This document shows positions 1 through 64,000 of a stretch of DNA of 64,000 nt, in pieces (positions within the stretch are counted from its first letter, which is position 1; every line of letters starts with the position of its first letter). The notes below the pieces were generated by a model that did no database searches, had not been told where the DNA came from, and was given only the letters and a program-made list of their open reading frames with translations. The stretch comes from Candidatus Aminicenantota bacterium. Lineage in GTDB: Bacteria > Acidobacteriota > Aminicenantia > Aminicenantales > Aminicenantaceae. A program made the position numbers and the translations under genes. The stretch lies in the NCBI GenBank assembly GCA_014727835.1, contig WJMT01000129.1, positions 1 to 64,000 on the forward strand, written 5' to 3'.

Positions 1-762
1 CTGATCATTGCCAGGATGGATCTGCTCTTGAGTGCCCGAACCCGGATCAAAGAAAAAATCGCTCTTTTGGGAGAAAAAGGATTTGCTTTGAATCTGATGT
101 ACATTGTGTTTGTGATCTTTATGACAGTAGGGCTCATCTTGTCCCGGTCCCGTTCAGCTTTGTTCTCCATTGTGGTGATGTTTTTGGTGTTTTTTCATTT
201 GTCTGTGTTCTATTTCAGAGGAAGTGTGATCTCAAGAACCGGTTTGAGAAGATTCATCCAGGTCTTGTTCATTTTTATCATCCTGTTTGCTGTTTATGCC
301 GGTATAGATTCCACTCTGGAAAGATTTTCCAAGGAAGGCCTTCTCGGCGGACAGAGGCCTCAGTACTGGGCTAACACCTGGGAAATGGCCAAGGACTATC
401 CTTTGTTCGGAACCGGATTGGGAACCTTTGCTTTGGTCTATCCTGCTTACGAAGACATTGGATTGTATGGATTTTTAAGGCATGCTCACAATGACTATTT
501 GGAGTATTTTTCTGAATTGGGACTGATCGGATTTGGGCTTTTAGCCGGAGCACTTCTCTTTATGGTGATTTGCTCGTTTCTGCGGTTTAGGAAAGAGAGA
601 AATCCCTGGGTCAAGGGTTTGAGTATGGGTTGTTTTGTGGCTTTGGCTGTGATCGCAGTCCACAGCTTCTCAGATTTCAATCTGCATATTCCGGCCAATA
701 TGATTTTGTTCACTGTGATCGTGTCTCTGTGCTGGGTGCTCACCAGGAAGATGGAGCAATGA
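1..762 (+). CDS. O-antigen ligase / Wzy-type polymerase family protein, 5' end outside window
   Basis: The frame is open to the first base of the window, so the gene starts upstream; the first internal ATG is at 16. At least three hydrophobic segments are visible (about residues 25-48, 75-95 and 170-190 from that ATG). The periplasmic-loop signature GTGLGTF followed by HAHNDYLEYFSELGLIG is the hallmark of the Wzy_C/WaaL family, which joins polysaccharide chains to lipid A core or polymerises repeat units at the inner membrane. The C-terminal TRKMEQ and TGA at 760-762 lie inside a 25-bp stretch repeated at 1002-1026. Family assignment is firm; ligase versus polymerase cannot be decided. Confidence 0.85.
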   Translation: MIIARMDLLLSARTRIKEKIALLGEKGFALNLMYIVFVIFMTVGLILSRSRSALFSIVVMFLVFFHLSVFYFRGSVISRTGLRRFIQVLFIFIILFAVYAGIDSTLERFSKEGLLGGQRPQYWANTWEMAKDYPLFGTGLGTFALVYPAYEDIGLYGFLRHAHNDYLEYFSELGLIGFGLLAGALLFMVICSFLRFRKERNPWVKGLSMGCFVALAVIAVHSFSDFNLHIPANMILFTVIVSLCWVLTRKMEQ

Positions 763-1026
763 TGAAATATGGTATGGCTTGCGCTCCGTTCAGATTTTAT
801 ACGCCATTCTTCTTCACTTTTTTCGGCTGCTGCGCAACTCCCCCCGTCCGTGGGTCAAACATGCTCGCAGCTCGGCTTTGCCGAGTTCCCTTGAAAAGAT
901 TCATCAGAAGGCTAAATCTTCAAAGTCGCTTCAGCCATAGCCATATTTCATTATTTGTTGAATGGGGGAAAGAGAGGAAAAAGGCTATTCATATTATTAA
1001 AACCAGGAAGATGGAGCAATGATGAA
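742..1026. repeat. 25-bp exact direct repeats (742-766 and 1002-1026) flanking a 235-bp insert
   Basis: The 25 bases at 742-766 recur exactly at 1002-1026. The first copy carries the last codons and stop of the O-antigen ligase gene; the second carries the Shine-Dalgarno region and start codon of the TPR gene. Removing the insert plus one copy would leave the two genes overlapping by ATGA, a typical operon junction. The simplest reading is an insertion that duplicated its target and left both genes intact. Confidence 0.9.
767..1001 (+). repeat. Dispersed repeat family 1, copy 1 (structured non-coding element)
   Basis: The core at about 774-942 matches the reverse complement of 7262-7431 over its whole length. 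It is nearly identical over a block of about 40 bases containing ACTCCCCCCGTCCGTG and GTCAAACATGCTC. A hairpin has stem 871-876 (CTCGGC) and 880-885 (GCCGAG). Near-terminal inverted repeats are visible: ATATGGTATGGCT at 767-779 against the reverse complement of AGCCATAGCCATAT at 933-946. No convincing ORF is present. It sits inside an otherwise compact operon. Function and mobility are unknown. Confidence 0.8.
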
Positions 1027-2695
1027 GAGAATGACTTTGTTGGTGGGGATCGGGCTTCTGATCGCGCTCAATTTTTATGTGTACTGGAGTGTGCACTTGT
1101 ACTACAAGGCTGAGAACACTACAGACCGAGCGAAAAAAGTCTCTCTTCTCCATAGATCCCGGCAGATGGTTCCTCTGAATGATAAAGTCACCTATGAGTT
1201 GGGAAAGGTTTATTTTGACCGGGGAGTGACAGAGGTTGCCAATGAAGCCCAGAGGAATGAAAACCTGGAACGATCCCTTGAACATTTCATTCAGTCTGTC
1301 CGTTTGAATCCTGGAAATTATGCCAGTCATTTCCGTCTGGCTCAGGCACTGTCCTATCAGAATTATTTTCAGCAGGTCCAAATCGATCCTATTGACCAGT
1401 ACAAAAAAGCCGCTGTTTTGACCACCTTTGATGAACAGATTTATTTTGAGATGGCAAGGATCTTGATGCAGAACTGGGAGGATCTGTCCCGGGAAGACAA
1501 AGAATATGCTGTGGATATGATGAAAAATGTGATCGGGGTGAAAAAGCAGCAGGGACTCCGGGATGTGATCCAGGTTTGGGGCACTTACATCAATGATTAT
1601 TCTGTTATGAATGAAATTCTCCCTCAGAACCCTGAGTCGTTCCGGATTTATGCTGATTATTTGGGGGCAAGGTCTTTGAGCCTGACTGAAAGACTGGATA
1701 AGCTCGCCAGAGCTGAGACCATGGAATTCAGCCAAGCCAAACAGTTTTTTAACAGAGGACAGAGAGAAGCAAGACTCTATCACATGAAAACAGCATTGAA
1801 TCATCTCTCCTCAAGTCTCAGTCGGCTTGAGCGGATCAAATTTTATCAGGAGCTGATCAAAGAGAAATGGATCGATGAACAGGAACACACGGACATCAAA
1901 AAATCTGTGCTTCTTGGATTGATCAAATTAAAGATCCAAAGAACAGGGACCTTAAAAGATGCGGAATCCCATCTCAAAGCTTATCTGGGATTGGAGCAAG
2001 AAGAAATTCCTACAGAGGAGCTGGAGACCTATTTGGAAGATCGAGGACTGCTTGAGGTCAAACCAGGAATCAGTGAACATGTTCTTCGGATGTATTTCAA
2101 GCTCATCTTTGATTTCAAACAGCACCGTTATAGAGAAGTGATCAGGCAGAGTGTTCAGGTGGAAAACCTGTTTTTTTCTTTAACTTCAGAGTATCGAGAG
2201 GAATTGGTGAGAATGCTGCAAATTGTGGGCGATTCGTATCAAAGGATTGATTTTGTCTATGATGCAGGAGAGTTTTATCAGAAAGCCCTGGAGAGAGACC
2301 CTCGAAATATCTATACCTTATTGAAGATGCGTGAAAATTACGTGCGTCTCAATGATGAAGATGAGATCACAGAGATCGACAGAAAGCTCTCAGACATTGT
2401 TATGCCGGAGGAAATGATATTTGATCAGATTGAAATCCAAAAAGATAAGACTTTTCAGATCCCTCTGTTGTTCACCGAAGAGTCAACACTGTCCATTGAT
2501 ATTGAATTTGAGCCCCAAGCCATAGATCCTTTGGTGGCGGTTTTTTTTAATGGAAAAGTGGTTGACGAGCAGTATAGTGATGAAGGATGGGTATCTGATT
2601 TGGAGCTTCCAGCCAAACGCGGCAAAAACATTCTGGAGCTCAAGCCCTTGAACAGTGATGTTCGAATCACAAAAATTTTGAAAAGACAGCCCTAG
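1019..2695 (+). CDS. TPR-repeat membrane-anchored protein
   Basis: 558 residues. A single N-terminal membrane segment (about residues 5-24) is followed by a helical region with TPR-like units, for example around residues 85-115 (SVRLNPGNYASHFRLAQAL) and near 415-445 (FYQKALERDPRNIYTLLKMRENY). The last 90 residues look like a beta-rich domain. TPR proteins of this form often act as assembly partners in envelope polysaccharide pathways, which fits the ligase upstream; a specific role is not visible. AGGAAG at 1005-1010 is a plausible ribosome-binding site for ATG 1019 or 1022. That region is part of the duplicated 25 bp, so this copy may carry the translation signals for the gene. Confidence 0.8.
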   Translation: MMKRMTLLVGIGLLIALNFYVYWSVHLYYKAENTTDRAKKVSLLHRSRQMVPLNDKVTYELGKVYFDRGVTEVANEAQRNENLERSLEHFIQSVRLNPGNYASHFRLAQALSYQNYFQQVQIDPIDQYKKAAVLTTFDEQIYFEMARILMQNWEDLSREDKEYAVDMMKNVIGVKKQQGLRDVIQVWGTYINDYSVMNEILPQNPESFRIYADYLGARSLSLTERLDKLARAETMEFSQAKQFFNRGQREARLYHMKTALNHLSSSLSRLERIKFYQELIKEKWIDEQEHTDIKKSVLLGLIKLKIQRTGTLKDAESHLKAYLGLEQEEIPTEELETYLEDRGLLEVKPGISEHVLRMYFKLIFDFKQHRYREVIRQSVQVENLFFSLTSEYREELVRMLQIVGDSYQRIDFVYDAGEFYQKALERDPRNIYTLLKMRENYVRLNDEDEITEIDRKLSDIVMPEEMIFDQIEIQKDKTFQIPLLFTEESTLSIDIEFEPQAIDPLVAVFFNGKVVDEQYSDEGWVSDLELPAKRGKNILELKPLNSDVRITKILKRQP

Positions 2696-2703
2696 AGATT
2701 TCC

Positions 2704-2737
2704 AATTCCTAGTAAAATAAAATTCCTAGTAAAATAA
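2704..2737 (+). repeat. Tandem 17-bp direct repeat upstream of a promoter
   Basis: The unit AATTCCTAGTAAAATAA occurs twice head to tail (2704-2720 and 2721-2737), ending 14 bp before the -35 box of the following promoter. It is AT-rich and could be an upstream promoter element, a regulator site or slippage. Nothing more can be said from sequence. Confidence 0.8.
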
Positions 2738-2751
2738 TATACAAAACTCTA

Positions 2752-2780
2752 TTGACAAAATAGATTTTTGAGTCTATATT
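2752..2780 (+). promoter_or_regulatory. Sigma-70 type promoter
   Basis: TTGACA at 2752-2757, a 17-base spacer, then TATATT at 2775-2780. It lies 22 bases upstream of the ATG at 2803. This is one of the best consensus promoters in the window and implies the secreted protein starts its own transcription unit. Confidence 0.8.
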
Positions 2781-2802
2781 TAACTATACCTAAGGAGGAA
2801 AC

Positions 2803-3606
2803 ATGAACAGAGGCGCCCATAAAAAATACACATCCATTGTCCTGTGTTTTGCCCTGATAGTTTTGTACCTTCCGAATTTAGCCAAGGCGGAAGAGAACAA
2901 AACAGGGAACCTCACTGGATTTGTTTTTGGTGAAGACGGGACAATTCCGGTTGAAGGAGCGGTGGTAACTTTAAGAAATGTCTCCACCGGTCAAGTCTAT
3001 AAAAGTCCGGGAACCGACAACCAGGGAACGTTCAAAGTCGAACAGATGCAGACCGGTATGTACGTGATGGGAGTGACATCTGAGAGCGGGAACTTCAATG
3101 CTGATGATTTGGTTGGAGTTCGTGAAGGAAAAACAGAAAAAATTTCCATTGCATTGAAGCAGTATGAGGAAGGAAGCGAAGACACAGAAAAGGGGAAAAA
3201 CGGCCAGGATCGAAAAGGCGAAGAGCTGGTTGGAAGAGTGATTGAATACGAACCCAACTCACAAATCGCGATTGTGGAGATCATTGAAGGCGTCGAGCTG
3301 AGAAAAGAAGATGAGATCCATGCTCTCAAACCTGACGAAGAAGAGAGTGAATCAGAGACTGATTTCTATCAGATCGTCAATGTTTTGACTCTCAATGATG
3401 AGCCCATTAAAAAAGCCAAAGAAGGGCAGATCGTAGCCATCTACATGGAAGAAGATGTGCTCCCCGGCGACCTGGTTTATCTGGTGAAAAGAAAAGGGAT
3501 TGTACCGATATTCCTGATCCCCATAGGAGCTGCTTTGGTGGTCGGAGCGGTCACACTCTCTGAGCCCGATGATGAGCCGGATGATGTGACCCAAATAAAG
3601 AAATAG
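2803..3606 (+). CDS. Secreted protein with carboxypeptidase-regulatory-like domain
   Basis: 267 residues with a Sec signal peptide ending near AKA (residues 27-29). Residues about 35-120 (GNLTGFVFGEDG... PVEGAVVTLRN... GTFKVEQMQTGMYVMGV) fit the transthyretin-like CarboxypepD_reg fold, a beta-sandwich common in outer-membrane and secreted proteins. A charged linker follows, then a region that may be a second beta domain, and a hydrophobic segment near the C-terminus (IPIFLIPIGAALVVGAVTL region) that could anchor it. A strong ribosome-binding site (AAGGAGGA, 2792-2799) and a consensus promoter precede it. Function is unknown; a surface or envelope structural role is inferred. Confidence 0.75.
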   Translation: MNRGAHKKYTSIVLCFALIVLYLPNLAKAEENKTGNLTGFVFGEDGTIPVEGAVVTLRNVSTGQVYKSPGTDNQGTFKVEQMQTGMYVMGVTSESGNFNADDLVGVREGKTEKISIALKQYEEGSEDTEKGKNGQDRKGEELVGRVIEYEPNSQIAIVEIIEGVELRKEDEIHALKPDEEESESETDFYQIVNVLTLNDEPIKKAKEGQIVAIYMEEDVLPGDLVYLVKRKGIVPIFLIPIGAALVVGAVTLSEPDDEPDDVTQIKK

Positions 3607-3712
3607 GTATCTGATATTCCAGCATTTCATGAATTGAGTATTATCTAGCTGTATAAGTCTGCAATTTTTTATTCTTCATTAAACCATATCAATTCTTCAT
3701 TCACCCCTTTTT

Positions 3713-4891
3713 ATGATGTCTGCTGAAACAAGACTTCTGGTTTTGTGTTCAAAACTGGAAACGGATTCTGAACAGGAAGCTGAAGTCCAAAACATTTTAG
3801 ACCTGGACCTGGACTGGTCTGAAGTCCTGGTCCGTGCTGATGATGAGGGAGTTACACCTCTTCTGTATAAGAAAATTAGGCTTCACTCACAAAAAGTTCC
3901 TGAGGAAGTTCTCAGCAAATTGCATTTCATCTATATCCGGAATGCGGCCCGGAACCTCTATCTGCTCACTTCTCTCAAGCCCTTATTAGAAGCGGTGGAG
4001 GAATCAGGCCTGAGAGCGGCTTTGATTAAAGGAGCCCGTTTGGTCAACACATTGTATAAAGATATCGGAGCCCGGTTTTTTATCGATGTGGACCTTCTGG
4101 TCTATCCTCCCCACAGAAAAAGCATACTCAAATTACTCTCTGGTTTGGGATTTGTGCAGACTTTCAGCCCGCATGTTCATCACGCATTGAGTGAGCGGGA
4201 GAAGATGTTTTGGACGTTTCGGCCGGCTTACAAAAAGGGAAACCTTGAGCTGGAACTGCATTACAACTTCCCTGGTCTTCATATGCCCTTTTCCATGACA
4301 GATGACCTCTGGCAGAACACAAAGAAAATTGACATTGAAGACTCTCCGGCACAAGTGCTTTCTCCTGAATATGAGCTGTGTCTTCTCTGTCTCCACTCTC
4401 AGCAGCACTCTTATTCTCGGCTGGATTGGTTTACTGATATAGCGGGGATGGTCAGGAGTGAGACGCTTCATTGGAGCAAGGTGTTGTCCATATGCCGGAA
4501 AGAGAGGATCCAGGCTTCTGTGTTCTATGGACTGTATCTGGTGAATCAATTCTGGCCAAAGACGGTTCCAGAGAAAGTGCTGGACGGATTTTATGTGTCC
4601 AGACTGGAAAAAAACCTGCTCGAGTTTTTCTGGCCTCTCCATTCAGTCAAGTCCAGAGGGCAGAGGCTTGTGTTTCCCATGCATTCTCCTACTTTTTTTT
4701 CTGTCCTGTCTCGAAAAAGGGCAGATCTTTTCCTGAAAGCAGTGTATCATTTCTTTTTACCGCCCCGCTCCTGGGTGTCTTTTTATTATGGAATTTCTCC
4801 AAATTCGTATAAAATGGTGGTTCATTATTTATGGCGTTTCTGGAGGCCCGTATATCTGGTTTTCAGAAGATTGATTGAAGCAGGACCCTGA
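3713..4891 (+). CDS. Nucleotidyltransferase-like protein of the NTP_transf_5 type
   Basis: 392 residues. The block LIKGARLVNTLYKDIGARFFIDVDLLV (about residues 104-130) matches the family of uncharacterised nucleotidyltransferases found in exopolysaccharide clusters: a K-G-x-x-L turn followed by R-x-x-x-D-x-D with the two acidic metal-binding positions. A second conserved feature, LCLHSQQHSYSRLDWFTDIAGMV, lies near residue 225. The substrate is unknown. It sits between cell-surface genes and an ABC-2 exporter, so a part in polysaccharide or capsule assembly is plausible. No clear Shine-Dalgarno site precedes ATG 3713. Confidence 0.75.
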   Translation: MMSAETRLLVLCSKLETDSEQEAEVQNILDLDLDWSEVLVRADDEGVTPLLYKKIRLHSQKVPEEVLSKLHFIYIRNAARNLYLLTSLKPLLEAVEESGLRAALIKGARLVNTLYKDIGARFFIDVDLLVYPPHRKSILKLLSGLGFVQTFSPHVHHALSEREKMFWTFRPAYKKGNLELELHYNFPGLHMPFSMTDDLWQNTKKIDIEDSPAQVLSPEYELCLLCLHSQQHSYSRLDWFTDIAGMVRSETLHWSKVLSICRKERIQASVFYGLYLVNQFWPKTVPEKVLDGFYVSRLEKNLLEFFWPLHSVKSRGQRLVFPMHSPTFFSVLSRKRADLFLKAVYHFFLPPRSWVSFYYGISPNSYKMVVHYLWRFWRPVYLVFRRLIEAGP

Positions 4892-4892
4892 G

Positions 4893-5672
4893 ATGAAAGC
4901 AATCCAGATAGAAAAGCTCAAAAAAGTCTATCCCGTGGTGAAAGGATACAGGGAGCTCTTATTTCATCCTTTCCGGAGAAAAGGCATCACAGCCTTAAGA
5001 GGCATTGACTTGGAAGTGGAGCCGAGCCAGTGCTTTTGTTTGATGGGACCCAACGGAGCCGGGAAGACCACTTTGATCAAGATATTATCCACCCTGGTCC
5101 TTCCGGATGAAGGAAATGTGATCATAAACGGGCATGACCTGAAAATAAACACAGATGAGGTCAAAAAACACATTGGATTTGCACTGAGTGAAGAGAGAAG
5201 TTTCTACTGGAGGCTGACAGGACTCCAGAATCTGGATTTTTTTGCGGCCCTCAACGGGATCCCGTTATCCCATAGAAGGGAGAAAATTCAGGAAGTTCTG
5301 AACCTGGTGGGGCTGGAGAATGCGGCTGAGAGGAGATTCAACACCTATTCCACAGGAATGCGCCAGATGATGGCCATAGCCAGGGCTCTCCTCACAGATC
5401 CGGACATCCTTTTTGTAGATGAACCCACCAGGAGTCTGGACCCGGTGGCAGCTCAGAATATCAGGAATTTTTTAAGAAAAGATATGGTCGAAAATCACAA
5501 AAAGACCGTGTTCTGGGCCACTCATGATTTGTCCGAAGCACAGGAATTTGCCCACACCATAGCCGTCATTGCCCAAGGGCAGATCAGGGATAAAGGCTCT
5601 GTGTCTGACCTCACAGAACAAGGAAAGATTTCTCTGCAAAAAGTCTATAAGAAAGCAGTGGAGGAGAGCTGA
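4893..5672 (+). CDS. ABC transporter ATP-binding protein
   Basis: About 259 residues. Walker A GPNGAGKTT (near residue 50), signature YSTGMRQMMAIARALL (near 150), Walker B ILFVDEPT (near 170) and the switch histidine ATHD (near 210) are all intact, so the ATPase should be active. It is of the ABC-2 export class (CcmA/NodI-like) and is followed four bases later by a matching permease. The ATG at 4893 overlaps the end of the previous gene less than the in-frame ATG at 4875 and has AGGA about 8 bases upstream; 4875 stays possible. Confidence 0.9.
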   Translation: MKAIQIEKLKKVYPVVKGYRELLFHPFRRKGITALRGIDLEVEPSQCFCLMGPNGAGKTTLIKILSTLVLPDEGNVIINGHDLKINTDEVKKHIGFALSEERSFYWRLTGLQNLDFFAALNGIPLSHRREKIQEVLNLVGLENAAERRFNTYSTGMRQMMAIARALLTDPDILFVDEPTRSLDPVAAQNIRNFLRKDMVENHKKTVFWATHDLSEAQEFAHTIAVIAQGQIRDKGSVSDLTEQGKISLQKVYKKAVEES

Positions 5673-5676
5673 TTTG

Positions 5677-6492
5677 ATGAACACCCTCATACAAAAACTT
5701 TTTGCTTTTTTGAAGCGCGACTTTCTGGAAGAGGCCAGTTATAAATTCTCCTTTGTCACTTCGTTTGTGGGGATTTTTCTTTCTTCTGCCACATTCTTCT
5801 TTATTTCCAAACTGATCTCACCCAACAGTGATTCGGTGCTGGATCCTTATGGCGGTGATTATTTCTCCTTTGTGATCATCGGGATCGCTTTTTCAGGACT
5901 GTTGGCTATGTTTCAGGAGCGGCTTCCTGCTGTCATCAGACAGGCTCAGATCACAGGGACCCTGGAAGCCATTCTGGTGTCCAGAACAAGCATTCCTGTG
6001 ATTTTATTCGGCTCCTCCCTTTATTATTTTCTGTTCTCTGTTGTCTCCACTGTTTTTCATCTTGTTCTGGCTGTGATTGTGTTTGGGATGCAGGTGGAAC
6101 AAATCAACTGGCTCGGTGCTTTGGCTACATTCTTTTTAACTGCGGTGTGTTTTCTCAGCATTGGCATCTTATCTGCTTGTTTTATACTGGTGTACAAAAA
6201 AGGAAATCCCTTTTCCTGGATTTACGGCAGTGTCTCAGGATTGTTGGGAGGGGTGTTTTTCCCCATCAAGGTGCTCCCAGGCTGGATCAAATGGATCTCC
6301 TATCTCCTTCCCATCACTTATTCTCTTGAAGGATTGAGAAAAAGCATCATCACCTCCTCCTCGTTTTCTGAGATCCTTCCCAGTATCCTTGCTTTATCTG
6401 TTTTTGCAGGGATCTTTTTCCCTCTGAGCCTTTACACCTTTCGTTTGGCATTGAAGAAAGCCAAAAAAGATGGTACCCTGACGCATTACTGA
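5677..6492 (+). CDS. ABC-2 type transporter permease
   Basis: 271 residues with six hydrophobic segments and the ABC2_membrane pattern, including the late YGSVSGLLGGVFFPIKVLPGWIK turn typical of NodJ/DrrB-like permeases. It partners the ATPase directly upstream; the exported substrate may be a glycan or lipid intermediate given the neighbourhood. The start at 5677 is chosen because GGAGAG lies just upstream (5662-5667) and the longer reading from 5569 runs through the ATPase gene in another frame. Confidence 0.87.
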   Translation: MNTLIQKLFAFLKRDFLEEASYKFSFVTSFVGIFLSSATFFFISKLISPNSDSVLDPYGGDYFSFVIIGIAFSGLLAMFQERLPAVIRQAQITGTLEAILVSRTSIPVILFGSSLYYFLFSVVSTVFHLVLAVIVFGMQVEQINWLGALATFFLTAVCFLSIGILSACFILVYKKGNPFSWIYGSVSGLLGGVFFPIKVLPGWIKWISYLLPITYSLEGLRKSIITSSSFSEILPSILALSVFAGIFFPLSLYTFRLALKKAKKDGTLTHY

Positions 6493-6497
6493 CTGTG

Positions 6498-7073
6498 ATG
6501 ATGAAACAGATTCTTATCCCCATTCTTTTTTGTTTGTGGTGGGGAATTTTTGGATTGGATACGAACTGGGCTCAAAGCCCCTATTCCTTGGAGGAAGCAT
6601 TGAAAGTGCTGAAGCTCATTGAAAAAGTGAATGCTGTCAAAGATAACGATTATTCAGGCCCTCTGCGTCAGGTAAAGGTCACGGAAAGCGAACTCAATTC
6701 TTATCTGGCTTTTCGGCTGGAGCATGAGGAAGATGTGATGAAAGAGCTGAAGTTGAAATTGTTTGAGGAAAATCGGATCGAGGCCAAAGTGGTGCTTCGG
6801 TTTCAAGGGAAAGGACTTCCCTCATTGCTCATGTCCCGAATGATTTTCTACTTTGATGGTGTCATCAGAGTCAAGGATGGGATGGTCCGGCTGAGGATCC
6901 GGGAACTGTACCTCAACCAGGAGCCGGTTGATCCGCTGCTGTTGGACACAGTGATTTATTTGTCCTCACAATTCCTGGGAACAGAAAACAACAGCTTAAA
7001 GGATTGGTATGAACTTCCATACGGCATCAAAGATGTGCGCATCCAAAGATCAGCCGCCATCTTCTCTTATTAA
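6498..7073 (+). CDS. Exported protein of unknown function
   Basis: About 191 residues. A signal peptide (residues 1-25, cleavage after NWAQ region) is followed by a region rich in alternating hydrophobics with the phrase KVTESELNSYLAFRL, as in proteins that bind or insert into membranes; no family is recognised. Starts at GTG 6495, ATG 6498 or ATG 6501 are all possible and none has a good ribosome-binding site, which suggests coupling to the permease that ends at 6492. The stop codon at 7071-7073 overlaps the first bases of a 34-bp dispersed repeat, so the original 3' end may have been altered by that insertion. Confidence 0.6.
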   Translation: MMKQILIPILFCLWWGIFGLDTNWAQSPYSLEEALKVLKLIEKVNAVKDNDYSGPLRQVKVTESELNSYLAFRLEHEEDVMKELKLKLFEENRIEAKVVLRFQGKGLPSLLMSRMIFYFDGVIRVKDGMVRLRIRELYLNQEPVDPLLLDTVIYLSSQFLGTENNSLKDWYELPYGIKDVRIQRSAAIFSY

Positions 7074-7105
7074 ATACGGGGACACAATACCTATTTACCT
7101 TATTT
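7072..7105 (+). repeat. 34-bp RAYT-linked repeat, solo copy 1
   Basis: Matches the end repeats of the RAYT element at 16228-16261 exactly. It begins inside the stop codon of the preceding gene. Same orientation as the left end of the element. Confidence 0.92.
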
Positions 7106-7573
7106 CATTTCATAATATTTGAACAGAGTTTGAACCATGATAAATTTGTACGGTCATGCATCCACATATTATGAATAAAACAGAATGGTTGATTGAAAAT
7201 CATTGGATAATCGATAGATATTGAATATAATAAAAATTGTATGGATCCCAAGCCCCTTATAATTTGGGTGTTGCTGAAGCGACATTAAAGATTTTGCCTT
7301 CTGAGGACTGTGTTTGAGGGAACTCAGCTTAGCTGAGCTTTGAGCATGTTTGACTCACGGACGGGGGGAGTTGAGCAGAATCCGAAAATACAGTGTGAGG
7401 AATAGCGTTAAAAATTCTTTAGCAAGCACAAGCAATATGTATGCATATAATTTAGAGTCGTAACAGGAAATAAAGTTAAAGTTATATTTTTTGTGAACAT
7501 GAAATTGTTAAGAGCTCTGATAATCATAAATTTGTATGTTCATGCATACATATTTTATGAATAGTCCAGAAAA
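7106..7573. repeat. Gene-free stretch holding repeat family 1, copy 2, between diverged direct repeats
   Basis: No gene is supported here. Positions 7262-7431 hold family 1 in reverse orientation, with the hairpin CTCAGC (7323-7328) and GCTGAG (7332-7337). The fourth base pair of that stem is A-T where copy 1 has G-C, a compensatory change. Outside it, about 40 bases at 7137-7176 resemble 7523-7563 (both contain ATAAATTTGTA, TCATGCAT and TATGAATA). So this copy also lies between direct repeats, now diverged. The right repeat ends just before the rsmD start. Confidence 0.75.
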
Positions 7574-8155
7574 ATGATAAGAATCATAAGCGGAAAATAC
7601 AAAGGCAAACGTCTCAAGCTGGTAAGGAGTCCTAAAGTCAGGCCCATGCCTCACAAACTGAGAGAGACCCTTTTCAACATCATCCAGTTTGAGGTGCCTG
7701 ATATTGTGATCATGGATGGATTTGCCGGAACCGGCTCTGTAGGTCTGGAGGCCTTTAGCAGAGGGGCGAAAGAGGTCTGTTTTGTGGATGACTTTTATCC
7801 TGCCATCAAAGCCATCAAAACCAATATCAGAAGATGCCGCGCAGAGGATTCGACCCGGGTCATTCATAAGGATTTCAACCGAGCTGTGATCAAGCTGTCC
7901 AAAGAAGAAAAAAAGTTTGACCTGATTTTTCTGGACCCTCCGTATGTCATGCTCAAAGAAAGAGATCCTCTTAAGGTGATATACAAGAGAGAGGTCTTGA
8001 GTAGGGGAGGGATCATTGTCTTGAGACGCCATTTTAAAGTCAACTTTAAATCAAAATATTTTGAAATGAGAAGGACCGAGAGAGTGGCTGAGGATGTCAT
8101 TGAATTTTATGGATATGAAGAGACCCCAGATCAAGATCAGACAGAAGAAAAATGA
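7574..8155 (+). CDS. rsmD: 16S rRNA (guanine(966)-N(2))-methyltransferase
   Basis: 193 residues, normal for RsmD. The start MIRIISGKYKGKRL and PMPHKLRETLFNII are the RsmD N-terminal signature; DGFAGTGSVGLEA (near residue 50) binds S-adenosylmethionine and DPPY (near residue 121) is the catalytic motif of N2-guanine methylases. It modifies G966 of 16S rRNA during 30S assembly. The next gene overlaps its stop by ATGA. Upstream there is only a weak ribosome-binding site (CCAGAAAA) and the repeat stretch. Confidence 0.92.
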   Translation: MIRIISGKYKGKRLKLVRSPKVRPMPHKLRETLFNIIQFEVPDIVIMDGFAGTGSVGLEAFSRGAKEVCFVDDFYPAIKAIKTNIRRCRAEDSTRVIHKDFNRAVIKLSKEEKKFDLIFLDPPYVMLKERDPLKVIYKREVLSRGGIIVLRRHFKVNFKSKYFEMRRTERVAEDVIEFYGYEETPDQDQTEEK

Positions 8156-9027
8156 AAGGAATCATTAAAGACAAAAAGAAAAAAACACCCAGCCGGTCTC
8201 CTCTGTTTGAAAAAGGGGACCTGATTCAAGACACCTCCGGTGCCAAAAGGACATCTCTGCTTCTCGGAAAGTACACCATCAAAGAAGCAGGCTCTGTGCT
8301 GAGAAAAAAGAGTTTTTACAGAGAAGCCAAAAAAAGAGGGCTCTGGCCTATTGATTTTGATCTGGATTCTTCTCAGTATCCGCCTCTGCAGAGACTGCTC
8401 ATCTATTACAAACACAAGGATCCTGACACTATCATTGTGGACTTGAAAATCAGGGAAGGTATTTTTGAATCTCAGAAAGATTTTCCCACAGAGGAGCGAA
8501 TTTCTAAATTTCTAGTCCTGGAATGGCTGACTTTGCAGAATCCCCGACAGGAATTTGGAGAACAGAAAACTCCTCTTCCGGGACAGAAATATCCCGGCTT
8601 GAACCTGGGGAAAAAAGTTCTGGACCTGTTTTACTATCTGGCTCGATTGAATAAAGATAAAGGGATCATTGCTTATCCGGCCTATTTTCACAACGCTCTT
8701 CTTTTCTCCAGATATTTTGATTTCATGTGTCCTGAAAAAAAGGCGGAAGTTGAAGCGATCAAAGACACAGTTGAGAAAATCACTTTTAAAGAATTGGCCT
8801 GGATTGTTCATCTCAACTGTTTGAGAGATCATCAAGGAAATCCATACAAGTGGGAAGCTGAAGAGATGGTTTTTCCCATAGATAAGAGGTTGAAAAACTA
8901 TTTCAGTTCAAAAAAATACAAGAGAGAAGTGAAAAAGGCCAAGGAAGAATTGAAATATTTTGTGGATTGGGACTGTTTTCACAAAAAATCGGACCGTATT
9001 CGCCGTTCTCAAAGCCAGAACTCATGA
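8152..9027 (+). CDS. Conserved-looking protein of unknown function
   Basis: 291 residues, soluble and rich in lysine and aromatic residues. No signal peptide, membrane segment or catalytic motif is recognised. Runs such as FLVLEWLTLQNPRQEFGEQ and YFHNALLFSRYFDFMCPE look like a folded domain, and the long K/R-rich tail (about residues 255-291) could bind nucleic acid. It overlaps rsmD by four bases (ATGA), so the two are probably translated together; an RNA- or translation-related role is only a guess from that link. Confidence 0.65.
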   Translation: MKGIIKDKKKKTPSRSPLFEKGDLIQDTSGAKRTSLLLGKYTIKEAGSVLRKKSFYREAKKRGLWPIDFDLDSSQYPPLQRLLIYYKHKDPDTIIVDLKIREGIFESQKDFPTEERISKFLVLEWLTLQNPRQEFGEQKTPLPGQKYPGLNLGKKVLDLFYYLARLNKDKGIIAYPAYFHNALLFSRYFDFMCPEKKAEVEAIKDTVEKITFKELAWIVHLNCLRDHQGNPYKWEAEEMVFPIDKRLKNYFSSKKYKREVKKAKEELKYFVDWDCFHKKSDRIRRSQSQNS

Positions 9028-9121
9028 ACTTTTGAAATCGCCCTAAGAACAGACTTCAGGACCTCTGGAATTTTTGCCTCAGGTTTGTTATAATGAACGC
9101 CTGATTTAGGAGTTAAAAATT

Positions 9122-9343
9122 ATGAAGAAGAAAATTCACCCTGAATACAAAGAATGTGTGGTGACATGTGCTTGCGGAAATAGTTTCAAAACCCGTTCCA
9201 GCAAAGACCAAATAAGGGTTGAAATTTGTTCGCAGTGCCATCCCTTTTTCACCGGGAAACAAAAATTTGTAGACAGCGCTGGAAGAGTTGAAAAATTCCA
9301 GAAAAAGTACGGAAAGATCTCCCGGGAAAAAAAGAAAAAATAA
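9122..9343 (+). CDS. rpmE: 50S ribosomal protein L31
   Basis: 73 residues. [20 protein letters not shown] with C-x-C and C-x-x-C (residues near 16-18 and 38-41) marks the zinc-binding form of L31. The C-terminal lysine-rich tail is typical. AGGAG at 9108-9112 is the ribosome-binding site and TATAAT at 9089-9094 a likely -10 box, so a transcription unit probably starts here and continues into prfA and prmC. Confidence 0.95.
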
Positions 9344-9346
9344 AAC

Positions 9347-10417
9347 ATGCTCCAAGATTTAGAATCCATACGGGAGAGGTATGACCAGCTCATATCGTCC
9401 TTGTCCGATCCTGATTTCATTTCTGATCCCCAAAAAATCAAAGAGGCATCTAAAGAAAGGGCTGAGCTGGAGCCCATTGTGAAAAAATACCAGGTTTATG
9501 AGCAGACACTTAAAGAAATCAAAGGCTCCAAAGAGATCATTGAAAATCCGGAGGCTGAAGAGGAGCTCAAAGAGCTGGCCAGGGAAGAGCTGGATTCTTT
9601 AGAAAAAAAAGAGAAAAAACTTGAGGAGGAACTCAGAATCCTTCTTCTCCCTAAAGACCCCAACGATGAGAAAAATGTCATCCTGGAAATCAGAGCCGGA
9701 GCCGGGGGGGATGAAGCTTCTCTCTTTGCCCAGGACTTGTTTCGTATGTATTCCCGCTATGCTGAGAAAAAGGGCTGGAAAATGGAAATCATGAGCACCA
9801 GCTCATCCACTATCAATGGATTCAAAGAGATCATAGCCAATATCAAAGGAAAACAGGTCTATTCTCAGCTCAAGTATGAAAGCGGTGTGCACAGAGTTCA
9901 GAGAGTCCCGGAGACTGAGACCAGCGGCCGGATCCATACTTCCACTGTCACAGTTGCTGTGCTTCCAGAGGCAGATGACGTGGATGTGAAGCTGGAATCC
10001 AAAGACACCAAGATCGAAGCTTTTGGTGCCTCGGGTCCAGGAGGGCAGAATGTCAACCGAAACTATACAGCGATTCGAGTAACCCATATTCCTTCCGGTT
10101 TGGTGGTCTCCTGCCAGGATGAGAAGTCCCAGCACCGAAACAAAGAAAAAGCGCTTAAGATATTAAGGACCCGGTTGATGGATATTGCACAGAGAGAGCA
10201 GCAGGAGAAAATCTCAAAAGATCGAAAGTCTCAAGTGGGGACCGGGGAACGGAGCGAAAAGATAAGGACCTATAATTTTCCTCAATCGCGGGTCACAGAT
10301 CATAGGCTCAATATGTCGCTTCATAAACTGGAAAGCGTTCTGGACGGTGATCTGGGAGAGATCGTGAATAATTTGACTCTTTATTTTCAGACCAAGATGA
10401 TGGGAGAATCCCATTAA
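9347..10417 (+). CDS. prfA: Peptide chain release factor 1
   Basis: 356 residues. The stop-codon recognition tripeptide is P-E-T in [14 protein letters not shown] (near residue 188), the RF1-type P-x-T rather than RF2's SPF, so it should read UAA and UAG. The peptidyl-tRNA hydrolysis motif GGQ occurs near residue 233 in [10 protein letters not shown]; the usual next residue is histidine and here it is asparagine, a mild deviation. It starts three bases after rpmE and is followed by the methylase PrmC that modifies this GGQ glutamine. Confidence 0.95.
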
Positions 10418-10426
10418 TTTCTCACG

Positions 10427-11275
10427 ATGATGACTCTGAGAGAGCTGTACAGGGAGGGGACCTCTCTTTTAACTTGGGTGGATGAGCCGGTTCTTGAAGC
10501 CCGAGTCATTCTTTTAAAAGCAGCGGATATTTCTGAAAAGACACTGTTTTTAGATCCAGACCTTACAGTGACAGATGAGGTCAAAGACACCTATTTTCAA
10601 ATGCTCAAAAAGAGGCAGAATCACATGCCTCTGGCTTATATTACAGGAACCCAAGAATTCTGGTCCATGCTGTTTGCAGTGAGGAAAGGGGTCTTGATTC
10701 CCAGGCCAGAAACCGAAGGTCTTGTGGAAAAGGTGACGGCTCTTTGTCCTCAAAAAAATCAGATCATCATAGATGTGGGAACCGGGTGCGGGAACATTGC
10801 TTTATCTGCAGCTAAGGAATGTGCGGATTCTCAAGTGGTGGGAATCGATATCTCTAAACAAGCGGTTGACTGTGCTCAGACAAATGCCTCCTATCATAAA
10901 ATGGCCAACGTCTGTTTCATACAGGGGGACTTATTTGAACCTATGGATTCCGCCGGATTGATAAAAACATGCGGATTCATTGTATCCAATCCTCCTTATG
11001 TTTCTGAACAGGAATGGTTATCTCTGGATCCTCAGATCAGAGATCACGAACCGAAACAGGCCCTTGTTAGCGGAGAGAGGGGATATGAATTCATCCGCCG
11101 GCTGGTGTGTGAAGCTCCAAATTATTTGAAACCAGGCGGGCATCTGCTTTTTGAAATCGGACAGGGACAGGAGGAGAGAGTGCGGACTTTTTTTGACGAG
11201 ACATGGGCCCGCATTGAGATCCTCAATGACCTTGCAGGAATCCCTCGGATCTTTCTTGCCCAAAAAGCCAGTTGA
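10427..11275 (+). CDS. prmC: Release factor glutamine methyltransferase
   Basis: 282 residues. An N-terminal helical domain is followed by a Rossmann methylase with DVGTGCGNIALSAA (near residue 120) and NPPY (near 188), the motif that holds the target glutamine. IPRPETE near residue 88 is also typical of PrmC/HemK. It methylates the GGQ glutamine of release factors, and the adjacent prfA supports this. Start may be ATG 10427 or 10430. Confidence 0.94.
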   Translation: MMTLRELYREGTSLLTWVDEPVLEARVILLKAADISEKTLFLDPDLTVTDEVKDTYFQMLKKRQNHMPLAYITGTQEFWSMLFAVRKGVLIPRPETEGLVEKVTALCPQKNQIIIDVGTGCGNIALSAAKECADSQVVGIDISKQAVDCAQTNASYHKMANVCFIQGDLFEPMDSAGLIKTCGFIVSNPPYVSEQEWLSLDPQIRDHEPKQALVSGERGYEFIRRLVCEAPNYLKPGGHLLFEIGQGQEERVRTFFDETWARIEILNDLAGIPRIFLAQKAS

Positions 11276-11353
11276 GCGTGGATTTGTGGGGTGAGTTGCG
11301 TTTTGGATTCAAATGATGTATAAAAAGCCGAGGAGAAGAAGAGGAGATTGAGG

Positions 11354-12469
11354 ATGGCCGGTTCTTTGAAAGTGATGATCATTGTTGAAAACAATAGGCG
11401 CCGAAAGTCTATCAAAGATTTTCTGTCCCAATATTCATTTTTGATAGAAGAGGCATCTGAGTTTCCCAAAGCAGCGGATCAACTGTTGAGCGCCAACAGT
11501 TTTTCCATCATTCTGGTGGATTTTGAAGACAAAGATAAACAAAAACTCAGCACCATTCAAAGCATCAAGAAGTTCAATCCCGAACTTGGTATCATTGTCC
11601 TTTCAGACCAAATGGATGCCAAATTTGCGGTCTCTTTGTATAAAAAAGGAATCGTCAGCCATGTGGTCAAACCAGATAACAAATCAGGATTGTTTTCTGC
11701 AATAAAAAATGAGCTGTTGAGACAAGACCTGGTGAGAGACAACAAGATGTATCAGGAACAAATCCAAGACATCAGAAATCAGTACGAGAAAAACCTCAGA
11801 AGAGCTCTGGACCTTGAAGAAATCTATGATTCCACTTTGGAAAACCTGATGACCGCATTAGACCTGAGGGATGTGGAGACATTTGGACATTCCCGGACAG
11901 TGGCAAAATACAGCCAGGTTTTGGCTAAAATCATGGGAGTTGAAGACGTTCAAACTTTGGACAACATCAAAAAAGGAGCTTTGCTTCATGATGTGGGAAA
12001 AATCGCGATCCCGGATTCCATTCTCAAAAAGCCCGGTTCCCTGTCTGCTTCGGAATGGGACAAAATCAAACTTCATCCTTCTCTGGGATACGGACTGATT
12101 AAGGAAATCAAATTGGTTCAGGAGATCGGAAATATCATTTTGTATCATCATGAGCATTTTGATGGAAAAGGATATCCCAACAACCTGAAAAAACAGGAGA
12201 TTCCTCTGGAAGCCAGGATCTTTTCAGTTGCCGATGCTCTGGATGCCATCACATCATATCGTCCGTATCGAAAAGAGCGGGATTTTCAGTATGCCAGAGA
12301 AGAAATCCAGAGAAAATCAGAGTCTCAATTTGATCCCAAGGTGGTGGATGCCTTCTGTTCAATGGAGGTGAAAAAGTGGGAAAAGATTCGGTATGAGAGC
12401 ACCAAACTGATGCCTTTCTTTGAACACATGGCAACTGTAACCTCTAAAAAAAGCCACCCCATTCAGTAA
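11354..12469 (+). CDS. Response-regulator-like HD-GYP domain phosphodiesterase
   Basis: About 371 residues. Residues 5-120 form a receiver-like domain with an aspartate in LVDFEDKDKQ near residue 55, followed by a short coiled coil. The HD-GYP domain carries LLHDVGKIAIPD (near 210), HHEHFDGKGYP (near 265-275) and ARIFSVADALDAITSYRPYR, all intact. It should hydrolyse cyclic di-GMP to pGpG or GMP. Start at 11354 is preferred over TTG 11348 because GAGGAG lies about 7 bases upstream. It lies near a cyclase (14022-16091) and other c-di-GMP proteins. Confidence 0.9.
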   Translation: MAGSLKVMIIVENNRRRKSIKDFLSQYSFLIEEASEFPKAADQLLSANSFSIILVDFEDKDKQKLSTIQSIKKFNPELGIIVLSDQMDAKFAVSLYKKGIVSHVVKPDNKSGLFSAIKNELLRQDLVRDNKMYQEQIQDIRNQYEKNLRRALDLEEIYDSTLENLMTALDLRDVETFGHSRTVAKYSQVLAKIMGVEDVQTLDNIKKGALLHDVGKIAIPDSILKKPGSLSASEWDKIKLHPSLGYGLIKEIKLVQEIGNIILYHHEHFDGKGYPNNLKKQEIPLEARIFSVADALDAITSYRPYRKERDFQYAREEIQRKSESQFDPKVVDAFCSMEVKKWEKIRYESTKLMPFFEHMATVTSKKSHPIQ

Positions 12470-12615
12470 AACCCTCCCTGTCAATCTCACCTCTAAAGGG
12501 GAGACCTTTGCTTTGAATATCCCCCCCTTCTTTACTCCCAAAAGAGTATTGTCATAAGTGCGTGTATTGGCTATAGTTAGGCACAGATGAGATGAGTTTC
12601 AAAATGAAAGGCCTA

Positions 12616-12645
12616 TTGACACTTAAGAAAAACATGAGGTATTGT
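12616..12645 (+). promoter_or_regulatory. Possible promoter of the coiled-coil gene
   Basis: TTGACA at 12616-12621 with TATTGT at 12640-12645 at 18-base spacing. A second AT-rich candidate, TATGAT at 12645-12650, is too far. It lies about 30 bases upstream of the start at 12675. Confidence 0.45.
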
Positions 12646-12674
12646 ATGATAAAAAGGGGACAGGAGAATTGATA

Positions 12675-14030
12675 ATGGAAAAAAAAGATGCGTTTTTAAA
12701 AAATTCGACTTCTATTATAGAAGAAGTGGAAGAGCAGCTGAGTAAAGTACTGGAGCAGAGAAGGAAAAAGATTGAAGCGGAGCTGGAAGAGACCATAAAC
12801 AGGCAGAAACAAGAAGCTAAGAACAAAATCAGTGAACTCGAGAATGAAGTCAATGAAGAAAAGGAAAGTCTGAATGAATACAAAACCCTGCTCTCTAATT
12901 TTGAACAGGAAAAAAACTCTATTAAGGATGAAATCAAGTCACATCTGAACACAGTGGTGAAGCTTCAGTCAGATATCGAATCCATTACCAAAAAATCTTT
13001 GGATGAGTTGAAAACCATAGATGATTTGAATAAAAAATTGGAAAATATCAATGATGATGCACTGGGGAAATTAGCCAGTTTGAGGAAGACATTAGAAGAA
13101 AAATATGGGATCGAAGCAGAGATCCCAGAAGAGGCGGGGCCTGTAGATGAGGATTTTGACCTTGACGAAGAGCTTCAGAAACTCAATAAAATCAAAGAGC
13201 TTTTGGGAGAAAACGGAAGTCAAGTGGTTCTCTCCGATTCCCTTTCCCAGCAGTTGGAAGACAACGAGCAAGAGAATGTTGAGACAGAAGCGAAAGAAGA
13301 AGAGGAAACCGAGGTTGAAATGCAGGAAGAAGACGCTGTGCAGGGCTCAGGACTCATGACCAAAGTTGAGAGTGAGGAGGAAGAAGTCAAAACCAAAGAG
13401 GAAGGCGAAGAAAAGGCAGAAGAAGAGGCGGAAGAAGAGGAGAAAGAAGAGGCGGAAGAAGCATCTGAAATGAAAGAAGCGGTTCAGGAAGAAGAAGACA
13501 CAGAAGAGGAACAAGGAGACAAGGAAAAGGAAGAAGAAGGTCAGAGTGCCTATGATCAATTGGAAAAGTTCAGACAAACCGAGGGAAAACAAGACGAAGC
13601 CAAAGTGGTGTATTTTGAAAGCCAGGGAAAAATAACTCTGGATTGCAAACATATCATTGATTCCATTGAGCAGAGCATTGAAAGTGCGCAGGGCCATTAC
13701 AAAAAGCTGGAGGACACCAATTCACCTAAAGAGCATTTCTTCATCAAACAGGAGATCATTCAGGCGCAGGAAAACACCCGAAAACTGATCTTGAACTGCC
13801 TGAGAGTCTGTGAGATGAAAGACTGCTTTTTTCCTAGCTCCACCCGTGACATACTCAATGGGGACAAGCTGAAGAGCATTCTGGAGAGAGTGAGCATGGA
13901 AAACTGGAGCAATCAGGATGACTTCAATGCTTTTTCCGATTTTTTCAATGAATTAAAGGACGAATTTCTTTCCAAAGCCACTCCTTTTGAGGAATATACG
14001 GAATCCATATTGAAAGAATTATCAGGATAA
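12675..14030 (+). CDS. Acidic coiled-coil protein of unknown function
   Basis: 451 residues. Residues about 5-130 are heptad-rich and should form a long coiled coil. Residues about 190-300 are extremely rich in glutamate with E/K runs and are probably disordered. The last 150 residues look folded (HIIDSIEQSIESAQGHYKKLED through FNELKDEFLSKATPFEEY). No known family is recognised. ATG 12675 is chosen over 12642 because AGGAG (12662-12666) sits 8 bases before it. It converges with the GGDEF-PilZ gene, overlapping by 9 bases. A scaffold or regulator near c-di-GMP genes is possible but unproven. Confidence 0.7.
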   Translation: MEKKDAFLKNSTSIIEEVEEQLSKVLEQRRKKIEAELEETINRQKQEAKNKISELENEVNEEKESLNEYKTLLSNFEQEKNSIKDEIKSHLNTVVKLQSDIESITKKSLDELKTIDDLNKKLENINDDALGKLASLRKTLEEKYGIEAEIPEEAGPVDEDFDLDEELQKLNKIKELLGENGSQVVLSDSLSQQLEDNEQENVETEAKEEEETEVEMQEEDAVQGSGLMTKVESEEEEVKTKEEGEEKAEEEAEEEEKEEAEEASEMKEAVQEEEDTEEEQGDKEKEEEGQSAYDQLEKFRQTEGKQDEAKVVYFESQGKITLDCKHIIDSIEQSIESAQGHYKKLEDTNSPKEHFFIKQEIIQAQENTRKLILNCLRVCEMKDCFFPSSTRDILNGDKLKSILERVSMENWSNQDDFNAFSDFFNELKDEFLSKATPFEEYTESILKELSG

Positions 14031-16091
14031 AGAGCTCACATATTTTTTCAGCATCTTTTTGTTCTCTAGAGACATTTTTGTGAATTCGATCCCAGCATAA
14101 TAATGCGAAAGATGCCCGTTTCCCTTGTGTGAATAGATCACCTGGCCCTTGCATTCAAAGGCTTTGTTGCCCAGAACAAGAATAAGGTCTAAGTCTTTGT
14201 GGGGCTTGATCAGGAAATTGCTGGCCACCTTCACTCCTCCCTGGCTGATGTTGATGGTTTTGGTGGCTTCATGGCCTTTTTTGTTCTTATAGATGAGGGG
14301 AACAGATGAGTAATACCGGGTGTGTTTTCTTTTTTCTTCCGGGATTTGCTTTGAGTCTGGCTGTTGGGGGCTTGAATTCTGATTCTGTTTTGAAATCCGA
14401 TGGTGATATATGGATATTCTGTTTTTATCCCAGGTGGTTTGATCTTTATTTTCTGAGACAGGAGTTCTTTTTCCCTTTGCTTCTGCTAAGGCCTGGTCTG
14501 CTTCATTGACTAGGTTTTTCAAGTTTTCTCTGTTGATGGACTTCGGTGATGTGAATTTGTCTTTAAAAAAGTTGGTGATACCGAAACTCATAGTCAAGTT
14601 ATCTCTGGGCTGGATTTCCTGGTTTTCAAAATAAGCCTCTTCAACATTTTTTCGGATCCTGTCTGTGAATATCAAGGCTTCGTCTTCATTTTCGAGTCCG
14701 GATAAAAAGAAGAGAAATTCTTCTCCACCATAGCGGCAGAGAAAATCTTCCTCACGTGTGGAAGCTTTGAGGATGCTCCCTAGTTTTCTTAACAGTCGAT
14801 TTCCTGATTCATGTCCCAGTTTGTCGTTGTAGTTTTTGAACCAGTCCACATCTCCCATGACCAGAGCATAGGTTCCGGCTTCTCGGTGTCTTTTGTTTTC
14901 CTGTTTGATTTTTTGAATGATTTTTTCGAAAAAAGGATCAGGCCGCAGTAATCCGGTCAGAGGATCATACTGGATCAAGTTGAGCTTTGTGATGGCAATG
15001 GCAATGTGTTCACTGATGTGGACCAATATGTCCTGGTCGATCTGATCAAATCCCTGTGGGTCGAAGTGATGGTGTTTTTTTTCTTTTTGCTTGTTATAGA
15101 CTTCAAGGATTCCAATCAGTTGGTTTTTATAAATGATAGGGATGCACATGATGCTGAAGAGAGGTGAATTCAGCTGCTCCCTGTAGCGGGAGACAATGCT
15201 GTCATCTGTGTTGATCTCTGTTTTTCGAAAGATTTTGGTGAGCCGCGCTGACTTGGCTGCAAAGTCGTCATCATTGAGATGTACGATGTGTTTGGTGAAG
15301 TCCACATGAGAAAGGATGGAATCATCCCATACCAGCGGTTTTAAATATTTGCCTGAGGAGTGATTTTCTTCAAGAATGTAAATTGTGGTTCCGCTGGCAT
15401 TGATGAGCTCTTTGATTTCATAGATGGTGTCGATAAGACTGGTGACATCATTAGCCATGTAAAGCTTTTTCAGAAGGATTTCGATCTTGAGTCTTTCTTT
15501 TTTGTAATGGTCATATTTGGCTTGATAGGCGACGCGCTTTTCCATCTCTTTGACAATGGACGAACGGATGAATTTTTTTATCTGTTTTATTTCCCGGAAC
15601 GCTTTTTTGTAGTCAATCTCTTTTCTTTCCGAAGCTTTTCTCAATGTTTGGATCTCATGATGCAGATGGGAATGGTTGGAGGCGGTTTCCAGTGTCCGTT
15701 TGAATAACTTTTTGTTGTTCTCGGATTGAGAAAAGAGATAGGTGGCCACAAACCTATTCTGAGGCCATCCTCTGGCTGTGCTGATGATTTCATTCTGGGA
15801 ATAACCGGTGATGATAAGGCTGGTGTTTTTATTAAAGATTTCCTGAAGAAGAGTGTATCCGGCTAAAGAGTTATCTGCGATCAGGACATTGAAGGATATT
15901 GTTTTCGCCAGGGAGGCTGCTTTTTCCAAATTGGGGGCATAGAGAACACGTCCTGAATCAGCACAAAGCTCGTCCAATAACAGAGCTTGGTCACCGCTTT
16001 TGTTGAGGATAAGGATGTTGTTTGGAAAGCTAGTACGCTGATAACGGTAGCTGTTCAGAAAAGAACTGATTTGCTTTTTGCTTTTATCCAA
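14022..16091 (-). CDS. Diguanylate cyclase with receiver-like, GAF, GGDEF and PilZ domains
   Basis: 689 residues. Order: a receiver-like N-terminus (about 20-130), coiled coil (130-200), GAF domain (about 205-375), GGDEF domain with RYGGEEF intact near residue 450, linker, and C-terminal PilZ domain (about 585-689) with RKHTR and NISQGGVKV, the two motifs that bind cyclic di-GMP. It should make cyclic di-GMP and also sense it in the same chain, perhaps as feedback or as a local effector. No membrane segment is seen. Its 3' end overlaps the convergent coiled-coil gene. Confidence 0.9.
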   Translation of the reverse strand: MDKSKKQISSFLNSYRYQRTSFPNNILILNKSGDQALLLDELCADSGRVLYAPNLEKAASLAKTISFNVLIADNSLAGYTLLQEIFNKNTSLIITGYSQNEIISTARGWPQNRFVATYLFSQSENNKKLFKRTLETASNHSHLHHEIQTLRKASERKEIDYKKAFREIKQIKKFIRSSIVKEMEKRVAYQAKYDHYKKERLKIEILLKKLYMANDVTSLIDTIYEIKELINASGTTIYILEENHSSGKYLKPLVWDDSILSHVDFTKHIVHLNDDDFAAKSARLTKIFRKTEINTDDSIVSRYREQLNSPLFSIMCIPIIYKNQLIGILEVYNKQKEKKHHHFDPQGFDQIDQDILVHISEHIAIAITKLNLIQYDPLTGLLRPDPFFEKIIQKIKQENKRHREAGTYALVMGDVDWFKNYNDKLGHESGNRLLRKLGSILKASTREEDFLCRYGGEEFLFFLSGLENEDEALIFTDRIRKNVEEAYFENQEIQPRDNLTMSFGITNFFKDKFTSPKSINRENLKNLVNEADQALAEAKGKRTPVSENKDQTTWDKNRISIYHHRISKQNQNSSPQQPDSKQIPEEKRKHTRYYSSVPLIYKNKKGHEATKTINISQGGVKVASNFLIKPHKDLDLILVLGNKAFECKGQVIYSHKGNGHLSHYYAGIEFTKMSLENKKMLKKYVSSLS

Positions 16092-16227
16092 AACGATTTA
16101 ACCTTAGCATATATTATACTTATTCAGAAACTGATGCCAACAATCAGATCAGTATCCTCTTTTAGCCCACTCAATTTATAGCCATTTTTTCCCCTTGAGT
16201 CAACCCTTTTCTTAAATACAGGCAATT

Positions 16228-16261
16228 AAATACGGGGACACAATACCTATTTACCTTATTT
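16228..16261 (+). repeat. 34-bp repeat, left end of RAYT element
   Basis: Identical to 7072-7105 over 34 bases and inverted relative to 17037-17069. Confidence 0.93.
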
Positions 16262-16263
16262 CC

Positions 16264-16929
16264 TCATGAGTTTTTTTTTGGCTGCCTTCCTGGTTTTCTT
16301 TTCATTAATCTTCTCCCTGTTATTTTTTCTGCTTTTCTTATGAATTTTTTACTTCCTAATGGTCGTCCGGATTTGGCATGTTTTCTGATTAATATTTGAT
16401 CTTCTTGTGTTTCTTTTTGCTGTAAATAACTCCTCCAGTCTTTTATATCAGAGAGAAGATAAAAATCTGAAATCAGTTTGTCGTGCTCTTTATTGATATG
16501 TGCTTTGGCACTTGACCAAGAATAATCTCCGGCGTTATTAACCAATCCAGCTCTGACTGGATTGCGTTCGATGTATCGAACTGCATGATAAACATGATCG
16601 TCATCCATGGGATAAGAGAGAAATCTACCCTGCCATAGATAACCTTTCCAATCATTTCGAATATTTATTGTAGTTGTGTATTTTCTATGAAGTTCCCCAA
16701 CAGCTTTGGCAAGACTTGTGGGTTTTGGTGGAACTGCAATGAAATGTACATGATTATTCATTAAACAGTAGCACCATACTGCGACATTTTCCTTTTTTAT
16801 ATGGTAATTGAGAAGATGAAGATAGAACTTTTTGTCATTATCCTGAAAAAAAACAGTTTGACGACGATTTCCCCGTTGAATGATGTGATGGGGGCATCCT
16901 GGAATGACCACTCGAGCAATACGTCCCAT
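16264..16929 (-). CDS. REP-associated tyrosine transposase (RAYT, Y1_Tnp family)
   Basis: 221 residues. MGRIARVVIPGCPHHIIQRG is the typical RAYT start, which places the start at 16929 rather than the longer reading from 16974. MNNHVHFIA (near residue 60) supplies the HUH-type metal-binding histidines, and YHAVRYIERNPVRAGLV (near residue 115) carries the expected catalytic tyrosine region. These single-strand nucleases act on REP-type hairpins. The lysine-rich tail GRRLMKRKPGRQPKK is common in the group. It appears full length. Confidence 0.9.
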   Translation of the reverse strand: MGRIARVVIPGCPHHIIQRGNRRQTVFFQDNDKKFYLHLLNYHIKKENVAVWCYCLMNNHVHFIAVPPKPTSLAKAVGELHRKYTTTINIRNDWKGYLWQGRFLSYPMDDDHVYHAVRYIERNPVRAGLVNNAGDYSWSSAKAHINKEHDKLISDFYLLSDIKDWRSYLQQKETQEDQILIRKHAKSGRPLGSKKFIRKAEKITGRRLMKRKPGRQPKKNS

Positions 16930-17036
16930 GTAATATTTGACGAAAAAAAAGTCTGGTATTCTCAATAATGGCAAACAATATAAATTTATTTAAAAAAAAG
17001 TGTTAACAGGTATGACTGTGCTGTGTTTATTTTAAG

Positions 17037-17069
17037 AATAAGGTAAATAGGTATTGTGTCCCCGTATTT
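17037..17069 (-). repeat. 34-bp repeat, right end of RAYT element
   Basis: Reverse complement of 16228-16261 over 33 bases. Confidence 0.93.
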
Positions 17070-17149
17070 TTCTCTGCATTTTTCTGTATTCATTATATGG
17101 ATTTGATAAATTGGATTGATTGATTTATATTGATATTCTGTGAATTTGT

Positions 17150-17222
17150 GCGCCTGTAGCTCAGTGGATAGAGTGTCGGTCTCCGGAACCGAAGGTCGCG
17201 GGTTCGAATCCCGCCGGGCGTA
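17150..17222 (+). tRNA. tRNA-Arg (anticodon CCG)
   Basis: Cloverleaf with acceptor stem GCGCCTG/CGGGCGT, anticodon stem TCGGT/ACCGA around loop CTCCGGA, and T arm GCGGG-TTCGAAT-CCCGC. The anticodon CCG reads CGG. CCA is not encoded. A T-run follows at 17224-17231, probably the terminator. Confidence 0.95.
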
Positions 17223-17249
17223 CTTTTTTTTATTCTGGCAAAAAAGTGG

Positions 17250-18071
17250 TCAAAAGAAATCAGGGCACTGTATTGATAAGGGGTGGAAATAAGGTAAATA
17301 GGTATTGTGTCCCCGTATTTGGAGTTGGGAGGGGGAGAAGAGCATGATCTGAGGCTGGCCCTTATAGTGTTCCAAAAGACCGGAGATGATGAGATTTTTT
17401 CCCTTCAGTGAATCCAAATCCGGGAACAGATGCAGATATTTCTTATACACAGGAACAGCAAACTCTTGGTTTTCAGAGGTGAGAAGCCGCAGGTTTCCTT
17501 TATCCTCAATTCCGGTACACAAAAACTCATAGGAGACCAGATCTCCCATATGGATTGCTGCCTCTTTCTTTGTGATCAAAGCATAGGGTCTGTGTTTCCA
17601 CAAGCCGTTTCTTTGGGTTCGGGCCTCTTTCTCTGCGCTTAAAAATTTCCTTTTATACTCAGGTTTGTATGGAAACCGGGTGTAAGCTGAAGCAAATCCC
17701 TTTTGAATGATATACTCATTGAAAAAGGTTCCTTCCTCTGTCCGGATATAAGCCAGAAGCCTTCCGTATTTGTCTCTTTTTTCCCAGTCATACTCGATTC
17801 TGACCTGTTTTTTATAAAGAAATCGAAATGCAAACCGTTTTGAATAAAGTGCTTTGAGCCGGATTTCCTCATCATTGGAGCCTGTTTCCGGTGCATCCAC
17901 TCCGATCAGCCTGATTTTTTCTTTTATCCCGGACACTAACCGAACCTGAATGGTGTCTCCGTCATAGACTGCAGTGACGGTTCCGCTGTCAGCTTGCACA
18001 AGGCAGGAAACAGAGACACACAACAGGAGAAAAACAGCCATTCTTTTTGGTTCCAGCATGCCTGACTTCAT
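17250..18071 (-). CDS. Exported thermonuclease-like (SNase) protein with C-terminal OB-like region
   Basis: 273 residues with a signal peptide (about 11-28). The SNase domain (about 30-155) keeps VYDGDTIQV, RLIGVDAPET and YGRLLAYI, which hold the arginine and glutamate of the staphylococcal nuclease active site and its calcium aspartates. The C-terminal part (about 165-250) resembles an OB fold (GKNLIISGLLEHYKGQPQIML). The last 23 residues or so, including IRGHNTYLPYF, are encoded by a 34-bp dispersed repeat (17287-17320) and sequence beyond it, so the natural C-terminus has been replaced. Starts at 18071, 18059 or 18041 are all possible. Confidence 0.85.
   Translation of the reverse strand: MKSGMLEPKRMAVFLLLCVSVSCLVQADSGTVTAVYDGDTIQVRLVSGIKEKIRLIGVDAPETGSNDEEIRLKALYSKRFAFRFLYKKQVRIEYDWEKRDKYGRLLAYIRTEEGTFFNEYIIQKGFASAYTRFPYKPEYKRKFLSAEKEARTQRNGLWKHRPYALITKKEAAIHMGDLVSYEFLCTGIEDKGNLRLLTSENQEFAVPVYKKYLHLFPDLDSLKGKNLIISGLLEHYKGQPQIMLFSPSQLQIRGHNTYLPYFHPLSIQCPDFF
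17287..17320 (-). repeat. 34-bp RAYT-linked repeat, solo copy inside the nuclease gene
   Basis: Same orientation as the right end of the RAYT element and fully matching. It is read through in frame by the nuclease gene. Confidence 0.93.
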
Positions 18072-18112
18072 AAACTTTGCCAGAAAGCAGCGAACTGCCA
18101 GCAGCCCATGGA

Positions 18113-19936
18113 CTACTGAACCTGTTCCACTGCCTTGATGATGTGTTGTGCGGAGATTCCGTATTTGTCCAGCAGCTCTTCGGGTTTTCCTGAACGGGGC
18201 AGGGACTTGACCGCTAAGTGAATGATCTTTGTTTTAACAGGAAGAGCTTGAATGACCGCACAACCCAGCCCTCCGCTGGGATAATGGTCTTCCACCACCA
18301 CCACTTTTCTGCCGGCTTGTTCTGCGTGTTTGATCAAATCCACTCTGTCTATGGGTTTGACACAGTATGCATCCATGATACGGATTTCAATGCCGTTTTG
18401 CTTCAGTTCTTGGTAGGCCTTGAGAGCTTCGAACACCGTGATTCCTGCAGCCACCACCAGGGCTTTGTCCTGAGAGCTTTGTTTGATGACTTTGGAACCT
18501 CCCACTGGAAAAGAGTCATCTTCTTTATAGATCACTGGAGTGGCTGGACGGGTGGTCCTGATATAAACCATCCCCTGGTGTTCAGCCATGGTCTTTACAC
18601 AGGCTTCTGCAGAGGGAGCATCACAGGGATAGAAAACCACACAACCCGGAATCGGGCTGAATATGGCCAGGTCTTCCAGTCCCATCTGTGAAGGACCGTC
18701 TGCTCCGATACTGATCCCGGCATGAGATCCAGCCAGCTTGATATTGGACATGGAATATGCGGCCATCCGGATCTGATCATGAGCTCTTCCCAGAAAAGCT
18801 GAGAAGGTCGCCATGAACGGAATATAACCCTTGATTGCCATTCCAATGCCCATGCCGATCATGTTCTGTTCAGCGATGTAGGATTGAATAGATCTTTCCG
18901 GAAAAGCTTCAAAAAAATCTTCGGCATAAGTGGAATTCTTCACATCTCCGTCAATGCACACCACCGCTTCATTGACTTTTCCCAAACTTTTCAAAGCGTT
19001 TCCATACCCTCTCCGGGAAGCGGTGTTTTTCTGATACTCAGTTATCTCAAAATCAAATTCTTTTCTCCATTCAGGAGCTGTCACTTTATCCGGTTTGTTC
19101 ACATATTGTTTGGACTGGATATCAGGCATGGGGCCGATTTCTTCAAGTGCTTTTTTCAAATCATCGTCTTTCAGAGGCTTGCCGTGCCATCCATTCTTAT
19201 CCTCCAGAAAAGAAACTCCTTTGCCTTTGAGGGTTCTTGCCAGGATGGCGACAGGTTTTTCAGAGCTTTTTGCTTTTTTGAAAGCCCCCAGGATTTGGCT
19301 CACATCATGCCCATCGATTTCAATGGTCTCCCATCCGAAAGCTCTGAATTTTACCGAATAAGCACGGATGTCATGGCCGTGCATGGTCGGGCCGGATTGT
19401 GATAAGCGGTTGATATCCACCACGGTGCACAGGTTAGCCAGTCCCAAGTCAGCCGCACTGTTAGCGGCTTCCCAAGTGGACCCTTCAGCGCATTCTCCGT
19501 CTCCCATGACCACATACACTCTGCGGTCTATGGCCGCCATCTGGATGGCGGCTGCGATTCCCACTCCAATGGAAAGGCCCTGTCCCAAAGAACCGGTGGC
19601 AGATTTGACCCATTCCATCCGTGGTGTGGGGTGTCCTTCCAGAGGACTGGAGATTTTTCTGAGGTTCATCAGATTTTCAAAAGGAACAATGCCGGCTTCC
19701 GCATAACAAGCCCACAATAGAGGAGCAGCGTGCCCTTTGGAGAGAACAAATTCATCATTATTCCAGTCAAAAGGGTCTTGAATATTGTATCTCATCTCAT
19801 CAAAAAACAAACAAGAGGCGATTTCTGCCATGGATAGGCAGGTGGTGGGGTGACCTGAACCGGCTTCAGTGGTCATTTTTAAAGAATGGATCCTCAGTCT
19901 TTTGGCAATGAGATTTAAGGCCTGATTTTTGTCCAT
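18113..19936 (-). CDS. tkt: Transketolase
   Basis: 607 residues, a full-length enzyme of the shorter class. SGHPTTCLS, GDGECAEGSTWEAANSA (near residue 145, thiamine diphosphate/metal binding) and SYIAEQNMIGMGIGMA (near 355, catalytic glutamate) are present, and the transketolase C-terminal domain follows. It moves two-carbon ketol units in the pentose phosphate pathway. GGGAG lies 9 bases before the start. A likely promoter reads on the minus strand at 20023-19995. Confidence 0.95.
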   Translation of the reverse strand: MDKNQALNLIAKRLRIHSLKMTTEAGSGHPTTCLSMAEIASCLFFDEMRYNIQDPFDWNNDEFVLSKGHAAPLLWACYAEAGIVPFENLMNLRKISSPLEGHPTPRMEWVKSATGSLGQGLSIGVGIAAAIQMAAIDRRVYVVMGDGECAEGSTWEAANSAADLGLANLCTVVDINRLSQSGPTMHGHDIRAYSVKFRAFGWETIEIDGHDVSQILGAFKKAKSSEKPVAILARTLKGKGVSFLEDKNGWHGKPLKDDDLKKALEEIGPMPDIQSKQYVNKPDKVTAPEWRKEFDFEITEYQKNTASRRGYGNALKSLGKVNEAVVCIDGDVKNSTYAEDFFEAFPERSIQSYIAEQNMIGMGIGMAIKGYIPFMATFSAFLGRAHDQIRMAAYSMSNIKLAGSHAGISIGADGPSQMGLEDLAIFSPIPGCVVFYPCDAPSAEACVKTMAEHQGMVYIRTTRPATPVIYKEDDSFPVGGSKVIKQSSQDKALVVAAGITVFEALKAYQELKQNGIEIRIMDAYCVKPIDRVDLIKHAEQAGRKVVVVEDHYPSGGLGCAVIQALPVKTKIIHLAVKSLPRSGKPEELLDKYGISAQHIIKAVEQVQ

Positions 19937-19994
19937 AAATGAAGCTCCCTTTTAAAAAAATAAGATAAAATGAACATGAGGTTTCAAACAAATC

Positions 19995-20023
19995 ATTATA
20001 TTATCTTATTTCACACATCACAA
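19995..20023 (-). promoter_or_regulatory. Promoter of the transketolase gene
   Basis: On the minus strand TTGTGA (20023-20018), 17-base spacer, TATAAT (20000-19995). The start codon is about 60 bases downstream, with a Shine-Dalgarno site in the leader. Confidence 0.6.
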
Positions 20024-20069
20024 TATTTTTTTGCAGCAATCGAAAAAATAAATCTTTCCGATTCTCTGG

Positions 20070-20149
20070 GAGATGAAATCACTGCGTTGATTCGCTCCTG
20101 GTGATGATCTGAAGGGAGCTCAAACCATTTCCGAATTTCATCTCTTTTT
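20070..20149 (+). other. Structured stretch ending in a terminator-like hairpin upstream of gltX
   Basis: GAGATGAAAT (20070-20079) pairs perfectly with ATTTCATCTC (20135-20144), which is followed by five T. Inside, GCTCC (20094-20098) pairs with GGAGC (20115-20119). This could be the end of a small RNA or a leader structure. No T-box or known riboswitch signature is present. Confidence 0.4.
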
Positions 20150-20153
20150 ACAG

Positions 20154-20182
20154 TTTACTGTTGGGAATGATTCTGTTATATT
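20154..20182 (+). promoter_or_regulatory. Likely gltX promoter with very short leader
   Basis: TTTACT (20154-20159), 17-base spacer, TATATT (20177-20182). Transcription would start near 20189, only 6-9 bases before the start codon, and no Shine-Dalgarno site is present. Confidence 0.5.
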
Positions 20183-20194
20183 CATTTTTACATC

Positions 20195-21610
20195 ATGATG
20201 GTTCGTGTAAGATTTGCTCCCAGCCCTACGGGTCATCTCCATATCGGGGCTGCCCGTACAGCTCTATACAACTGGTTGTTTGCCCGTCATCATAAAGGTC
20301 AGTTCATTCTCCGGATCGAAGACACAGATGTGTCCCGGTCTTCCCAGAAAATGACAGCAGGCATCACCAAAGCTCTTCAGTGGCTGGGATTGGAATGGGA
20401 TGAAGGACCCATATATCAATCCAAAAGAGTTCCTTTGTACCGGCAAAAAGCAGAGCAATTGGTCCGCCAGGGTCATGCTTATGAATGCTACTGCTCACCA
20501 GATAAGAAACAAACGTCCAAACAGTGGGAATCCCGATGTCAGTGTTTCAATTTAACTCAGGAAGAAGCGAAAAAATATAAGGATCAAGGACGTTCCAAAG
20601 CCATTCGATTCAAAGTTCCCAAAGGAGAGCTCTGTTTTCAAGACATATTCCATGGAGAGGTGACCACAAAACTGGATAATATTGAAAATTTTGTGCTTTT
20701 GAGAGGAGATGGTCTCCCCACTTACCATCTTTCTGTGGTAGTGGATGATATAGACCAACAGATCACTCATGTGATCAGAGGCGATGACCATATATCCAAC
20801 ACTCCTAAACAAATTCTTGTTTACAAAGCCCTGGAAGCCCCGATTCCTTGTTTTGCGCATCAGTCTCTCATCTTGGGAAAAGATAAAAAGAAGCTGAGCA
20901 AAAGGCATGGCGAAACATCTGTTTTGGAATTTCACGATAAAGGGTATCTGCCCTTGGCTGTGGTGAATTTTCTTGTTCAGATGAGTTGGTCACCGGGAGA
21001 GGAGCGGATCTATTCTTTAGATGAACTCAAGGATAAATTTGAACTGGATAAACGAAGCAGCGGTCATCCGGTGTTTGACCTTGATAAGCTGGACTGGTTG
21101 AACGGTCAGCTCATTTCTCAGATGAAGGCCAAAGAACTGCTTCCTTATGTGGAAAGAGAGCTGGAAAGGGCTGATTTATGGAGGGATGAGCTTGCACAGG
21201 AGCAAAAAACATGGTTTTTAAGGGTCATTGACCTCTTAAAGCCCAGAAACAAACGCATATCCGATTTCACGCCCAGAGCACGTCCTTTTCTCTCTAGTGA
21301 CTATCCTATAAAGAGAGAAGCGGCTGATAAATATCTGAACGATGAACGGCTTCCTGCTCTGCTTCCCAAATTGGCCCGTGACTTTAAACAAATGGACCGT
21401 TTCACAGAAGAACAAATCGAGGAAGTGTTGCGCAGCCGAGCTGAGAAAGAAGGTGTGAAAGCCGCCTTGTTCATTCATGCTCTCCGGGTTATTGTACTGG
21501 GGATGAAGGTCAGTCCGGGAATATTTGAAGTGTTGGAGCTGATGGGAAAAAAGAGGACCCTCAGACGCATGGAGGCTTATTTGACCAATAGACTTGCTCA
21601 GAAATGCTAA
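20195..21610 (+). CDS. gltX: Glutamyl-tRNA synthetase
   Basis: 471 residues, the usual bacterial length. Class I motifs: PSPTGHLHIGAARTALYN (residues about 9-26) and KLSKRHG (near 235). The zinc-finger-like C-x-C...C-x-C at about residues 98-118 (YCSPDKK through RCQCF) is also seen. It charges tRNA-Glu, and possibly tRNA-Gln if an amidotransferase exists elsewhere. Start ATG 20195 or 20198; neither has a ribosome-binding site. A 34-bp repeat begins 14 bases after the stop. Confidence 0.95.
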   Translation: MMVRVRFAPSPTGHLHIGAARTALYNWLFARHHKGQFILRIEDTDVSRSSQKMTAGITKALQWLGLEWDEGPIYQSKRVPLYRQKAEQLVRQGHAYECYCSPDKKQTSKQWESRCQCFNLTQEEAKKYKDQGRSKAIRFKVPKGELCFQDIFHGEVTTKLDNIENFVLLRGDGLPTYHLSVVVDDIDQQITHVIRGDDHISNTPKQILVYKALEAPIPCFAHQSLILGKDKKKLSKRHGETSVLEFHDKGYLPLAVVNFLVQMSWSPGEERIYSLDELKDKFELDKRSSGHPVFDLDKLDWLNGQLISQMKAKELLPYVERELERADLWRDELAQEQKTWFLRVIDLLKPRNKRISDFTPRARPFLSSDYPIKREAADKYLNDERLPALLPKLARDFKQMDRFTEEQIEEVLRSRAEKEGVKAALFIHALRVIVLGMKVSPGIFEVLELMGKKRTLRRMEAYLTNRLAQKC

Positions 21611-21623
21611 ATAAAAATACATT

Positions 21624-21657
21624 AAATAGGGTAAATAGGTATTGTGTCCCTGTATTT
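21624..21657 (-). repeat. 34-bp RAYT-linked repeat, diverged solo copy
   Basis: Matches the RAYT right-end repeat with two visible substitutions. It lies in the short gap between gltX and the next gene, ending 15 bases before that gene's start. Confidence 0.9.
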
Positions 21658-21672
21658 TAGAGAGGAGAGAGG

Positions 21673-24600
21673 ATGGAATATTTCAATTTGAAAAAGCTGT
21701 CTATTATAGGTTTTGTTTTGATTGTCGGGATGTGTGTTTTTCCTTTGATTTCCGAGGGAACTCAGGCCGGTCAAGGCGCAGAGACATTTGATTCCAGCGC
21801 ATATCAGGCCATGAGATGGCGCTGCATCGGTCCGTACAGAGGAGGAAGAGCCACTGCGGTTGCTGGAATCCCGTCTCAGCCCTACACCTATTATTTTGGT
21901 GCGTGCGGTGGGGGAGTCTGGAAGACCGAAGACGGAGGTTTGAACTGGAAACCGATTTCAGATGGATATTTCAAAACCGGTTCTGTAGGGGCAGTGGCTG
22001 TTTCTGAGTGGGATCCCAATGTGATTTATGTGGGGATGGGTGAAGCCCCGATCCGGGGAAACGTCTCTCATGGAGACGGGATGTACAAATCAGTGGATGC
22101 GGGAAAGACATGGATTGATATCGGACTCGGCGATACTTATCAGATCTCCAGAGTCCGGGTCCATCCCCGGAATCCGGATCTGGTGTATGTGGCTGCTCTG
22201 GGACATGTTTACGGTCCCAATATGCAGAGAGGAGTTTTCCGGTCTAAGGACGGAGGGGAGACTTGGGAAAAAGTCCTTTATGTCAGTGATAAAGCAGGGG
22301 CCATTGACCTGGTCCTGGACCCCTTTAATCCCAGAGTGATTTATGCGGCATTCTGGTCAGCTCACCGAACACCTTACAGCTTGGTGAGCGGAGGCCCTGG
22401 AAGCGGTCTTTATAAAACAACAGACAGCGGCGACACATGGAAAGAACTGTCCCGGAATCCCGGTCTTCCCAAAGGAGTTCTGGGAAAGATCGGAGTGGCT
22501 GCATCCGGTGCTAAAAAGGACCGGGTCTGGGCGATTGTGGAGGCTAAAGAAGGCGGAGTTTTCCGCTCTGAAGATGGAGGCGAAACCTGGAGAAGAGTCA
22601 ACAAAGAAAGACGGCTTCGCCAGAGAGCCTGGTATTATTCCCGAATCTATGCAGACCCTCAAAATCCGGAAAAGGTCTATGTTCTTAACACAGGACTGTA
22701 CAGGTCCCTGGACGGAGGACGCAGTTTTTCTTACATCAGAGTGCCTCACGGAGATAATCATGACCTGTGGATAGATCCCAACAATCCGGACCGGATGATC
22801 AACAGCAATGACGGGGGAGCCAATGTCACTTTTAACGGAGGGATTTCCTGGACGCCTCAAGACACCCAGCCCACAGCTCAATTCTACCATGTGACCACAG
22901 ATGATCAGTTTCCCTACTGGGTCTACGGAGCGCAGCAGGACAATTCCACAGTCCGCATCGCCTCCAGGACTACGGGGGCAGGAATCGGGCGTGAATACTG
23001 GCACTCTGTAGGCGGTGGAGAAAGCGGGCATATCGCACCCAGGCATGACAATCCGGATATTGTGTATGCAGGAAGTTACGGAGGATTGATCACCCGGTGG
23101 GATTATCAGACCCGGGAACGAAGAGCCATCAACCCATGGCCGGAAAATCCCATGGGCTGGGGAGCCAAAGACCTCAGGTACCGGTTCCAGTGGACAGCGC
23201 CTATTCTGGTGTCCCGGTTTGATTCTGATGTGCTTTATCACGCGGCCCAGGTTTTGTTCAAATCCACAGACGAGGGCCACAGCTGGGAAATCATCAGCCC
23301 TGACCTCACCACCAATGACAAATCCAAACAAAAGCAGTCCGGAGGGCCGATCACAAAGGACGACACCAGTGTGGAATATTACTGCACCATATTTTCTCTT
23401 GCCGAATCAGTGTATGATCCGGATATACTCTGGGTGGGCTCAGATGATGGGCTGGTCCACATCACCAGAAACGGAGGAAAAACCTGGACCAATATCACTC
23501 CCAAGAACCTTCCGGAGTGGAGCATGATCAGCAATATCGAGACCTCCACGTTTAAAGCCGGTAGAGCTTTCATTGCTGTGGACAGACATAAGCTGGATGA
23601 TTTTTCGCCTTATATCTATAAAACAGAAGATTTTGGGAACACATGGACCCAGATAACCAATGGACTCCCTCAAAATACTTTTGTTCGTGTGATCAGAGAG
23701 GACCCGGAAAGAAAAGGGCTTCTCTATGCCGGGACAGAGACCGGAGTTTTTGTGTCTTTTGATGACGGCAAAAATTGGCAGTCGCTTCAGTTGAATCTGC
23801 CTGTTGTCCCAGTCAGGGATATGGTGGTCAAAGAGGATGACCTGGTGGCCGCCACTCATGGGCGGTCGTTCTGGATTCTGGATGACCTGACCCCGCTGCA
23901 TCAGCTGACGAAGGATGTGCTGGAGTCAGAGTTTTTTCTGTTCAAACCCAGGGATGCTTTTCGGATGGGAGGCTATGGATTTCCGCGTTCGGATATGGGA
24001 GAGAATCCCCCCGGCGGAAGTGTGATCACCTATTATTTCAAGAAAAAACCTGAGAAAAAAGTCACTCTTGAGTTTTTAGACGCACAGGGAAATCTGATCA
24101 AAGAATTCAACGGCCCATCTGTTTCCACAAAACAGGGAATGAACCGCTTTGTGTGGGACATGCGGTATCCAGGCGCGGAAAGAGTACCGGGCGCTGTGTA
24201 CTGGGGCGCTTCTTTCAGAGGCCCTGTGGCTGTGCCGGGAAATTATACGGTGAGACTCAAAGTGGGAGAAGATCGGATGATCAAGACATGGAGATGGAAG
24301 AAAGATCCCCGTATCAGCACCACACTGCGTGATTTCCAGGAACAGTTTGATCTGCTGATCGAGATCAGAGACAAGGTCTCAGAGGTCAACACCAACATCA
24401 TGAAACTGAGGGACATCAGGGACCAGATCAATGAACTCACAGCGAAACTGGAAGAGACAAAAAAGAACCAGGAGATCATTCAAGCTGGAGAGGAGCTTAT
24501 AAAAAAATTAAGCGCTGTTGAAGATGAACTCATTCAGTCCAAGTCAAAAAGCGGGCAGGACCCATTGAACTATCCCATCAAACTGGATAACAAAATCGCG

Positions 24601-24786
24601 GCTCTGGCTTCTTATGTGGCCAGTGCGGATTTTCGTCCAACTGAGCAGTCTTATCAAGTGTTTCATGATCTTTCATCCAAGGCAGATACTCAATTGGGAC
24701 TGCTGGACCTTTATATAGAACGGGACCTTAAAAATTTCAACAGAATGGTGAAAAAACATGATATCCCGGCTGTGATCGTGAAGTGA
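21673..24786 (+). CDS. Exported sortilin-like (VPS10-type) Asp-box beta-propeller protein
   Basis: 1037 residues with a signal peptide (about 1-30). About ten Asp-box units (S/T-x-D-x-G-x-T/S-W/F) are spread through residues 75-700, for example KTEDGGLNWKP, KSVDAGKTW, RSKDGGETW, KTTDSGDTW and RSEDGGETW, as in sortilin-like propellers and sialidases. A beta domain (about 775-870) and a helical C-terminus (about 895-1035, coiled-coil prone) follow. Many bacterial relatives are labelled glycosyl hydrolase, but no sialidase catalytic set is visible here, so peptide or glycan binding is as likely. GAGGAGAGAGG precedes the start. A paralogue lies at 26320-29490. Confidence 0.82.
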   Translation: MEYFNLKKLSIIGFVLIVGMCVFPLISEGTQAGQGAETFDSSAYQAMRWRCIGPYRGGRATAVAGIPSQPYTYYFGACGGGVWKTEDGGLNWKPISDGYFKTGSVGAVAVSEWDPNVIYVGMGEAPIRGNVSHGDGMYKSVDAGKTWIDIGLGDTYQISRVRVHPRNPDLVYVAALGHVYGPNMQRGVFRSKDGGETWEKVLYVSDKAGAIDLVLDPFNPRVIYAAFWSAHRTPYSLVSGGPGSGLYKTTDSGDTWKELSRNPGLPKGVLGKIGVAASGAKKDRVWAIVEAKEGGVFRSEDGGETWRRVNKERRLRQRAWYYSRIYADPQNPEKVYVLNTGLYRSLDGGRSFSYIRVPHGDNHDLWIDPNNPDRMINSNDGGANVTFNGGISWTPQDTQPTAQFYHVTTDDQFPYWVYGAQQDNSTVRIASRTTGAGIGREYWHSVGGGESGHIAPRHDNPDIVYAGSYGGLITRWDYQTRERRAINPWPENPMGWGAKDLRYRFQWTAPILVSRFDSDVLYHAAQVLFKSTDEGHSWEIISPDLTTNDKSKQKQSGGPITKDDTSVEYYCTIFSLAESVYDPDILWVGSDDGLVHITRNGGKTWTNITPKNLPEWSMISNIETSTFKAGRAFIAVDRHKLDDFSPYIYKTEDFGNTWTQITNGLPQNTFVRVIREDPERKGLLYAGTETGVFVSFDDGKNWQSLQLNLPVVPVRDMVVKEDDLVAATHGRSFWILDDLTPLHQLTKDVLESEFFLFKPRDAFRMGGYGFPRSDMGENPPGGSVITYYFKKKPEKKVTLEFLDAQGNLIKEFNGPSVSTKQGMNRFVWDMRYPGAERVPGAVYWGASFRGPVAVPGNYTVRLKVGEDRMIKTWRWKKDPRISTTLRDFQEQFDLLIEIRDKVSEVNTNIMKLRDIRDQINELTAKLEETKKNQEIIQAGEELIKKLSAVEDELIQSKSKSGQDPLNYPIKLDNKIAALASYVASADFRPTEQSYQVFHDLSSKADTQLGLLDLYIERDLKNFNRMVKKHDIPAVIVK

Positions 24787-24788
24787 GA

Positions 24789-24820
24789 TGTGAAGGCACA
24801 ATCTTCAATGCCGCTCAAGT
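24789..24820 (+). repeat. Fragment of repeat family 1
   Basis: GAAGGCACAATCTTCAATG and the following CGCT match the right-end portion of family 1 (compare 905-932). Only about 25 bases remain, between the sortilin-like gene and the oxidase gene. Confidence 0.5.
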
Positions 24821-24853
24821 CGAATATTAATGTCATTAAGAAAGGATCGGATT

Positions 24854-26278
24854 ATGAGTAGATATAAGAAAGTGGATGATAAGGTGATTCAGCATTTCAA
24901 AGATCTGATCGGAGAGAAAAATATCATCACAGATGAATCCAAGATGACTGACTACAGCCATGATGAGTTCACTCTTTCGGATATCGCGCGGATGCCTGAG
25001 GTGGTCGTCAAACCAGAGAACACAGAACAGGCGGCCAAAGTGATGAAATATGCGGATCACAATCAGATCCCGGTCACTCCCAGGGGAGGAGCCACAGGTC
25101 TTTGCGGAGGGTGTGTGCCGAGCCAGGGAGGAATTGTCCTGTCGCTGGAAAAAATGGACCGTATTGTGGAAGTGGATACAGACAATCAAATGGCTGTAGT
25201 GGAAGCCGGAGTCACATTGATGGACTTTTATGAAGCGGTCAATGATGCAGGCCTGTTTTTCCCGCCTCACCCCGGAGATGAGAGCGCCATGATCGGGGGA
25301 TTGATTGCAGCCAATGCCGGGGGAGCCAGAGCTGTGAAATATGGGGTCATCCGCAATTACATCAAAGGTATGGAAGTGGTTCTGGCCTCGGGAAAGGTGA
25401 TTAGGCCCGGAGGAAAAGTCATGAAGAGCAGCACAGGATATAATCTTCTCAACCTGTTCATCGGTTCGGAAGGCACTTTGGGTGTTGTCACATCAGCGGT
25501 GATTCAGCTCATGCCTCCTCCTGGAACCACCCGTTCTCTCATCATTCCTTATGATGACTTGAAGCAGGCGATTGAAACCGTTCCCCTTTTGATCAAAAAA
25601 AAGATCCTCCCCATGGCAGTGGAATTTATTCCCAAAGAGGTCATTGTCCGGACAGAAGAAATTCTGAAAAAAAGATGGCCCAGTCAAATGGGAAACACCT
25701 ATTTATTGGTGATCCTGGATGCTTCCAGTGAGGATGAGATCGATAAGCTTTCGGAAAAAGTGGCTGAAATCAGCCTTGAAAAAGGAGCTTTGGATGTGTT
25801 TGTGGCAGACAGCCCCAAGAAACAAAAGCAGGTTTTGGATATCCGGAGCAAGATCTATGAGTCCATCAAAGAGGACAATGTGGAGACACTTGATATTGCG
25901 GTTCCCAGGGCAGAGATCGCCAATCATGTTAAAAAAGTGTTGGACGTTCAGGAAAAATACGGGATGTGGCTTCCCACTTACGGACATGCTGCAGATGGGA
26001 ATGTGCACACTCATATCATGAAAGTCCGGTATAAAGACGGACAGATCACTTCTTTACCGGAGGAGGAATGGAAAGAAAAACTCCACCTCGTTCGGGAAGA
26101 GCTGTACAAAGACTGCAGGGAAAAAGGAGGCACCATATCCGGGGAACACGGGATCGGAGTGGTGAAAAAATCTTATCTTTCCTATGTGGTGGATGAAGAG
26201 GAGATCTCATTGATGAAAGGGATCAAAAAAGTTTTTGATCCTCATCTGATCCTGAATCCCGGAAAGATATTTGAATGA
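24854..26278 (+). CDS. FAD-linked oxidase of the GlcD / D-lactate dehydrogenase family
   Basis: 474 residues. The PCMH FAD-binding motif is PRGGATGLCGGCVPSQGG (about residues 77-94), with GGLIAANAGGARAVKYG further on and the C-terminal GHAADGNVH and GGTISGEHGIG blocks. Such enzymes oxidise 2-hydroxy acids such as glycolate or D-lactate and pass electrons to a partner. No GlcE/GlcF partner is adjacent; instead two sortilin-like genes flank it. ATG 24854 has AAAGGA just upstream and is preferred over 24830. The substrate cannot be named. Confidence 0.88.
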   Translation: MSRYKKVDDKVIQHFKDLIGEKNIITDESKMTDYSHDEFTLSDIARMPEVVVKPENTEQAAKVMKYADHNQIPVTPRGGATGLCGGCVPSQGGIVLSLEKMDRIVEVDTDNQMAVVEAGVTLMDFYEAVNDAGLFFPPHPGDESAMIGGLIAANAGGARAVKYGVIRNYIKGMEVVLASGKVIRPGGKVMKSSTGYNLLNLFIGSEGTLGVVTSAVIQLMPPPGTTRSLIIPYDDLKQAIETVPLLIKKKILPMAVEFIPKEVIVRTEEILKKRWPSQMGNTYLLVILDASSEDEIDKLSEKVAEISLEKGALDVFVADSPKKQKQVLDIRSKIYESIKEDNVETLDIAVPRAEIANHVKKVLDVQEKYGMWLPTYGHAADGNVHTHIMKVRYKDGQITSLPEEEWKEKLHLVREELYKDCREKGGTISGEHGIGVVKKSYLSYVVDEEEISLMKGIKKVFDPHLILNPGKIFE

Positions 26279-26319
26279 AAACAGAAGACAGGGTCTCTGT
26301 TGGAAGTGTGGAGGAGAAC

Positions 26320-29300
26320 ATGAAAATAGGTCGTTTGATTGGCTTGGTGTTGCTTTGTTTTTTAATGATGTATGGATTGACCCATGCTCTTGAGGCAGCA
26401 ACAGTGGGAAATTCACAAACCGGAGAGGATGTGGAGTTGACTTCTGGTCTTTTTGAACATCTGTCCTGGAGAAATATCGGACCGGCTAATATGGTGGGCC
26501 GGGTCAGTGACGTAGAAGGAGTGCCCGGAGATCCCAATATTGTGTATGTGGGCTCTGCTTCTGGTGGTGTGTGGAAAACAACCAACGGAGGTATCACCTG
26601 GAAACCTCTTTTTGACCGACAGCCCATCGCGTCTATCGGGGATATTGCACTGGAGCCTGGAAATCCGGATGTGGTTTATGTGGGAACAGGGGAGTCCAAT
26701 GTGAGAAACAGCGTCTCCTTTGGAAACGGTGTCTATAAATCCACGGACGGAGGAAGCACCTGGATCTTTCTAGGACTTCAAGACACAGAACACATTTCAC
26801 GCATCGTGATCCATCCCACTGACCCGGATACGGTTTATGTGGGGGCCTTGGGTCGTGCGTTTGGGCCGAATTCAGCCAGAGGCGTTTTTGTCTCTAGGGA
26901 TGGAGGGCAAAACTGGGAAAAGACTCTGTTTAAGGATGAGTGGCATGGGATTTCAGATATGGACATCAATCCCAAAAATCCGAATATTGTTTTTGCAGGA
27001 CTCTGGAAATTTCTCAGAAAACCTTGGACATTTGAGAGCGGGGATAAGGAAGGCGGAGTATTCCGTTCTATTGACGGCGGGCGAACCTGGAACAAGGTCA
27101 CACGAGGACTTCCGGAGCTGGTGGGACGCATTGGGATCAAAGTGGCTGCCAGCAATCCGGATGTGGTGTATGCCATAACAGAATCCCCGGAAGGGACTTT
27201 GTACCGTTCAGATGATGCAGGTCAGAGTTTTCAGCTGGTTTCAGATGATGTGGGAATCGTTTCCCGGGGATTTTACTACACAGACCTGAGAGTGGACCCC
27301 GCTGATGAAAACCGGGTCTATGCCGTATCCTCCAGACTTTATGTATCCATTGACGGCGGGCAGTCCTTTGAACAGATATCCCAATCCACACATGTGGACT
27401 TTCATTCACTCTGGATAGACCCTGAGAATCCGGAAAGGATGTGGCAGGGACAGGACGGAGGGATCTGTGTTTCCTATGATAGAGGCGCTCATTGGGATTA
27501 TGTCAATAATATCTGTGTGTCCCAGTTTTACCAAATATATGCGGATAACCGAAGACCGTTTTATTATGTGGGAGGCGGACTTCAGGACAATGGGACATGG
27601 TATGGCCCCAGCCGGAATAAAGAGCGGTTCGGTATACTCAAAGATGATTGGAGAATGATCAGTTTTGGAGATGGATTTCATGTCACCAGCCATCCTGACA
27701 ATCCAGAGCTGTTTCTCAGTGAAAGTCAGGGAGGAGGGATTGTCAGGACTGATATGAAAACCCGAGAGCAGCAGGATGTGAGCCCTCAACCCAGGAGGGC
27801 TGACGGCGCTCCTGTTTCAGAACTGGAGTACCGTTTCAACTGGAATACGCCTATTATTCCCTCTCCCCACGACCGGAAAACCATTTATGTGGGTGGGAAC
27901 GTTGTTTTCAAGTCCCTGGATTTTGGTTTGACATGGGAGGTCATCAGTCCGGACTTGACCACAGATGACCCTGAAAAGCAGAAAACAGCAGGTGGTCCTG
28001 CCTGGCCGGAGAACACCACAGCAGAATATTACTGCACCATTATCAGCCTGGCTGAATCTCCGGTTCAGCCCGGGGTGATTTGGGCAGGAACGGATGACGG
28101 CCAGCTTCATGTGACCATGAACGGAGGCAATGATTGGGAAAATGTGATCAACTCCATTCCTGACCTTCCTTCCTACACTCCGGTTTCCCACCTGGAACCC
28201 TCCATAACATCTGCAGGAATGGCGTATGCGGCTTTTGATCGGCATATGCTGGATGATTTCTCTCCCTTTGTGTACAGGACATCTGATTTTGGCAGGACTT
28301 GGGTGGATGTGACCGGAAACCTTCCGGACAATGCTTATGTCTGGGTGGTCAGGGAAGATCCGGTTCGGCCTCAGATCATATATGCGGGAACGGAAACAGG
28401 CTTGTTTGTTTCCTTTAACCGGGGAACGCGTTGGATCCGGCTTCATATGGCAAACCTTCCCACAGTGGCTGTTCACGATATCATCGTCCATCCCAGAGAA
28501 AATGACCTGATATTGGGGACTCACGGAAGAGGGATGTGGATTTTTGATGACATGTCATTTTTTAGAGAGATCTACAATGAGATGCTGCGGCAACCGACTT
28601 ATCTTTTTCGAATGAGACCCGCTCTTCGTCACGCGGTGAAAGCCACTCGCTATGGGATCGGGGACCGGGAGTTCACGGCAAAGAATCCGCCCTATGGAGC
28701 CCTCATCACTTATTATCTGAAAGAGGAAGTCCAAGAAGACAAAGATTTCCGGATCGATATCTATGATCAGGATAAGAATTTGATAAGGAGGCTCAAAGAC
28801 ATTTCCACAGAAAAGGGAATGAACCGGGCTGCTTGGGACTTGAGGGGAGCACCTCCGCGCCAGAGAAGAGAAACAGAACATGAAGAGAGCTTTTTTTCAA
28901 GGGGGCCTATGGGACCTCAGGTTCTTCCCGGGACTTATACGGTCAGGCTGGTGAAAGGGGAAGAGGCCTACAAAGAGGAATTGACAGTTTCCGTGGATCC
29001 CACTGTGGAGGTGAGCAGAGATGACCTAGACCTTCAGCACACATACGCCTCTGATTTGTGTGCCATGCAGTCGTCTATCAATGATGGGCTGAGGGCATTG
29101 GATACTCTTCAGGAGCAGCTTCGTGAGAGGAAAAACACTCTTTCCAGACAATCAGCCAGTTTTCCCGAAGAGGTCATGGAAGCTATTGAAACCCATATGC
29201 AAGAGATCTCACAGATCCAGAGTGTTCTGACCAAACCGGAGGGGGCCCCGTACTGGAGTGAAGGGCCCCGTCTCATTGAGAGAGTGTCAGGACTGTTCCG

Positions 29301-29490
29301 GTCTATAGACAGCGTCAACCAAGCGCCCACCAGAGCTCAAATCAATTATTTTGGTGAACTGAAGCAAGAGTTTGAAGCAGGAATGAGCAGAATCAATGAG
29401 TATCTGGGAGAAAAGGCGAAACAGATCAATCGGGTTTTTTCAGAGAATCATGTGCCGACTTTGCTGATCCCCCAGATCATTGAGTATTGA
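26320..29490 (+). CDS. Second exported sortilin-like Asp-box protein
   Basis: 1056 residues from ATG 26320, which has an ideal GGAGGAG site (26310-26315) and begins a signal peptide (MKIGRLIGLVLLCFLMMYG); the reading from 26275 would hide this. About eleven Asp-box units such as KTTNGGITW, KSTDGGSTW, VSRDGGQNW, RSIDGGRTW and VSIDGGQSF are present. The layout matches the protein at 21673-24786, including EYYCTI-SLAES and the C-terminal beta domain plus helical tail. It is a paralogue of that gene. Role is probably in extracellular protein or glycan handling; not proven. Confidence 0.82.
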   Translation: MKIGRLIGLVLLCFLMMYGLTHALEAATVGNSQTGEDVELTSGLFEHLSWRNIGPANMVGRVSDVEGVPGDPNIVYVGSASGGVWKTTNGGITWKPLFDRQPIASIGDIALEPGNPDVVYVGTGESNVRNSVSFGNGVYKSTDGGSTWIFLGLQDTEHISRIVIHPTDPDTVYVGALGRAFGPNSARGVFVSRDGGQNWEKTLFKDEWHGISDMDINPKNPNIVFAGLWKFLRKPWTFESGDKEGGVFRSIDGGRTWNKVTRGLPELVGRIGIKVAASNPDVVYAITESPEGTLYRSDDAGQSFQLVSDDVGIVSRGFYYTDLRVDPADENRVYAVSSRLYVSIDGGQSFEQISQSTHVDFHSLWIDPENPERMWQGQDGGICVSYDRGAHWDYVNNICVSQFYQIYADNRRPFYYVGGGLQDNGTWYGPSRNKERFGILKDDWRMISFGDGFHVTSHPDNPELFLSESQGGGIVRTDMKTREQQDVSPQPRRADGAPVSELEYRFNWNTPIIPSPHDRKTIYVGGNVVFKSLDFGLTWEVISPDLTTDDPEKQKTAGGPAWPENTTAEYYCTIISLAESPVQPGVIWAGTDDGQLHVTMNGGNDWENVINSIPDLPSYTPVSHLEPSITSAGMAYAAFDRHMLDDFSPFVYRTSDFGRTWVDVTGNLPDNAYVWVVREDPVRPQIIYAGTETGLFVSFNRGTRWIRLHMANLPTVAVHDIIVHPRENDLILGTHGRGMWIFDDMSFFREIYNEMLRQPTYLFRMRPALRHAVKATRYGIGDREFTAKNPPYGALITYYLKEEVQEDKDFRIDIYDQDKNLIRRLKDISTEKGMNRAAWDLRGAPPRQRRETEHEESFFSRGPMGPQVLPGTYTVRLVKGEEAYKEELTVSVDPTVEVSRDDLDLQHTYASDLCAMQSSINDGLRALDTLQEQLRERKNTLSRQSASFPEEVMEAIETHMQEISQIQSVLTKPEGAPYWSEGPRLIERVSGLFRSIDSVNQAPTRAQINYFGELKQEFEAGMSRINEYLGEKAKQINRVFSENHVPTLLIPQIIEY

Positions 29491-29602
29491 GGTGGTGCTC
29501 ATTCTCTTTTTCTTTCTATTGTTTTTGAAACAAACGAAATTATTATTTGGGATTGAATGTCTTGAAAATTGACATGGGATCATTGTTATGAAAGGAGGAG
29601 AG

Positions 29603-30727
29603 ATGAACTCGAATCGCTTGTTTGTTTTTATGTTCGGGATCCTGTGTGTTTCCACCCTCTCTCTGACCGGAGGTCAAGAGGATATCAAGGGAAACATAGA
29701 GGAGCTCTTTTTTGTTCCCTCACCCACTGGATATGAACATCAATTGGCTGAAAAAGTCATTCAGATGCTTCCGGATGAACAGAAAGTGAGTCAGGATCTA
29801 CTGGGAAGTGTGTTTGTGTCCAAAGAGGGAGATCTTCCTCTTTGGTCTGTGATGTGCGGTCTGGATGAACGAGGATATATTGTGGGCGGAGTCGATCCCC
29901 AAGGATACATCACACTGGATCGGGTGGTTCCTGCTCCTCATGCCATGTTTGACTCTTTTTTTTCCGGACATCCGGTGAAAGTATGGACCGAACAAGGGCC
30001 TGTCCAGGGAGTGTTGGCCATTCCTTCTCTTCATATTTTTCAGTGGGGAGAGAGAGAACATTTTCATGAGTATTTCTCCCTTGAAAAGATGAAGCTGGAT
30101 ATCGGTGCTTCCAGCAGGCAAGAAGTTTTAGAGAGAGGAATTCAAAACTGCTCTCCGGTGACTCTGGGGCAAAAAATGAGCTCTTTGTCCAAGCACAGGA
30201 TTGCCGGCTATTCCATGGGAGCCAAAGCGTGTGCAGCTCTGTTGTTGACCACAGCTTCGCATGTTCTGGCTGAAGAAAGCCAGGGAAAGCTTACTTTTGG
30301 CTGGCTGGCTCAAACTCTCATGGTGTCTCGAGGTTCCAGGCCCCGAGCTTGTGTGGGAGGAGTCAGGGCACAAAAACGTTTGGATTCATCACAGACGATC
30401 ATCGTTGATACTGTTCCCATCCAATCCGAAAATGAAGAAGACATTTCTTTAGGCCGGGGTCCAGTTCTTTTGGATGCAGAAAAAGAAAAAACAAAGGGAT
30501 TCCGAATGATTCAGGAAAAGGCCCGGCAAAAAGGCATCCTTGTCCAAACAACGGAAAAAGCGGATTCTCTGCTGTGGAATGCTTTTTCTGGGAAGCAAGA
30601 CAATCTGATCGGATTGTTCATTCCGGTTCGATTCGCAGCCTCACCTTCAGAGACTGTGGATATCAAGGACCTCCAGGCATTGAACCAATTGCTGGAGTCT
30701 GTTTTGACTGAAAGGAGGAATCCATGA
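29603..30727 (+). CDS. M42-type peptidase homologue lacking metal ligands
   Basis: 374 residues with a signal peptide (about 1-24). The fold follows the M42 aminopeptidase next door, but the metal sites are gone. Where the family has H-x-D-E-I-G there is LDERG, where it has DDRAG there is YSMGAKA, where it has Q-E-E there is AQTLMV, and the final histidine of R-Y-x-H-S-P is alanine (RFAASPSE). VDT is kept. It should be inactive as a peptidase. It overlaps the intact M42 gene by ATGA, suggesting a regulatory or structural partner. ATG 29603 follows AAAGGAGGAGAG and is preferred over 29588. Confidence 0.75.
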   Translation: MNSNRLFVFMFGILCVSTLSLTGGQEDIKGNIEELFFVPSPTGYEHQLAEKVIQMLPDEQKVSQDLLGSVFVSKEGDLPLWSVMCGLDERGYIVGGVDPQGYITLDRVVPAPHAMFDSFFSGHPVKVWTEQGPVQGVLAIPSLHIFQWGEREHFHEYFSLEKMKLDIGASSRQEVLERGIQNCSPVTLGQKMSSLSKHRIAGYSMGAKACAALLLTTASHVLAEESQGKLTFGWLAQTLMVSRGSRPRACVGGVRAQKRLDSSQTIIVDTVPIQSENEEDISLGRGPVLLDAEKEKTKGFRMIQEKARQKGILVQTTEKADSLLWNAFSGKQDNLIGLFIPVRFAASPSETVDIKDLQALNQLLESVLTERRNP

Positions 30728-31821
30728 GAAAAGCAAATATCATTGCCGTGTTGTTGGGTTTTTGTTTGCTCTGTTTCTGCACACCAGCCCCTTCTGATTT
30801 CAAAGCGTGGGATTTGTTAAAAGAGATGCTCTTGATCCCCGGTGTTTCCGGACACGAGACCTTGGTGGCGGATTTTGTGGCTTCTTCCATCCCTCAGTCT
30901 TTAAATCCCCAAAGAGATGAGATGGATAATGTCTGGTTTACTGTAGGAGAGGGGGATCCTCATATTGTGTTTGTGGCCCATACAGATGAAATCGGTCTGA
31001 TTGTCAAGCAGATCACAGTGGATGGGATGCTGAAAGTGGAGGGCCGGGGTGGATTTTTCCCAAAAATGTACGAAGGGCACATGGTTGTGATTTATACACA
31101 CAAGGGTCCGGTGCAGGGAGTTGTGGCTCCCAGAAAAGAATATTTTTCAAAAGCTCCGGATGAGTCCTTTTTTGGAATCGGCGATATAGAAATTTATGTA
31201 GGAGTGGACACCAAGGCCGAAGTCATTGAATTGGGAGTGGAGCCCAATGACCAGGTCACCATCCAGAAACACATTGCCGAGCTTTCCCCTGTTCTCTTAG
31301 CAGCCAGAGGAGTCGATGACCGGGCCGGATGCGCTGTTTTGCTGGATGCCATGGAAAGAATTGATTGGGATCAGATCACAGACAAAACAGTGACTTTTTT
31401 ATGGGATGTTCAAGAAGAGATCGGATTGTACGGAGCATCCAGAATAGCTGGAACCCTGGATGCGGATTATGTGTTTCCTGTGGATACTTTTGTGTCTTCT
31501 GATGCGCCCTTTGATTCCCAAAGATTTGCCCGGCTTCCTTTAGGTCAGGGGGCAGTGATCCGCGCCATTGACAGCAGCAACATCACTCCCTGGATTTATG
31601 TGCAGAAAGTCAAGCGCATTGCAGAGTCAAAAAGCATTCCTGTGCAGATCGGAAACACCAAGGGCGGAAACGATGGATCTGTATTTGTTCCCACAGGAAC
31701 AGCGGACATTCCTCTTTCCTGGCCCGGGGTCTATTCCCATTCTTTTATCGAAAAAATCCATAAAAGGGATTTGGAAGCGCTCACTGAACTGGTGGTGGCA
31801 CTTACAGAAACCTGGAAATAA
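30724..31821 (+). CDS. M42 family metallo-aminopeptidase, exported
   Basis: 365 residues with an N-terminal hydrophobic segment and a cysteine (LLCFC) that might be lipidated, though the lipobox is poor. The two-metal site is complete: AHTDEIG (near residue 85), GVDDRAG (near 198), VQEEIGLYGA (near 229), VDTF (near 254) and YSHSF (near 338). M42 enzymes are usually cytoplasmic self-compartmentalising aminopeptidases, so an exported form is notable. Its translation is coupled to the degenerate homologue upstream. Confidence 0.85.
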   Translation: MRKANIIAVLLGFCLLCFCTPAPSDFKAWDLLKEMLLIPGVSGHETLVADFVASSIPQSLNPQRDEMDNVWFTVGEGDPHIVFVAHTDEIGLIVKQITVDGMLKVEGRGGFFPKMYEGHMVVIYTHKGPVQGVVAPRKEYFSKAPDESFFGIGDIEIYVGVDTKAEVIELGVEPNDQVTIQKHIAELSPVLLAARGVDDRAGCAVLLDAMERIDWDQITDKTVTFLWDVQEEIGLYGASRIAGTLDADYVFPVDTFVSSDAPFDSQRFARLPLGQGAVIRAIDSSNITPWIYVQKVKRIAESKSIPVQIGNTKGGNDGSVFVPTGTADIPLSWPGVYSHSFIEKIHKRDLEALTELVVALTETWK

Positions 31822-31835
31822 CCTGGGTATTCATC

Positions 31836-31957
31836 AAATCTGTATGCACAGTCATACAGATTCATGAAGATCAGTTCTCTTTACAGTGCTTATTCCTTAG
31901 ACAGATGACTGTGACTTGAATTCATGTCATGAATTTGAATTATGTGCATACAGATTT
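31836..31957. repeat. MITE-like element with 14-bp perfect terminal inverted repeats
   Basis: AAATCTGTATGCAC at 31836-31849 is the exact reverse complement of GTGCATACAGATTT at 31944-31957. The left end also forms a hairpin on its own (31837-31846 with 31853-31862). A solo copy of the right end lies at 34828-34841. The 122-bp unit lies between the M42 gene and the convergent M14 gene. Confidence 0.7.
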
Positions 31958-32032
31958 GACCTTTCAGGCGAGCCGAGGTTGCTGCAGATGCGGTGAGATC
32001 GACTCATGAATTTCCCAGGGATTCAATTCGGG

Positions 32033-34627
32033 TTAGTTCATCTGGGGGTAGAGCAGAGCATTCAGCAGGAATTTGTAAGTTCCGTGAGACTGGGCTCTGT
32101 GCTGGCACCGGATTCCGATGAGCACAAAGCGGCCTTTTTTGTATTTCACATCCACCACCGCTGCTTTTCGGCTCAGGGTGTCTTCTCCCAGAAGCCATCC
32201 GCTGAGCAGGATATCTTTTTTAGGATAACTGGCGACCACTGTGCGATCCCATTCCATATCCGGGATGCTGGTTCGGAAAGCTTTGCTTCGGGAAAAGACC
32301 GCTGCTTTTTCTGCCGTCATTCCATAACCGATCGGAGATCTTTTGTTCACTTCCAGTTTCAGGATTGACGTGGGGCAGAAAAACTGACTTCTGGAGACGC
32401 CTTCCAAGGAATTGGAGACAGGGGGATTGAATTCTTCAATAACCAGTTCACAGGCATCATTTAAAGTGACCAGGATCCCTCCTTTGGCCACGAAATTCTT
32501 CAATGCCTCCACTCCCTGTTTGCCGATTCCTCCTTCGTATTCAGGTGGGCCTTCTGTGTAGTATCGAGCGTATCTGGATTTGGGATCTGGTTTTCCCATT
32601 TTGATGATGTCAGGGCTTTCGCTGGCAAAGATGATCACATCGAAAATTTCATTCAAGTCAGCGGGCTGGTCTTTTTTATCCTTGAAATCCTTGTTATGAA
32701 TGGTGGTGTAGGGGACTTCCAGGTCGTCCAAAACATAGCGGGTCCATCCTTCGTCCATGTTGGATTTCCACGATTGGTAGAGGGCAATTTTTGAGTTTTT
32801 CACAGGACTCTTTTTGATTTCAGATATATCGTTGATGGAATGAGCTTGAACATTCCATTTTTCAAGAAGTAGCGGGAGGTCTTTTTGGACCTGGGGAGTG
32901 TTCTCCACAAGAAAACTTCCAAAACAGGCATGAAATCCATCTCCGTTGACCGGCCCTTGGGCGCGGAAGACTTTGGGATTGCTTTTCAGCAAACCAAACA
33001 CCACTGAGTAAGAGGCGTTCTTTTTAGAGTCCAGTACAATGTATGGAACTTCTTGGCTGGGAGGCTGGATATTGGGATCAGGGATTTCATCCAGTTTGAT
33101 GAGTTCGGTCTCAAAAGGAGTGTCGATCTGTTCACTGGTCACTCCCATCTGAAGAGGGAGGGTCCATCCGGCATTGTCATAGGGGGGCTCTGGAGGTCCG
33201 CCCGGGTACTGCCGGATATTCGGATATTCCTGTTTTTCGAGGAGAGATTGAGCATACGGCCGGTAGGGTTGGGACATCAAGACCACAAAGGATCCGGCAG
33301 GAAACACTTTTCCGTCAGCCACAAAATCTTTTTTGGCCTGATGGATCTCCACTCCTCCGAAATGGAGGATTTCCAGCATCCGGAGGGTGGTGGGATAGTC
33401 TCTTTGGTCTTTGGAGATCACAAAGGCAAATGGCTGGCCTGGTTCCCTGATTTCCACAGCATCTTTGCACATCTTGTAGAAATTGAACAGCAGGTCTTGT
33501 TTGTGAAGATGGGCTGTTTTGACCAGAGATTTGGATAAAGTCAGTTCATATTCCACCAAATCTCGCAAACGCCACCATCCTCCCATCCAGGGGTCCGGAA
33601 ACTGAAGTCTTTTTTCGACATAAGAGTCCGGAAGTTCATTGGGCTCTATATAAATGGGGGTTGCCACTCGCACAGAAGCCATTTCACTGAGAAGACCGAT
33701 GCAGTTGTGAAGCCAGGATGTGTCATCACAAGCCCCGATCCACCATCCGGTGAAGCTCCGTCCGTGCACCACTCCCTTGAATCCGTTTTTCTGGAGGTCA
33801 TAGGCCATGTTCATGCCGCACAAGGCCACTCCTCTCCAGAGAAGGGGATGGATGGTGGGCACAGGCGGATCTTTGAACGGCGGGATAAACAGACGTGCTC
33901 CGGTGGATCCCATTTGATGTTCGTCGATATGGATCTGGGGGATCCAGTCATGATAAAGGACTTTGGTGACAGCCCGGGTCTCTTTCAGATTGAACATAAA
34001 CCAGTCCCGGTTGTCATCATGACCTGCATAGTGATGATAAAGCCAGGGCATGCGGGATCCTTCATATTTGGTGCCCACATGCTTTCTGTACCACTCGGTG
34101 ACCATCTGTTCTCCGTCAGGATTGGTGGAAGGGACCAGGAGCACGATCACATCCTGAAGCGCTTGTTCTGTGTTGAAAGGAGTGTTTCCTGTGACCAGGT
34201 CATAGGCCAATTCCATAGACATCTGAGAAGAGGCGATTTCTGTGGAATGGATGTTGCAAGTCATCAGCAAGATGGCTTTTCCTTTTTGGGCCAGGTCTTT
34301 GGCTTGTTCCGGGCTCAATCCTCTCGTGTTTCTGAGTTTTTTGGTGATCTGAGTGTAGGTGTCCAGCTGAGCCATGTTTTCTTCCTCAGTGATGACCGCC
34401 ATGATGATGGGTTTTCCGAGGGTTGATTCTCCGATGGTCAGGACCTTGATCTTGTCAGATTCTTCATCCAGTTTTTGAAAATATTCTGTGATTTGACTGT
34501 AGTCCGCCAGCTTTCTGTCAGCGCCCACTTTGTATCCTAAGAATTCTTCGGGGTGAGTCTGGGCTGATAACACAAAGGGAATCAGTAACAGAGCCATGCA
34601 GACAAAGATCAATCGTTTTTTATTCAT
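32033..34627 (-). CDS. M14 family zinc carboxypeptidase, exported
   Basis: 864 residues with a signal peptide ending near SAQ (residue 22). The M14 domain (about 30-330) has the zinc motif H-S-T-E near residue 128, the substrate arginine in DDNRDWF, and the second zinc histidine in IDEHQMG near residue 236. Conserved GARLFIPPF follows. The remaining 500 residues contain a beta-rich part and a likely class I amidotransferase-like fold. AGGAGG at 34641-34636 lies 8 bases before the start. It likely trims peptides outside the cytoplasm and converges with the M42 pair. Confidence 0.88.
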   Translation of the reverse strand: MNKKRLIFVCMALLLIPFVLSAQTHPEEFLGYKVGADRKLADYSQITEYFQKLDEESDKIKVLTIGESTLGKPIIMAVITEEENMAQLDTYTQITKKLRNTRGLSPEQAKDLAQKGKAILLMTCNIHSTEIASSQMSMELAYDLVTGNTPFNTEQALQDVIVLLVPSTNPDGEQMVTEWYRKHVGTKYEGSRMPWLYHHYAGHDDNRDWFMFNLKETRAVTKVLYHDWIPQIHIDEHQMGSTGARLFIPPFKDPPVPTIHPLLWRGVALCGMNMAYDLQKNGFKGVVHGRSFTGWWIGACDDTSWLHNCIGLLSEMASVRVATPIYIEPNELPDSYVEKRLQFPDPWMGGWWRLRDLVEYELTLSKSLVKTAHLHKQDLLFNFYKMCKDAVEIREPGQPFAFVISKDQRDYPTTLRMLEILHFGGVEIHQAKKDFVADGKVFPAGSFVVLMSQPYRPYAQSLLEKQEYPNIRQYPGGPPEPPYDNAGWTLPLQMGVTSEQIDTPFETELIKLDEIPDPNIQPPSQEVPYIVLDSKKNASYSVVFGLLKSNPKVFRAQGPVNGDGFHACFGSFLVENTPQVQKDLPLLLEKWNVQAHSINDISEIKKSPVKNSKIALYQSWKSNMDEGWTRYVLDDLEVPYTTIHNKDFKDKKDQPADLNEIFDVIIFASESPDIIKMGKPDPKSRYARYYTEGPPEYEGGIGKQGVEALKNFVAKGGILVTLNDACELVIEEFNPPVSNSLEGVSRSQFFCPTSILKLEVNKRSPIGYGMTAEKAAVFSRSKAFRTSIPDMEWDRTVVASYPKKDILLSGWLLGEDTLSRKAAVVDVKYKKGRFVLIGIRCQHRAQSHGTYKFLLNALLYPQMN

Positions 34628-34827
34628 AAAATGTTCCTCCTAAGATGAAATATTTTTGGCATTGATGAGGGTTGATGGTTGGTGTGAACATAGGTGACCA
34701 AGACATTTTTTCTATCACTAATCCAAGGACTTGTCAAGAATATGATGAGATGAAATTCAGGTGCGGCTGAATTTCATAGCGCTTGGGCAGTTAAAAAAAG
34801 AACTGCTCTTCATAAAGATGCATGATA

Positions 34828-34841
34828 GTGCATACAGATTT
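34828..34841 (+). repeat. Solo copy of the 14-bp MITE end
   Basis: GTGCATACAGATTT matches 31944-31957. No partner end is seen nearby. Confidence 0.6.
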
Positions 34842-34860
34842 GTTGAATGACCAGGAGCGG

Positions 34861-34889
34861 TTGACAAAAGGATCGTTTGGAGTTACGAT
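34861..34889 (+). promoter_or_regulatory. Promoter of the SRP RNA gene
   Basis: TTGACA (34861-34866), 17-base spacer, TACGAT (34884-34889). Transcription would begin around 34896, so the 5' end near 34914 would need slight trimming. Confidence 0.6.
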
Positions 34890-34913
34890 TTTATGCACGC
34901 AGATTGATTCAAT

Positions 34914-35190
34914 GGACCGTGCTAGATGGGGAGTTAGCGGTGCCCTGTAACTCACAATCCGCTAAAGTGAGATCGAACACCTTGCTGAGGCAGTCAACTT
35001 TTTCTGGTCAGTGCTTGTGTAAGTGGTGTTGACGGTACGGGCCCTGTGCAAAGCACTCTTTGTGAACTCCGTCAGGACCGGGAGGTAGCAGCGGTAGCAG
35101 AGCAGTTGCTTGTGCTGCAGGTTCGCCTTGCCTGAGCTAACTGCATGAGATACGCAGGGAATGTTTTGTCGAAGCAGATGCACGGTCCTT
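34914..35190 (+). ncRNA. ffs: Signal recognition particle RNA, large bacterial type with Alu domain
   Basis: The ends pair perfectly: GGACCGTGC (34914-34922) with GCACGGTCC (35180-35188), followed by a T-run that terminates transcription. The Alu part has GTTAGCGGTGCCCTGTAACTC and CCGCTAA, typical of large SRP RNAs, with stem TTAGCGG/CCGCTAA. The S-domain tip is GTCAGGACCGGGAGGTAGCA (from about 35068), with a GGGA tetraloop and the AGCA internal loop that Ffh binds. About 277 nucleotides. It targets nascent membrane and secreted proteins. The minus-strand gene after it ends inside the T-run. Confidence 0.94.
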
Positions 35191-35193
35191 TTT

Positions 35194-36402
35194 TTATGCA
35201 AGAAGCGAATCCGCGTATTGAATGCGCTGGCTCACAGATAATCCATATGGACAGGACCGGTCACAAGTCCCGCATTCCACACAAGATTTTGCTGTTTGAT
35301 CCGGAGCTAACTGGGAATACATGAGTTTGGCACGTGAAGGTTTTTCATACCCTTCAAAATAAGCAAGGTAACGGAGGATGGATGTGGTTTGGATCCCTTG
35401 GGGGCACCTATCCTGACAGGTTCCGCACATGTGGCAGTATTGGGAGCTATTTTCAGCAGCGTATTGAAACAGATTCCTACGCTCCTCTTCTGAGAGAGGG
35501 GAGTTGACCACTGAAAGGTCTTCGTCCAATTGAGTCCGGTTCATCATTTCTGTCACCACAGAGGTAATGTGGGAGTTATCCAAAGCCCATTTCAGCATGG
35601 CTTGATAGAGGGAAACGGATCCTGTATGGTATTTGTCCAGGTTCTGGCGTTTTCCGCCCACTTTCAGGGTCTTCATAGCAATGACTCCGATATCTTGATC
35701 CCAGGCTGATTTGATGAGTTTGCTTGTTCCGCTGGCTCCCAGATAATCTGAATATTTCTGGATCTGTTCTTCGGAATCATCCAGGTCAAACACATTGTAT
35801 CCCAATTGGACCATATCATAAGCGCCGCATTCCACTGCTTTTGATATGACTTGGTGATGATTGGAGTGACAGGAAATGCCGTTGAATCTGAATTTCCCTT
35901 CTTTTTTCATTCGGTCAAATGCGGACAGAACCCTCTCATCTGTAAGATTCGAGGGATTGGAAATCCCGTGAATCAATAAAACATCGATGCAGTCTGTTTG
36001 AAGCCTTTTCAAGCTACCTTCCACAGAAGAGACAATGGTTTTCTCGCTCCAGGGTCCTCTGAGATGAAATTTGGTTCCCACATAGACCTGATCTCGTCCC
36101 GCTTCTTTGAACAGCTTTCCGATTTGGCGTTCACTGTTTCCATTCATGTAGGTGTGCGAGGTGTCGATGTAGTTCACTCCTCTGTCAATGGCCTGCCTCA
36201 GAATAGCCCAGTCCGGAAGAGGGCTTCCCCCCAGTGAGATCTCAGAGACCTCAAGTCCTGTTCTTCCCAACCTTCGATAATACATTTCTCCCTTTTTGAT
36301 TCTGTGGGATGAAGTCTTGAGCAGACCTGTTTTGAGAAAAGGGACTGAAAATGAACCGAAGATCATTTTTTTCAAAAACAAACGCCGATTGTTTTTTGAC
36401 AT
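35194..36402 (-). CDS. Aldo/keto reductase with two [4Fe-4S] cluster motifs and Tat-type signal
   Basis: 402 residues. The N-terminus NNRRLFLKK plus a hydrophobic stretch fits a twin-arginine signal. The AKR barrel follows (LGRTGLEVSEISLGG; GVNYIDTSHTY with catalytic Asp/Tyr; GTKFH with Lys; LLIHG with His). The C-terminus carries CHMCGTCQDRCPQG and CVECGTCDRSCPYG, a ferredoxin-like pair of clusters. It probably reduces or oxidises a carbonyl or sugar outside the cytoplasm. ATG 36402 has AAAGGA at good spacing; GTG 36417 is the alternative. It follows dapA closely in one operon. Confidence 0.88.
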   Translation of the reverse strand: MSKNNRRLFLKKMIFGSFSVPFLKTGLLKTSSHRIKKGEMYYRRLGRTGLEVSEISLGGSPLPDWAILRQAIDRGVNYIDTSHTYMNGNSERQIGKLFKEAGRDQVYVGTKFHLRGPWSEKTIVSSVEGSLKRLQTDCIDVLLIHGISNPSNLTDERVLSAFDRMKKEGKFRFNGISCHSNHHQVISKAVECGAYDMVQLGYNVFDLDDSEEQIQKYSDYLGASGTSKLIKSAWDQDIGVIAMKTLKVGGKRQNLDKYHTGSVSLYQAMLKWALDNSHITSVVTEMMNRTQLDEDLSVVNSPLSEEERRNLFQYAAENSSQYCHMCGTCQDRCPQGIQTTSILRYLAYFEGYEKPSRAKLMYSQLAPDQTAKSCVECGTCDRSCPYGLSVSQRIQYADSLLA

Positions 36403-36413
36403 TGGTTTTCCTT

Positions 36414-37301
36414 TCACAGTTGGTTGAGTTGTTGGAGCATTTTTTTTATCTCATCTTTGGCCAAAGGTGTGAGGCTGAGAAGAGGAAGCCGGCAGGGTCC
36501 TCCATTATAGTCCAGAAGATCCAGAGCATATTTGGCTGCAGGGATGCCCCATTTTTTGGTCACAGCTTGATTCAAAGGGACCAGATCCAGCTGAAGCTTC
36601 CTGGCTTGATCCCATTGTTTTTGTTCAAAAAGTGTGTGAAGATGTGTGCACAATTTAGGGAGGACACAGGCCAGTCTCAAGATTCCGCCTGCAGCTCCCA
36701 TGATCAGTCCGGGCACCATCAAATTGCCGGCACCCAAAAGAAATGATTTTGTTGAATGGATATGAGGAATCAGCTCTTCGAAAAAATTCAAGTCGCCCGA
36801 GCTGTCTTTGATGCCCTGGATGTTGGGATGTTTCAAAAGAAAGGAGACCAACTCTTGATCCACAGAGACTCCGGTGTTCTGGGGGATGTTGTAGATGATC
36901 AAAGGGATTTGAGAATTTTCTGCTACAGAAACATAGTATTTTTTAAGGGCCTCAGAAGTCATTTTGGATTTGTAATAATGAGGCGTGCAGACCAAAGCTG
37001 AATCTGCCCCCGCATCTGCGGCTTGGTTGGTCAACTCAACGGTGTTGACAACAGATTCCCGTGCTGTTCCGGCGATGATTTTTTTGTATTCGGAGGACAC
37101 CTCTTTGGCTGTCCGGATCAAAGCAATGCATTCCTCATCGGACAGATAAGCTCCTTCTCCGGTGGACCCTGCAATGACATAGCCGGAAAGCTCTGTATCA
37201 TTGTATTTGCGGATATTTTGTTTGAATGCCTCCAGATCCAGCTTTTCGTTTTCAAAAGGAGTGGTTAAAGCAGCGATGATGCCTTTGTATTCACAGTCCA
37301 T
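36414..37301 (-). CDS. Dihydrodipicolinate synthase / N-acetylneuraminate lyase family aldolase
   Basis: 295 residues. GSTGEGAYLS (near residue 45), YNIPQNTGV (near 135) and the Schiff-base lysine in GIKDSSGD (near 162) mark the DapA/NanA family. The first motif has a G instead of the S found in true DapA (GTTGES), so lysine biosynthesis is not certain; 4-hydroxy-2-oxoglutarate or sugar-acid aldolase activity is equally possible. It sits upstream of the Fe-S reductase in the same operon, which slightly favours a catabolic role. Confidence 0.85.
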   Translation of the reverse strand: MDCEYKGIIAALTTPFENEKLDLEAFKQNIRKYNDTELSGYVIAGSTGEGAYLSDEECIALIRTAKEVSSEYKKIIAGTARESVVNTVELTNQAADAGADSALVCTPHYYKSKMTSEALKKYYVSVAENSQIPLIIYNIPQNTGVSVDQELVSFLLKHPNIQGIKDSSGDLNFFEELIPHIHSTKSFLLGAGNLMVPGLIMGAAGGILRLACVLPKLCTHLHTLFEQKQWDQARKLQLDLVPLNQAVTKKWGIPAAKYALDLLDYNGGPCRLPLLSLTPLAKDEIKKMLQQLNQL

Positions 37302-37318
37302 TTCTCTTCATGTTCCTT

Positions 37319-37693
37319 TCAGTATTTTTCGTTTTCGATCTCTTTGAGTTCTCGATCGCTTTTGCCAAAGTAATGCCCGATCTCATGCCGGACGACCTCT
37401 CTGACCTTTTCTTTGATTTCCTTATCAGAATGACAGATCTTTTCAATGGGTTTTTGATAAATGGAGATCACATCAGGCGGAAGATTTCCGTAATAAGGGC
37501 CCCGGTTTTTTAGGGGAACGCCGTGATACAAGCCCAAAAGCAGTCCTTTTCGGCTGATTCCAAGCCGCTCATAAACATCAAGCGGCGGGTTGTCTTCCAC
37601 AATCACAGTGATGTTTTTGAGGTATTTTTGAAACTCTTGACGGATTTCTGAGAGGGCCTCTTCCACCAGTTTCTCGAATTTGTTTCGGTCCAT
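37319..37693 (-). CDS. Small zincin-like metallopeptidase family protein
   Basis: 124 residues. VVRHEIGHYFGKSDREL (near residue 98) carries the HExxH zinc motif in the form typical of the small zincin family (Zincin_1, formerly DUF1025). RPPYYGNLPPDV-like residues around 65-75 are also typical. Substrates of the family are not known. It lies between cobO and dapA with short gaps on the same strand. Confidence 0.85.
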   Translation of the reverse strand: MDRNKFEKLVEEALSEIRQEFQKYLKNITVIVEDNPPLDVYERLGISRKGLLLGLYHGVPLKNRGPYYGNLPPDVISIYQKPIEKICHSDKEIKEKVREVVRHEIGHYFGKSDRELKEIENEKY

Positions 37694-37704
37694 ATGTTTG
37701 AAGA

Positions 37705-38235
37705 TTATCTTTCGATTCCATCCCGAGCCGAAACTTTTTGGGTGTAATAATGTTTGATTTCTGTCATGTCTGTTACCAGATCTGCTCTCTTTATCAAAGA
37801 TTTTGGGGCATGTCTTCCGGTTAAGATCACTTCGACGTGATCCGGTCTTTGATCCAAAAAATCATGCACATTTTCTTCCCGTATGAGATTGAAATACATG
37901 GCCACATTGATCTCATCCAGAACAATGATATCAAACAATCCTGAGAGCATGGCTTTCAAACAGGAATCAAGACCCTCTTCTGCTTTTTGAATATCTTGAG
38001 GGTCGGGATTTTTATTCACATGAATGAATGCATTCCTGCCGAACTGCTCCACCTTTACCAGAGGCTTCAGTCTTTCTAAGGATTTGAGTTCACCGTATTT
38101 TTGTCCTTTGATGAACTGACCGATATAGGTTTTGAGTCCATGACCTGCGGCTCTCAGGGCCAGTCCCAGAGCTGCGGTTGTTTTTCCCTTTCCCTGTCCC
38201 GTGTATATCTGGACCATACCTTTGAATTTTGTCAT
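37705..38235 (-). CDS. cobO: Cob(I)yrinic acid a,c-diamide adenosyltransferase
   Basis: About 176 residues from ATG 38235. [23 protein letters not shown] has the modified P-loop of the CobO/BtuR/CobA family, and [12 protein letters not shown] and LTGRHAP are conserved further along. It adds the adenosyl group to corrinoids. GGAA lies 7 bases before this ATG; the longer reading to 38328 has no support. A short MetH and possibly other B12 enzymes in the region would use corrinoids. It diverges from serS. Confidence 0.88.
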
Positions 38236-38323
38236 GCTTGATTCCGTCATTGTTATGATATTTGAATCCAAGTTTATAGTCAATGATTCTGGCTCATTCA
38301 TCAAATCACTGTTCTGCTTTGAT

Positions 38324-38352
38324 TTCACATTTCCACCCTATTGTAATATAAT
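38324..38352 (+). promoter_or_regulatory. serS promoter giving a leaderless transcript
   Basis: TTCACA (38324-38329), 17-base spacer, perfect TATAAT (38347-38352). The ATG at 38360 would be at or next to the first transcribed base. No Shine-Dalgarno sequence lies before it. Confidence 0.65.
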
Positions 38353-38359
38353 CCTTCAC

Positions 38360-39631
38360 ATGCTGGATATTAGATTTGTACAAGATAACGCGGATTTTGT
38401 CAGAAAAAAAATTTTGACCCGGGGAATCGATCTGAACCTGTCCGGATTTCTCAAACTGGCTGAAGAAAAGAAGGAATATTTGGTAAAAATTGAAAAGCTT
38501 CGGCACAAACTGAACAAAAATTCAAAATTGATCGGTGAAATGAAGCGAAAAGGAGAGGATGCCGCCTCATTGATCAAAGAGATGAAGCAGGTATCTGATG
38601 AGATCAAGCAAAATGAGGATGAATTCAAAGACATTGAAGAACAAATCAGTGATGTGCTGCTGAACATCCCCAATATCCCTCACGAAACAGTGCCTGTGGG
38701 ACCAGATGAGTCTTCGAACAAAGAATTGAGAAAATCCGGGACTAAGCCGGAATTCAGTTTCCAGCCCAAACCTCATTGGGAGATCGGAGAAAAATTGGGG
38801 ATCCTTGATTTCAAAAGAGCTGCCAAGCTGACAGGAGCCCGGTTTGCTGTTTACAAAGGATTGGGAGCCCGGCTGGAAAGAGCTTTGATCAATTTTATGC
38901 TGGATATTCACATCAAAGGCAACGAGTTTGAAGAGACGCTTCCTCCGTTTATCGCCAATAAAGAGAGCTTGCTGGGCACTGGAAACCTTCCTAAATTTGA
39001 AGAAGATCTGTTTCAGCTCAAAGGATATGACTGGTATTTGATCCCCACAGCTGAAGTGCCTCTCACCAATCTGTACCGGGATGAAATTCTCGAGGCAGAT
39101 TCGCTTCCCCGGAGATATGTGGCCTACACTCCTTGTTTTCGAAGCGAAGCCGGATCTTACGGAAAAGATGTCCGCGGTCTCATCCGGCAGCACCAATTCA
39201 ATAAGGTGGAGCTCATGAGCTTCACTCTTCCTGAAAACTCATACCAAGAGCTGGAAAAAATCACAGGTTATGCAGAGAAAGTACTGGAACAATTGGGGCT
39301 TCATTTCCGCGTGGTCAGCTTATGCACCGGAGAACTGGGATTTGCCGGAGCCAAGACCTATGACCTCGAGCTCTGGATGCCGCAGCGGAATGATTATGTA
39401 GAGATCTCATCCTGCACCAACTGCGAGGCTTTTCAAGCCAGACGGGCCAACATCCGGTTCCGGAGAGATATAGAGTCCAAACCAGAATGGGTTCACACTC
39501 TCAATGGGTCTGGTGTGGCCGTGGGGCGCACAGTCAGTTCGATTCTGGAATCGTTTCAACGGGAGGATGGAAGTGTTGAGATTCCTGAAGTGCTGCACCC
39601 CTACATGAACGATGTCACTGAGATCACCTGA
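38360..39631 (+). CDS. serS: Seryl-tRNA synthetase
   Basis: 423 residues. [17 protein letters not shown] is the standard SerRS start, and the antiparallel coiled-coil arm spans about residues 30-100. Class II motif 2 ([21 protein letters not shown], near 255) and motif 3 ([18 protein letters not shown], near 383) are intact. The much longer upstream frame from 38201 has no support. A tRNA-Ser gene begins 55 bases after the stop. Confidence 0.96.
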
Positions 39632-39686
39632 TTTTTTGCCAATCTGAAGTGAAAATGCTAGACTATGATGACTCATATGAGCTGAT

Positions 39687-39773
39687 GGAGGGATGGCCGA
39701 GTGGCTGAAGGCGGCGGTCTTGAAAACCGCTTCACGAGCAATCGTGACGGGGGTTCGAATCCCTCTCCCTCCG
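39687..39773 (+). tRNA. tRNA-Ser (anticodon TGA)
   Basis: 87 bases with acceptor GGAGGGA/TCCCTCC, anticodon stem GCGGT/ACCGC around TCTTGAAA, and a long variable arm (CACGAGCAATCGTG region). The discriminator is G and CCA is not encoded. It reads UCA codons and lies just after serS. Confidence 0.95.
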
Positions 39774-39790
39774 TTTGAAATTTTTCGGGA

Positions 39791-40423
39791 TCATTTCAAG
39801 TATTTGAAAAAATAATCTGAAACTGGACCGTGTTCTTTCCAATTTTTGAATTCTGTTTCAGTCCAGTCATGGTTGCTGTAAGTCACTTTCATCCATTGAA
39901 TCCGGTCCCTTTGGTCTACTCTGAATGCAATGGATTTGTAGGTCAGATTTGAAGTTCCCTTGGGTTCAAGCCTATACTGATCCTTGCTCTCATCATAGGT
40001 GATCTCATAGTTATTCTTGATTTCTGTTTTGGTTTCACCGAGCACCGGGATCAGAAGACGGGGCATTCCTTGCTGGGAAGTCAGGTCTTCAAAATCATAG
40101 GCCTTCACTTCTCCCAGGTCATGATCGATGATGTGTATGGTCTGGCCGTCACAATACAGCTCATAGTTTTCATCCCCTTTGAGCTTGATCCGGAAAAAGT
40201 GGGGATATTTGTAGTGAAAGGTGCCGTGCAAAGAGACCTCATCCACAAGAAACTCTGTGCTTTTGGTCTGCTTGATATCACAGGTGATCAGATTTTGATC
40301 TTTCAGCTGTTTTTCCCATTTGGTGAGAAGCTCATCAATGTCCTGACTTAAGGAAAAATGAACAGTGAAGACAAAAAAAACAGACAAGAACAGCAAACAG
40401 AAAAAAATGGATTTAAATCTCAT
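39791..40423 (-). CDS. LolA-like outer-membrane lipoprotein carrier
   Basis: 210 residues with a signal peptide (about 1-26). The pattern TCDIKQTKSTEF, GTFHYKYPHFFRIKL and YELYCDGQTIHIIDHDLGEV fits the LolA/LppX barrel that shelters acyl chains in the periplasm. AAGGAG lies before ATG 40423, and the start overlaps the MMPL gene by ATGA. Together they suggest a carrier for the lipid moved by that exporter rather than the general lipoprotein carrier. Longer upstream reading to 40555 overlaps the exporter gene and is unlikely. Confidence 0.82.
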   Translation of the reverse strand: MRFKSIFFCLLFLSVFFVFTVHFSLSQDIDELLTKWEKQLKDQNLITCDIKQTKSTEFLVDEVSLHGTFHYKYPHFFRIKLKGDENYELYCDGQTIHIIDHDLGEVKAYDFEDLTSQQGMPRLLIPVLGETKTEIKNNYEITYDESKDQYRLEPKGTSNLTYKSIAFRVDQRDRIQWMKVTYSNHDWTETEFKNWKEHGPVSDYFFKYLK

Positions 40424-42933
40424 AGGTGACTCCTTTTCAGAAAAGAGGGGAGAAGAAACATAGTGAAAAGCCAGCAGGCAAAAATTCCAAAGCTCACGAT
40501 TTTTCCGGTGTTGGAAACCAAAGGGGAGGAAGAGAGCAAAAGGGTGAGAAAGCAAATCATGGTGGAAGCTGTGGTGAGGGTGAGCACCGGAGCGATCTCC
40601 CTGAGGATTTCAGAGATATCTTTGTCAGGGCTGCTTATTTTTCGGTGGATGAGATGCACAGAGTCGTCAATGCCGATTCCAATGACCATTGCCACCACTC
40701 CGATCAAGGCAGGAGAGAATCGAATGGACAAGAGAGTCACCAAAGCAAGAGTCAGAGGGATGGCCCCTATTAAGGGCAGCAGAGAGACCAATAATAATCG
40801 AATTTTTTTGAAGTATAACAAAAGGATGATGGAAATGATTCCTCCGGCCCACAGGCTGATGGAAACGAAATCCCTTTTGATGATGGTGTTGACCGATTGG
40901 TGAACCTGATAAGTCCCTGTGAGCTGCTTTTCAATATAGGGGGGAGATGGAAGATTTTCCAGCTTCTCAGAAACACTGAGCAGAAGATCCTGTTTGGCCA
41001 GCTCTTTTTTTGGCCACACATAGGTCTGTAAAAAGAAATGCTTTCCCTGTTTTTTTATGAAGCGGGAGAAAGAAGGATGATCGGATAATGAAACCAGATT
41101 CTCCATTTTGAAAATCTCTTCCAAAAGGTCATAGTATTCTTTATGACGGTCCAGGACACGGAATCCGGATCGGTTCATCTGTTTGAAAAAAAAGGAACGA
41201 TTCTCTTTGATCCGGGAGGAAACATCACAGATCTGAGCCAGGCGGGCCTGCACCTGATCCTCAGGAACATAGAACATAGAGGGTGAATAAAATCCGGTAA
41301 TTTTCTCTTCTTGAGCCAGTGCAATGAGGTGCTGATCCAAATTTTTTTGATACTGCATTCCTTTGGAAAGCTGGTCTGTCTTGAGAGTGACTTGAGTGCT
41401 CAATATAAAGGAAGAACCAAATTTTTGGGAAACATGCCGGGCGTTTGTAAGTGACGGGATATTCTGGGGGAGCAGTTTGAATAAAGACATATCGAATCTC
41501 AGATTCATCATCACCAGGATTGACAGAATGATGATGCTGAAAGCAGCGATACGGCTGAAGTCTGTTTTTTTTAGGGACAGGCGGTACAAGATGCGGGGCA
41601 AAGCTCCTAAAGAGGTCAGCTTGACCTGAGCTGAGGAACGGGGCTTCAGCCACCTCACCACCGCGGGAAACAAGACCAGGGTCACAGTTAAAGACAGGAA
41701 AAGACTGATGCTTGTGAGCAGTCCGAACTGTCTGAGAGCAGGGTAGCGGGAAAAGCTCAACACCAGAAATCCGCAGGCTGTGGTGGTGATTCCTATGAAT
41801 AAAGGGGGACCGCAGTCAGTCAGAGTGATTTGGAGAGCCTTATCCAGGGATTTTAGTTTTTTATGATATTGGAAAAAACGGCTGGATAAGTGGAAAGTGA
41901 TATCCACTCCCAGGCCCAATACAATTGCAGCAAATCCAATGGAGATCATTTTCAAAGGATTGAAAAACAGGCTTGCGACCAGAAGAGAGCCATACACAGA
42001 GAAAAAGATAGGAAGAAAACACATCAGGGTAACCTTCAGGTTTCTGAAGACCAGAATGAGCAGGGTGAAAATAAGGATCGATGAGATCACATTGATCACA
42101 AAGATTTCTTTATTCAGGATGGAATGGGTTTCTGCTGTGAGGCCGTATTTTCCTGCAAATTCACAGGTTATGGATTGAGAGCCCGGAAGAGATGATTTGA
42201 TATGCATGATTTTTTCACTGATCTCTGTGGTGAGTTCAATGCAGTACTGAGTATCTTCCCCTGAACCGCGTGGCTGGGCAAAGATCAGGCGGGAAGACAT
42301 GTCTTGTGAGTCAAAGTAAAAACTGTGTGGTGAAATTTTGTAATTGGCCATAAAGTTTTTGAGCCAGGATTCAAGCAGCTCCCTGAGATGGAACACATCC
42401 ACAGCAATCAGTTCTCTCAATCCGGGATGACCGGTCATCACGACCTGTTTTCGGGTTCGAATGATCTCTGTTTGGATTCCTTGTTCTGTGAATTTATCTG
42501 AAAACAAGGATAGATATTTGTCAGGATCTTGAAAAATCACTGCCCGACACATTTGTACCAATTGGTCTTGCTCAGCCAAATCAAATAGTCCGGACTGCAC
42601 ATAACGGATCTCCTTCATGCCCGCAAGCTCTTGGACCAATGCTTGAGTGAACTGATCTCTCACCTGCTCATCGGTCTGAGAATGCTTCTGCAGGAGGACC
42701 AGGGGAGTGCTCTCTCCGAATCTTTTGTAATTGTCTATAAAAAGCTTGAATTCTTTTCCGCGCAGACCTTTTGCGTCTAAAAGCATGGGTTCGATTTTTA
42801 AATTTTTCAAAAGCAGCGGCCCTGAGATCAGTACCAAGACGGAGACAAGAAGAATGATCCTGTGTTTTCTGTAAGAAAAGAGGGCCAGGGCAGAGAAGAA
42901 GCCAGTTATTTTTTTATAAAATTTAGGTTTCAT
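40420..42933 (-). CDS. MMPL/RND family exporter
   Basis: 837 residues with the RND pattern: one N-terminal membrane helix, a large loop, five helices (about 270-420), then the same again. GLGVDITFHLSSRF (near 350) and GIGIDDSVHLIHR (near 760) are the repeated TM4 motifs with acidic residues for proton coupling. It resembles HpnN-type and MMPL transporters that move hydrophobic lipids. It overlaps the upstream CrtC/AttH-synthase gene by 11 bases and the LolA-like gene by 4, so the three are one translational unit. Confidence 0.88.
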   Translation of the reverse strand: MKPKFYKKITGFFSALALFSYRKHRIILLVSVLVLISGPLLLKNLKIEPMLLDAKGLRGKEFKLFIDNYKRFGESTPLVLLQKHSQTDEQVRDQFTQALVQELAGMKEIRYVQSGLFDLAEQDQLVQMCRAVIFQDPDKYLSLFSDKFTEQGIQTEIIRTRKQVVMTGHPGLRELIAVDVFHLRELLESWLKNFMANYKISPHSFYFDSQDMSSRLIFAQPRGSGEDTQYCIELTTEISEKIMHIKSSLPGSQSITCEFAGKYGLTAETHSILNKEIFVINVISSILIFTLLILVFRNLKVTLMCFLPIFFSVYGSLLVASLFFNPLKMISIGFAAIVLGLGVDITFHLSSRFFQYHKKLKSLDKALQITLTDCGPPLFIGITTTACGFLVLSFSRYPALRQFGLLTSISLFLSLTVTLVLFPAVVRWLKPRSSAQVKLTSLGALPRILYRLSLKKTDFSRIAAFSIIILSILVMMNLRFDMSLFKLLPQNIPSLTNARHVSQKFGSSFILSTQVTLKTDQLSKGMQYQKNLDQHLIALAQEEKITGFYSPSMFYVPEDQVQARLAQICDVSSRIKENRSFFFKQMNRSGFRVLDRHKEYYDLLEEIFKMENLVSLSDHPSFSRFIKKQGKHFFLQTYVWPKKELAKQDLLLSVSEKLENLPSPPYIEKQLTGTYQVHQSVNTIIKRDFVSISLWAGGIISIILLLYFKKIRLLLVSLLPLIGAIPLTLALVTLLSIRFSPALIGVVAMVIGIGIDDSVHLIHRKISSPDKDISEILREIAPVLTLTTASTMICFLTLLLSSSPLVSNTGKIVSFGIFACWLFTMFLLPSFLKRSHL

Positions 42934-45112
42934 AATTGAAATTGAGCAGACCTGTGATCATCAGTTTGATTTGAATTTTTGCCTCGGTCATAGGGATGAC
43001 TCGGGAGAGTTTTTTCCATTCTTTGTCAATCATGTCTGCCGCTTCTTTTTTGCATAGGGCGAGAACTCCGGAGTTGTAAATCAAGTCTGTAGCAGCAGCC
43101 AGTTGTTCCGGTTCCTTTCTCCTTTTTTTTGAACACAAAATCGACAACAGGATCTCTGACTCTTTGTTCTCTAAACACTGGATGGCTCTGTGAATGACAT
43201 AGGTCAGTTTTCCAGAAGAAATGTCTTCTCCGGGTTTTTTGGTCCATTCCGGAGATTTACTGAAGTTGTGTATGTCATCGATAATCTGGAAAGCAGTGCC
43301 AAACGCAGCGGCCATGGCTCTGTATCTCTGTCTGACCTGATCGCTGGATTTGGCAATCACACAGGCTGCCTCACTGCCTCCCACTACAGCAGCTCCTGTT
43401 TTTTGTGCATACATCTGTAAGATCTTATCTTCCAGAGAGTCCTCACTCCAAGTTTTATAATGGTCTTTGGTTAAGTATTTAGACCAGTAAATGTCCATGG
43501 CCTGGCCAAAATGGGCTTGGATCATGGTTTGGTTTGTGATCTCAAGCAATTTTCTTTTCTGGTCTTCATTGAGAAGTGAATTGTTCTGGATCAAAAGCGT
43601 TGGCAGAAAATACAATATGCATCCGGCATTGATGGCAACATCTTTCCCGTACTTCAGATGCAGGCATTTTTCACCTCTTCGGATAAGGGATTTGTCTTCA
43701 ATATCATCGATAATCAGGGCTCCGGTGTGGTTGAGTTCCAATGTGCTGCAGATCAATGTTTCATAAGGTTTGGGGTCCACACCCAGAGATTCCAAGGCCA
43801 GAAGCCCGAATACAGGCCTCCATCTTTTTCCTTTCCTGGAAATCAGGTCCCAAACAGGTTCGGAAAGCACAGACGTCAAAGCCTCAGGGTCGTGTTTCCA
43901 TAGTGGTTTTCCCGCGAACTGTTCCATATGCGAGCTTTTGATTTTTTTCGGCAGAAATGATTCGATGACCCGGTCAATTTTTTGGGAGAAGGCTTGGAGA
44001 TGCTTTTTGTAATCAAACAGATAGCCATAACCGTGCAATTCCAAACGGGCTCTTCCGGAAATGTCCTGACCGTCAATGGATCCTCTCACTTCTCCAGCAC
44101 CTTCCCAGATGGCACGGATAACTCCAAAAAAAGGGATTTCCTGGTCCTGATGAAAGGGAGTAAAATGGAGCTGGGCTTTGAGTTCTGGAATGGTGATCTT
44201 CCATTGGATCGGATAGATGATGTGTGAGTGGGGGCTTTCCCAAAAGCCGGTGGGCTCCATGATGATATCATTGAGGGCTCGTGAAGGAGAACCAATGGGA
44301 CGGTACAATCCTCCCTGTTTGATGAGCTTATTTGATTCCATATCCCTGTGTGCAGTGACCACCATGTCAGAACCATCATTCAAGTTGATCCCGATCCAGT
44401 CCCATCCCAGATACCTTTTTTCGTCAAGTTTTTCAATGAACCAGTTGTTGAAATCACCCCATTGATGGTCCATCCATGCGTTACCTTTCACCGTCAGAGA
44501 ATTGATTTTCCCTGATAAATTCATTCGGGGATACGTGTTGTAGCAAGTCGTTTCCAGGTTGGGCAGGTCACGATCATGAAGATGTATGACTTTTTGCTGA
44601 GGGATTAATTTCAATTGGATGAATTTTTGACTTGAAGGAGCCTTGAATGACAAGTGGAAAGCCTGGCTCTTTTGCACCAAAGAAAAATCACCCCAGCGAA
44701 TTGTGAGCGGTTTGCCTTTTAGGTCAACAGGATCTGAGATAACTTTTATGGGAGAGGGAGGTCCGTAAGTTTTGATTTCCTTCATATAAGCTTGAAAGAG
44801 AACAGGATCCAGATTTCCTGATTCCTCTTGAAGGAGAAGAAAGGTCTCATTCAAATTTTTAAGAACATCTCGGTGAATCTGGCTGATAGAGTGAGAAACA
44901 TTTTTTTTCAGGTCCAGATTAGAACAAATGAGATAAAACACCTGTTTGTCTTTTTCAGGAGGATCTTTTTTGATTTTTTGGCGGAACAAAGAGAGCATAA
45001 AATAGTTCTTATCAATCTGGGATCCTTCAAAAAATCCTTGAAAAAACCACCATTCCAGAGGAGTCTCAAAATGAGGGGACTCGTCAGCTAGCTTCACATT
45101 TTTTTCTTTCAA
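42923..45112 (-). CDS. CrtC/AttH-like domain fused to polyprenyl diphosphate synthase
   Basis: 729 residues. The N-terminal domain (about 10-370) matches the lipocalin-like CrtC/AttH group: TPLEWWFFQG, AWMDHQWGDF and LGWDWIGINLNDGSD. The C-terminal part (about 395-729) is a trans-prenyl synthase with RKGKRWRP, the first aspartate-rich motif IIDDIED (near 470) and GQAMDIYW. The second motif is IIDDIHN (near 612), where the usual last aspartate is replaced by asparagine. The start codon is TTG 45112 or GTG 45097; no ATG is available. It probably makes and modifies an isoprenoid. Such a fusion is unusual as far as I know. Confidence 0.85.
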   Translation of the reverse strand: MKEKNVKLADESPHFETPLEWWFFQGFFEGSQIDKNYFMLSLFRQKIKKDPPEKDKQVFYLICSNLDLKKNVSHSISQIHRDVLKNLNETFLLLQEESGNLDPVLFQAYMKEIKTYGPPSPIKVISDPVDLKGKPLTIRWGDFSLVQKSQAFHLSFKAPSSQKFIQLKLIPQQKVIHLHDRDLPNLETTCYNTYPRMNLSGKINSLTVKGNAWMDHQWGDFNNWFIEKLDEKRYLGWDWIGINLNDGSDMVVTAHRDMESNKLIKQGGLYRPIGSPSRALNDIIMEPTGFWESPHSHIIYPIQWKITIPELKAQLHFTPFHQDQEIPFFGVIRAIWEGAGEVRGSIDGQDISGRARLELHGYGYLFDYKKHLQAFSQKIDRVIESFLPKKIKSSHMEQFAGKPLWKHDPEALTSVLSEPVWDLISRKGKRWRPVFGLLALESLGVDPKPYETLICSTLELNHTGALIIDDIEDKSLIRRGEKCLHLKYGKDVAINAGCILYFLPTLLIQNNSLLNEDQKRKLLEITNQTMIQAHFGQAMDIYWSKYLTKDHYKTWSEDSLEDKILQMYAQKTGAAVVGGSEAACVIAKSSDQVRQRYRAMAAAFGTAFQIIDDIHNFSKSPEWTKKPGEDISSGKLTYVIHRAIQCLENKESEILLSILCSKKRRKEPEQLAAATDLIYNSGVLALCKKEAADMIDKEWKKLSRVIPMTEAKIQIKLMITGLLNFNYET

Positions 45113-45279
45113 TGATATTTGGCATTAATATACCAGCAGGGGAATATATTGCAACTTTTGTTTATCACACAAAGAAAAAAAATATTTTTTTTGAGCTCTT
45201 TTTATGGAAGAGAAGGAATCCCCAGGGGAATGATCTAACAAATCCCGCCACTTGTTTGCGAATGGTCCGGGGCCGTGAT

Positions 45280-46203
45280 TTATTCCAAAATATTCAAAGC
45301 AGAAGGAAGAATAGAGGCTTGAAAATCTCTAATCCCAGGAATGATTTGGCCGTCGTATTGAATATTGATCGGCTCTTGAGAAGAGACTGAAAAACTTTTA
45401 TTTTGGAGATACCGAATTTCTTTTTTGTGCTTGTGTTTTTGCCTCCATACAGAGTAAGCAAACCGGGCTGTGTGCATGAAAGAAGTGGTGTGAATGATGC
45501 TGCAGTCCAGTTTTCCGTCAAAGGGAGAGGCCCAAGGACACACCCTCAGTCCTCCGGCATAACAAGGAACATTGGAAAAGACCACAATGGAAGATTCAAT
45601 ATTGTGTGTGGAGTCATCTGAGGACAATTGAATTTTCATGGGAATGTTTTGATGCTGGAAGGAATGGCGGGCTCCTAAAAAACCAGCCCAGACCTGGATG
45701 AGTTTTCCGTATTTAGCCCGCAGGGGATGTTGCTTCCAGTAATGAGCCACAAATTGATTGATGGTGGCCCCCAGGCCTAGACTGAGAGAACCCACGAAAT
45801 AAATTTTTTCTGACCTTCCTTTTATTTCCAGTAAACCAAGGTCCATCTGCCGGGTTTTGCTCTCCAGCAAAGATTGGATTGTAGAATCAACGGAATGGAT
45901 TCCAAGAGACATGGCAATGTCATTGGCAGAACCCGTGGGCATGAGATACAGAGTGGGTTGATAGGGGCTTTTGTGAATCTCAGAAGCAGCGATCTGAAAG
46001 GAGGTATCCCCACCCACGACCAGAATGACTTGGAATGACCTGGCTTTTTCTTGAGCCAGCTGTCTGAAGTGGTTTTCTGATCGGGAACAGAACCATTGGA
46101 AAGGTATGGAGTTCTGCTTTAACAGGGCTTTGATGCGGTCTTCTTTTTTTAAGGACAGCCCCCGCCCAGAGGACGGATTGAACAGAATGGCCATTTTGTC
46201 CAT
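45280..46203 (-). CDS. Diacylglycerol-kinase-like lipid kinase with altered GGDGT motif
   Basis: 307 residues. MAILFNPSSGRG and MPTGSANDIAMSLGI (near residue 90) place it in the DAGK catalytic family, which phosphorylates lipids at the inner membrane. The nucleotide-binding GGDGT is VVGGDTSF here (near residue 63), one glycine short, so activity or nucleotide use may differ. The gene heads a run of lipid genes on the same strand. A TGATATAAT extended -10 (46222-46214 region) lies 11 bases before ATG 46203, implying a very short leader. Confidence 0.82.
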   Translation of the reverse strand: MDKMAILFNPSSGRGLSLKKEDRIKALLKQNSIPFQWFCSRSENHFRQLAQEKARSFQVILVVGGDTSFQIAASEIHKSPYQPTLYLMPTGSANDIAMSLGIHSVDSTIQSLLESKTRQMDLGLLEIKGRSEKIYFVGSLSLGLGATINQFVAHYWKQHPLRAKYGKLIQVWAGFLGARHSFQHQNIPMKIQLSSDDSTHNIESSIVVFSNVPCYAGGLRVCPWASPFDGKLDCSIIHTTSFMHTARFAYSVWRQKHKHKKEIRYLQNKSFSVSSQEPINIQYDGQIIPGIRDFQASILPSALNILE

Positions 46204-46277
46204 GTTGGTTTTTGATTATATCACAGCAGCGGCTTTCATAAAATGCGGCCGGAAATTTTTGATGTGTGGTTTCAACA

Positions 46278-46306
46278 TTGACACATCCCTATAAATATTA
46301 TAGAAT
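46278..46306 (+). promoter_or_regulatory. Consensus promoter of a small transcription unit
   Basis: TTGACA (46278-46283), 17-base spacer, TAGAAT (46301-46306). It drives a unit that ends at the terminator 46432-46480. Confidence 0.72.
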
Positions 46307-46333
46307 AAGTAAAAAACTGACAGAGGAGGAAAA

Positions 46334-46387
46334 ATGAAGAGATTCGTCCTACCAAGAGTGGCGCATTGTTCCGAGGGTTGTTTATAG
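46334..46387 (+). CDS. Candidate small protein of 17 residues
   Basis: ATG 46334 to TAG 46387 encodes MKRFVLPRVAHCSEGCL. A strong site, AGAGGAGG (46323-46330), is positioned correctly, a consensus promoter lies just upstream and a strong terminator follows 45 bases later. It has two cysteines. It could be a real small protein or the leader of a small RNA. Nothing similar is known to me. The transcript would be about 170 bases and independent of neighbouring genes, which lie on the other strand. Confidence 0.5.
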   Translation: MKRFVLPRVAHCSEGCL

Positions 46388-46431
46388 GAATCCTGAGCAG
46401 GATGTAAAACTGCTTATTCAAATCGATACTT

Positions 46432-46480
46432 AAAAAAAAGCCCTGCATCCCTTAAACCAAAAAGGGACAGGGCTTTTTTA
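46432..46480. terminator. Strong bidirectional terminator
   Basis: AAAAAAGCCCTG pairs with CAGGGCTTTTTT, with inner TCCCTT/AAGGGA. Runs of A and T on both sides let it work on both strands, ending the small plus-strand unit and the minus-strand DUF2061 gene. Confidence 0.9.
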
Positions 46481-46801
46481 ATCGATGTAGCCTAAATCTT
46501 TCAGTTTTTTTACGATGACCTCTCTGTCTTGAGGTTCCAGTTTCCGGTTGACTGGAATATCAGAGAGAGGATGGTCTTTCTTTCCGAATTTGATCTTATT
46601 CCATATTCTTTCATGCAGGTAATAAAACAGAATTTTAGCAATGACCTCCACCAATCCCACTCCTATGGACAGAAAAATTTCTTTGGTGAAGAGATAGACA
46701 ATGGTCATAGTAGTGAGGGTGGCCACTACCCGCCAGCTGATGGATTTGAATACTGTTCGAGTGTGGTCTATGATGTCGATTCTGCGGTTGGGTTTGTTCA
46801 T
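46478..46801 (-). CDS. DUF2061 family membrane protein
   Basis: 107 residues. KSISWRVVATLTT and EVIAKILFYYLHERIWNKI are the DUF2061 signature, with two or three hydrophobic segments. The function of the family is not known. Its stop codon overlaps the T-rich arm of the terminator at 46432-46480. Confidence 0.85.
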   Translation of the reverse strand: MNKPNRRIDIIDHTRTVFKSISWRVVATLTTMTIVYLFTKEIFLSIGVGLVEVIAKILFYYLHERIWNKIKFGKKDHPLSDIPVNRKLEPQDREVIVKKLKDLGYID

Positions 46802-46854
46802 ATTTCACTCCTGCATCAATTATACAGGGAAAAATCCAAATTGCAATAAAATTC

Positions 46855-46892
46855 AGGGAAGGCACAATCTTCAATGTCGCTTCAGCCACCCC
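46855..46892 (+). repeat. Fragment of repeat family 1 joined to family 2
   Basis: GGAAGGCACAATCTTCAATG and TCGCTTCAGCCA match the right-end portion of family 1 (905-938). AGCCACCC (46884-46891) then pairs with GGGTGGCT (46913-46920), the start of the adjoining family 2 copy. Confidence 0.6.
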
Positions 46893-46912
46893 TGGATTTT
46901 ACGAGGCTTGGA

Positions 46913-47145
46913 GGGTGGCTTGTGCGAGATACAGGCATGAAGGTGCAGTCCTTCACTGCGAATGCCCTGTAACGAAACATATGCAGTGAGATGGGCTGGT
47001 TTGAAAAGTAAAAAAATGGAAAATAAGATTGAAAATATAAACAAGAAAAATGTTCAAATTATTGCTTTTGAAAAAAACTTGCAAATCGCTAAAAAGAAAA
47101 TGATAATGAAAACATCGCCGTTTTTTTATGAATAGTCCAGGTCAG
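46913..47145 (+). repeat. Dispersed repeat family 2, copy A
   Basis: About 220 bases resembling 55230-55449 throughout. Shared blocks include GGCATGAAGGTG, TCCTTCACTGCGAATG, ATGCAGTGAGATGGGCT, AATAAGATT, AAGAAAATGATAAT and TTTTTTTATGAATAG. No gene is present in the whole 46802-47200 gap, which holds this copy and the family 1 fragment. It ends just before tRNA-Ser(GCT). Confidence 0.8.
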
Positions 47146-47200
47146 TATTTAAATTATGTTTTGAAAAATGGTAGAATATCTTTGATTTTGAGGGATTATC

Positions 47201-47294
<94 letters not shown>

Positions 47295-47349
47295 TTTTTT
47301 TATTCACCCATCATAGACCAATGAGGGGCAAGGAAAAGGCTTTTTTTCA

Positions 47350-48486
47350 ATGAAGATTCGAACGATCACTACTGGATTCAACCTTGAAATGCCTCTATCT
47401 GAAAAACAAATCAAACAAATCACGGATTTCACCAAACGGGTTCAATCCGAGTACACGAAACAGGGTTATGAAGTTCAGACACTCAGGATTGTTACTCAAC
47501 CCTGGGAGGAATATGTCTCTTCCCCTTCTCAGATCAAAAAATGGGTCCAGGATTTTGAACAGCTTTCTCAGTCTCACGGAATCCATTATTTCAACATCGG
47601 AACCACCTGCAATGCAGAGAACATTCCTCTCATTTATGACCTCATACAGCTGACTTCAACAGGATTCTGCACGGTCATGGTCGCAGACCAGCAAAGGACT
47701 GATTATGTCGCCGCCCGAAAAACAGCCGAATTGATCAAAAAATTGGCTTCTGTTGATAAAGACGGGTTTACTAACTTGAGGTTTGCTGCTGTTTTCAATA
47801 CAGAGGCCGGAAGTCCTTTTTTTCCTGCAGCGTTTCATCAGGGTCCGGTTTCATTTGGTATCGGAACTGAAAACAGTGACCTAGTGAGACAGGCTTTTTC
47901 AAAGGCGGAAAACATACAGGATGCCCAGCAATGGCTGGTCAGAATACTGGAGACGGAATTCAAGAAAATAGAAAACATCGCCCGGGATATCAGTGACAAA
48001 GAGGGTATTTCCTACAACGGCATTGATGTCTCCATTGCCCCTTCTGTGGATGAGAAGCAAAGCATTGCCTATGCTTTTGAAAAATTGGGTTTGGGACGAT
48101 TCGGAGAAGTGGGGACCCTGGCTGTGGCCAAATGTGTGACAGACTCTCTGAGCTGTCTGGACATAAAAAAATGCGGTTATTCAGGGCTTATGCTGCCTGT
48201 TTTAGAGGATTTTGGCCTGGCTGTGAGAAATAAAGAAAAAAAATTCAACATCACTGATATTTTGCTTTATTCTGCTGTTTGCGGGACTGGTCTGGATACC
48301 ATTCCTCTTCCGGGAGACGTATCAACAGATAAATTATTTGCTCTGCTTCTGGACATTGCATCTCTTTCCAACAAACTGGACAAACCTTTGTCAGCTCGAT
48401 TGATGCCTGTTCCTCATAAGAAATCAGGTGAGATGACTTCCTTTTCATTTGATTATTTTGCCAACACCGATATAATGGAAATTTAA
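47350..48486 (+). CDS. DUF711 (UPF0210) family protein
   Basis: 378 residues. Conserved family blocks: KIRTITTGFNL, FNIGTTCNAENIPLI, YNGIDVSIAPSVDEKQSIA and CGYSGLMLPVLEDFGLA. The family is related in structure to glycyl-radical enzyme folds but its reaction is not established. This member is shorter than the usual length of about 450, mainly at the C-terminus as far as visible. It precedes a GAF protein by 13 bases. Confidence 0.85.
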   Translation: MKIRTITTGFNLEMPLSEKQIKQITDFTKRVQSEYTKQGYEVQTLRIVTQPWEEYVSSPSQIKKWVQDFEQLSQSHGIHYFNIGTTCNAENIPLIYDLIQLTSTGFCTVMVADQQRTDYVAARKTAELIKKLASVDKDGFTNLRFAAVFNTEAGSPFFPAAFHQGPVSFGIGTENSDLVRQAFSKAENIQDAQQWLVRILETEFKKIENIARDISDKEGISYNGIDVSIAPSVDEKQSIAYAFEKLGLGRFGEVGTLAVAKCVTDSLSCLDIKKCGYSGLMLPVLEDFGLAVRNKEKKFNITDILLYSAVCGTGLDTIPLPGDVSTDKLFALLLDIASLSNKLDKPLSARLMPVPHKKSGEMTSFSFDYFANTDIMEI

Positions 48487-48499
48487 AAGGGGAGTTTGA

Positions 48500-49528
48500 A
48501 TGATCAGAGAAAACGAATATAAAATCTTGGATGAGTACCTGGAGCTTTCCCTGTTTGCTGACGTTGAACTGGGATTGGCTGCTGCCCAAAAAATAGATGA
48601 AGCGATGGAACATGTGATGGAGAAAATCGGGGAAATGCTCTCACCGCTCAGCTGGTCGCTCATTTTGTATGATTCGCAGAGAGATGTGCTCTTTTTCAAG
48701 AAAACAAAAGGAAAAAGTGCAAACAGATTAGAAGGAAAAGATATCCCAAAACGCAAAGGTCTGGCTAGCTGGATTTTTAAAAATGCAAAGCCCCTTTTGG
48801 TTATAGATGTCTCCAAAGAATCCAAATTTCATCCTTATATCAATAAATTGACCGGATTTAAGGCCCGCTCTGTATTAGGGATTCCCCTCAAAGTGAAGGA
48901 GAATGTGATAGGAATCATTGAACTGATTGACAAAACCACCAAGGAGAGATTCGGAGAGAGTGATTTGAAGATCCTGCAGACGATCACTGACTATGCTGTT
49001 CTGGCCGTGGAAAAAATATATTATTTGGGGGCAATAGAGAACATGTCAAGAATCGAGCCTTTGACCGGTCTGCTCAACCCCAGACATTTTGTCAAAGTGG
49101 CGGAAAGAGAAAGTGAAAGATGCAAGCGCTATGGACGGCCTTTGACTCTGATGACCCTAAGCATTGAAAATTTGGAAGAAATTCATAGGAAAAACGGATC
49201 TGAGTTCAGAGATACGATGCTCAAGAATCTGGCAGATATTCTCAAAAACAATATAAGAAAAATCGACACTCCGTGCAGATATAAGGAGAATGAATTTTTC
49301 GTCCTGATGCCAAACACAAAAAAGCATGAAGCGGAAAATGTGAGACAGAGGATCATCAAGCTCTCTAAGAAAAAATCAGACAAGAAAAAGAAAAAACAGG
49401 TCCCTTATGACTTAGACATCGAACTAAAGTCCGTGGATTCGAAAAATGTCTCAGAGCTCCAAGAGATGATTTCCAAAGAATTCAACCTTGGGGATAAAAA
49501 AAAGAAAAAACCTTTGAAAAAAAGCTGA
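48500..49528 (+). CDS. GAF domain protein with degenerate GGDEF domain
   Basis: 342 residues. A GAF domain spans about 30-170 (KGLASWIFKNAKPLLVIDVSKE, SVLGIPLKVKENVIGIIEL). A GGDEF-like domain follows (about 180-320), recognisable by EPLTGLLNPRHF, but the signature is RYKENEF instead of RYGGDEF, so catalysis should be lost. The C-terminus is lysine-rich. It may bind a ligand without making cyclic di-GMP. GGGGAG precedes the start. Confidence 0.82.
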   Translation: MIRENEYKILDEYLELSLFADVELGLAAAQKIDEAMEHVMEKIGEMLSPLSWSLILYDSQRDVLFFKKTKGKSANRLEGKDIPKRKGLASWIFKNAKPLLVIDVSKESKFHPYINKLTGFKARSVLGIPLKVKENVIGIIELIDKTTKERFGESDLKILQTITDYAVLAVEKIYYLGAIENMSRIEPLTGLLNPRHFVKVAERESERCKRYGRPLTLMTLSIENLEEIHRKNGSEFRDTMLKNLADILKNNIRKIDTPCRYKENEFFVLMPNTKKHEAENVRQRIIKLSKKKSDKKKKKQVPYDLDIELKSVDSKNVSELQEMISKEFNLGDKKKKKPLKKS

Positions 49529-49553
49529 AACTCAGACCATATTTTTCAGCTTT
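49521..49553. terminator. Inverted repeat over two convergent stop codons
   Basis: AAAGCTGAAA (49521-49530) pairs with TTTCAGCTTT (49544-49553), a perfect 10-bp stem with A/T flanks. It contains the stop of the GAF gene and the last codons of the MetH gene, so it can end transcription both ways. Confidence 0.7.
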
Positions 49554-51931
49554 CTCAGAGCACTCATAGCGTCTCCGGCATATGCATCAGCTCCGCATTT
49601 CTGTGAAAAGGCGGATGATACAGCAGCTCCTCCGATGATAATCTGAATCTCAGGAGCCTTCTTCTTTTTGAGCTGAATCACTTCCTCAATGTATTCCAAG
49701 GAAGAGGTCATCAGTGCGGACAGGCCGATGAATTCACAGTTTTCATTCACAGCTGTTGAAATGATTTCCTTTGAAGCCACATTTTTTCCCAAGTCTATGA
49801 CTTCAAAGCCTGAATTGCTGAGCACTAAGGCTACAATATTTTTTCCGATGTCATGAAGGTCGCCTTGGACCGTAGCCAGGACGATCTTTGATTTTGTTTG
49901 AACCGGTCCTTTTTCCGGAAAAGTTTTTTCAATGATCTGGGAAGCACCCTCCATGGCTTCTGCTGAAAGAATCAATTGAGGGAGAAAATATTTTTTCTGT
50001 TCATAGTATTGTCCCACTAATTCCAGGGCAGGAGACAATATTTTTTTCAGAAGTTCAAGTCCGTTCTCTCCTTGTTCAATGAGATGCGAGGTGATTTTTT
50101 GGGCATCTTTTTTTTCTCCCTCCACAATGGCATTGAACAGTTCATCCTTCTTGGATTGGAATGCTGGTTTCTGTTCTGTTTCTTCGGCCTCTTCTTGGAC
50201 GTTTCCAAAAGTGCGGATAAATTGGCGGAGTCCGGGATCTTTGCCCTTGAATGTATCGCAGGCTTTTGTGGTGTCCATAAGGTCTTTGTCCAGAGGATTG
50301 AGAATAGCTGAATCCAGACCTCTGTCAATCGCCATGGTGAGAAAGATTTGATTCAGACGTCTTCGGTTGGGGAGGCCGTGGGAGATGTTGGATAATCCCA
50401 GAACAGAAGGTGTTTTCATCTGTTTGATTTTTTTGAGTGCAGCCAGAGTCTCTGAAGCGCTTTTCGGAGAAGAGGCATGGGATAATACAATCGGATCAAT
50501 GAGGATATCGGATTTTGTGAGTCCGTATTCATAGGCTTTTTGGATTAAATGTTCAATGATGTTGATTCTTTGGTCTGAATTATCAGGGATGCCCCTATCA
50601 TCCATGGCTAATAGAATCACTCCAGCCCCGTATTTTTTAGCAAGGGGAAGTAATTTTTGGTATTTCTTTGTCTCCCCACTGATACTGTTGATAACAGCTT
50701 TTCCCGCATAGCACTGGAGTGCTTTTTCAAGGGAGGAAGGATTGTTGTTATCTAAAAACAAAGGAAGCTTTGAAACAGACTGGATTTCCAGAACAGCTGA
50801 AGAGAAAAAATCCGGGTTTTGGTCTCCGGATTGGCCCAGGTTGATATCCAGGGCATGAGCTCCGGCCTGTTCTTGTCTTCGGGCCAAGCTTCGGGCCAAG
50901 CTGAGTTTTTCCGATTTGAATTCTTGGTCCAATTCTTTTCTGGAAAAGGGATTGATGTTTTCGCCCACCGCCTTGAACGGCTCTGAACCTCCGATAAACA
51001 GACAGGAATTTCTGCTCGAACTGCGAAAATAAGATGGGATCCGGGCTCTTTTTTGGGGCTTTTTCCCCTTAAGCTTCTCTGCAATGAGTTTGATGTGCCG
51101 GGAAGAAGTGCCGCAGCATCCACCAATGATGTGGGCTCCGGACCGATAAAATTCAACAGCATATTTCAGATATTCTACAGGGCCCAGGGGAAAGCGGATC
51201 CTATTTTTTCTTTTCTCAGGGATGCCGGCATTGGCATAGACGATCAGGGGCTTATCTGTATGCATTTGGTATTGATTGAGAGCGGATTTGAAGTCCCGGG
51301 GATGTCTTCCGCAGTTGATTCCCACAATGTCTGCGGAAGTGGATGAAAGAGTGATGGCAGCGGTTTCGGGATCTGTTCCTGTGACCGTAAGGTTTTCCTC
51401 CAGAGGATAGGTGATGGATACAGCAATGGGCAGTGATGTGGTTTCTTGAGCAGCCAGAAGAGCTGTTTTGGCCTCAAGAATATCGATTTGTGTCTCAATA
51501 AGAAGAAGGTCTGCTCCTCCTTGCTCCAGCCATTGAGACTGTTCTGCAAAAACCTCATACGCTTGTTGAAACGTGATCTCTCCGAGGGGTTTGATGAGTT
51601 CACCCATGGACCCAATCGAACCTGCGATATACACGGAATGTGGGCTTGCTGCTCTTTTCGCCAGTTCCAAAGCCGACAGATTGATATCTTTGCATCGATC
51701 TTCCAGGCCGTATTCAGCGAGCTTGATTCTGTTGGCTCCCAGGGTGTTGGTCTCTATGATATCAGCTCCTGCATCCACAAAAGCTTTATGGATCCGGATG
51801 ATGACTTCAGGATCTTCCAGATTGAGCTGTTCAGGAATGTCAAATTGTTTCCCTGTTTGTTCCATGACTTCAGTACCCATCCCTCCGTCAAGGATCAGAA
51901 TTCGGTCTTTAATCTCTCTGAGAATATTCAT
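49532..51931 (-). CDS. metH: Cobalamin-dependent methionine synthase, short form
   Basis: 799 residues. Order: homocysteine methyltransferase domain with zinc cysteines in GINCG (near 203) and GGCCG (near 272); pterin-binding domain (about 315-570, AGAHALDINLGQSG); B12 cap (about 590-670); and B12-binding domain with DLHDIGKN (near 692). The AdoMet-dependent reactivation domain of full MetH is absent, so a separate activator or a different methyl donor is needed. It probably forms an operon with argS upstream. No strong ribosome-binding site. Confidence 0.88.
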   Translation of the reverse strand: MNILREIKDRILILDGGMGTEVMEQTGKQFDIPEQLNLEDPEVIIRIHKAFVDAGADIIETNTLGANRIKLAEYGLEDRCKDINLSALELAKRAASPHSVYIAGSIGSMGELIKPLGEITFQQAYEVFAEQSQWLEQGGADLLLIETQIDILEAKTALLAAQETTSLPIAVSITYPLEENLTVTGTDPETAAITLSSTSADIVGINCGRHPRDFKSALNQYQMHTDKPLIVYANAGIPEKRKNRIRFPLGPVEYLKYAVEFYRSGAHIIGGCCGTSSRHIKLIAEKLKGKKPQKRARIPSYFRSSSRNSCLFIGGSEPFKAVGENINPFSRKELDQEFKSEKLSLARSLARRQEQAGAHALDINLGQSGDQNPDFFSSAVLEIQSVSKLPLFLDNNNPSSLEKALQCYAGKAVINSISGETKKYQKLLPLAKKYGAGVILLAMDDRGIPDNSDQRINIIEHLIQKAYEYGLTKSDILIDPIVLSHASSPKSASETLAALKKIKQMKTPSVLGLSNISHGLPNRRRLNQIFLTMAIDRGLDSAILNPLDKDLMDTTKACDTFKGKDPGLRQFIRTFGNVQEEAEETEQKPAFQSKKDELFNAIVEGEKKDAQKITSHLIEQGENGLELLKKILSPALELVGQYYEQKKYFLPQLILSAEAMEGASQIIEKTFPEKGPVQTKSKIVLATVQGDLHDIGKNIVALVLSNSGFEVIDLGKNVASKEIISTAVNENCEFIGLSALMTSSLEYIEEVIQLKKKKAPEIQIIIGGAAVSSAFSQKCGADAYAGDAMSALRKLKNMV

Positions 51932-51968
51932 TTTTGTTCACTGTTTGCCATTTCCTAACCCTGTTTTC

Positions 51969-53906
51969 TTACATCTGTTTGGGTTGTGGAATGCCCATCA
52001 AATCCAATGCTTTTTGTAAAATGTTATATATATAGCCAATAATAAGAATTCTCAAATTTCTGATTTTTTCATCTTTTTCCTGGATAACAGAGTACTTGTG
52101 ATAATAGGCATTGAATTTTTGGCAGAGATTAAAAGTGTATTTCGCTAAATGGAGAAACTCAAGAGTGCGGGTGGAATGAAGCACTTCTTCATCCAATTGA
52201 GAACCGTGAAGAACCAGGTCCCAATAGTCATCCTGTTCATTAGCTGGTAATGAATTCAAAGACAGGCTCTGAGACAAAATATCGGATCTGAGGGATTCTT
52301 TTTCTGCATGCTTCTTTATCCCCAGTTTGTTGAAGATGCTGTTGATCCGCACCAAAGTGTACTGCAAGTAAGGACCGGTTTCCCCTTCAAAACTCAACAC
52401 ATCTTCAAAATCAAACACAATGATGGAATTTCGGGCGAATTTGAGCATAAAATATCTGAGAGCACCGCAGGCAATGTCCGTGGCTGTTTGGGCTTTCTTT
52501 GGGGCCGGCCAATCCGAATTTCTCTGTTCCACTTCATTTAGGGCTTTTTGTTCCAGCCGGTCCATGAGGTCGTCTGCTTTGATCCCCAGACCTTTTCTTC
52601 CTGAAACTTCAAGAAAATCTTTGTCCTGTTCCTCTTCAGAGACATTATACCCCAGCTCCTGAAGGCTTTTGGGTGAGAGGGCGACCATTTCATAGGAAAA
52701 ATGGACTGATTTTTCAGCCTGCTCTTTAAATTTCAAGGACTTCAATCCCTGTGTCACCACTTGTTGGGGATAAGCCTGGCGGGCATCTATGACATTATAG
52801 ACCCGGCTAGCTTTTCCAAAGTCCTTTTTGTGGTGAGTTTTGTGGGAAGAAGTGATCCAAACGGTTTGAGAATTTTGCTGGATAAAGGGCTCATAAAAAA
52901 AGTCAGCATCAAGGAGACCGAATTTCCAGAGTTGATAGGCGATATCTTTTCCCACATAGGTGACGGTATGGTTGGAACGGACCAGAATTTTTTCTTGCTC
53001 TGCCTTGCCTTCCAACTTGATAACCCAACATCCTTTGTGTTTTCCACTGTCCACAAAATAAGCGGCATTTTTGTCTTTCAGAAGATTGAACGCGCTTTCC
53101 CAGAATTTAAGGATGATGATATCACTTTCACAGGCCAGCAGATCATAACTCACTCCCAGTCTTTTCATGGTTCGGAGATGAGCTTTGAGTATCTGTCTTG
53201 ACACATAGAGGGCCACATCACTTTCTGGTTTTTTGCCGAGTTCAATATTTTTCAGAATGTCTGCTTTTCTGTCTTGGGCTTCGGGATTGTCTCTGAGGAA
53301 ACGGGTGGTCTGAGTGTACAGATCCCAGCAGTAATGATCGAATCGCCCCTTGATTTTTTGAATCTCTTTGAGGTTCTTTTTTTCGATTTCTAAAAAACCA
53401 AACACCACATCTGCGACCTGGACTCCGGTATCATCAATGTAATTCTGGACTTCCACCTGTTCTCCCTTGTACTGCTGACAGCGGACCAAGGTATCCCCGA
53501 GGCATGAGTTTCTGAGGTGACCGATATGAGCTGCTTTATTGGGATTGATAGAGGTGTGTTCCACGATCACTTTTGTTTCGTCTGCAGACAGTGATGTCTC
53601 TTCTGATTTCTCAAGCTGATTCAGAAAAAAACGATCCCGGCTGAGAAAAAGATTGATATAACCTCCGCCTGCAATCTCCACTTTGTGTATGTGTTCCAGA
53701 GAGCAGAGGAGAGGAGCCATTTGCTGGGCGATTGTGCGGGGGCTTTGTTTGAGTGTTTTCGCCAGTTTGAAGGGAAAGGAAAGGGCGAGATCTCCCATTT
53801 GAATGTCCGGGGGATAGGAGATGTCCAGGTCATGCATAGAGATGGGATATTTGGGTCCGAGAATCTGGAGAATTCTCTCTTTTAAAATGTTTTTGAGTTC
53901 GATCAT
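51969..53906 (-). CDS. argS: Arginyl-tRNA synthetase
   Basis: About 645 residues from ATG 53906 (MIELKNILKERI). Class I HIGH motif in AAHIGHLRNSCLGDTLVR (near residue 132); the KMSK site is replaced by VSGRKG near residue 430, as often in ArgRS; the DALR anticodon-binding domain is at the C-terminus. The longer reading to 54092 crosses the gcvT promoter region and is unlikely. A TGATATAAT extended -10 (53933-53926) lies 19 bases upstream, giving a leader of about 12 bases without a Shine-Dalgarno site. It diverges from gcvT. Confidence 0.94.
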   Translation of the reverse strand: MIELKNILKERILQILGPKYPISMHDLDISYPPDIQMGDLALSFPFKLAKTLKQSPRTIAQQMAPLLCSLEHIHKVEIAGGGYINLFLSRDRFFLNQLEKSEETSLSADETKVIVEHTSINPNKAAHIGHLRNSCLGDTLVRCQQYKGEQVEVQNYIDDTGVQVADVVFGFLEIEKKNLKEIQKIKGRFDHYCWDLYTQTTRFLRDNPEAQDRKADILKNIELGKKPESDVALYVSRQILKAHLRTMKRLGVSYDLLACESDIIILKFWESAFNLLKDKNAAYFVDSGKHKGCWVIKLEGKAEQEKILVRSNHTVTYVGKDIAYQLWKFGLLDADFFYEPFIQQNSQTVWITSSHKTHHKKDFGKASRVYNVIDARQAYPQQVVTQGLKSLKFKEQAEKSVHFSYEMVALSPKSLQELGYNVSEEEQDKDFLEVSGRKGLGIKADDLMDRLEQKALNEVEQRNSDWPAPKKAQTATDIACGALRYFMLKFARNSIIVFDFEDVLSFEGETGPYLQYTLVRINSIFNKLGIKKHAEKESLRSDILSQSLSLNSLPANEQDDYWDLVLHGSQLDEEVLHSTRTLEFLHLAKYTFNLCQKFNAYYHKYSVIQEKDEKIRNLRILIIGYIYNILQKALDLMGIPQPKQM

Positions 53907-54056
53907 TGTTCTGTGTTTTCGCTCCATTATATCATATCTCTCAAATGAAGCTAAAAGGAGATGCTGCAGATTTGATAAATGACCCAGGATGCTTAATTTT
54001 CTTGCATATGTGAGTATTATATGATAGTAAATTGTTTTATTGAGGAAAGGATCATC

Positions 54057-55148
54057 ATGAGAAAAACCAGGCTTTATAACTGTCATATCCAATCAAATGC
54101 AAAAATGGTGGAATTTTTCAAATGGAAAATGCCTGTGGAATATTCAGGGATTGTTGAGGAACACAATGCGGTGCGAACCCGGGTCGGCTTATTTGATGTC
54201 AGCCACATGGGGGAGATCTTGATTTCCGGAACTCAGGCTTTGGATTTGGTCCAATATTTGACTCCCAATGACGCATCTCGGCTGAACCCTCAGAAAGCCC
54301 AGTATTCAGCTCTGACCACTCCAGAGGGCACGTTTGTGGATGATATGTTGGTCTATATGCGGGATGACACAAAATATCTTTTAGTGGTCAATGCAGCCAA
54401 CACAGACAAGGACTTTGAATGGATTCAGAAACATCAGAGTCGGTTTGATGCGGAGGTCAAAAATGTCAGTGATGAATACACTCAGTTGGCCCTGCAGGGG
54501 CCTCGGTCTGTGGACGTGCTCACACCATTGACAGATTTGGACCTGGAAGAGATGAAGCCGTTTCGGGTCAGACAGGGAAAAGTGGCTGGGGAAGAGGCTA
54601 TGGTCTCGCGTACCGGATACACGGGTGAGGATGGATTTGAGGTGTATACCCTTTCTTTAAACCCGGAAAAGATTTGGGATTCTCTTCTGGAAGAGGGACA
54701 AAGGTTTCAAATAAAACCTGTTGGGCTGGGAGCAAGGGATACACTCCGTCTGGAAGCATGTCTGATGCTGTACGGCAATGACATTGATGACACCACGACG
54801 GTTTTGGAGGCTGGATTGGGTTGGCTGATCAAATTCAAAAAAGGAGAGTTTCTGGGAAGAGAAAGCCTGATGCGCCAGAAGGAAGAAGGGATCAAAAAAA
54901 GAATCGCTGGATTTGAAATCAAGGGAAGGGGGATCGCCAGACATGATTACCCGGTATTCATTGAAGGAACAGAGGTTTCCAAGGTCACATCAGGGACTTT
55001 TTCTCCTTATTTCAAAAAAAGCATTGGTCTGACGTATCTTCCTGTCGCCCATACCGAACCGGGGAAAAAAATCGAAATCGGGATCAGAGGAAAAAAAGTT
55101 GAAGCCGAAGTTGTGACGACTCCATTTTATTCCCGAAAAAAAGCATAG
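54057..55148 (+). CDS. gcvT: Glycine cleavage system T protein (aminomethyltransferase)
   Basis: 363 residues. The start MRKTRLYNCH is followed by MPVEYSGIVEEHNAVRTRVGLFDVSHMGE, typical of GcvT, and EDGFEVY and ARDTLRLEA later on. It transfers the methylene group from the H protein to tetrahydrofolate. GAGGAAAGGA upstream selects ATG 54057 over 54021. It opens a run of glycine genes that is interrupted by a repeat before gcvH. Confidence 0.95.
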   Translation: MRKTRLYNCHIQSNAKMVEFFKWKMPVEYSGIVEEHNAVRTRVGLFDVSHMGEILISGTQALDLVQYLTPNDASRLNPQKAQYSALTTPEGTFVDDMLVYMRDDTKYLLVVNAANTDKDFEWIQKHQSRFDAEVKNVSDEYTQLALQGPRSVDVLTPLTDLDLEEMKPFRVRQGKVAGEEAMVSRTGYTGEDGFEVYTLSLNPEKIWDSLLEEGQRFQIKPVGLGARDTLRLEACLMLYGNDIDDTTTVLEAGLGWLIKFKKGEFLGRESLMRQKEEGIKKRIAGFEIKGRGIARHDYPVFIEGTEVSKVTSGTFSPYFKKSIGLTYLPVAHTEPGKKIEIGIRGKKVEAEVVTTPFYSRKKA

Positions 55149-55208
55149 TCCATTTGATTTCAACGTTTATCTTTAAACATAATGGTTTATAATAGATCTG
55201 GGTTATTC

Positions 55209-55449
55209 ACGAGTCAAGATTGCTGCAGATGCGAGGCGCAAGGCATGAAGGTGTGGTCCTTCACTGCGAATGTCTTGGTACGAAGCAGATGCAGTGAGAT
55301 GGGCTCGCCTGTGAGGTCAAAAAATGGCGAATAAGATTAAAATAAAAACAAGACAAATGTTCAGATAAATGTTGTTGAAAAAATCTTGCATATCGCAGAA
55401 AAGAAAATGATAATAAATACATCGCCATTTTTTTATGAATAGGTCAGGA
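55209..55449 (+). repeat. Dispersed repeat family 2, copy B, inside the gcv operon
   Basis: About 220 bases similar to 46913-47145. AAAAAATGGCGA (55319-55330) pairs with TCGCCATTTTTT (55422-55433), and AAGATT/AATCTT inside, so the 3' half can form one long hairpin. A smaller hairpin, TGAAGG/CCTTCA, lies near 55250. The gap 55149-55471 between gcvT and gcvH holds nothing else, and no glycine riboswitch signature. Confidence 0.8.
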
Positions 55450-55471
55450 TAGAGAAGAAAAGGAGGTTATT

Positions 55472-55858
55472 ATGTATCCGGATGATTTTCATTACACCAA
55501 AGACCATGAATGGATCCAAGTCAAAGGTGATGAAGCAACTGTCGGAATAACGGATTTTGCTCAAAGCCAGATGGGAGATGTGGTTTATGTGGAGCTGCCC
55601 AAAGTAGGGGACGAACTGGATGCTCATCAGACTTTTGGAGTGGTGGAATCTGTCAAAGCAGTTTCTGATGTGTTTTCTCCCGTTGCAGGAAAAGTCACCC
55701 AAGTCAATGAAGGATTGAACGATGATCCTGAAGTCCTGAATAAAGATCCTCATTCAAAGGGCTGGATCATTAAATTAAAAGTCAAAGACAAGTCAGAACT
55801 GGAAGAACTGATGTCTGCCTCTGAGTATGAGAAGTATCTGGAGGGCCTGGAAGAATAA
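55472..55858 (+). CDS. gcvH: Glycine cleavage system H protein
   Basis: 128 residues, normal length. YPDDFHYTKDHEWI, GVVESVKAVSD with the lipoyl lysine (near residue 62) and the C-terminal GWIIKLK are all typical. The lipoyl arm shuttles between the P, T and L proteins. AAGGAGG precedes the start. Confidence 0.96.
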   Translation: MYPDDFHYTKDHEWIQVKGDEATVGITDFAQSQMGDVVYVELPKVGDELDAHQTFGVVESVKAVSDVFSPVAGKVTQVNEGLNDDPEVLNKDPHSKGWIIKLKVKDKSELEELMSASEYEKYLEGLEE

Positions 55859-55891
55859 TATCAATCCATTGAGAAAGGCAAGAAAGGCAAA

Positions 55892-57241
55892 ATGAAATAC
55901 AATTCCTTAAGCCAGAATGATAAGAAAGAGATGCTGAAAACCATAGGGATCTCATCTCCCGATAAGCTGTTTGATTCCATCCCCGATGACATCAAATTAA
56001 AGAAAGACCTGAACATTCCCTCAGCTCTGTCAGAGCCGGAAACATGGGACACCTTTAATGAACTGGCCAGCAAGAACAGCCCTGAAACTCCCCTTTCTTT
56101 TCTCGGAGGAGGAGCTTACCTGCACTATATTCCGGCAGCTGTTGATTATTTGAGCAGCCGGGGAGAATTTGTCAGCCCTTACACTCCTTATCAAGCAGAA
56201 GTGAGTCAGGGGACTCTGCATCTGATCTTTGAATTTCAGACAATGATCTGTCAGTTGACAGGCATGGATATATCCAATGCTTCACTCTACGACGGCGCCT
56301 CAGGAGCGGCTGAAGCGGTCTTGATGTCCCACCGGATACAGAGGAAACCCAAAATCCTTATTCCCAAGACTTTACATCCTCACTACAGACAAGTCATTCA
56401 GACCTACACCAAGAATCTGGGTCTTGAGATCCAAGAGGTCTCCTATGATGAATCCGGCCAAATGGACACCAGCGAACTCAAGAAAAAGCTTGATAAGGAA
56501 ACCTCAGCAGTGGTGTGTCAGTCTCCCAATTTTTTCGGTGTGATCGAAGACTTGGAGGTCATCTCAAAGCTGGCCCATGAAAGCGATGCGCTATCCATAT
56601 CTGTGGTGGCTGAAGCCAGCTCTCTGGGCATTCTCAAGTCCCCTGGTGAGATGGGAGCTGATATTGTCACGGGAGAAGCTCAGTCATTTGGGATTCCGTT
56701 GAGTTTTGGGGGCCCTTATCTGGGTTTTATGTCCTGCCGCAAAGATTTTCTAAGGCAGTTTCCAGGAAGGATATCCGGCCAGACCAAAGATGTGGATGGA
56801 AAACGGGGATTTGTCTTAACCCTATCGACCCGGGAACAGCATATAAGAAGGGAAAGAGCGACTTCGAATATCTGCACCAACCAGGCTTTGTGTATGCTGC
56901 GGGCGACTATATTTTTGGAACTTTTAGGCAAGAAAGGCATGAGAGAGTGGGCATGGCAGAACATCCAAAAGGCCAGCTATGCCAATAAAGTCCTGACAGA
57001 TATCAAAGGAGTGGAGTCTCGATTTTCCGGACAGATCTACAATGAATTTGTGATTAAAACCGAAAAAAAGTGGAGGCAGATCCAAGAGGAATTGAAGAAA
57101 AAAAACATCGTTCCTGGAATTTCATTAGAAAAATATTATCCGGAATTGAAAGGGTGCGGCCTGGTGTGTGTGACTGAAACCCGAAAGAAAAAAGATATCG
57201 ATACTTTGGCAGAGGCATTTGAGGACCTGTTGAAGTCATGA
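55892..57241 (+). CDS. gcvPA: Glycine dehydrogenase (decarboxylating) subunit 1
   Basis: 449 residues, the N-terminal half of the split P protein. GGGAYLHYIPAAVDYL, SPYTPYQAEVSQGTLH and YDGASGAAEA are characteristic. With subunit 2 it decarboxylates glycine using pyridoxal phosphate bound by the other subunit. It starts 33 bases after gcvH. Confidence 0.95.
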   Translation: MKYNSLSQNDKKEMLKTIGISSPDKLFDSIPDDIKLKKDLNIPSALSEPETWDTFNELASKNSPETPLSFLGGGAYLHYIPAAVDYLSSRGEFVSPYTPYQAEVSQGTLHLIFEFQTMICQLTGMDISNASLYDGASGAAEAVLMSHRIQRKPKILIPKTLHPHYRQVIQTYTKNLGLEIQEVSYDESGQMDTSELKKKLDKETSAVVCQSPNFFGVIEDLEVISKLAHESDALSISVVAEASSLGILKSPGEMGADIVTGEAQSFGIPLSFGGPYLGFMSCRKDFLRQFPGRISGQTKDVDGKRGFVLTLSTREQHIRRERATSNICTNQALCMLRATIFLELLGKKGMREWAWQNIQKASYANKVLTDIKGVESRFSGQIYNEFVIKTEKKWRQIQEELKKKNIVPGISLEKYYPELKGCGLVCVTETRKKKDIDTLAEAFEDLLKS

Positions 57242-57266
57242 TCAAGAGAGGAGAAATGAATCAAAA

Positions 57267-58709
57267 ATGATCCGAGAACGCTTGATATTCGAGATCAGTG
57301 ATGAAGGCAAAAAAGGATTTTCCTTTCCTAAACTGGATGTTCCTGAAAGCAAAACAGTCACAGAGAACTTTCCGCTTAGAGATGAAATCAAAGATTTTCC
57401 TCAAGTCTCTGAACTGGAAGTGGTGAGGCATTTTACCCGGCTGTCCCAGACGAATTACTGCATTGATAAAGGGATCTATCCGTTGGGTTCCTGCACCATG
57501 AAATACAATCCCAAACTCAACGAAAAAATCGCTCAAATTCCCAGTTTCTTGTCTTCTCATCCTTATTCTGACCAGGAAATGATGCAGGGAAACCTCAAAG
57601 TCTTGAAAACCATGGAAGACCTGCTGGCGGAGGTTACTGGAATGGATGCTTTTACCTCTCAACCTGCTGCCGGAGCTCAGGGTGAATTGGTAGGGATGAT
57701 GCTGATCCGGGCTTATCTGGAAGCCAAAGGAGATCCCAGAAAATTTGTTTTTATTCCGGATTCAGCTCATGGAACCAATCCATCCAGTGCCCATATCTGC
57801 GGATATAAGGTCAAGGAAATCAAGTCCAACCAACAAGGAACCGTGGATTTGGATGACCTGGAAAAAAACATGAACGAAGATACGGCAGCCATTATGATCA
57901 CCAACCCAAACACACTGGGAGTGTTTGAAAACCAGATCAAGGAAGTCTCAGATTTGGTTCATTCTCAGGGAGGATTGGTCTATATGGATGGAGCCAATAT
58001 GAACGCGCTGATGGGAATCTGCCGTCCAGGTGACATGGGAGTGGATGTGATGCATTTGAATCTTCATAAAACGTTTTCCACCCCTCATGGTGGGGGAGGT
58101 CCTGGTGCAGGGCCGGTGGGAGTGAAGTCGATTTTAGAGCCCTATCTGCCCATTCCAAGAGTCATAAAACAAAACAATCACTACTTGTTTCACAGCGATT
58201 ATCCCAAAAGCATTGGAAGAATCCATGGTTTTTATGGCAATTTTTTAGTGGTGGTCAAAGCATTGGCATATGTTCTTTCTCAAGGTCCGGATGGATTGAG
58301 AGAGGTGTCAGAGACCGCTGTGCTGAATTCGAATTACATAAGAAAAAGCCTTGAAAAAGAGTTTCACTTGGAATACAAGACTCCCACTCTTCATGAATGT
58401 GTGTTCTCAGATAAGCTTCAGAAAAAACACCAGGTCTCTAATCTTGATATTGCCAAAAGACTCATTGATTTGGGTGCTCATCCTCCCACCATGTCTTTTC
58501 CTCTGATTGTTCATGGAGCTTTGATGACAGAACCCACTGAAACAGAAAGCAAAGCGGATTTGGATTTGTTTATTCAAGCCATGAAGCAGATCGCCAAGGA
58601 AGCTGAAGAAAATCCGGAAGTGCTGAAATCAGCGCCTCACCATTCTTATGTGCGGCGTTTGGACGAGGCCACGGCTGCCAGAAACCCAAAGCTGAGATGG
58701 GAGCCTTAA
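57267..58709 (+). CDS. gcvPB: Glycine dehydrogenase (decarboxylating) subunit 2
   Basis: 480 residues. PLGSCTMKYNPK, DSAHGTNPSSAH and NLHKTFSTPHGGGGPG with the pyridoxal phosphate lysine (near 267) are intact. A mini reading frame ATG-AAT-CAA-AAA-TGA (57256-57270) overlaps its start; the Shine-Dalgarno GAGGAG fits neither start perfectly, so coupling may matter. Confidence 0.95.
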   Translation: MIRERLIFEISDEGKKGFSFPKLDVPESKTVTENFPLRDEIKDFPQVSELEVVRHFTRLSQTNYCIDKGIYPLGSCTMKYNPKLNEKIAQIPSFLSSHPYSDQEMMQGNLKVLKTMEDLLAEVTGMDAFTSQPAAGAQGELVGMMLIRAYLEAKGDPRKFVFIPDSAHGTNPSSAHICGYKVKEIKSNQQGTVDLDDLEKNMNEDTAAIMITNPNTLGVFENQIKEVSDLVHSQGGLVYMDGANMNALMGICRPGDMGVDVMHLNLHKTFSTPHGGGGPGAGPVGVKSILEPYLPIPRVIKQNNHYLFHSDYPKSIGRIHGFYGNFLVVVKALAYVLSQGPDGLREVSETAVLNSNYIRKSLEKEFHLEYKTPTLHECVFSDKLQKKHQVSNLDIAKRLIDLGAHPPTMSFPLIVHGALMTEPTETESKADLDLFIQAMKQIAKEAEENPEVLKSAPHHSYVRRLDEATAARNPKLRWEP

Positions 58710-58722
58710 TACAGGAAGACTG

Positions 58723-59568
58723 ATGAGCATACAACAGTTGATTATGAAGCTCCAGGAATTCTGGGCAGACCAAGGATGTTATCTGGCGCAACCTTATGAT
58801 CTGGAAGTGGGAGCCGGGACCATGACCCCGGATACTTTTTTCCGAGTCATTGATCAAAGAGATTGGAACGCGGCCTATGTGCAGCCTTCCAGGCGTCCTT
58901 CAGATGGAAGGTTCGGAGAAAACCCGCATCGGGTCCAAAAACATTTTCAATATCAAGTCATTATGAAGCCTTCTCCTTCGGATATCCAGGAAAGATACCT
59001 TCAAAGCCTGAGATTCTTAGGCATCAAAATCAAGGAACATGATATTCGATTTGATGAGGACAACTGGGAATCTCCCACCATTGGTGCCTGGGGAGTGGGG
59101 TGGCAGGTGCTTTTGGATGGACTTGAAATCACTCAATTCACTTATTTTCAGCAGGCTGGGGGAAAAGATATTTTTCCGGTTCCGGTGGAGATCACGTATG
59201 GGCTGGAACGACTGGAGATGTTTTTAGAAGGAAAGGATAATATTTATGACCTTAAGTGGTCTGATGATGTGACTTACAGAGACCTGAGGCTTTTAGAAGA
59301 GAAAGAGTTTTCAGAATACAATTTCAGCCAGGCGGACATCAATGTGCTGCATAAATCTTTTTCTATGAATGTCAGGGAAGCGCGAAAACTGATTAGGAAA
59401 GGACTGCTTCTTCCTGCTTATGATATGTGTTTGAAGTGTTCGCATTTGTTTAACCTTCTTGATTCTCGAGGAGCTATCAGTGTGACAGAACGGGTCAAAA
59501 TCATTTCTCAGATCAGAGCTTTGGTTGTTCAGATCACAAAAAAATACACAGCCAGAGGGGGATCTTGA
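58723..59568 (+). CDS. glyQ: Glycyl-tRNA synthetase alpha subunit
   Basis: 281 residues. LIMKLQEFWADQGCYLAQPYDLEVGAGTMTP and AYVQPSRRPSDGRFGENPHR are the signature of the catalytic subunit of the two-subunit bacterial enzyme. It starts 13 bases after gcvPB, so it appears to be co-transcribed with glycine cleavage genes. Confidence 0.96.
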   Translation: MSIQQLIMKLQEFWADQGCYLAQPYDLEVGAGTMTPDTFFRVIDQRDWNAAYVQPSRRPSDGRFGENPHRVQKHFQYQVIMKPSPSDIQERYLQSLRFLGIKIKEHDIRFDEDNWESPTIGAWGVGWQVLLDGLEITQFTYFQQAGGKDIFPVPVEITYGLERLEMFLEGKDNIYDLKWSDDVTYRDLRLLEEKEFSEYNFSQADINVLHKSFSMNVREARKLIRKGLLLPAYDMCLKCSHLFNLLDSRGAISVTERVKIISQIRALVVQITKKYTARGGS

Positions 59569-59573
59569 CTTTC

Positions 59574-61658
59574 ATGGAACTTTTCTTGGAGATCAATACC
59601 GAAGAGATGCCGGGCGCCCATGTGAAAACTGCCCTTGAGCAGATTGAAAAAGGGCTTCGAAAAAAACTCAAAGATGTGGACCTGGTCGACAAAAACAATA
59701 AACCCGGAGATATAAAGACATATGGAACATGCCGAAGATTGGTCCTCTGTGCAGAGACGCCTGCAAAACAGAGATCCAAACAGGACGTTGTCATAGGACC
59801 GCCCAAAAAAGTGGCTTTTGATAAAAACAATAATCCCACCTCAGCAGCCAAGGGTTTTGCCAGATCAAACAACGTGAAGGTCAGTGACCTTGAAGTCATA
59901 GAGAACAAAAAAGGGGAATATATCGGAATCAAAAAAGAAATCAAAGGGGAAAAAGCAGAGAAGTTACTCGAGGAAATCCTGCCCAAACTGATACTAGACC
60001 TCTCTTTTCCTAAGATGATGAGATGGGGTCAGAGTCCTCTTCGGTTCTCCAGGCCCATCAAGAACATTCTTTGCGTGTTTGATGGGAAACCGCTTGCATT
60101 CAAAGTCGGAGATAAGACAGCCAGCAGCCACACATATGGTCACAAACTGTTTTTTCCCAAAAAAATAAAGGTGGATTCTTTTAAAAACTATGTATCCCAA
60201 TTGAAACAGAAGAAGGTTCTGATCGATGCTGAGGAAAGAAAGAACCGCATTGAAAAGCAGATCAAAGACAAGCTTTCCTCTTTGAATGCACGAATCTATC
60301 CTGATAATGAACTTCTGGAAAAGATCACCTATGATGTGGAATATCCCTATGTGTTTCTGGGAGAGTTCCCCAAAAATTATTTAAAGCTGCCTATAGAGAT
60401 CTTGAGCACAGCCATGAAAGTGGGGCAGAGTCTTTTCTCAGTGGTGGACAAAAACAACCGGCAGATCCCTTATTTTCTGGGGGTCACTGACGGCAGTCCA
60501 GATTCCAAACTTCTGGTTCAAAAAGGGAACGAGAGAGTTCTCAAAGCAAGACTGGAGGATGCCCGGTTTTTTTGGGAACATGACTTAGAAACACCTTTGG
60601 AAGACAAGAGAGCTCTGCTCCAAAAGATTGTTTTTCAGGAAAAATTGGGGACCTATGATGAAAAAACCAAACGGATTCAAAAGTTAGCCCGATTTCTTTC
60701 CAAAGCAGCGGGAACCAAAGAACAGAGTCTTGTTCAGGCTGCGGACCTGTGTAAAGTGGATCTGATCACGGAGATGGTCAGAGAGTTTCCCTCTCTTCAA
60801 GGAAAGTCAGGCGGGCTTTATGCTAAAAACCAGGGCTATCCTGTTCAGGTCTGGAAAGCCATTTATGAGCACTATCAGCCTGTGAGTCAAGATGATCCTT
60901 CTCCTTCCACCACAAACGGAGCCGTGCTTTCTATTGCGGATAAGATCGACTCTATTGTGGGTTCATTCGGGATCGGGCTCGAGGTGTCCGGCTCTAAAGA
61001 TCCTTTTGGATTGAGAAGAAATGCTCAGGGCATTTGCATCACCATCCTGGACCATAAAATCAGTTTGACTCTCACAGACTTGATCCAGCAATCTGTTTCA
61101 GAATACGGGAGTGTGTTGACCAAGTCCCAACAAGAACTCAATCATCAGTGCCAGGCCTTTTTCAAAGACCGCTTGAAATATATCTATGAAAAACAGGGCT
61201 ATCGTTATGATTTGGTCAATGCAGCTTTGGAAGCCGGGTTTGATGAGATTTATCATTCTTTTCTGAGATTGAAAGCTTTGGATGAGATCAAAGATACTCC
61301 TGAGTTCAATTCACTGATTATTGTGGTGAAAAGAGTTAACAATATACTCAAAGGTCAGCCAAAACGAGTGATCAAGCCAGATCTTTTCCAAGAAAAACAC
61401 GAGATCAAACTCTACACAGAATATTCCACTTTAAAGGAAAAAATATTTCCATTGATATCTGCCGGAGATTTTCGCGGAGCTCAGGAATTCATTCTTGATA
61501 TTCGGTCCACGATTGATCTGTTTTTTGATCATGTGCTGGTCATGGCGGAGGATCCCCAGTTGAGAAAAAATCGGATTGCCCTGCTGAGAGCCATCAGCCG
61601 CCTTTTTTCAAAGGTTGCGGACTATTCCCAAGTGGTTGTGGATATGGATCAATTATGA
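59574..61658 (+). CDS. glyS: Glycyl-tRNA synthetase beta subunit
   Basis: 694 residues. ELFLEINTEEMPG at the start, CRRLVLC, VGQSLFSVVDKNNRQIPYFLGVTDG and the C-terminal DALR-like domain are typical of the beta subunit, which binds the tRNA. ATG 59574 is preferred over TTG 59565, which overlaps glyQ. Confidence 0.95.
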   Translation: MELFLEINTEEMPGAHVKTALEQIEKGLRKKLKDVDLVDKNNKPGDIKTYGTCRRLVLCAETPAKQRSKQDVVIGPPKKVAFDKNNNPTSAAKGFARSNNVKVSDLEVIENKKGEYIGIKKEIKGEKAEKLLEEILPKLILDLSFPKMMRWGQSPLRFSRPIKNILCVFDGKPLAFKVGDKTASSHTYGHKLFFPKKIKVDSFKNYVSQLKQKKVLIDAEERKNRIEKQIKDKLSSLNARIYPDNELLEKITYDVEYPYVFLGEFPKNYLKLPIEILSTAMKVGQSLFSVVDKNNRQIPYFLGVTDGSPDSKLLVQKGNERVLKARLEDARFFWEHDLETPLEDKRALLQKIVFQEKLGTYDEKTKRIQKLARFLSKAAGTKEQSLVQAADLCKVDLITEMVREFPSLQGKSGGLYAKNQGYPVQVWKAIYEHYQPVSQDDPSPSTTNGAVLSIADKIDSIVGSFGIGLEVSGSKDPFGLRRNAQGICITILDHKISLTLTDLIQQSVSEYGSVLTKSQQELNHQCQAFFKDRLKYIYEKQGYRYDLVNAALEAGFDEIYHSFLRLKALDEIKDTPEFNSLIIVVKRVNNILKGQPKRVIKPDLFQEKHEIKLYTEYSTLKEKIFPLISAGDFRGAQEFILDIRSTIDLFFDHVLVMAEDPQLRKNRIALLRAISRLFSKVADYSQVVVDMDQL

Positions 61659-61690
61659 AAAGAAATTTAGATTTGTGCCCATGATAAGGT

Positions 61691-61718
61691 TTGACTTTTG
61701 TTGGGGGTTTGTTATAAA
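61691..61718 (+). promoter_or_regulatory. Promoter of the PilZ gene
   Basis: TTGACT (61691-61696), 16-base spacer, TATAAA (61713-61718), about 50 bases before the start. Confidence 0.6.
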
Positions 61719-61771
61719 TTTAGGGTGACTGGAAGAAAGATGCTTGGCGGGAATTCAAAAAGGAGTCATCC

Positions 61772-62218
61772 ATGAAAAAAAAGGGAATAGAAAGAAGAAC
61801 CTGTATCAGATTCGAAATCCCCGGAGCGACTGTCAGCTACAAAGTGTTTAAGCTCTCTCCGAAATTGAAAAGAAGTTATGGAGAAGAGTTTTGCCCTGTA
61901 ATGGATCTGAGTCGAGGAGGTCTCCGGTTTGTTTGCCAGAGCAAGCTGAGCATTAATACAAAAATAAAAATGAAAGTTTCTGTTCCCGGAGAGAGGATTC
62001 CATTAGAACTGATAGGAAAAGTGAGATGGTCTGCCGCCAATCCCGGGAAAAGCTATAAATATCAAACAGGTGTCCAGTTTAATCCCTATGGAGAGAAAAA
62101 GAAACAGAATTATCCTGGAAACCTGGTCAAAATCATTGCCTTGGAGCAAAAGTTCTCTGATGAAGAGGGGGAGTCCGCAGATTCAGACCAAGGGGGAGAT
62201 TTTGAAATTGACGGATAG
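61772..62218 (+). CDS. PilZ domain protein
   Basis: 148 residues. ERRTCIRFEI (residues 7-16) supplies the R-x-x-x-R motif and DLSRGGLRF (near 46) the D-x-S-x-x-G motif, so cyclic di-GMP binding is expected. KYQTGVQF closes the barrel, followed by an acidic tail. It is a stand-alone adaptor; the target is unknown. AAGGAG precedes the start. It has its own promoter. Confidence 0.9.
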   Translation: MKKKGIERRTCIRFEIPGATVSYKVFKLSPKLKRSYGEEFCPVMDLSRGGLRFVCQSKLSINTKIKMKVSVPGERIPLELIGKVRWSAANPGKSYKYQTGVQFNPYGEKKKQNYPGNLVKIIALEQKFSDEEGESADSDQGGDFEIDG

Positions 62219-62240
62219 ACCTTAAGCGTTCTGGTCTGAC

Positions 62241-63908
62241 TTATCTCAGCGTTCCCTCGTAATGAGCAGTGAACTGCCGTTTTTTCACATCTTCGGGAGT
62301 GTAAGAGGGAAGGATTATGGGAGCCACTCGTTCGGTTTTTATTCCTTTGTCTTTGAGTTCTTTTTCATATTCAGATACATGTTTCAGAGACAGTTTTCCC
62401 AGTTTGGCTGATTTGATATACTCTGAAGCATAGATTCCGGCTCTTCTTCCAAACACATTATAGTCCAGTACCGAATTTCCCATCAGGCGGTTGCGTCCAT
62501 GGACTCCTCCGGAAGCTTCTCCTGCTACATAAAGACCCGGAATGTTTGTTTCACATTTATCATTGATTTCAATCCCGCCGTTTTGATAGTGCAGAGAGGG
62601 GAAAACAAGCATGGGTTCTTTGGTGATGTCTATATCATAACGAATGAATTGACGATGCATGGCAGGAAAGTTTTTGTTGATGTATCCTTCACCTTGGAGC
62701 ATTTCAATCAGCGGAGAATCCAGCCAGATTCCGACACGGCCTTGCGGGGTTTTGATCCCGTTATTTCTCTCAGTGCATTCTCTGATAAAGGATGAGCTTT
62801 CCACATCTCTGGGTTCTCGGGGAAACACAAACAGTTCTCCATCTTTATTAACGGGCTGACCTCCAGCTCCTCTAATTTTTTCTGTGATGAGGAATCCGGC
62901 GATCTGTTCCGGGAATACAGATCCTGTGGGATGATACTGGACAGAATCCATGTACATGAGCTTGGCTCCGGCACGGTAGGCCATGACCAGGCCATCACCG
63001 GTGGCTCCATAATGATTTGTGGTGTCAAATCCTCTAATGTGAAGTCTTCCGTAGCCTCCTGTTGTTATGATGGTGGCCTTGGCTTTGACTGTGAAGTATT
63101 CTTCTGTTTCAAGGTTGTACAGGACACCTCCGGCACAGTGGCCCTTTTCATCCATGATCAGCTCTACGGTGGGCATGAACTCAAGGATTTCAATTTGATC
63201 CGGATGGTTTCTCACTTCATCCATAAGGGTTCGCATGATGATGGCTCCGGTGTAATCTCTGCACGAAAGCATCCTTTTTCTGGAGGTGCCTCCTCCATGG
63301 AGCACCTGCAAAGAACCTTCTTCATCTTTATCCCAGCACACTCCCAGTTCTTCCAGCCATTTCACCACTTCGGGTCCGTCTTGGGTCAAGGCTTTGGTCA
63401 GTTTGGGTTTGTTATCGAAATGTCCTCCGCCCAGTGCATCCAGATAATGCCGGGGAGGAGAGTCATCTTCCTTTACAGAAGCCTGCATGCCTCCTTGAGA
63501 CATCATGGAGTTGGCATCTCCTAACCTGAGCTTGGTTGATATTTTGACATCTGCTCCAGACTGCATGGCTGTGATGGCTGCAGCACAGCCACCTCCGCCT
63601 CCGCCTATCACCAGAACATCGGTTTCTATGTCAGGTTTGGACAGGTCAAATTTTTTAGGATCGATCCTGGAATGAGATTCCAAGACATCTGCCACTTCAG
63701 TGGTCATGATTTCTTTTTTATTGGGTCCCACATTGATTTTTCGGCGGGCATCTTTTTTATAGTCCGGATGAAACTTATTGAGAACCTGTTCCCTTTCTTC
63801 AGCACTCATGGGAGGAAAGACAGGCTTATCAGATTTAGCCAGCTCAAATCTTTTGTTTCTGGTCTTTTTGACTTTATTCAGGGATACTCTCATATATTCT
63901 GGATACAT
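62241..63908 (-). CDS. FAD-binding protein of the fumarate reductase / succinate dehydrogenase flavoprotein family
   Basis: 555 residues. After an unusual basic N-terminal extension of about 95 residues comes the FAD Rossmann motif VLVIGGGGGGCAAAI (near 103-117). Further motifs are SMMSQGGMQAS, QYHPTGSVFP, LHYQNGGIEI and GLYVAGEASGGVHGRNRLMGNS, with the arginine and histidine of the dicarboxylate site. It fits the wider group of fumarate reductase, L-aspartate oxidase and adenylylsulfate reductase-like flavoproteins; the exact substrate is open. AAGGAG precedes the start. An iron-sulfur partner may lie outside the window. Confidence 0.82.
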   Translation of the reverse strand: MYPEYMRVSLNKVKKTRNKRFELAKSDKPVFPPMSAEEREQVLNKFHPDYKKDARRKINVGPNKKEIMTTEVADVLESHSRIDPKKFDLSKPDIETDVLVIGGGGGGCAAAITAMQSGADVKISTKLRLGDANSMMSQGGMQASVKEDDSPPRHYLDALGGGHFDNKPKLTKALTQDGPEVVKWLEELGVCWDKDEEGSLQVLHGGGTSRKRMLSCRDYTGAIIMRTLMDEVRNHPDQIEILEFMPTVELIMDEKGHCAGGVLYNLETEEYFTVKAKATIITTGGYGRLHIRGFDTTNHYGATGDGLVMAYRAGAKLMYMDSVQYHPTGSVFPEQIAGFLITEKIRGAGGQPVNKDGELFVFPREPRDVESSSFIRECTERNNGIKTPQGRVGIWLDSPLIEMLQGEGYINKNFPAMHRQFIRYDIDITKEPMLVFPSLHYQNGGIEINDKCETNIPGLYVAGEASGGVHGRNRLMGNSVLDYNVFGRRAGIYASEYIKSAKLGKLSLKHVSEYEKELKDKGIKTERVAPIILPSYTPEDVKKRQFTAHYEGTLR

Positions 63909-64000
63909 CTGAGACTCCTTCTTAGAGTGATTTTTTTATTGTTCATCTGTTTTGTTCTTAATCCAAATTATAATACTTCTTCTTGAGTTCTTCTTTTTTT

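Follow-up and report, generated by a model that had tools for sequence, protein, structure and literature searches.

Gene Content of the Locus

The window, a 64-kb stretch of DNA, is part of a 156-kb contig in a draft genome (G000) of an Aminicenantota bacterium and carries four open reading frames, all on the minus strand, that encode a lipid kinase, a lipocalin-prenyl synthase fusion, an MMPL exporter and a LolA-like carrier (Table 1). Three Pfam domains lie in the single frame of the fusion (PF07143 CrtC, 1.9e-13; PF17186 Lipocalin_9, 6e-23; PF00348 polyprenyl_synt, 2e-51), which bears out the first-pass annotation of a CrtC/AttH-like lipocalin joined to an isoprenyl diphosphate synthase. 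The fusion is 729 aa long when counted from TTG 45112, however, its start is probably GTG 45097. The naming of the RND/MMPL exporter and the LolA-like carrier is likewise upheld by Pfam (PF03176, 4e-25; PF03548, 4e-13, 49.8 bits against a cut-off of 23.6). The gene overlaps reported earlier are also real, with 11 bp shared by the fusion and the exporter (42923-42933) and 4 bp by the exporter and the carrier (40420-40423), the latter given a carrier start at ATG 40423, which is likely to be correct in preference to TTG 40555. As had been stated, the lipid kinase gene lies ahead of the fusion, but 167 bp separate the two genes and a promoter-like site (45154-45127) lies inside this gap.

Table 1. 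Features of the locus, with positions counted from the first letter of the window.
Feature	Coordinates	Strand	Basis or remark
LolA-like carrier, N-terminal signal-peptide-like stretch	39791..40423	-	Pfam LolA; start at ATG 40423 likely
RND/MMPL exporter, HpnN-like, 837 aa	40420..42933	-	Pfam MMPL; nearest solved structure HpnN
CrtC/AttH-lipocalin + trans-isoprenyl diphosphate synthase fusion	42923..45112	-	Pfam; full-length relatives in nine other genomes
Polyprenyl synthase domain, residues 415-674	43091..43870	-	Pfam
Second aspartate-rich motif DDIHN, residues 612-616	43265..43279	-	Alignment
First aspartate-rich motif DDIED, residues 469-473	43694..43708	-	Alignment
Double lipocalin domain, Pfam-matched part	44027..44719	-	PF07143 residues 132-219, PF17186 residues 234-362
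Promoter-like site TTGCAA-16-TATATT	45127..45154	-	Consensus match only; just upstream of fusion
YegS/DAGK-type lipid kinase	45280..46203	-	Pfam; neighbor, probably outside the conserved set

Distribution of the Fusion

Ten of 142 Aminicenantia genomes carry the full-length fusion as one frame (G000, G014, G119, G008 with two copies, G079, G126, G043, G081, G042 and the more distant G001), and G045 has the synthase half without the lipocalin half. Among 396 genomes sampled across the phylum, strong matches were again confined to Aminicenantia, and a contig-level genome scan with the fusion returned matches in close relatives only. Beyond Acidobacteriota the fusion is known from the plasmid collection only, where it aligned over 97% of the query on plasmids of Streptomyces canus and Tolypothrix, the Tolypothrix copy being part of a 1530-aa protein that is extended by a long N-terminal stretch; a degenerate form occurs on a Nitrosomonas stercoris plasmid. 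The recurrence of the same frame in many metagenome-assembled genomes (MAGs) and plasmid records rules out an assembly error, and the fusion, far from being absent in relatives, is a wider family that is not unique to the Aminicenantota organism of the window. In a tree of the fusion synthases and the ordinary synthases of Aminicenantia, all fusion-borne synthase domains fall in a single clade separate from the ordinary synthases of the class (support 100/99). The lipocalin half is less conserved than the synthase half in every comparison and diverges faster. An AlphaFold model of the fusion, built on an alignment of only three close sequences, had a mean pLDDT of 44. A second fusion clade (G079, G043, G042) has a 330-aa protein adjoining the fusion, which we considered and rejected as a terpene synthase; it has no Pfam match and no credible solved-structure match, and the window's genome lacks an ortholog. 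The open-license literature that we consulted covers CrtC, the structure of AttH, and transport by HpnN and Bst, and we found no paper in it on the fusion.

A Conserved Gene Set

The exporter and the carrier are conserved with the fusion. Of the 142 genomes, four and no others (G000, G008, G014, and G119) have strong orthologs of the exporter, the same four alone have LolA orthologs, and the closest fusions, with at least 61% identity, occur in exactly those genomes. Were genomes independent, which they are not fully, a single coincidence of this kind would have a probability of about 6e-8. The four are spread over four genera in two families, and the fusion, the exporter and the carrier are all missing from congeners such as G034, G013, and G015. 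It should be noted that G014 and G119 are 96% identical yet assigned to different families, therefore the count may be too high through recent transfer or misbinning. No strong match to the exporter was found in the plasmid collection.

The conserved set also holds an aldehyde dehydrogenase and an HpnA-like reductase/epimerase, joined by an SDR in two genomes. The order in G014 is fusion-MMPL-LolA-aldehyde dehydrogenase-HpnA-like-SDR, and in G008 it is aldehyde dehydrogenase-HpnA-like-SDR-MMPL beside its second copy of the fusion, LolA being on a different contig. The HpnA-like ortholog is present in three of the four (G000, G008, and G014); it adjoins the aldehyde dehydrogenase in all three and lies next to the fusion or exporter in G014 and G008; in the window's own genome the two orthologs, 58-71% identical, are paired on contig C110. 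The HpnA-like gene was not found in G119, where the contig ends inside LolA, so that its absence from that genome is tentative. In NCBIfam the HpnA-like gene is nearest to HpnA and the sterol demethylase protein SdmB, below the cut-offs, and in G040 it is present without the fusion. The lipid kinase, which the first-pass annotation had counted as part of the system, has no ortholog beside the fusion at the three related loci L034, L035, and L037 and was rejected as a pathway member.

Exporters are found near further members of the fusion family as well, namely MacB/FtsX with an ATPase and a LolA_like gene in G126, ABC genes near the S. canus plasmid fusion, and DevC-type genes near that of Tolypothrix. 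Stand-alone AttH genes adjoin FtsX/MacB-type or ABC permeases at L045 and L046 and in Eleftheria.

The Synthase Half

The PF00348 match passes its cut-off and the catalytic motifs read as largely intact in the sequence. The synthase of the window has GKRWRP, DDIED, GQAMD, KT, DDIHN, and GKLTY, and the pattern conserved across fusions is GKRWRP, DDIED, GQxxD, KT, DDxx[N/G], and GKxTY. In the second DDxxD motif the first two aspartates are kept and the third is replaced by Asn. The fusion sequence gives no confident reading of prenyl chain length.

Canonical synthase motifs would also be expected of an ordinary housekeeping long-chain enzyme, making a quinone side chain or similar, with neighbors that are accidental. 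We consider this explanation highly unlikely, since the window's genome has two further prenyl synthases, the fusion synthases group separately and most relatives lack them, and the exporter and carrier co-occur exactly with the closest fusions.

The Lipocalin Half

A solved-structure search with the lipocalin half gave AttH / NE1406 (PDB 2ich) as the best match (1.2e-15), and both Pfam halves are over their cut-offs. As no signal peptide is apparent at the N-terminus of the fusion, the domain is predicted to be cytosolic. Our alignment took its CrtC reference from the Roseobacter litoralis photosynthesis plasmid, in which the spacing of H-I-W, Y-F-D, and W-T-W corresponds to His239/Trp241, Tyr266/Asp268, and Trp283/Trp285 of RgCrtC (PMC4717167, PMC12402844). 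In this alignment AWMDHQWG of the fusion falls opposite GYFD of Roseobacter CrtC and GWDW opposite YWTW, which places Asp215 at the position of Asp268, the proposed proton donor, and Trp237/Trp239 at those of Trp283/Trp285. The Tyr266 position is occupied by Trp in the fusion, the His-x-Trp pair (His239, Trp241) is absent, and Trp110 is apparently not conserved either. His239, Trp241, and Tyr266 are each essential in RgCrtC (PMC4717167), and with their loss the domain is best described as AttH-like and its hydratase role as putative. The retained Asp and Trp residues are common to AttH proteins and therefore do not prove hydratase activity. Rubrivivax CrtC accepts free terpenoid alcohols, ketones, and acids of C12-C20 and hydrates them at the omega end (PMC12402844).

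The lipocalin domain probably modifies the lipid. In the main alternative it would be a non-enzymatic lipid-binding module that hands the chain from the synthase to the membrane or exporter, in which case the product would be a plain or oxidized prenyl lipid. This alternative is plausible because stand-alone AttH genes and other fusions also adjoin ABC-type exporters, and it is consistent with the loss of three to four CrtC-essential positions, the faster evolution of the lipocalin half, and the lipid ligand binding proposed in the AttH structure paper (PMC2954199). However, the equivalents of Asp268, Trp283, and Trp285 are kept in nearly all main-clade fusions, and fusions to synthases often link consecutive catalytic steps. 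On balance we regard the hand-off role as possible but doubtful.

Isoprenoid Chemistry of the Hosts

No squalene/phytoene synthase (SQS/PSY) was detected in G008, G014, or G119, and none of the four genomes with the gene set has a full squalene-hopene cyclase (SHC); the weak PF13243 matches are partial, covering about 75 residues in 330-aa proteins without DxDD. The MAGs are 89-94% complete, which limits the force of these absences. With SQS/PSY undetected in three of the four hosts and no full SHC in any, the product appears unlikely to be a carotenoid or hopanoid, and the gene set would need neither carotenoid nor squalene. The hopanoid reading was rejected for lack of a full SHC. The fusion could also be viewed as making hydroxylated C40 carotenoids, with a GGPP synthase linked to a genuine carotenoid 1,2-hydratase, and the window's genome does have a carotenoid operon on contig C44 (CrtI-like, phytoene-synthase-like, and GGPPS-like genes and a lycopene cyclase domain). 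That operon already includes its own prenyl synthase, however, and the three hosts without SQS/PSY, together with the CrtC-essential residues missing from the fusion, led us to reject the carotenoid hydratase as most improbable.

A Proposed Route to an Exported Isoprenoid Lipid

We propose a patchily distributed cassette in which an isoprenoid (prenyl) lipid is made, probably modified, oxidized, and exported by the MMPL and LolA-like proteins, a reading that we judge to have about an even chance of being correct. Going by its motifs, the C-terminal domain of the fusion would condense IPP onto an allylic diphosphate to give an all-trans prenyl chain. The cytosolic N-terminal double lipocalin would bind this chain and most likely modify its omega end, where protonation by Asp215 would lead to the capture of water or, possibly, to closure of a ring. 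The head group may then be oxidized or reduced by the aldehyde dehydrogenase, the NAD-dependent HpnA-like reductase/epimerase, and the SDR. Protein family and gene overlap suggest that the HpnN-like exporter would extract the lipid from the inner membrane and that the secreted LolA-like protein would ferry it across the periplasm. It counts against the cassette that in the window's genome the dehydrogenase genes are unlinked to the fusion and that G040 has the HpnA-like gene but no fusion, and the loss of His239, Trp241, and Tyr266 counts against the hydratase step.

In a stronger form of the proposal, which we rate as unlikely, the AttH/CrtC domain would be a new, lipocalin-fold kind of proton-initiated terpene cyclase or hydratase acting directly on the chain of its fused partner, and the result would be an outer-membrane lipid resembling hopanoids but made with neither squalene nor SHC, with the HpnN-, LolA-, and HpnA-like proteins serving in export and tailoring.

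Overall, the first-pass annotation is partly supported and its core idea stands in corrected form, with the kinase removed, dehydrogenase-type genes added, the fusion family widened and the hydratase role putative. Its outline of synthesis, modification, export, and periplasmic transfer of an isoprenoid lipid agrees with the motifs, the co-occurrence, and the HpnN-like exporter, but the modification of the lipid remains inferential. If the proposed cassette is real, it would be an uncharacterized way for bacteria to make and export an isoprenoid lipid, with delivery toward the outer membrane, would provide a substrate for the functionally orphan AttH family, and may explain how a comparable lipid is built in some bacteria that have neither sterols nor hopanoids. 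The fusion architecture is labeled merely as 'polyprenyl synthetase' in databases, and the gene set is small enough for direct expression in E. coli.

Comparison With Known Systems

The fusion shares with CrtC (PF07143; Rubrivivax gelatinosus) the double lipocalin, the Asp268/Trp283/Trp285 equivalents and a prenyl chain as the likely ligand, but differs in the unconserved His239, Trp241, Tyr266, and apparently Trp110, in the synthase joined to it, and in the missing SQS/PSY of three of its four hosts. With AttH / NE1406 and the AttH genes beside FtsX-type ABC exporters it has an exporter neighborhood in common, whereas the stand-alone AttH at L045 has an N-terminal signal-like stretch and the window fusion, joined to a synthase, has no signal peptide. 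Its synthase half has the same catalytic motifs as trans-isoprenyl diphosphate synthases such as yeast GGPPS (2dh4), with the differences that a lipocalin is added at the N-terminus and that most fusion copies have Asn or Gly for the third Asp of the second motif.

The likeness to hopanoid export and biosynthesis, suggested earlier as an analogy with different enzymes, lies in the exporter and the HpnA-like gene. HpnN is the closest solved structure to the exporter and an HpnA-like gene belongs to the conserved set, but the exporter scores below the HpnN models (TIGR03480, 154 of 752 bits; NF052374, 86 of 1100) as well as below the HAE3 cut-off, no full SHC is present and three of the four genomes have no squalene/phytoene synthase. 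Flexirubin and aryl-polyene clusters offer a parallel in the carrier, whose best NCBIfam match is LolA2_flexi, below cut-off (LolA and LolA2 equivalog scores 52 of 112 and 53 of 125 bits), but there are no polyketide-type genes among the immediate neighbors scanned. In Methylococcus, BstABC sterol transport with SdmB likewise places an RND protein and an SdmB/HpnA-like reductase near lipid genes (PMC10942540), with BstB and BstC belonging to families other than LolA.

Relatives and other contigs

Between two fusion loci in relatives, L034 and L035, the fusion genes are 96% identical and the MMPL genes 94% identical, and these loci belong to genomes placed in different families, pointing to recent transfer or misbinning. 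The region around the G126 fusion possibly shares a weak neighbourhood with the window, as its M14 peptidase is 41% identical to the gene at 32033-34627 and its YegS-type kinase 31% to the kinase at 45280-46203.

On other contigs of the window's genome, the genes flanking the dehydrogenase/HpnA-like pair encode a CDP-alcohol phosphatidyltransferase and a protein that matches LolA_like weakly, and a carotenoid operon encodes IspH, a CrtI-like desaturase, a phytoene-synthase-like protein, a prenyl synthase and a lycopene cyclase domain protein. Conserved ~331-aa proteins with a short squalene-hopene cyclase C-domain match occur in three of the four genomes with the close-type fusion, MMPL and LolA (G000, G008, G014, G119); these lack the DxDD motif.

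Coordinates of the loci discussed
Feature	Locus	Note
Dehydrogenase/HpnA-like pair, flanks	L058:6650-11124	Window's genome
Carotenoid operon	L048:6290-11309	Window's genome
~331-aa proteins	L067:3321-4313, L068:3612-4601, L069:2999-3991	
Fusion, M14 peptidase, YegS-type kinase	L039:9664-19242	G126
~330-aa protein genes	L038:2136-3140, L040:805-1812, L042:1584-2573	Convergent to fusion
CrtC-synthase gene	L050:11535-16127	Tolypothrix plasmid

Likeness to known enzymes

In the Tolypothrix plasmid gene, which adjoins DevC-type exporter genes, regions that by eye look sulfotransferase-like and glycosyltransferase-like are joined to the CrtC-synthase unit. The ~330-aa protein, convergent with the fusion only in G079, G043 and G042, had no match in a Pfam search; its Asp-rich stretch SLDDAADVNRDRARGRTTY resembles those of class I prenyl/terpene enzymes.
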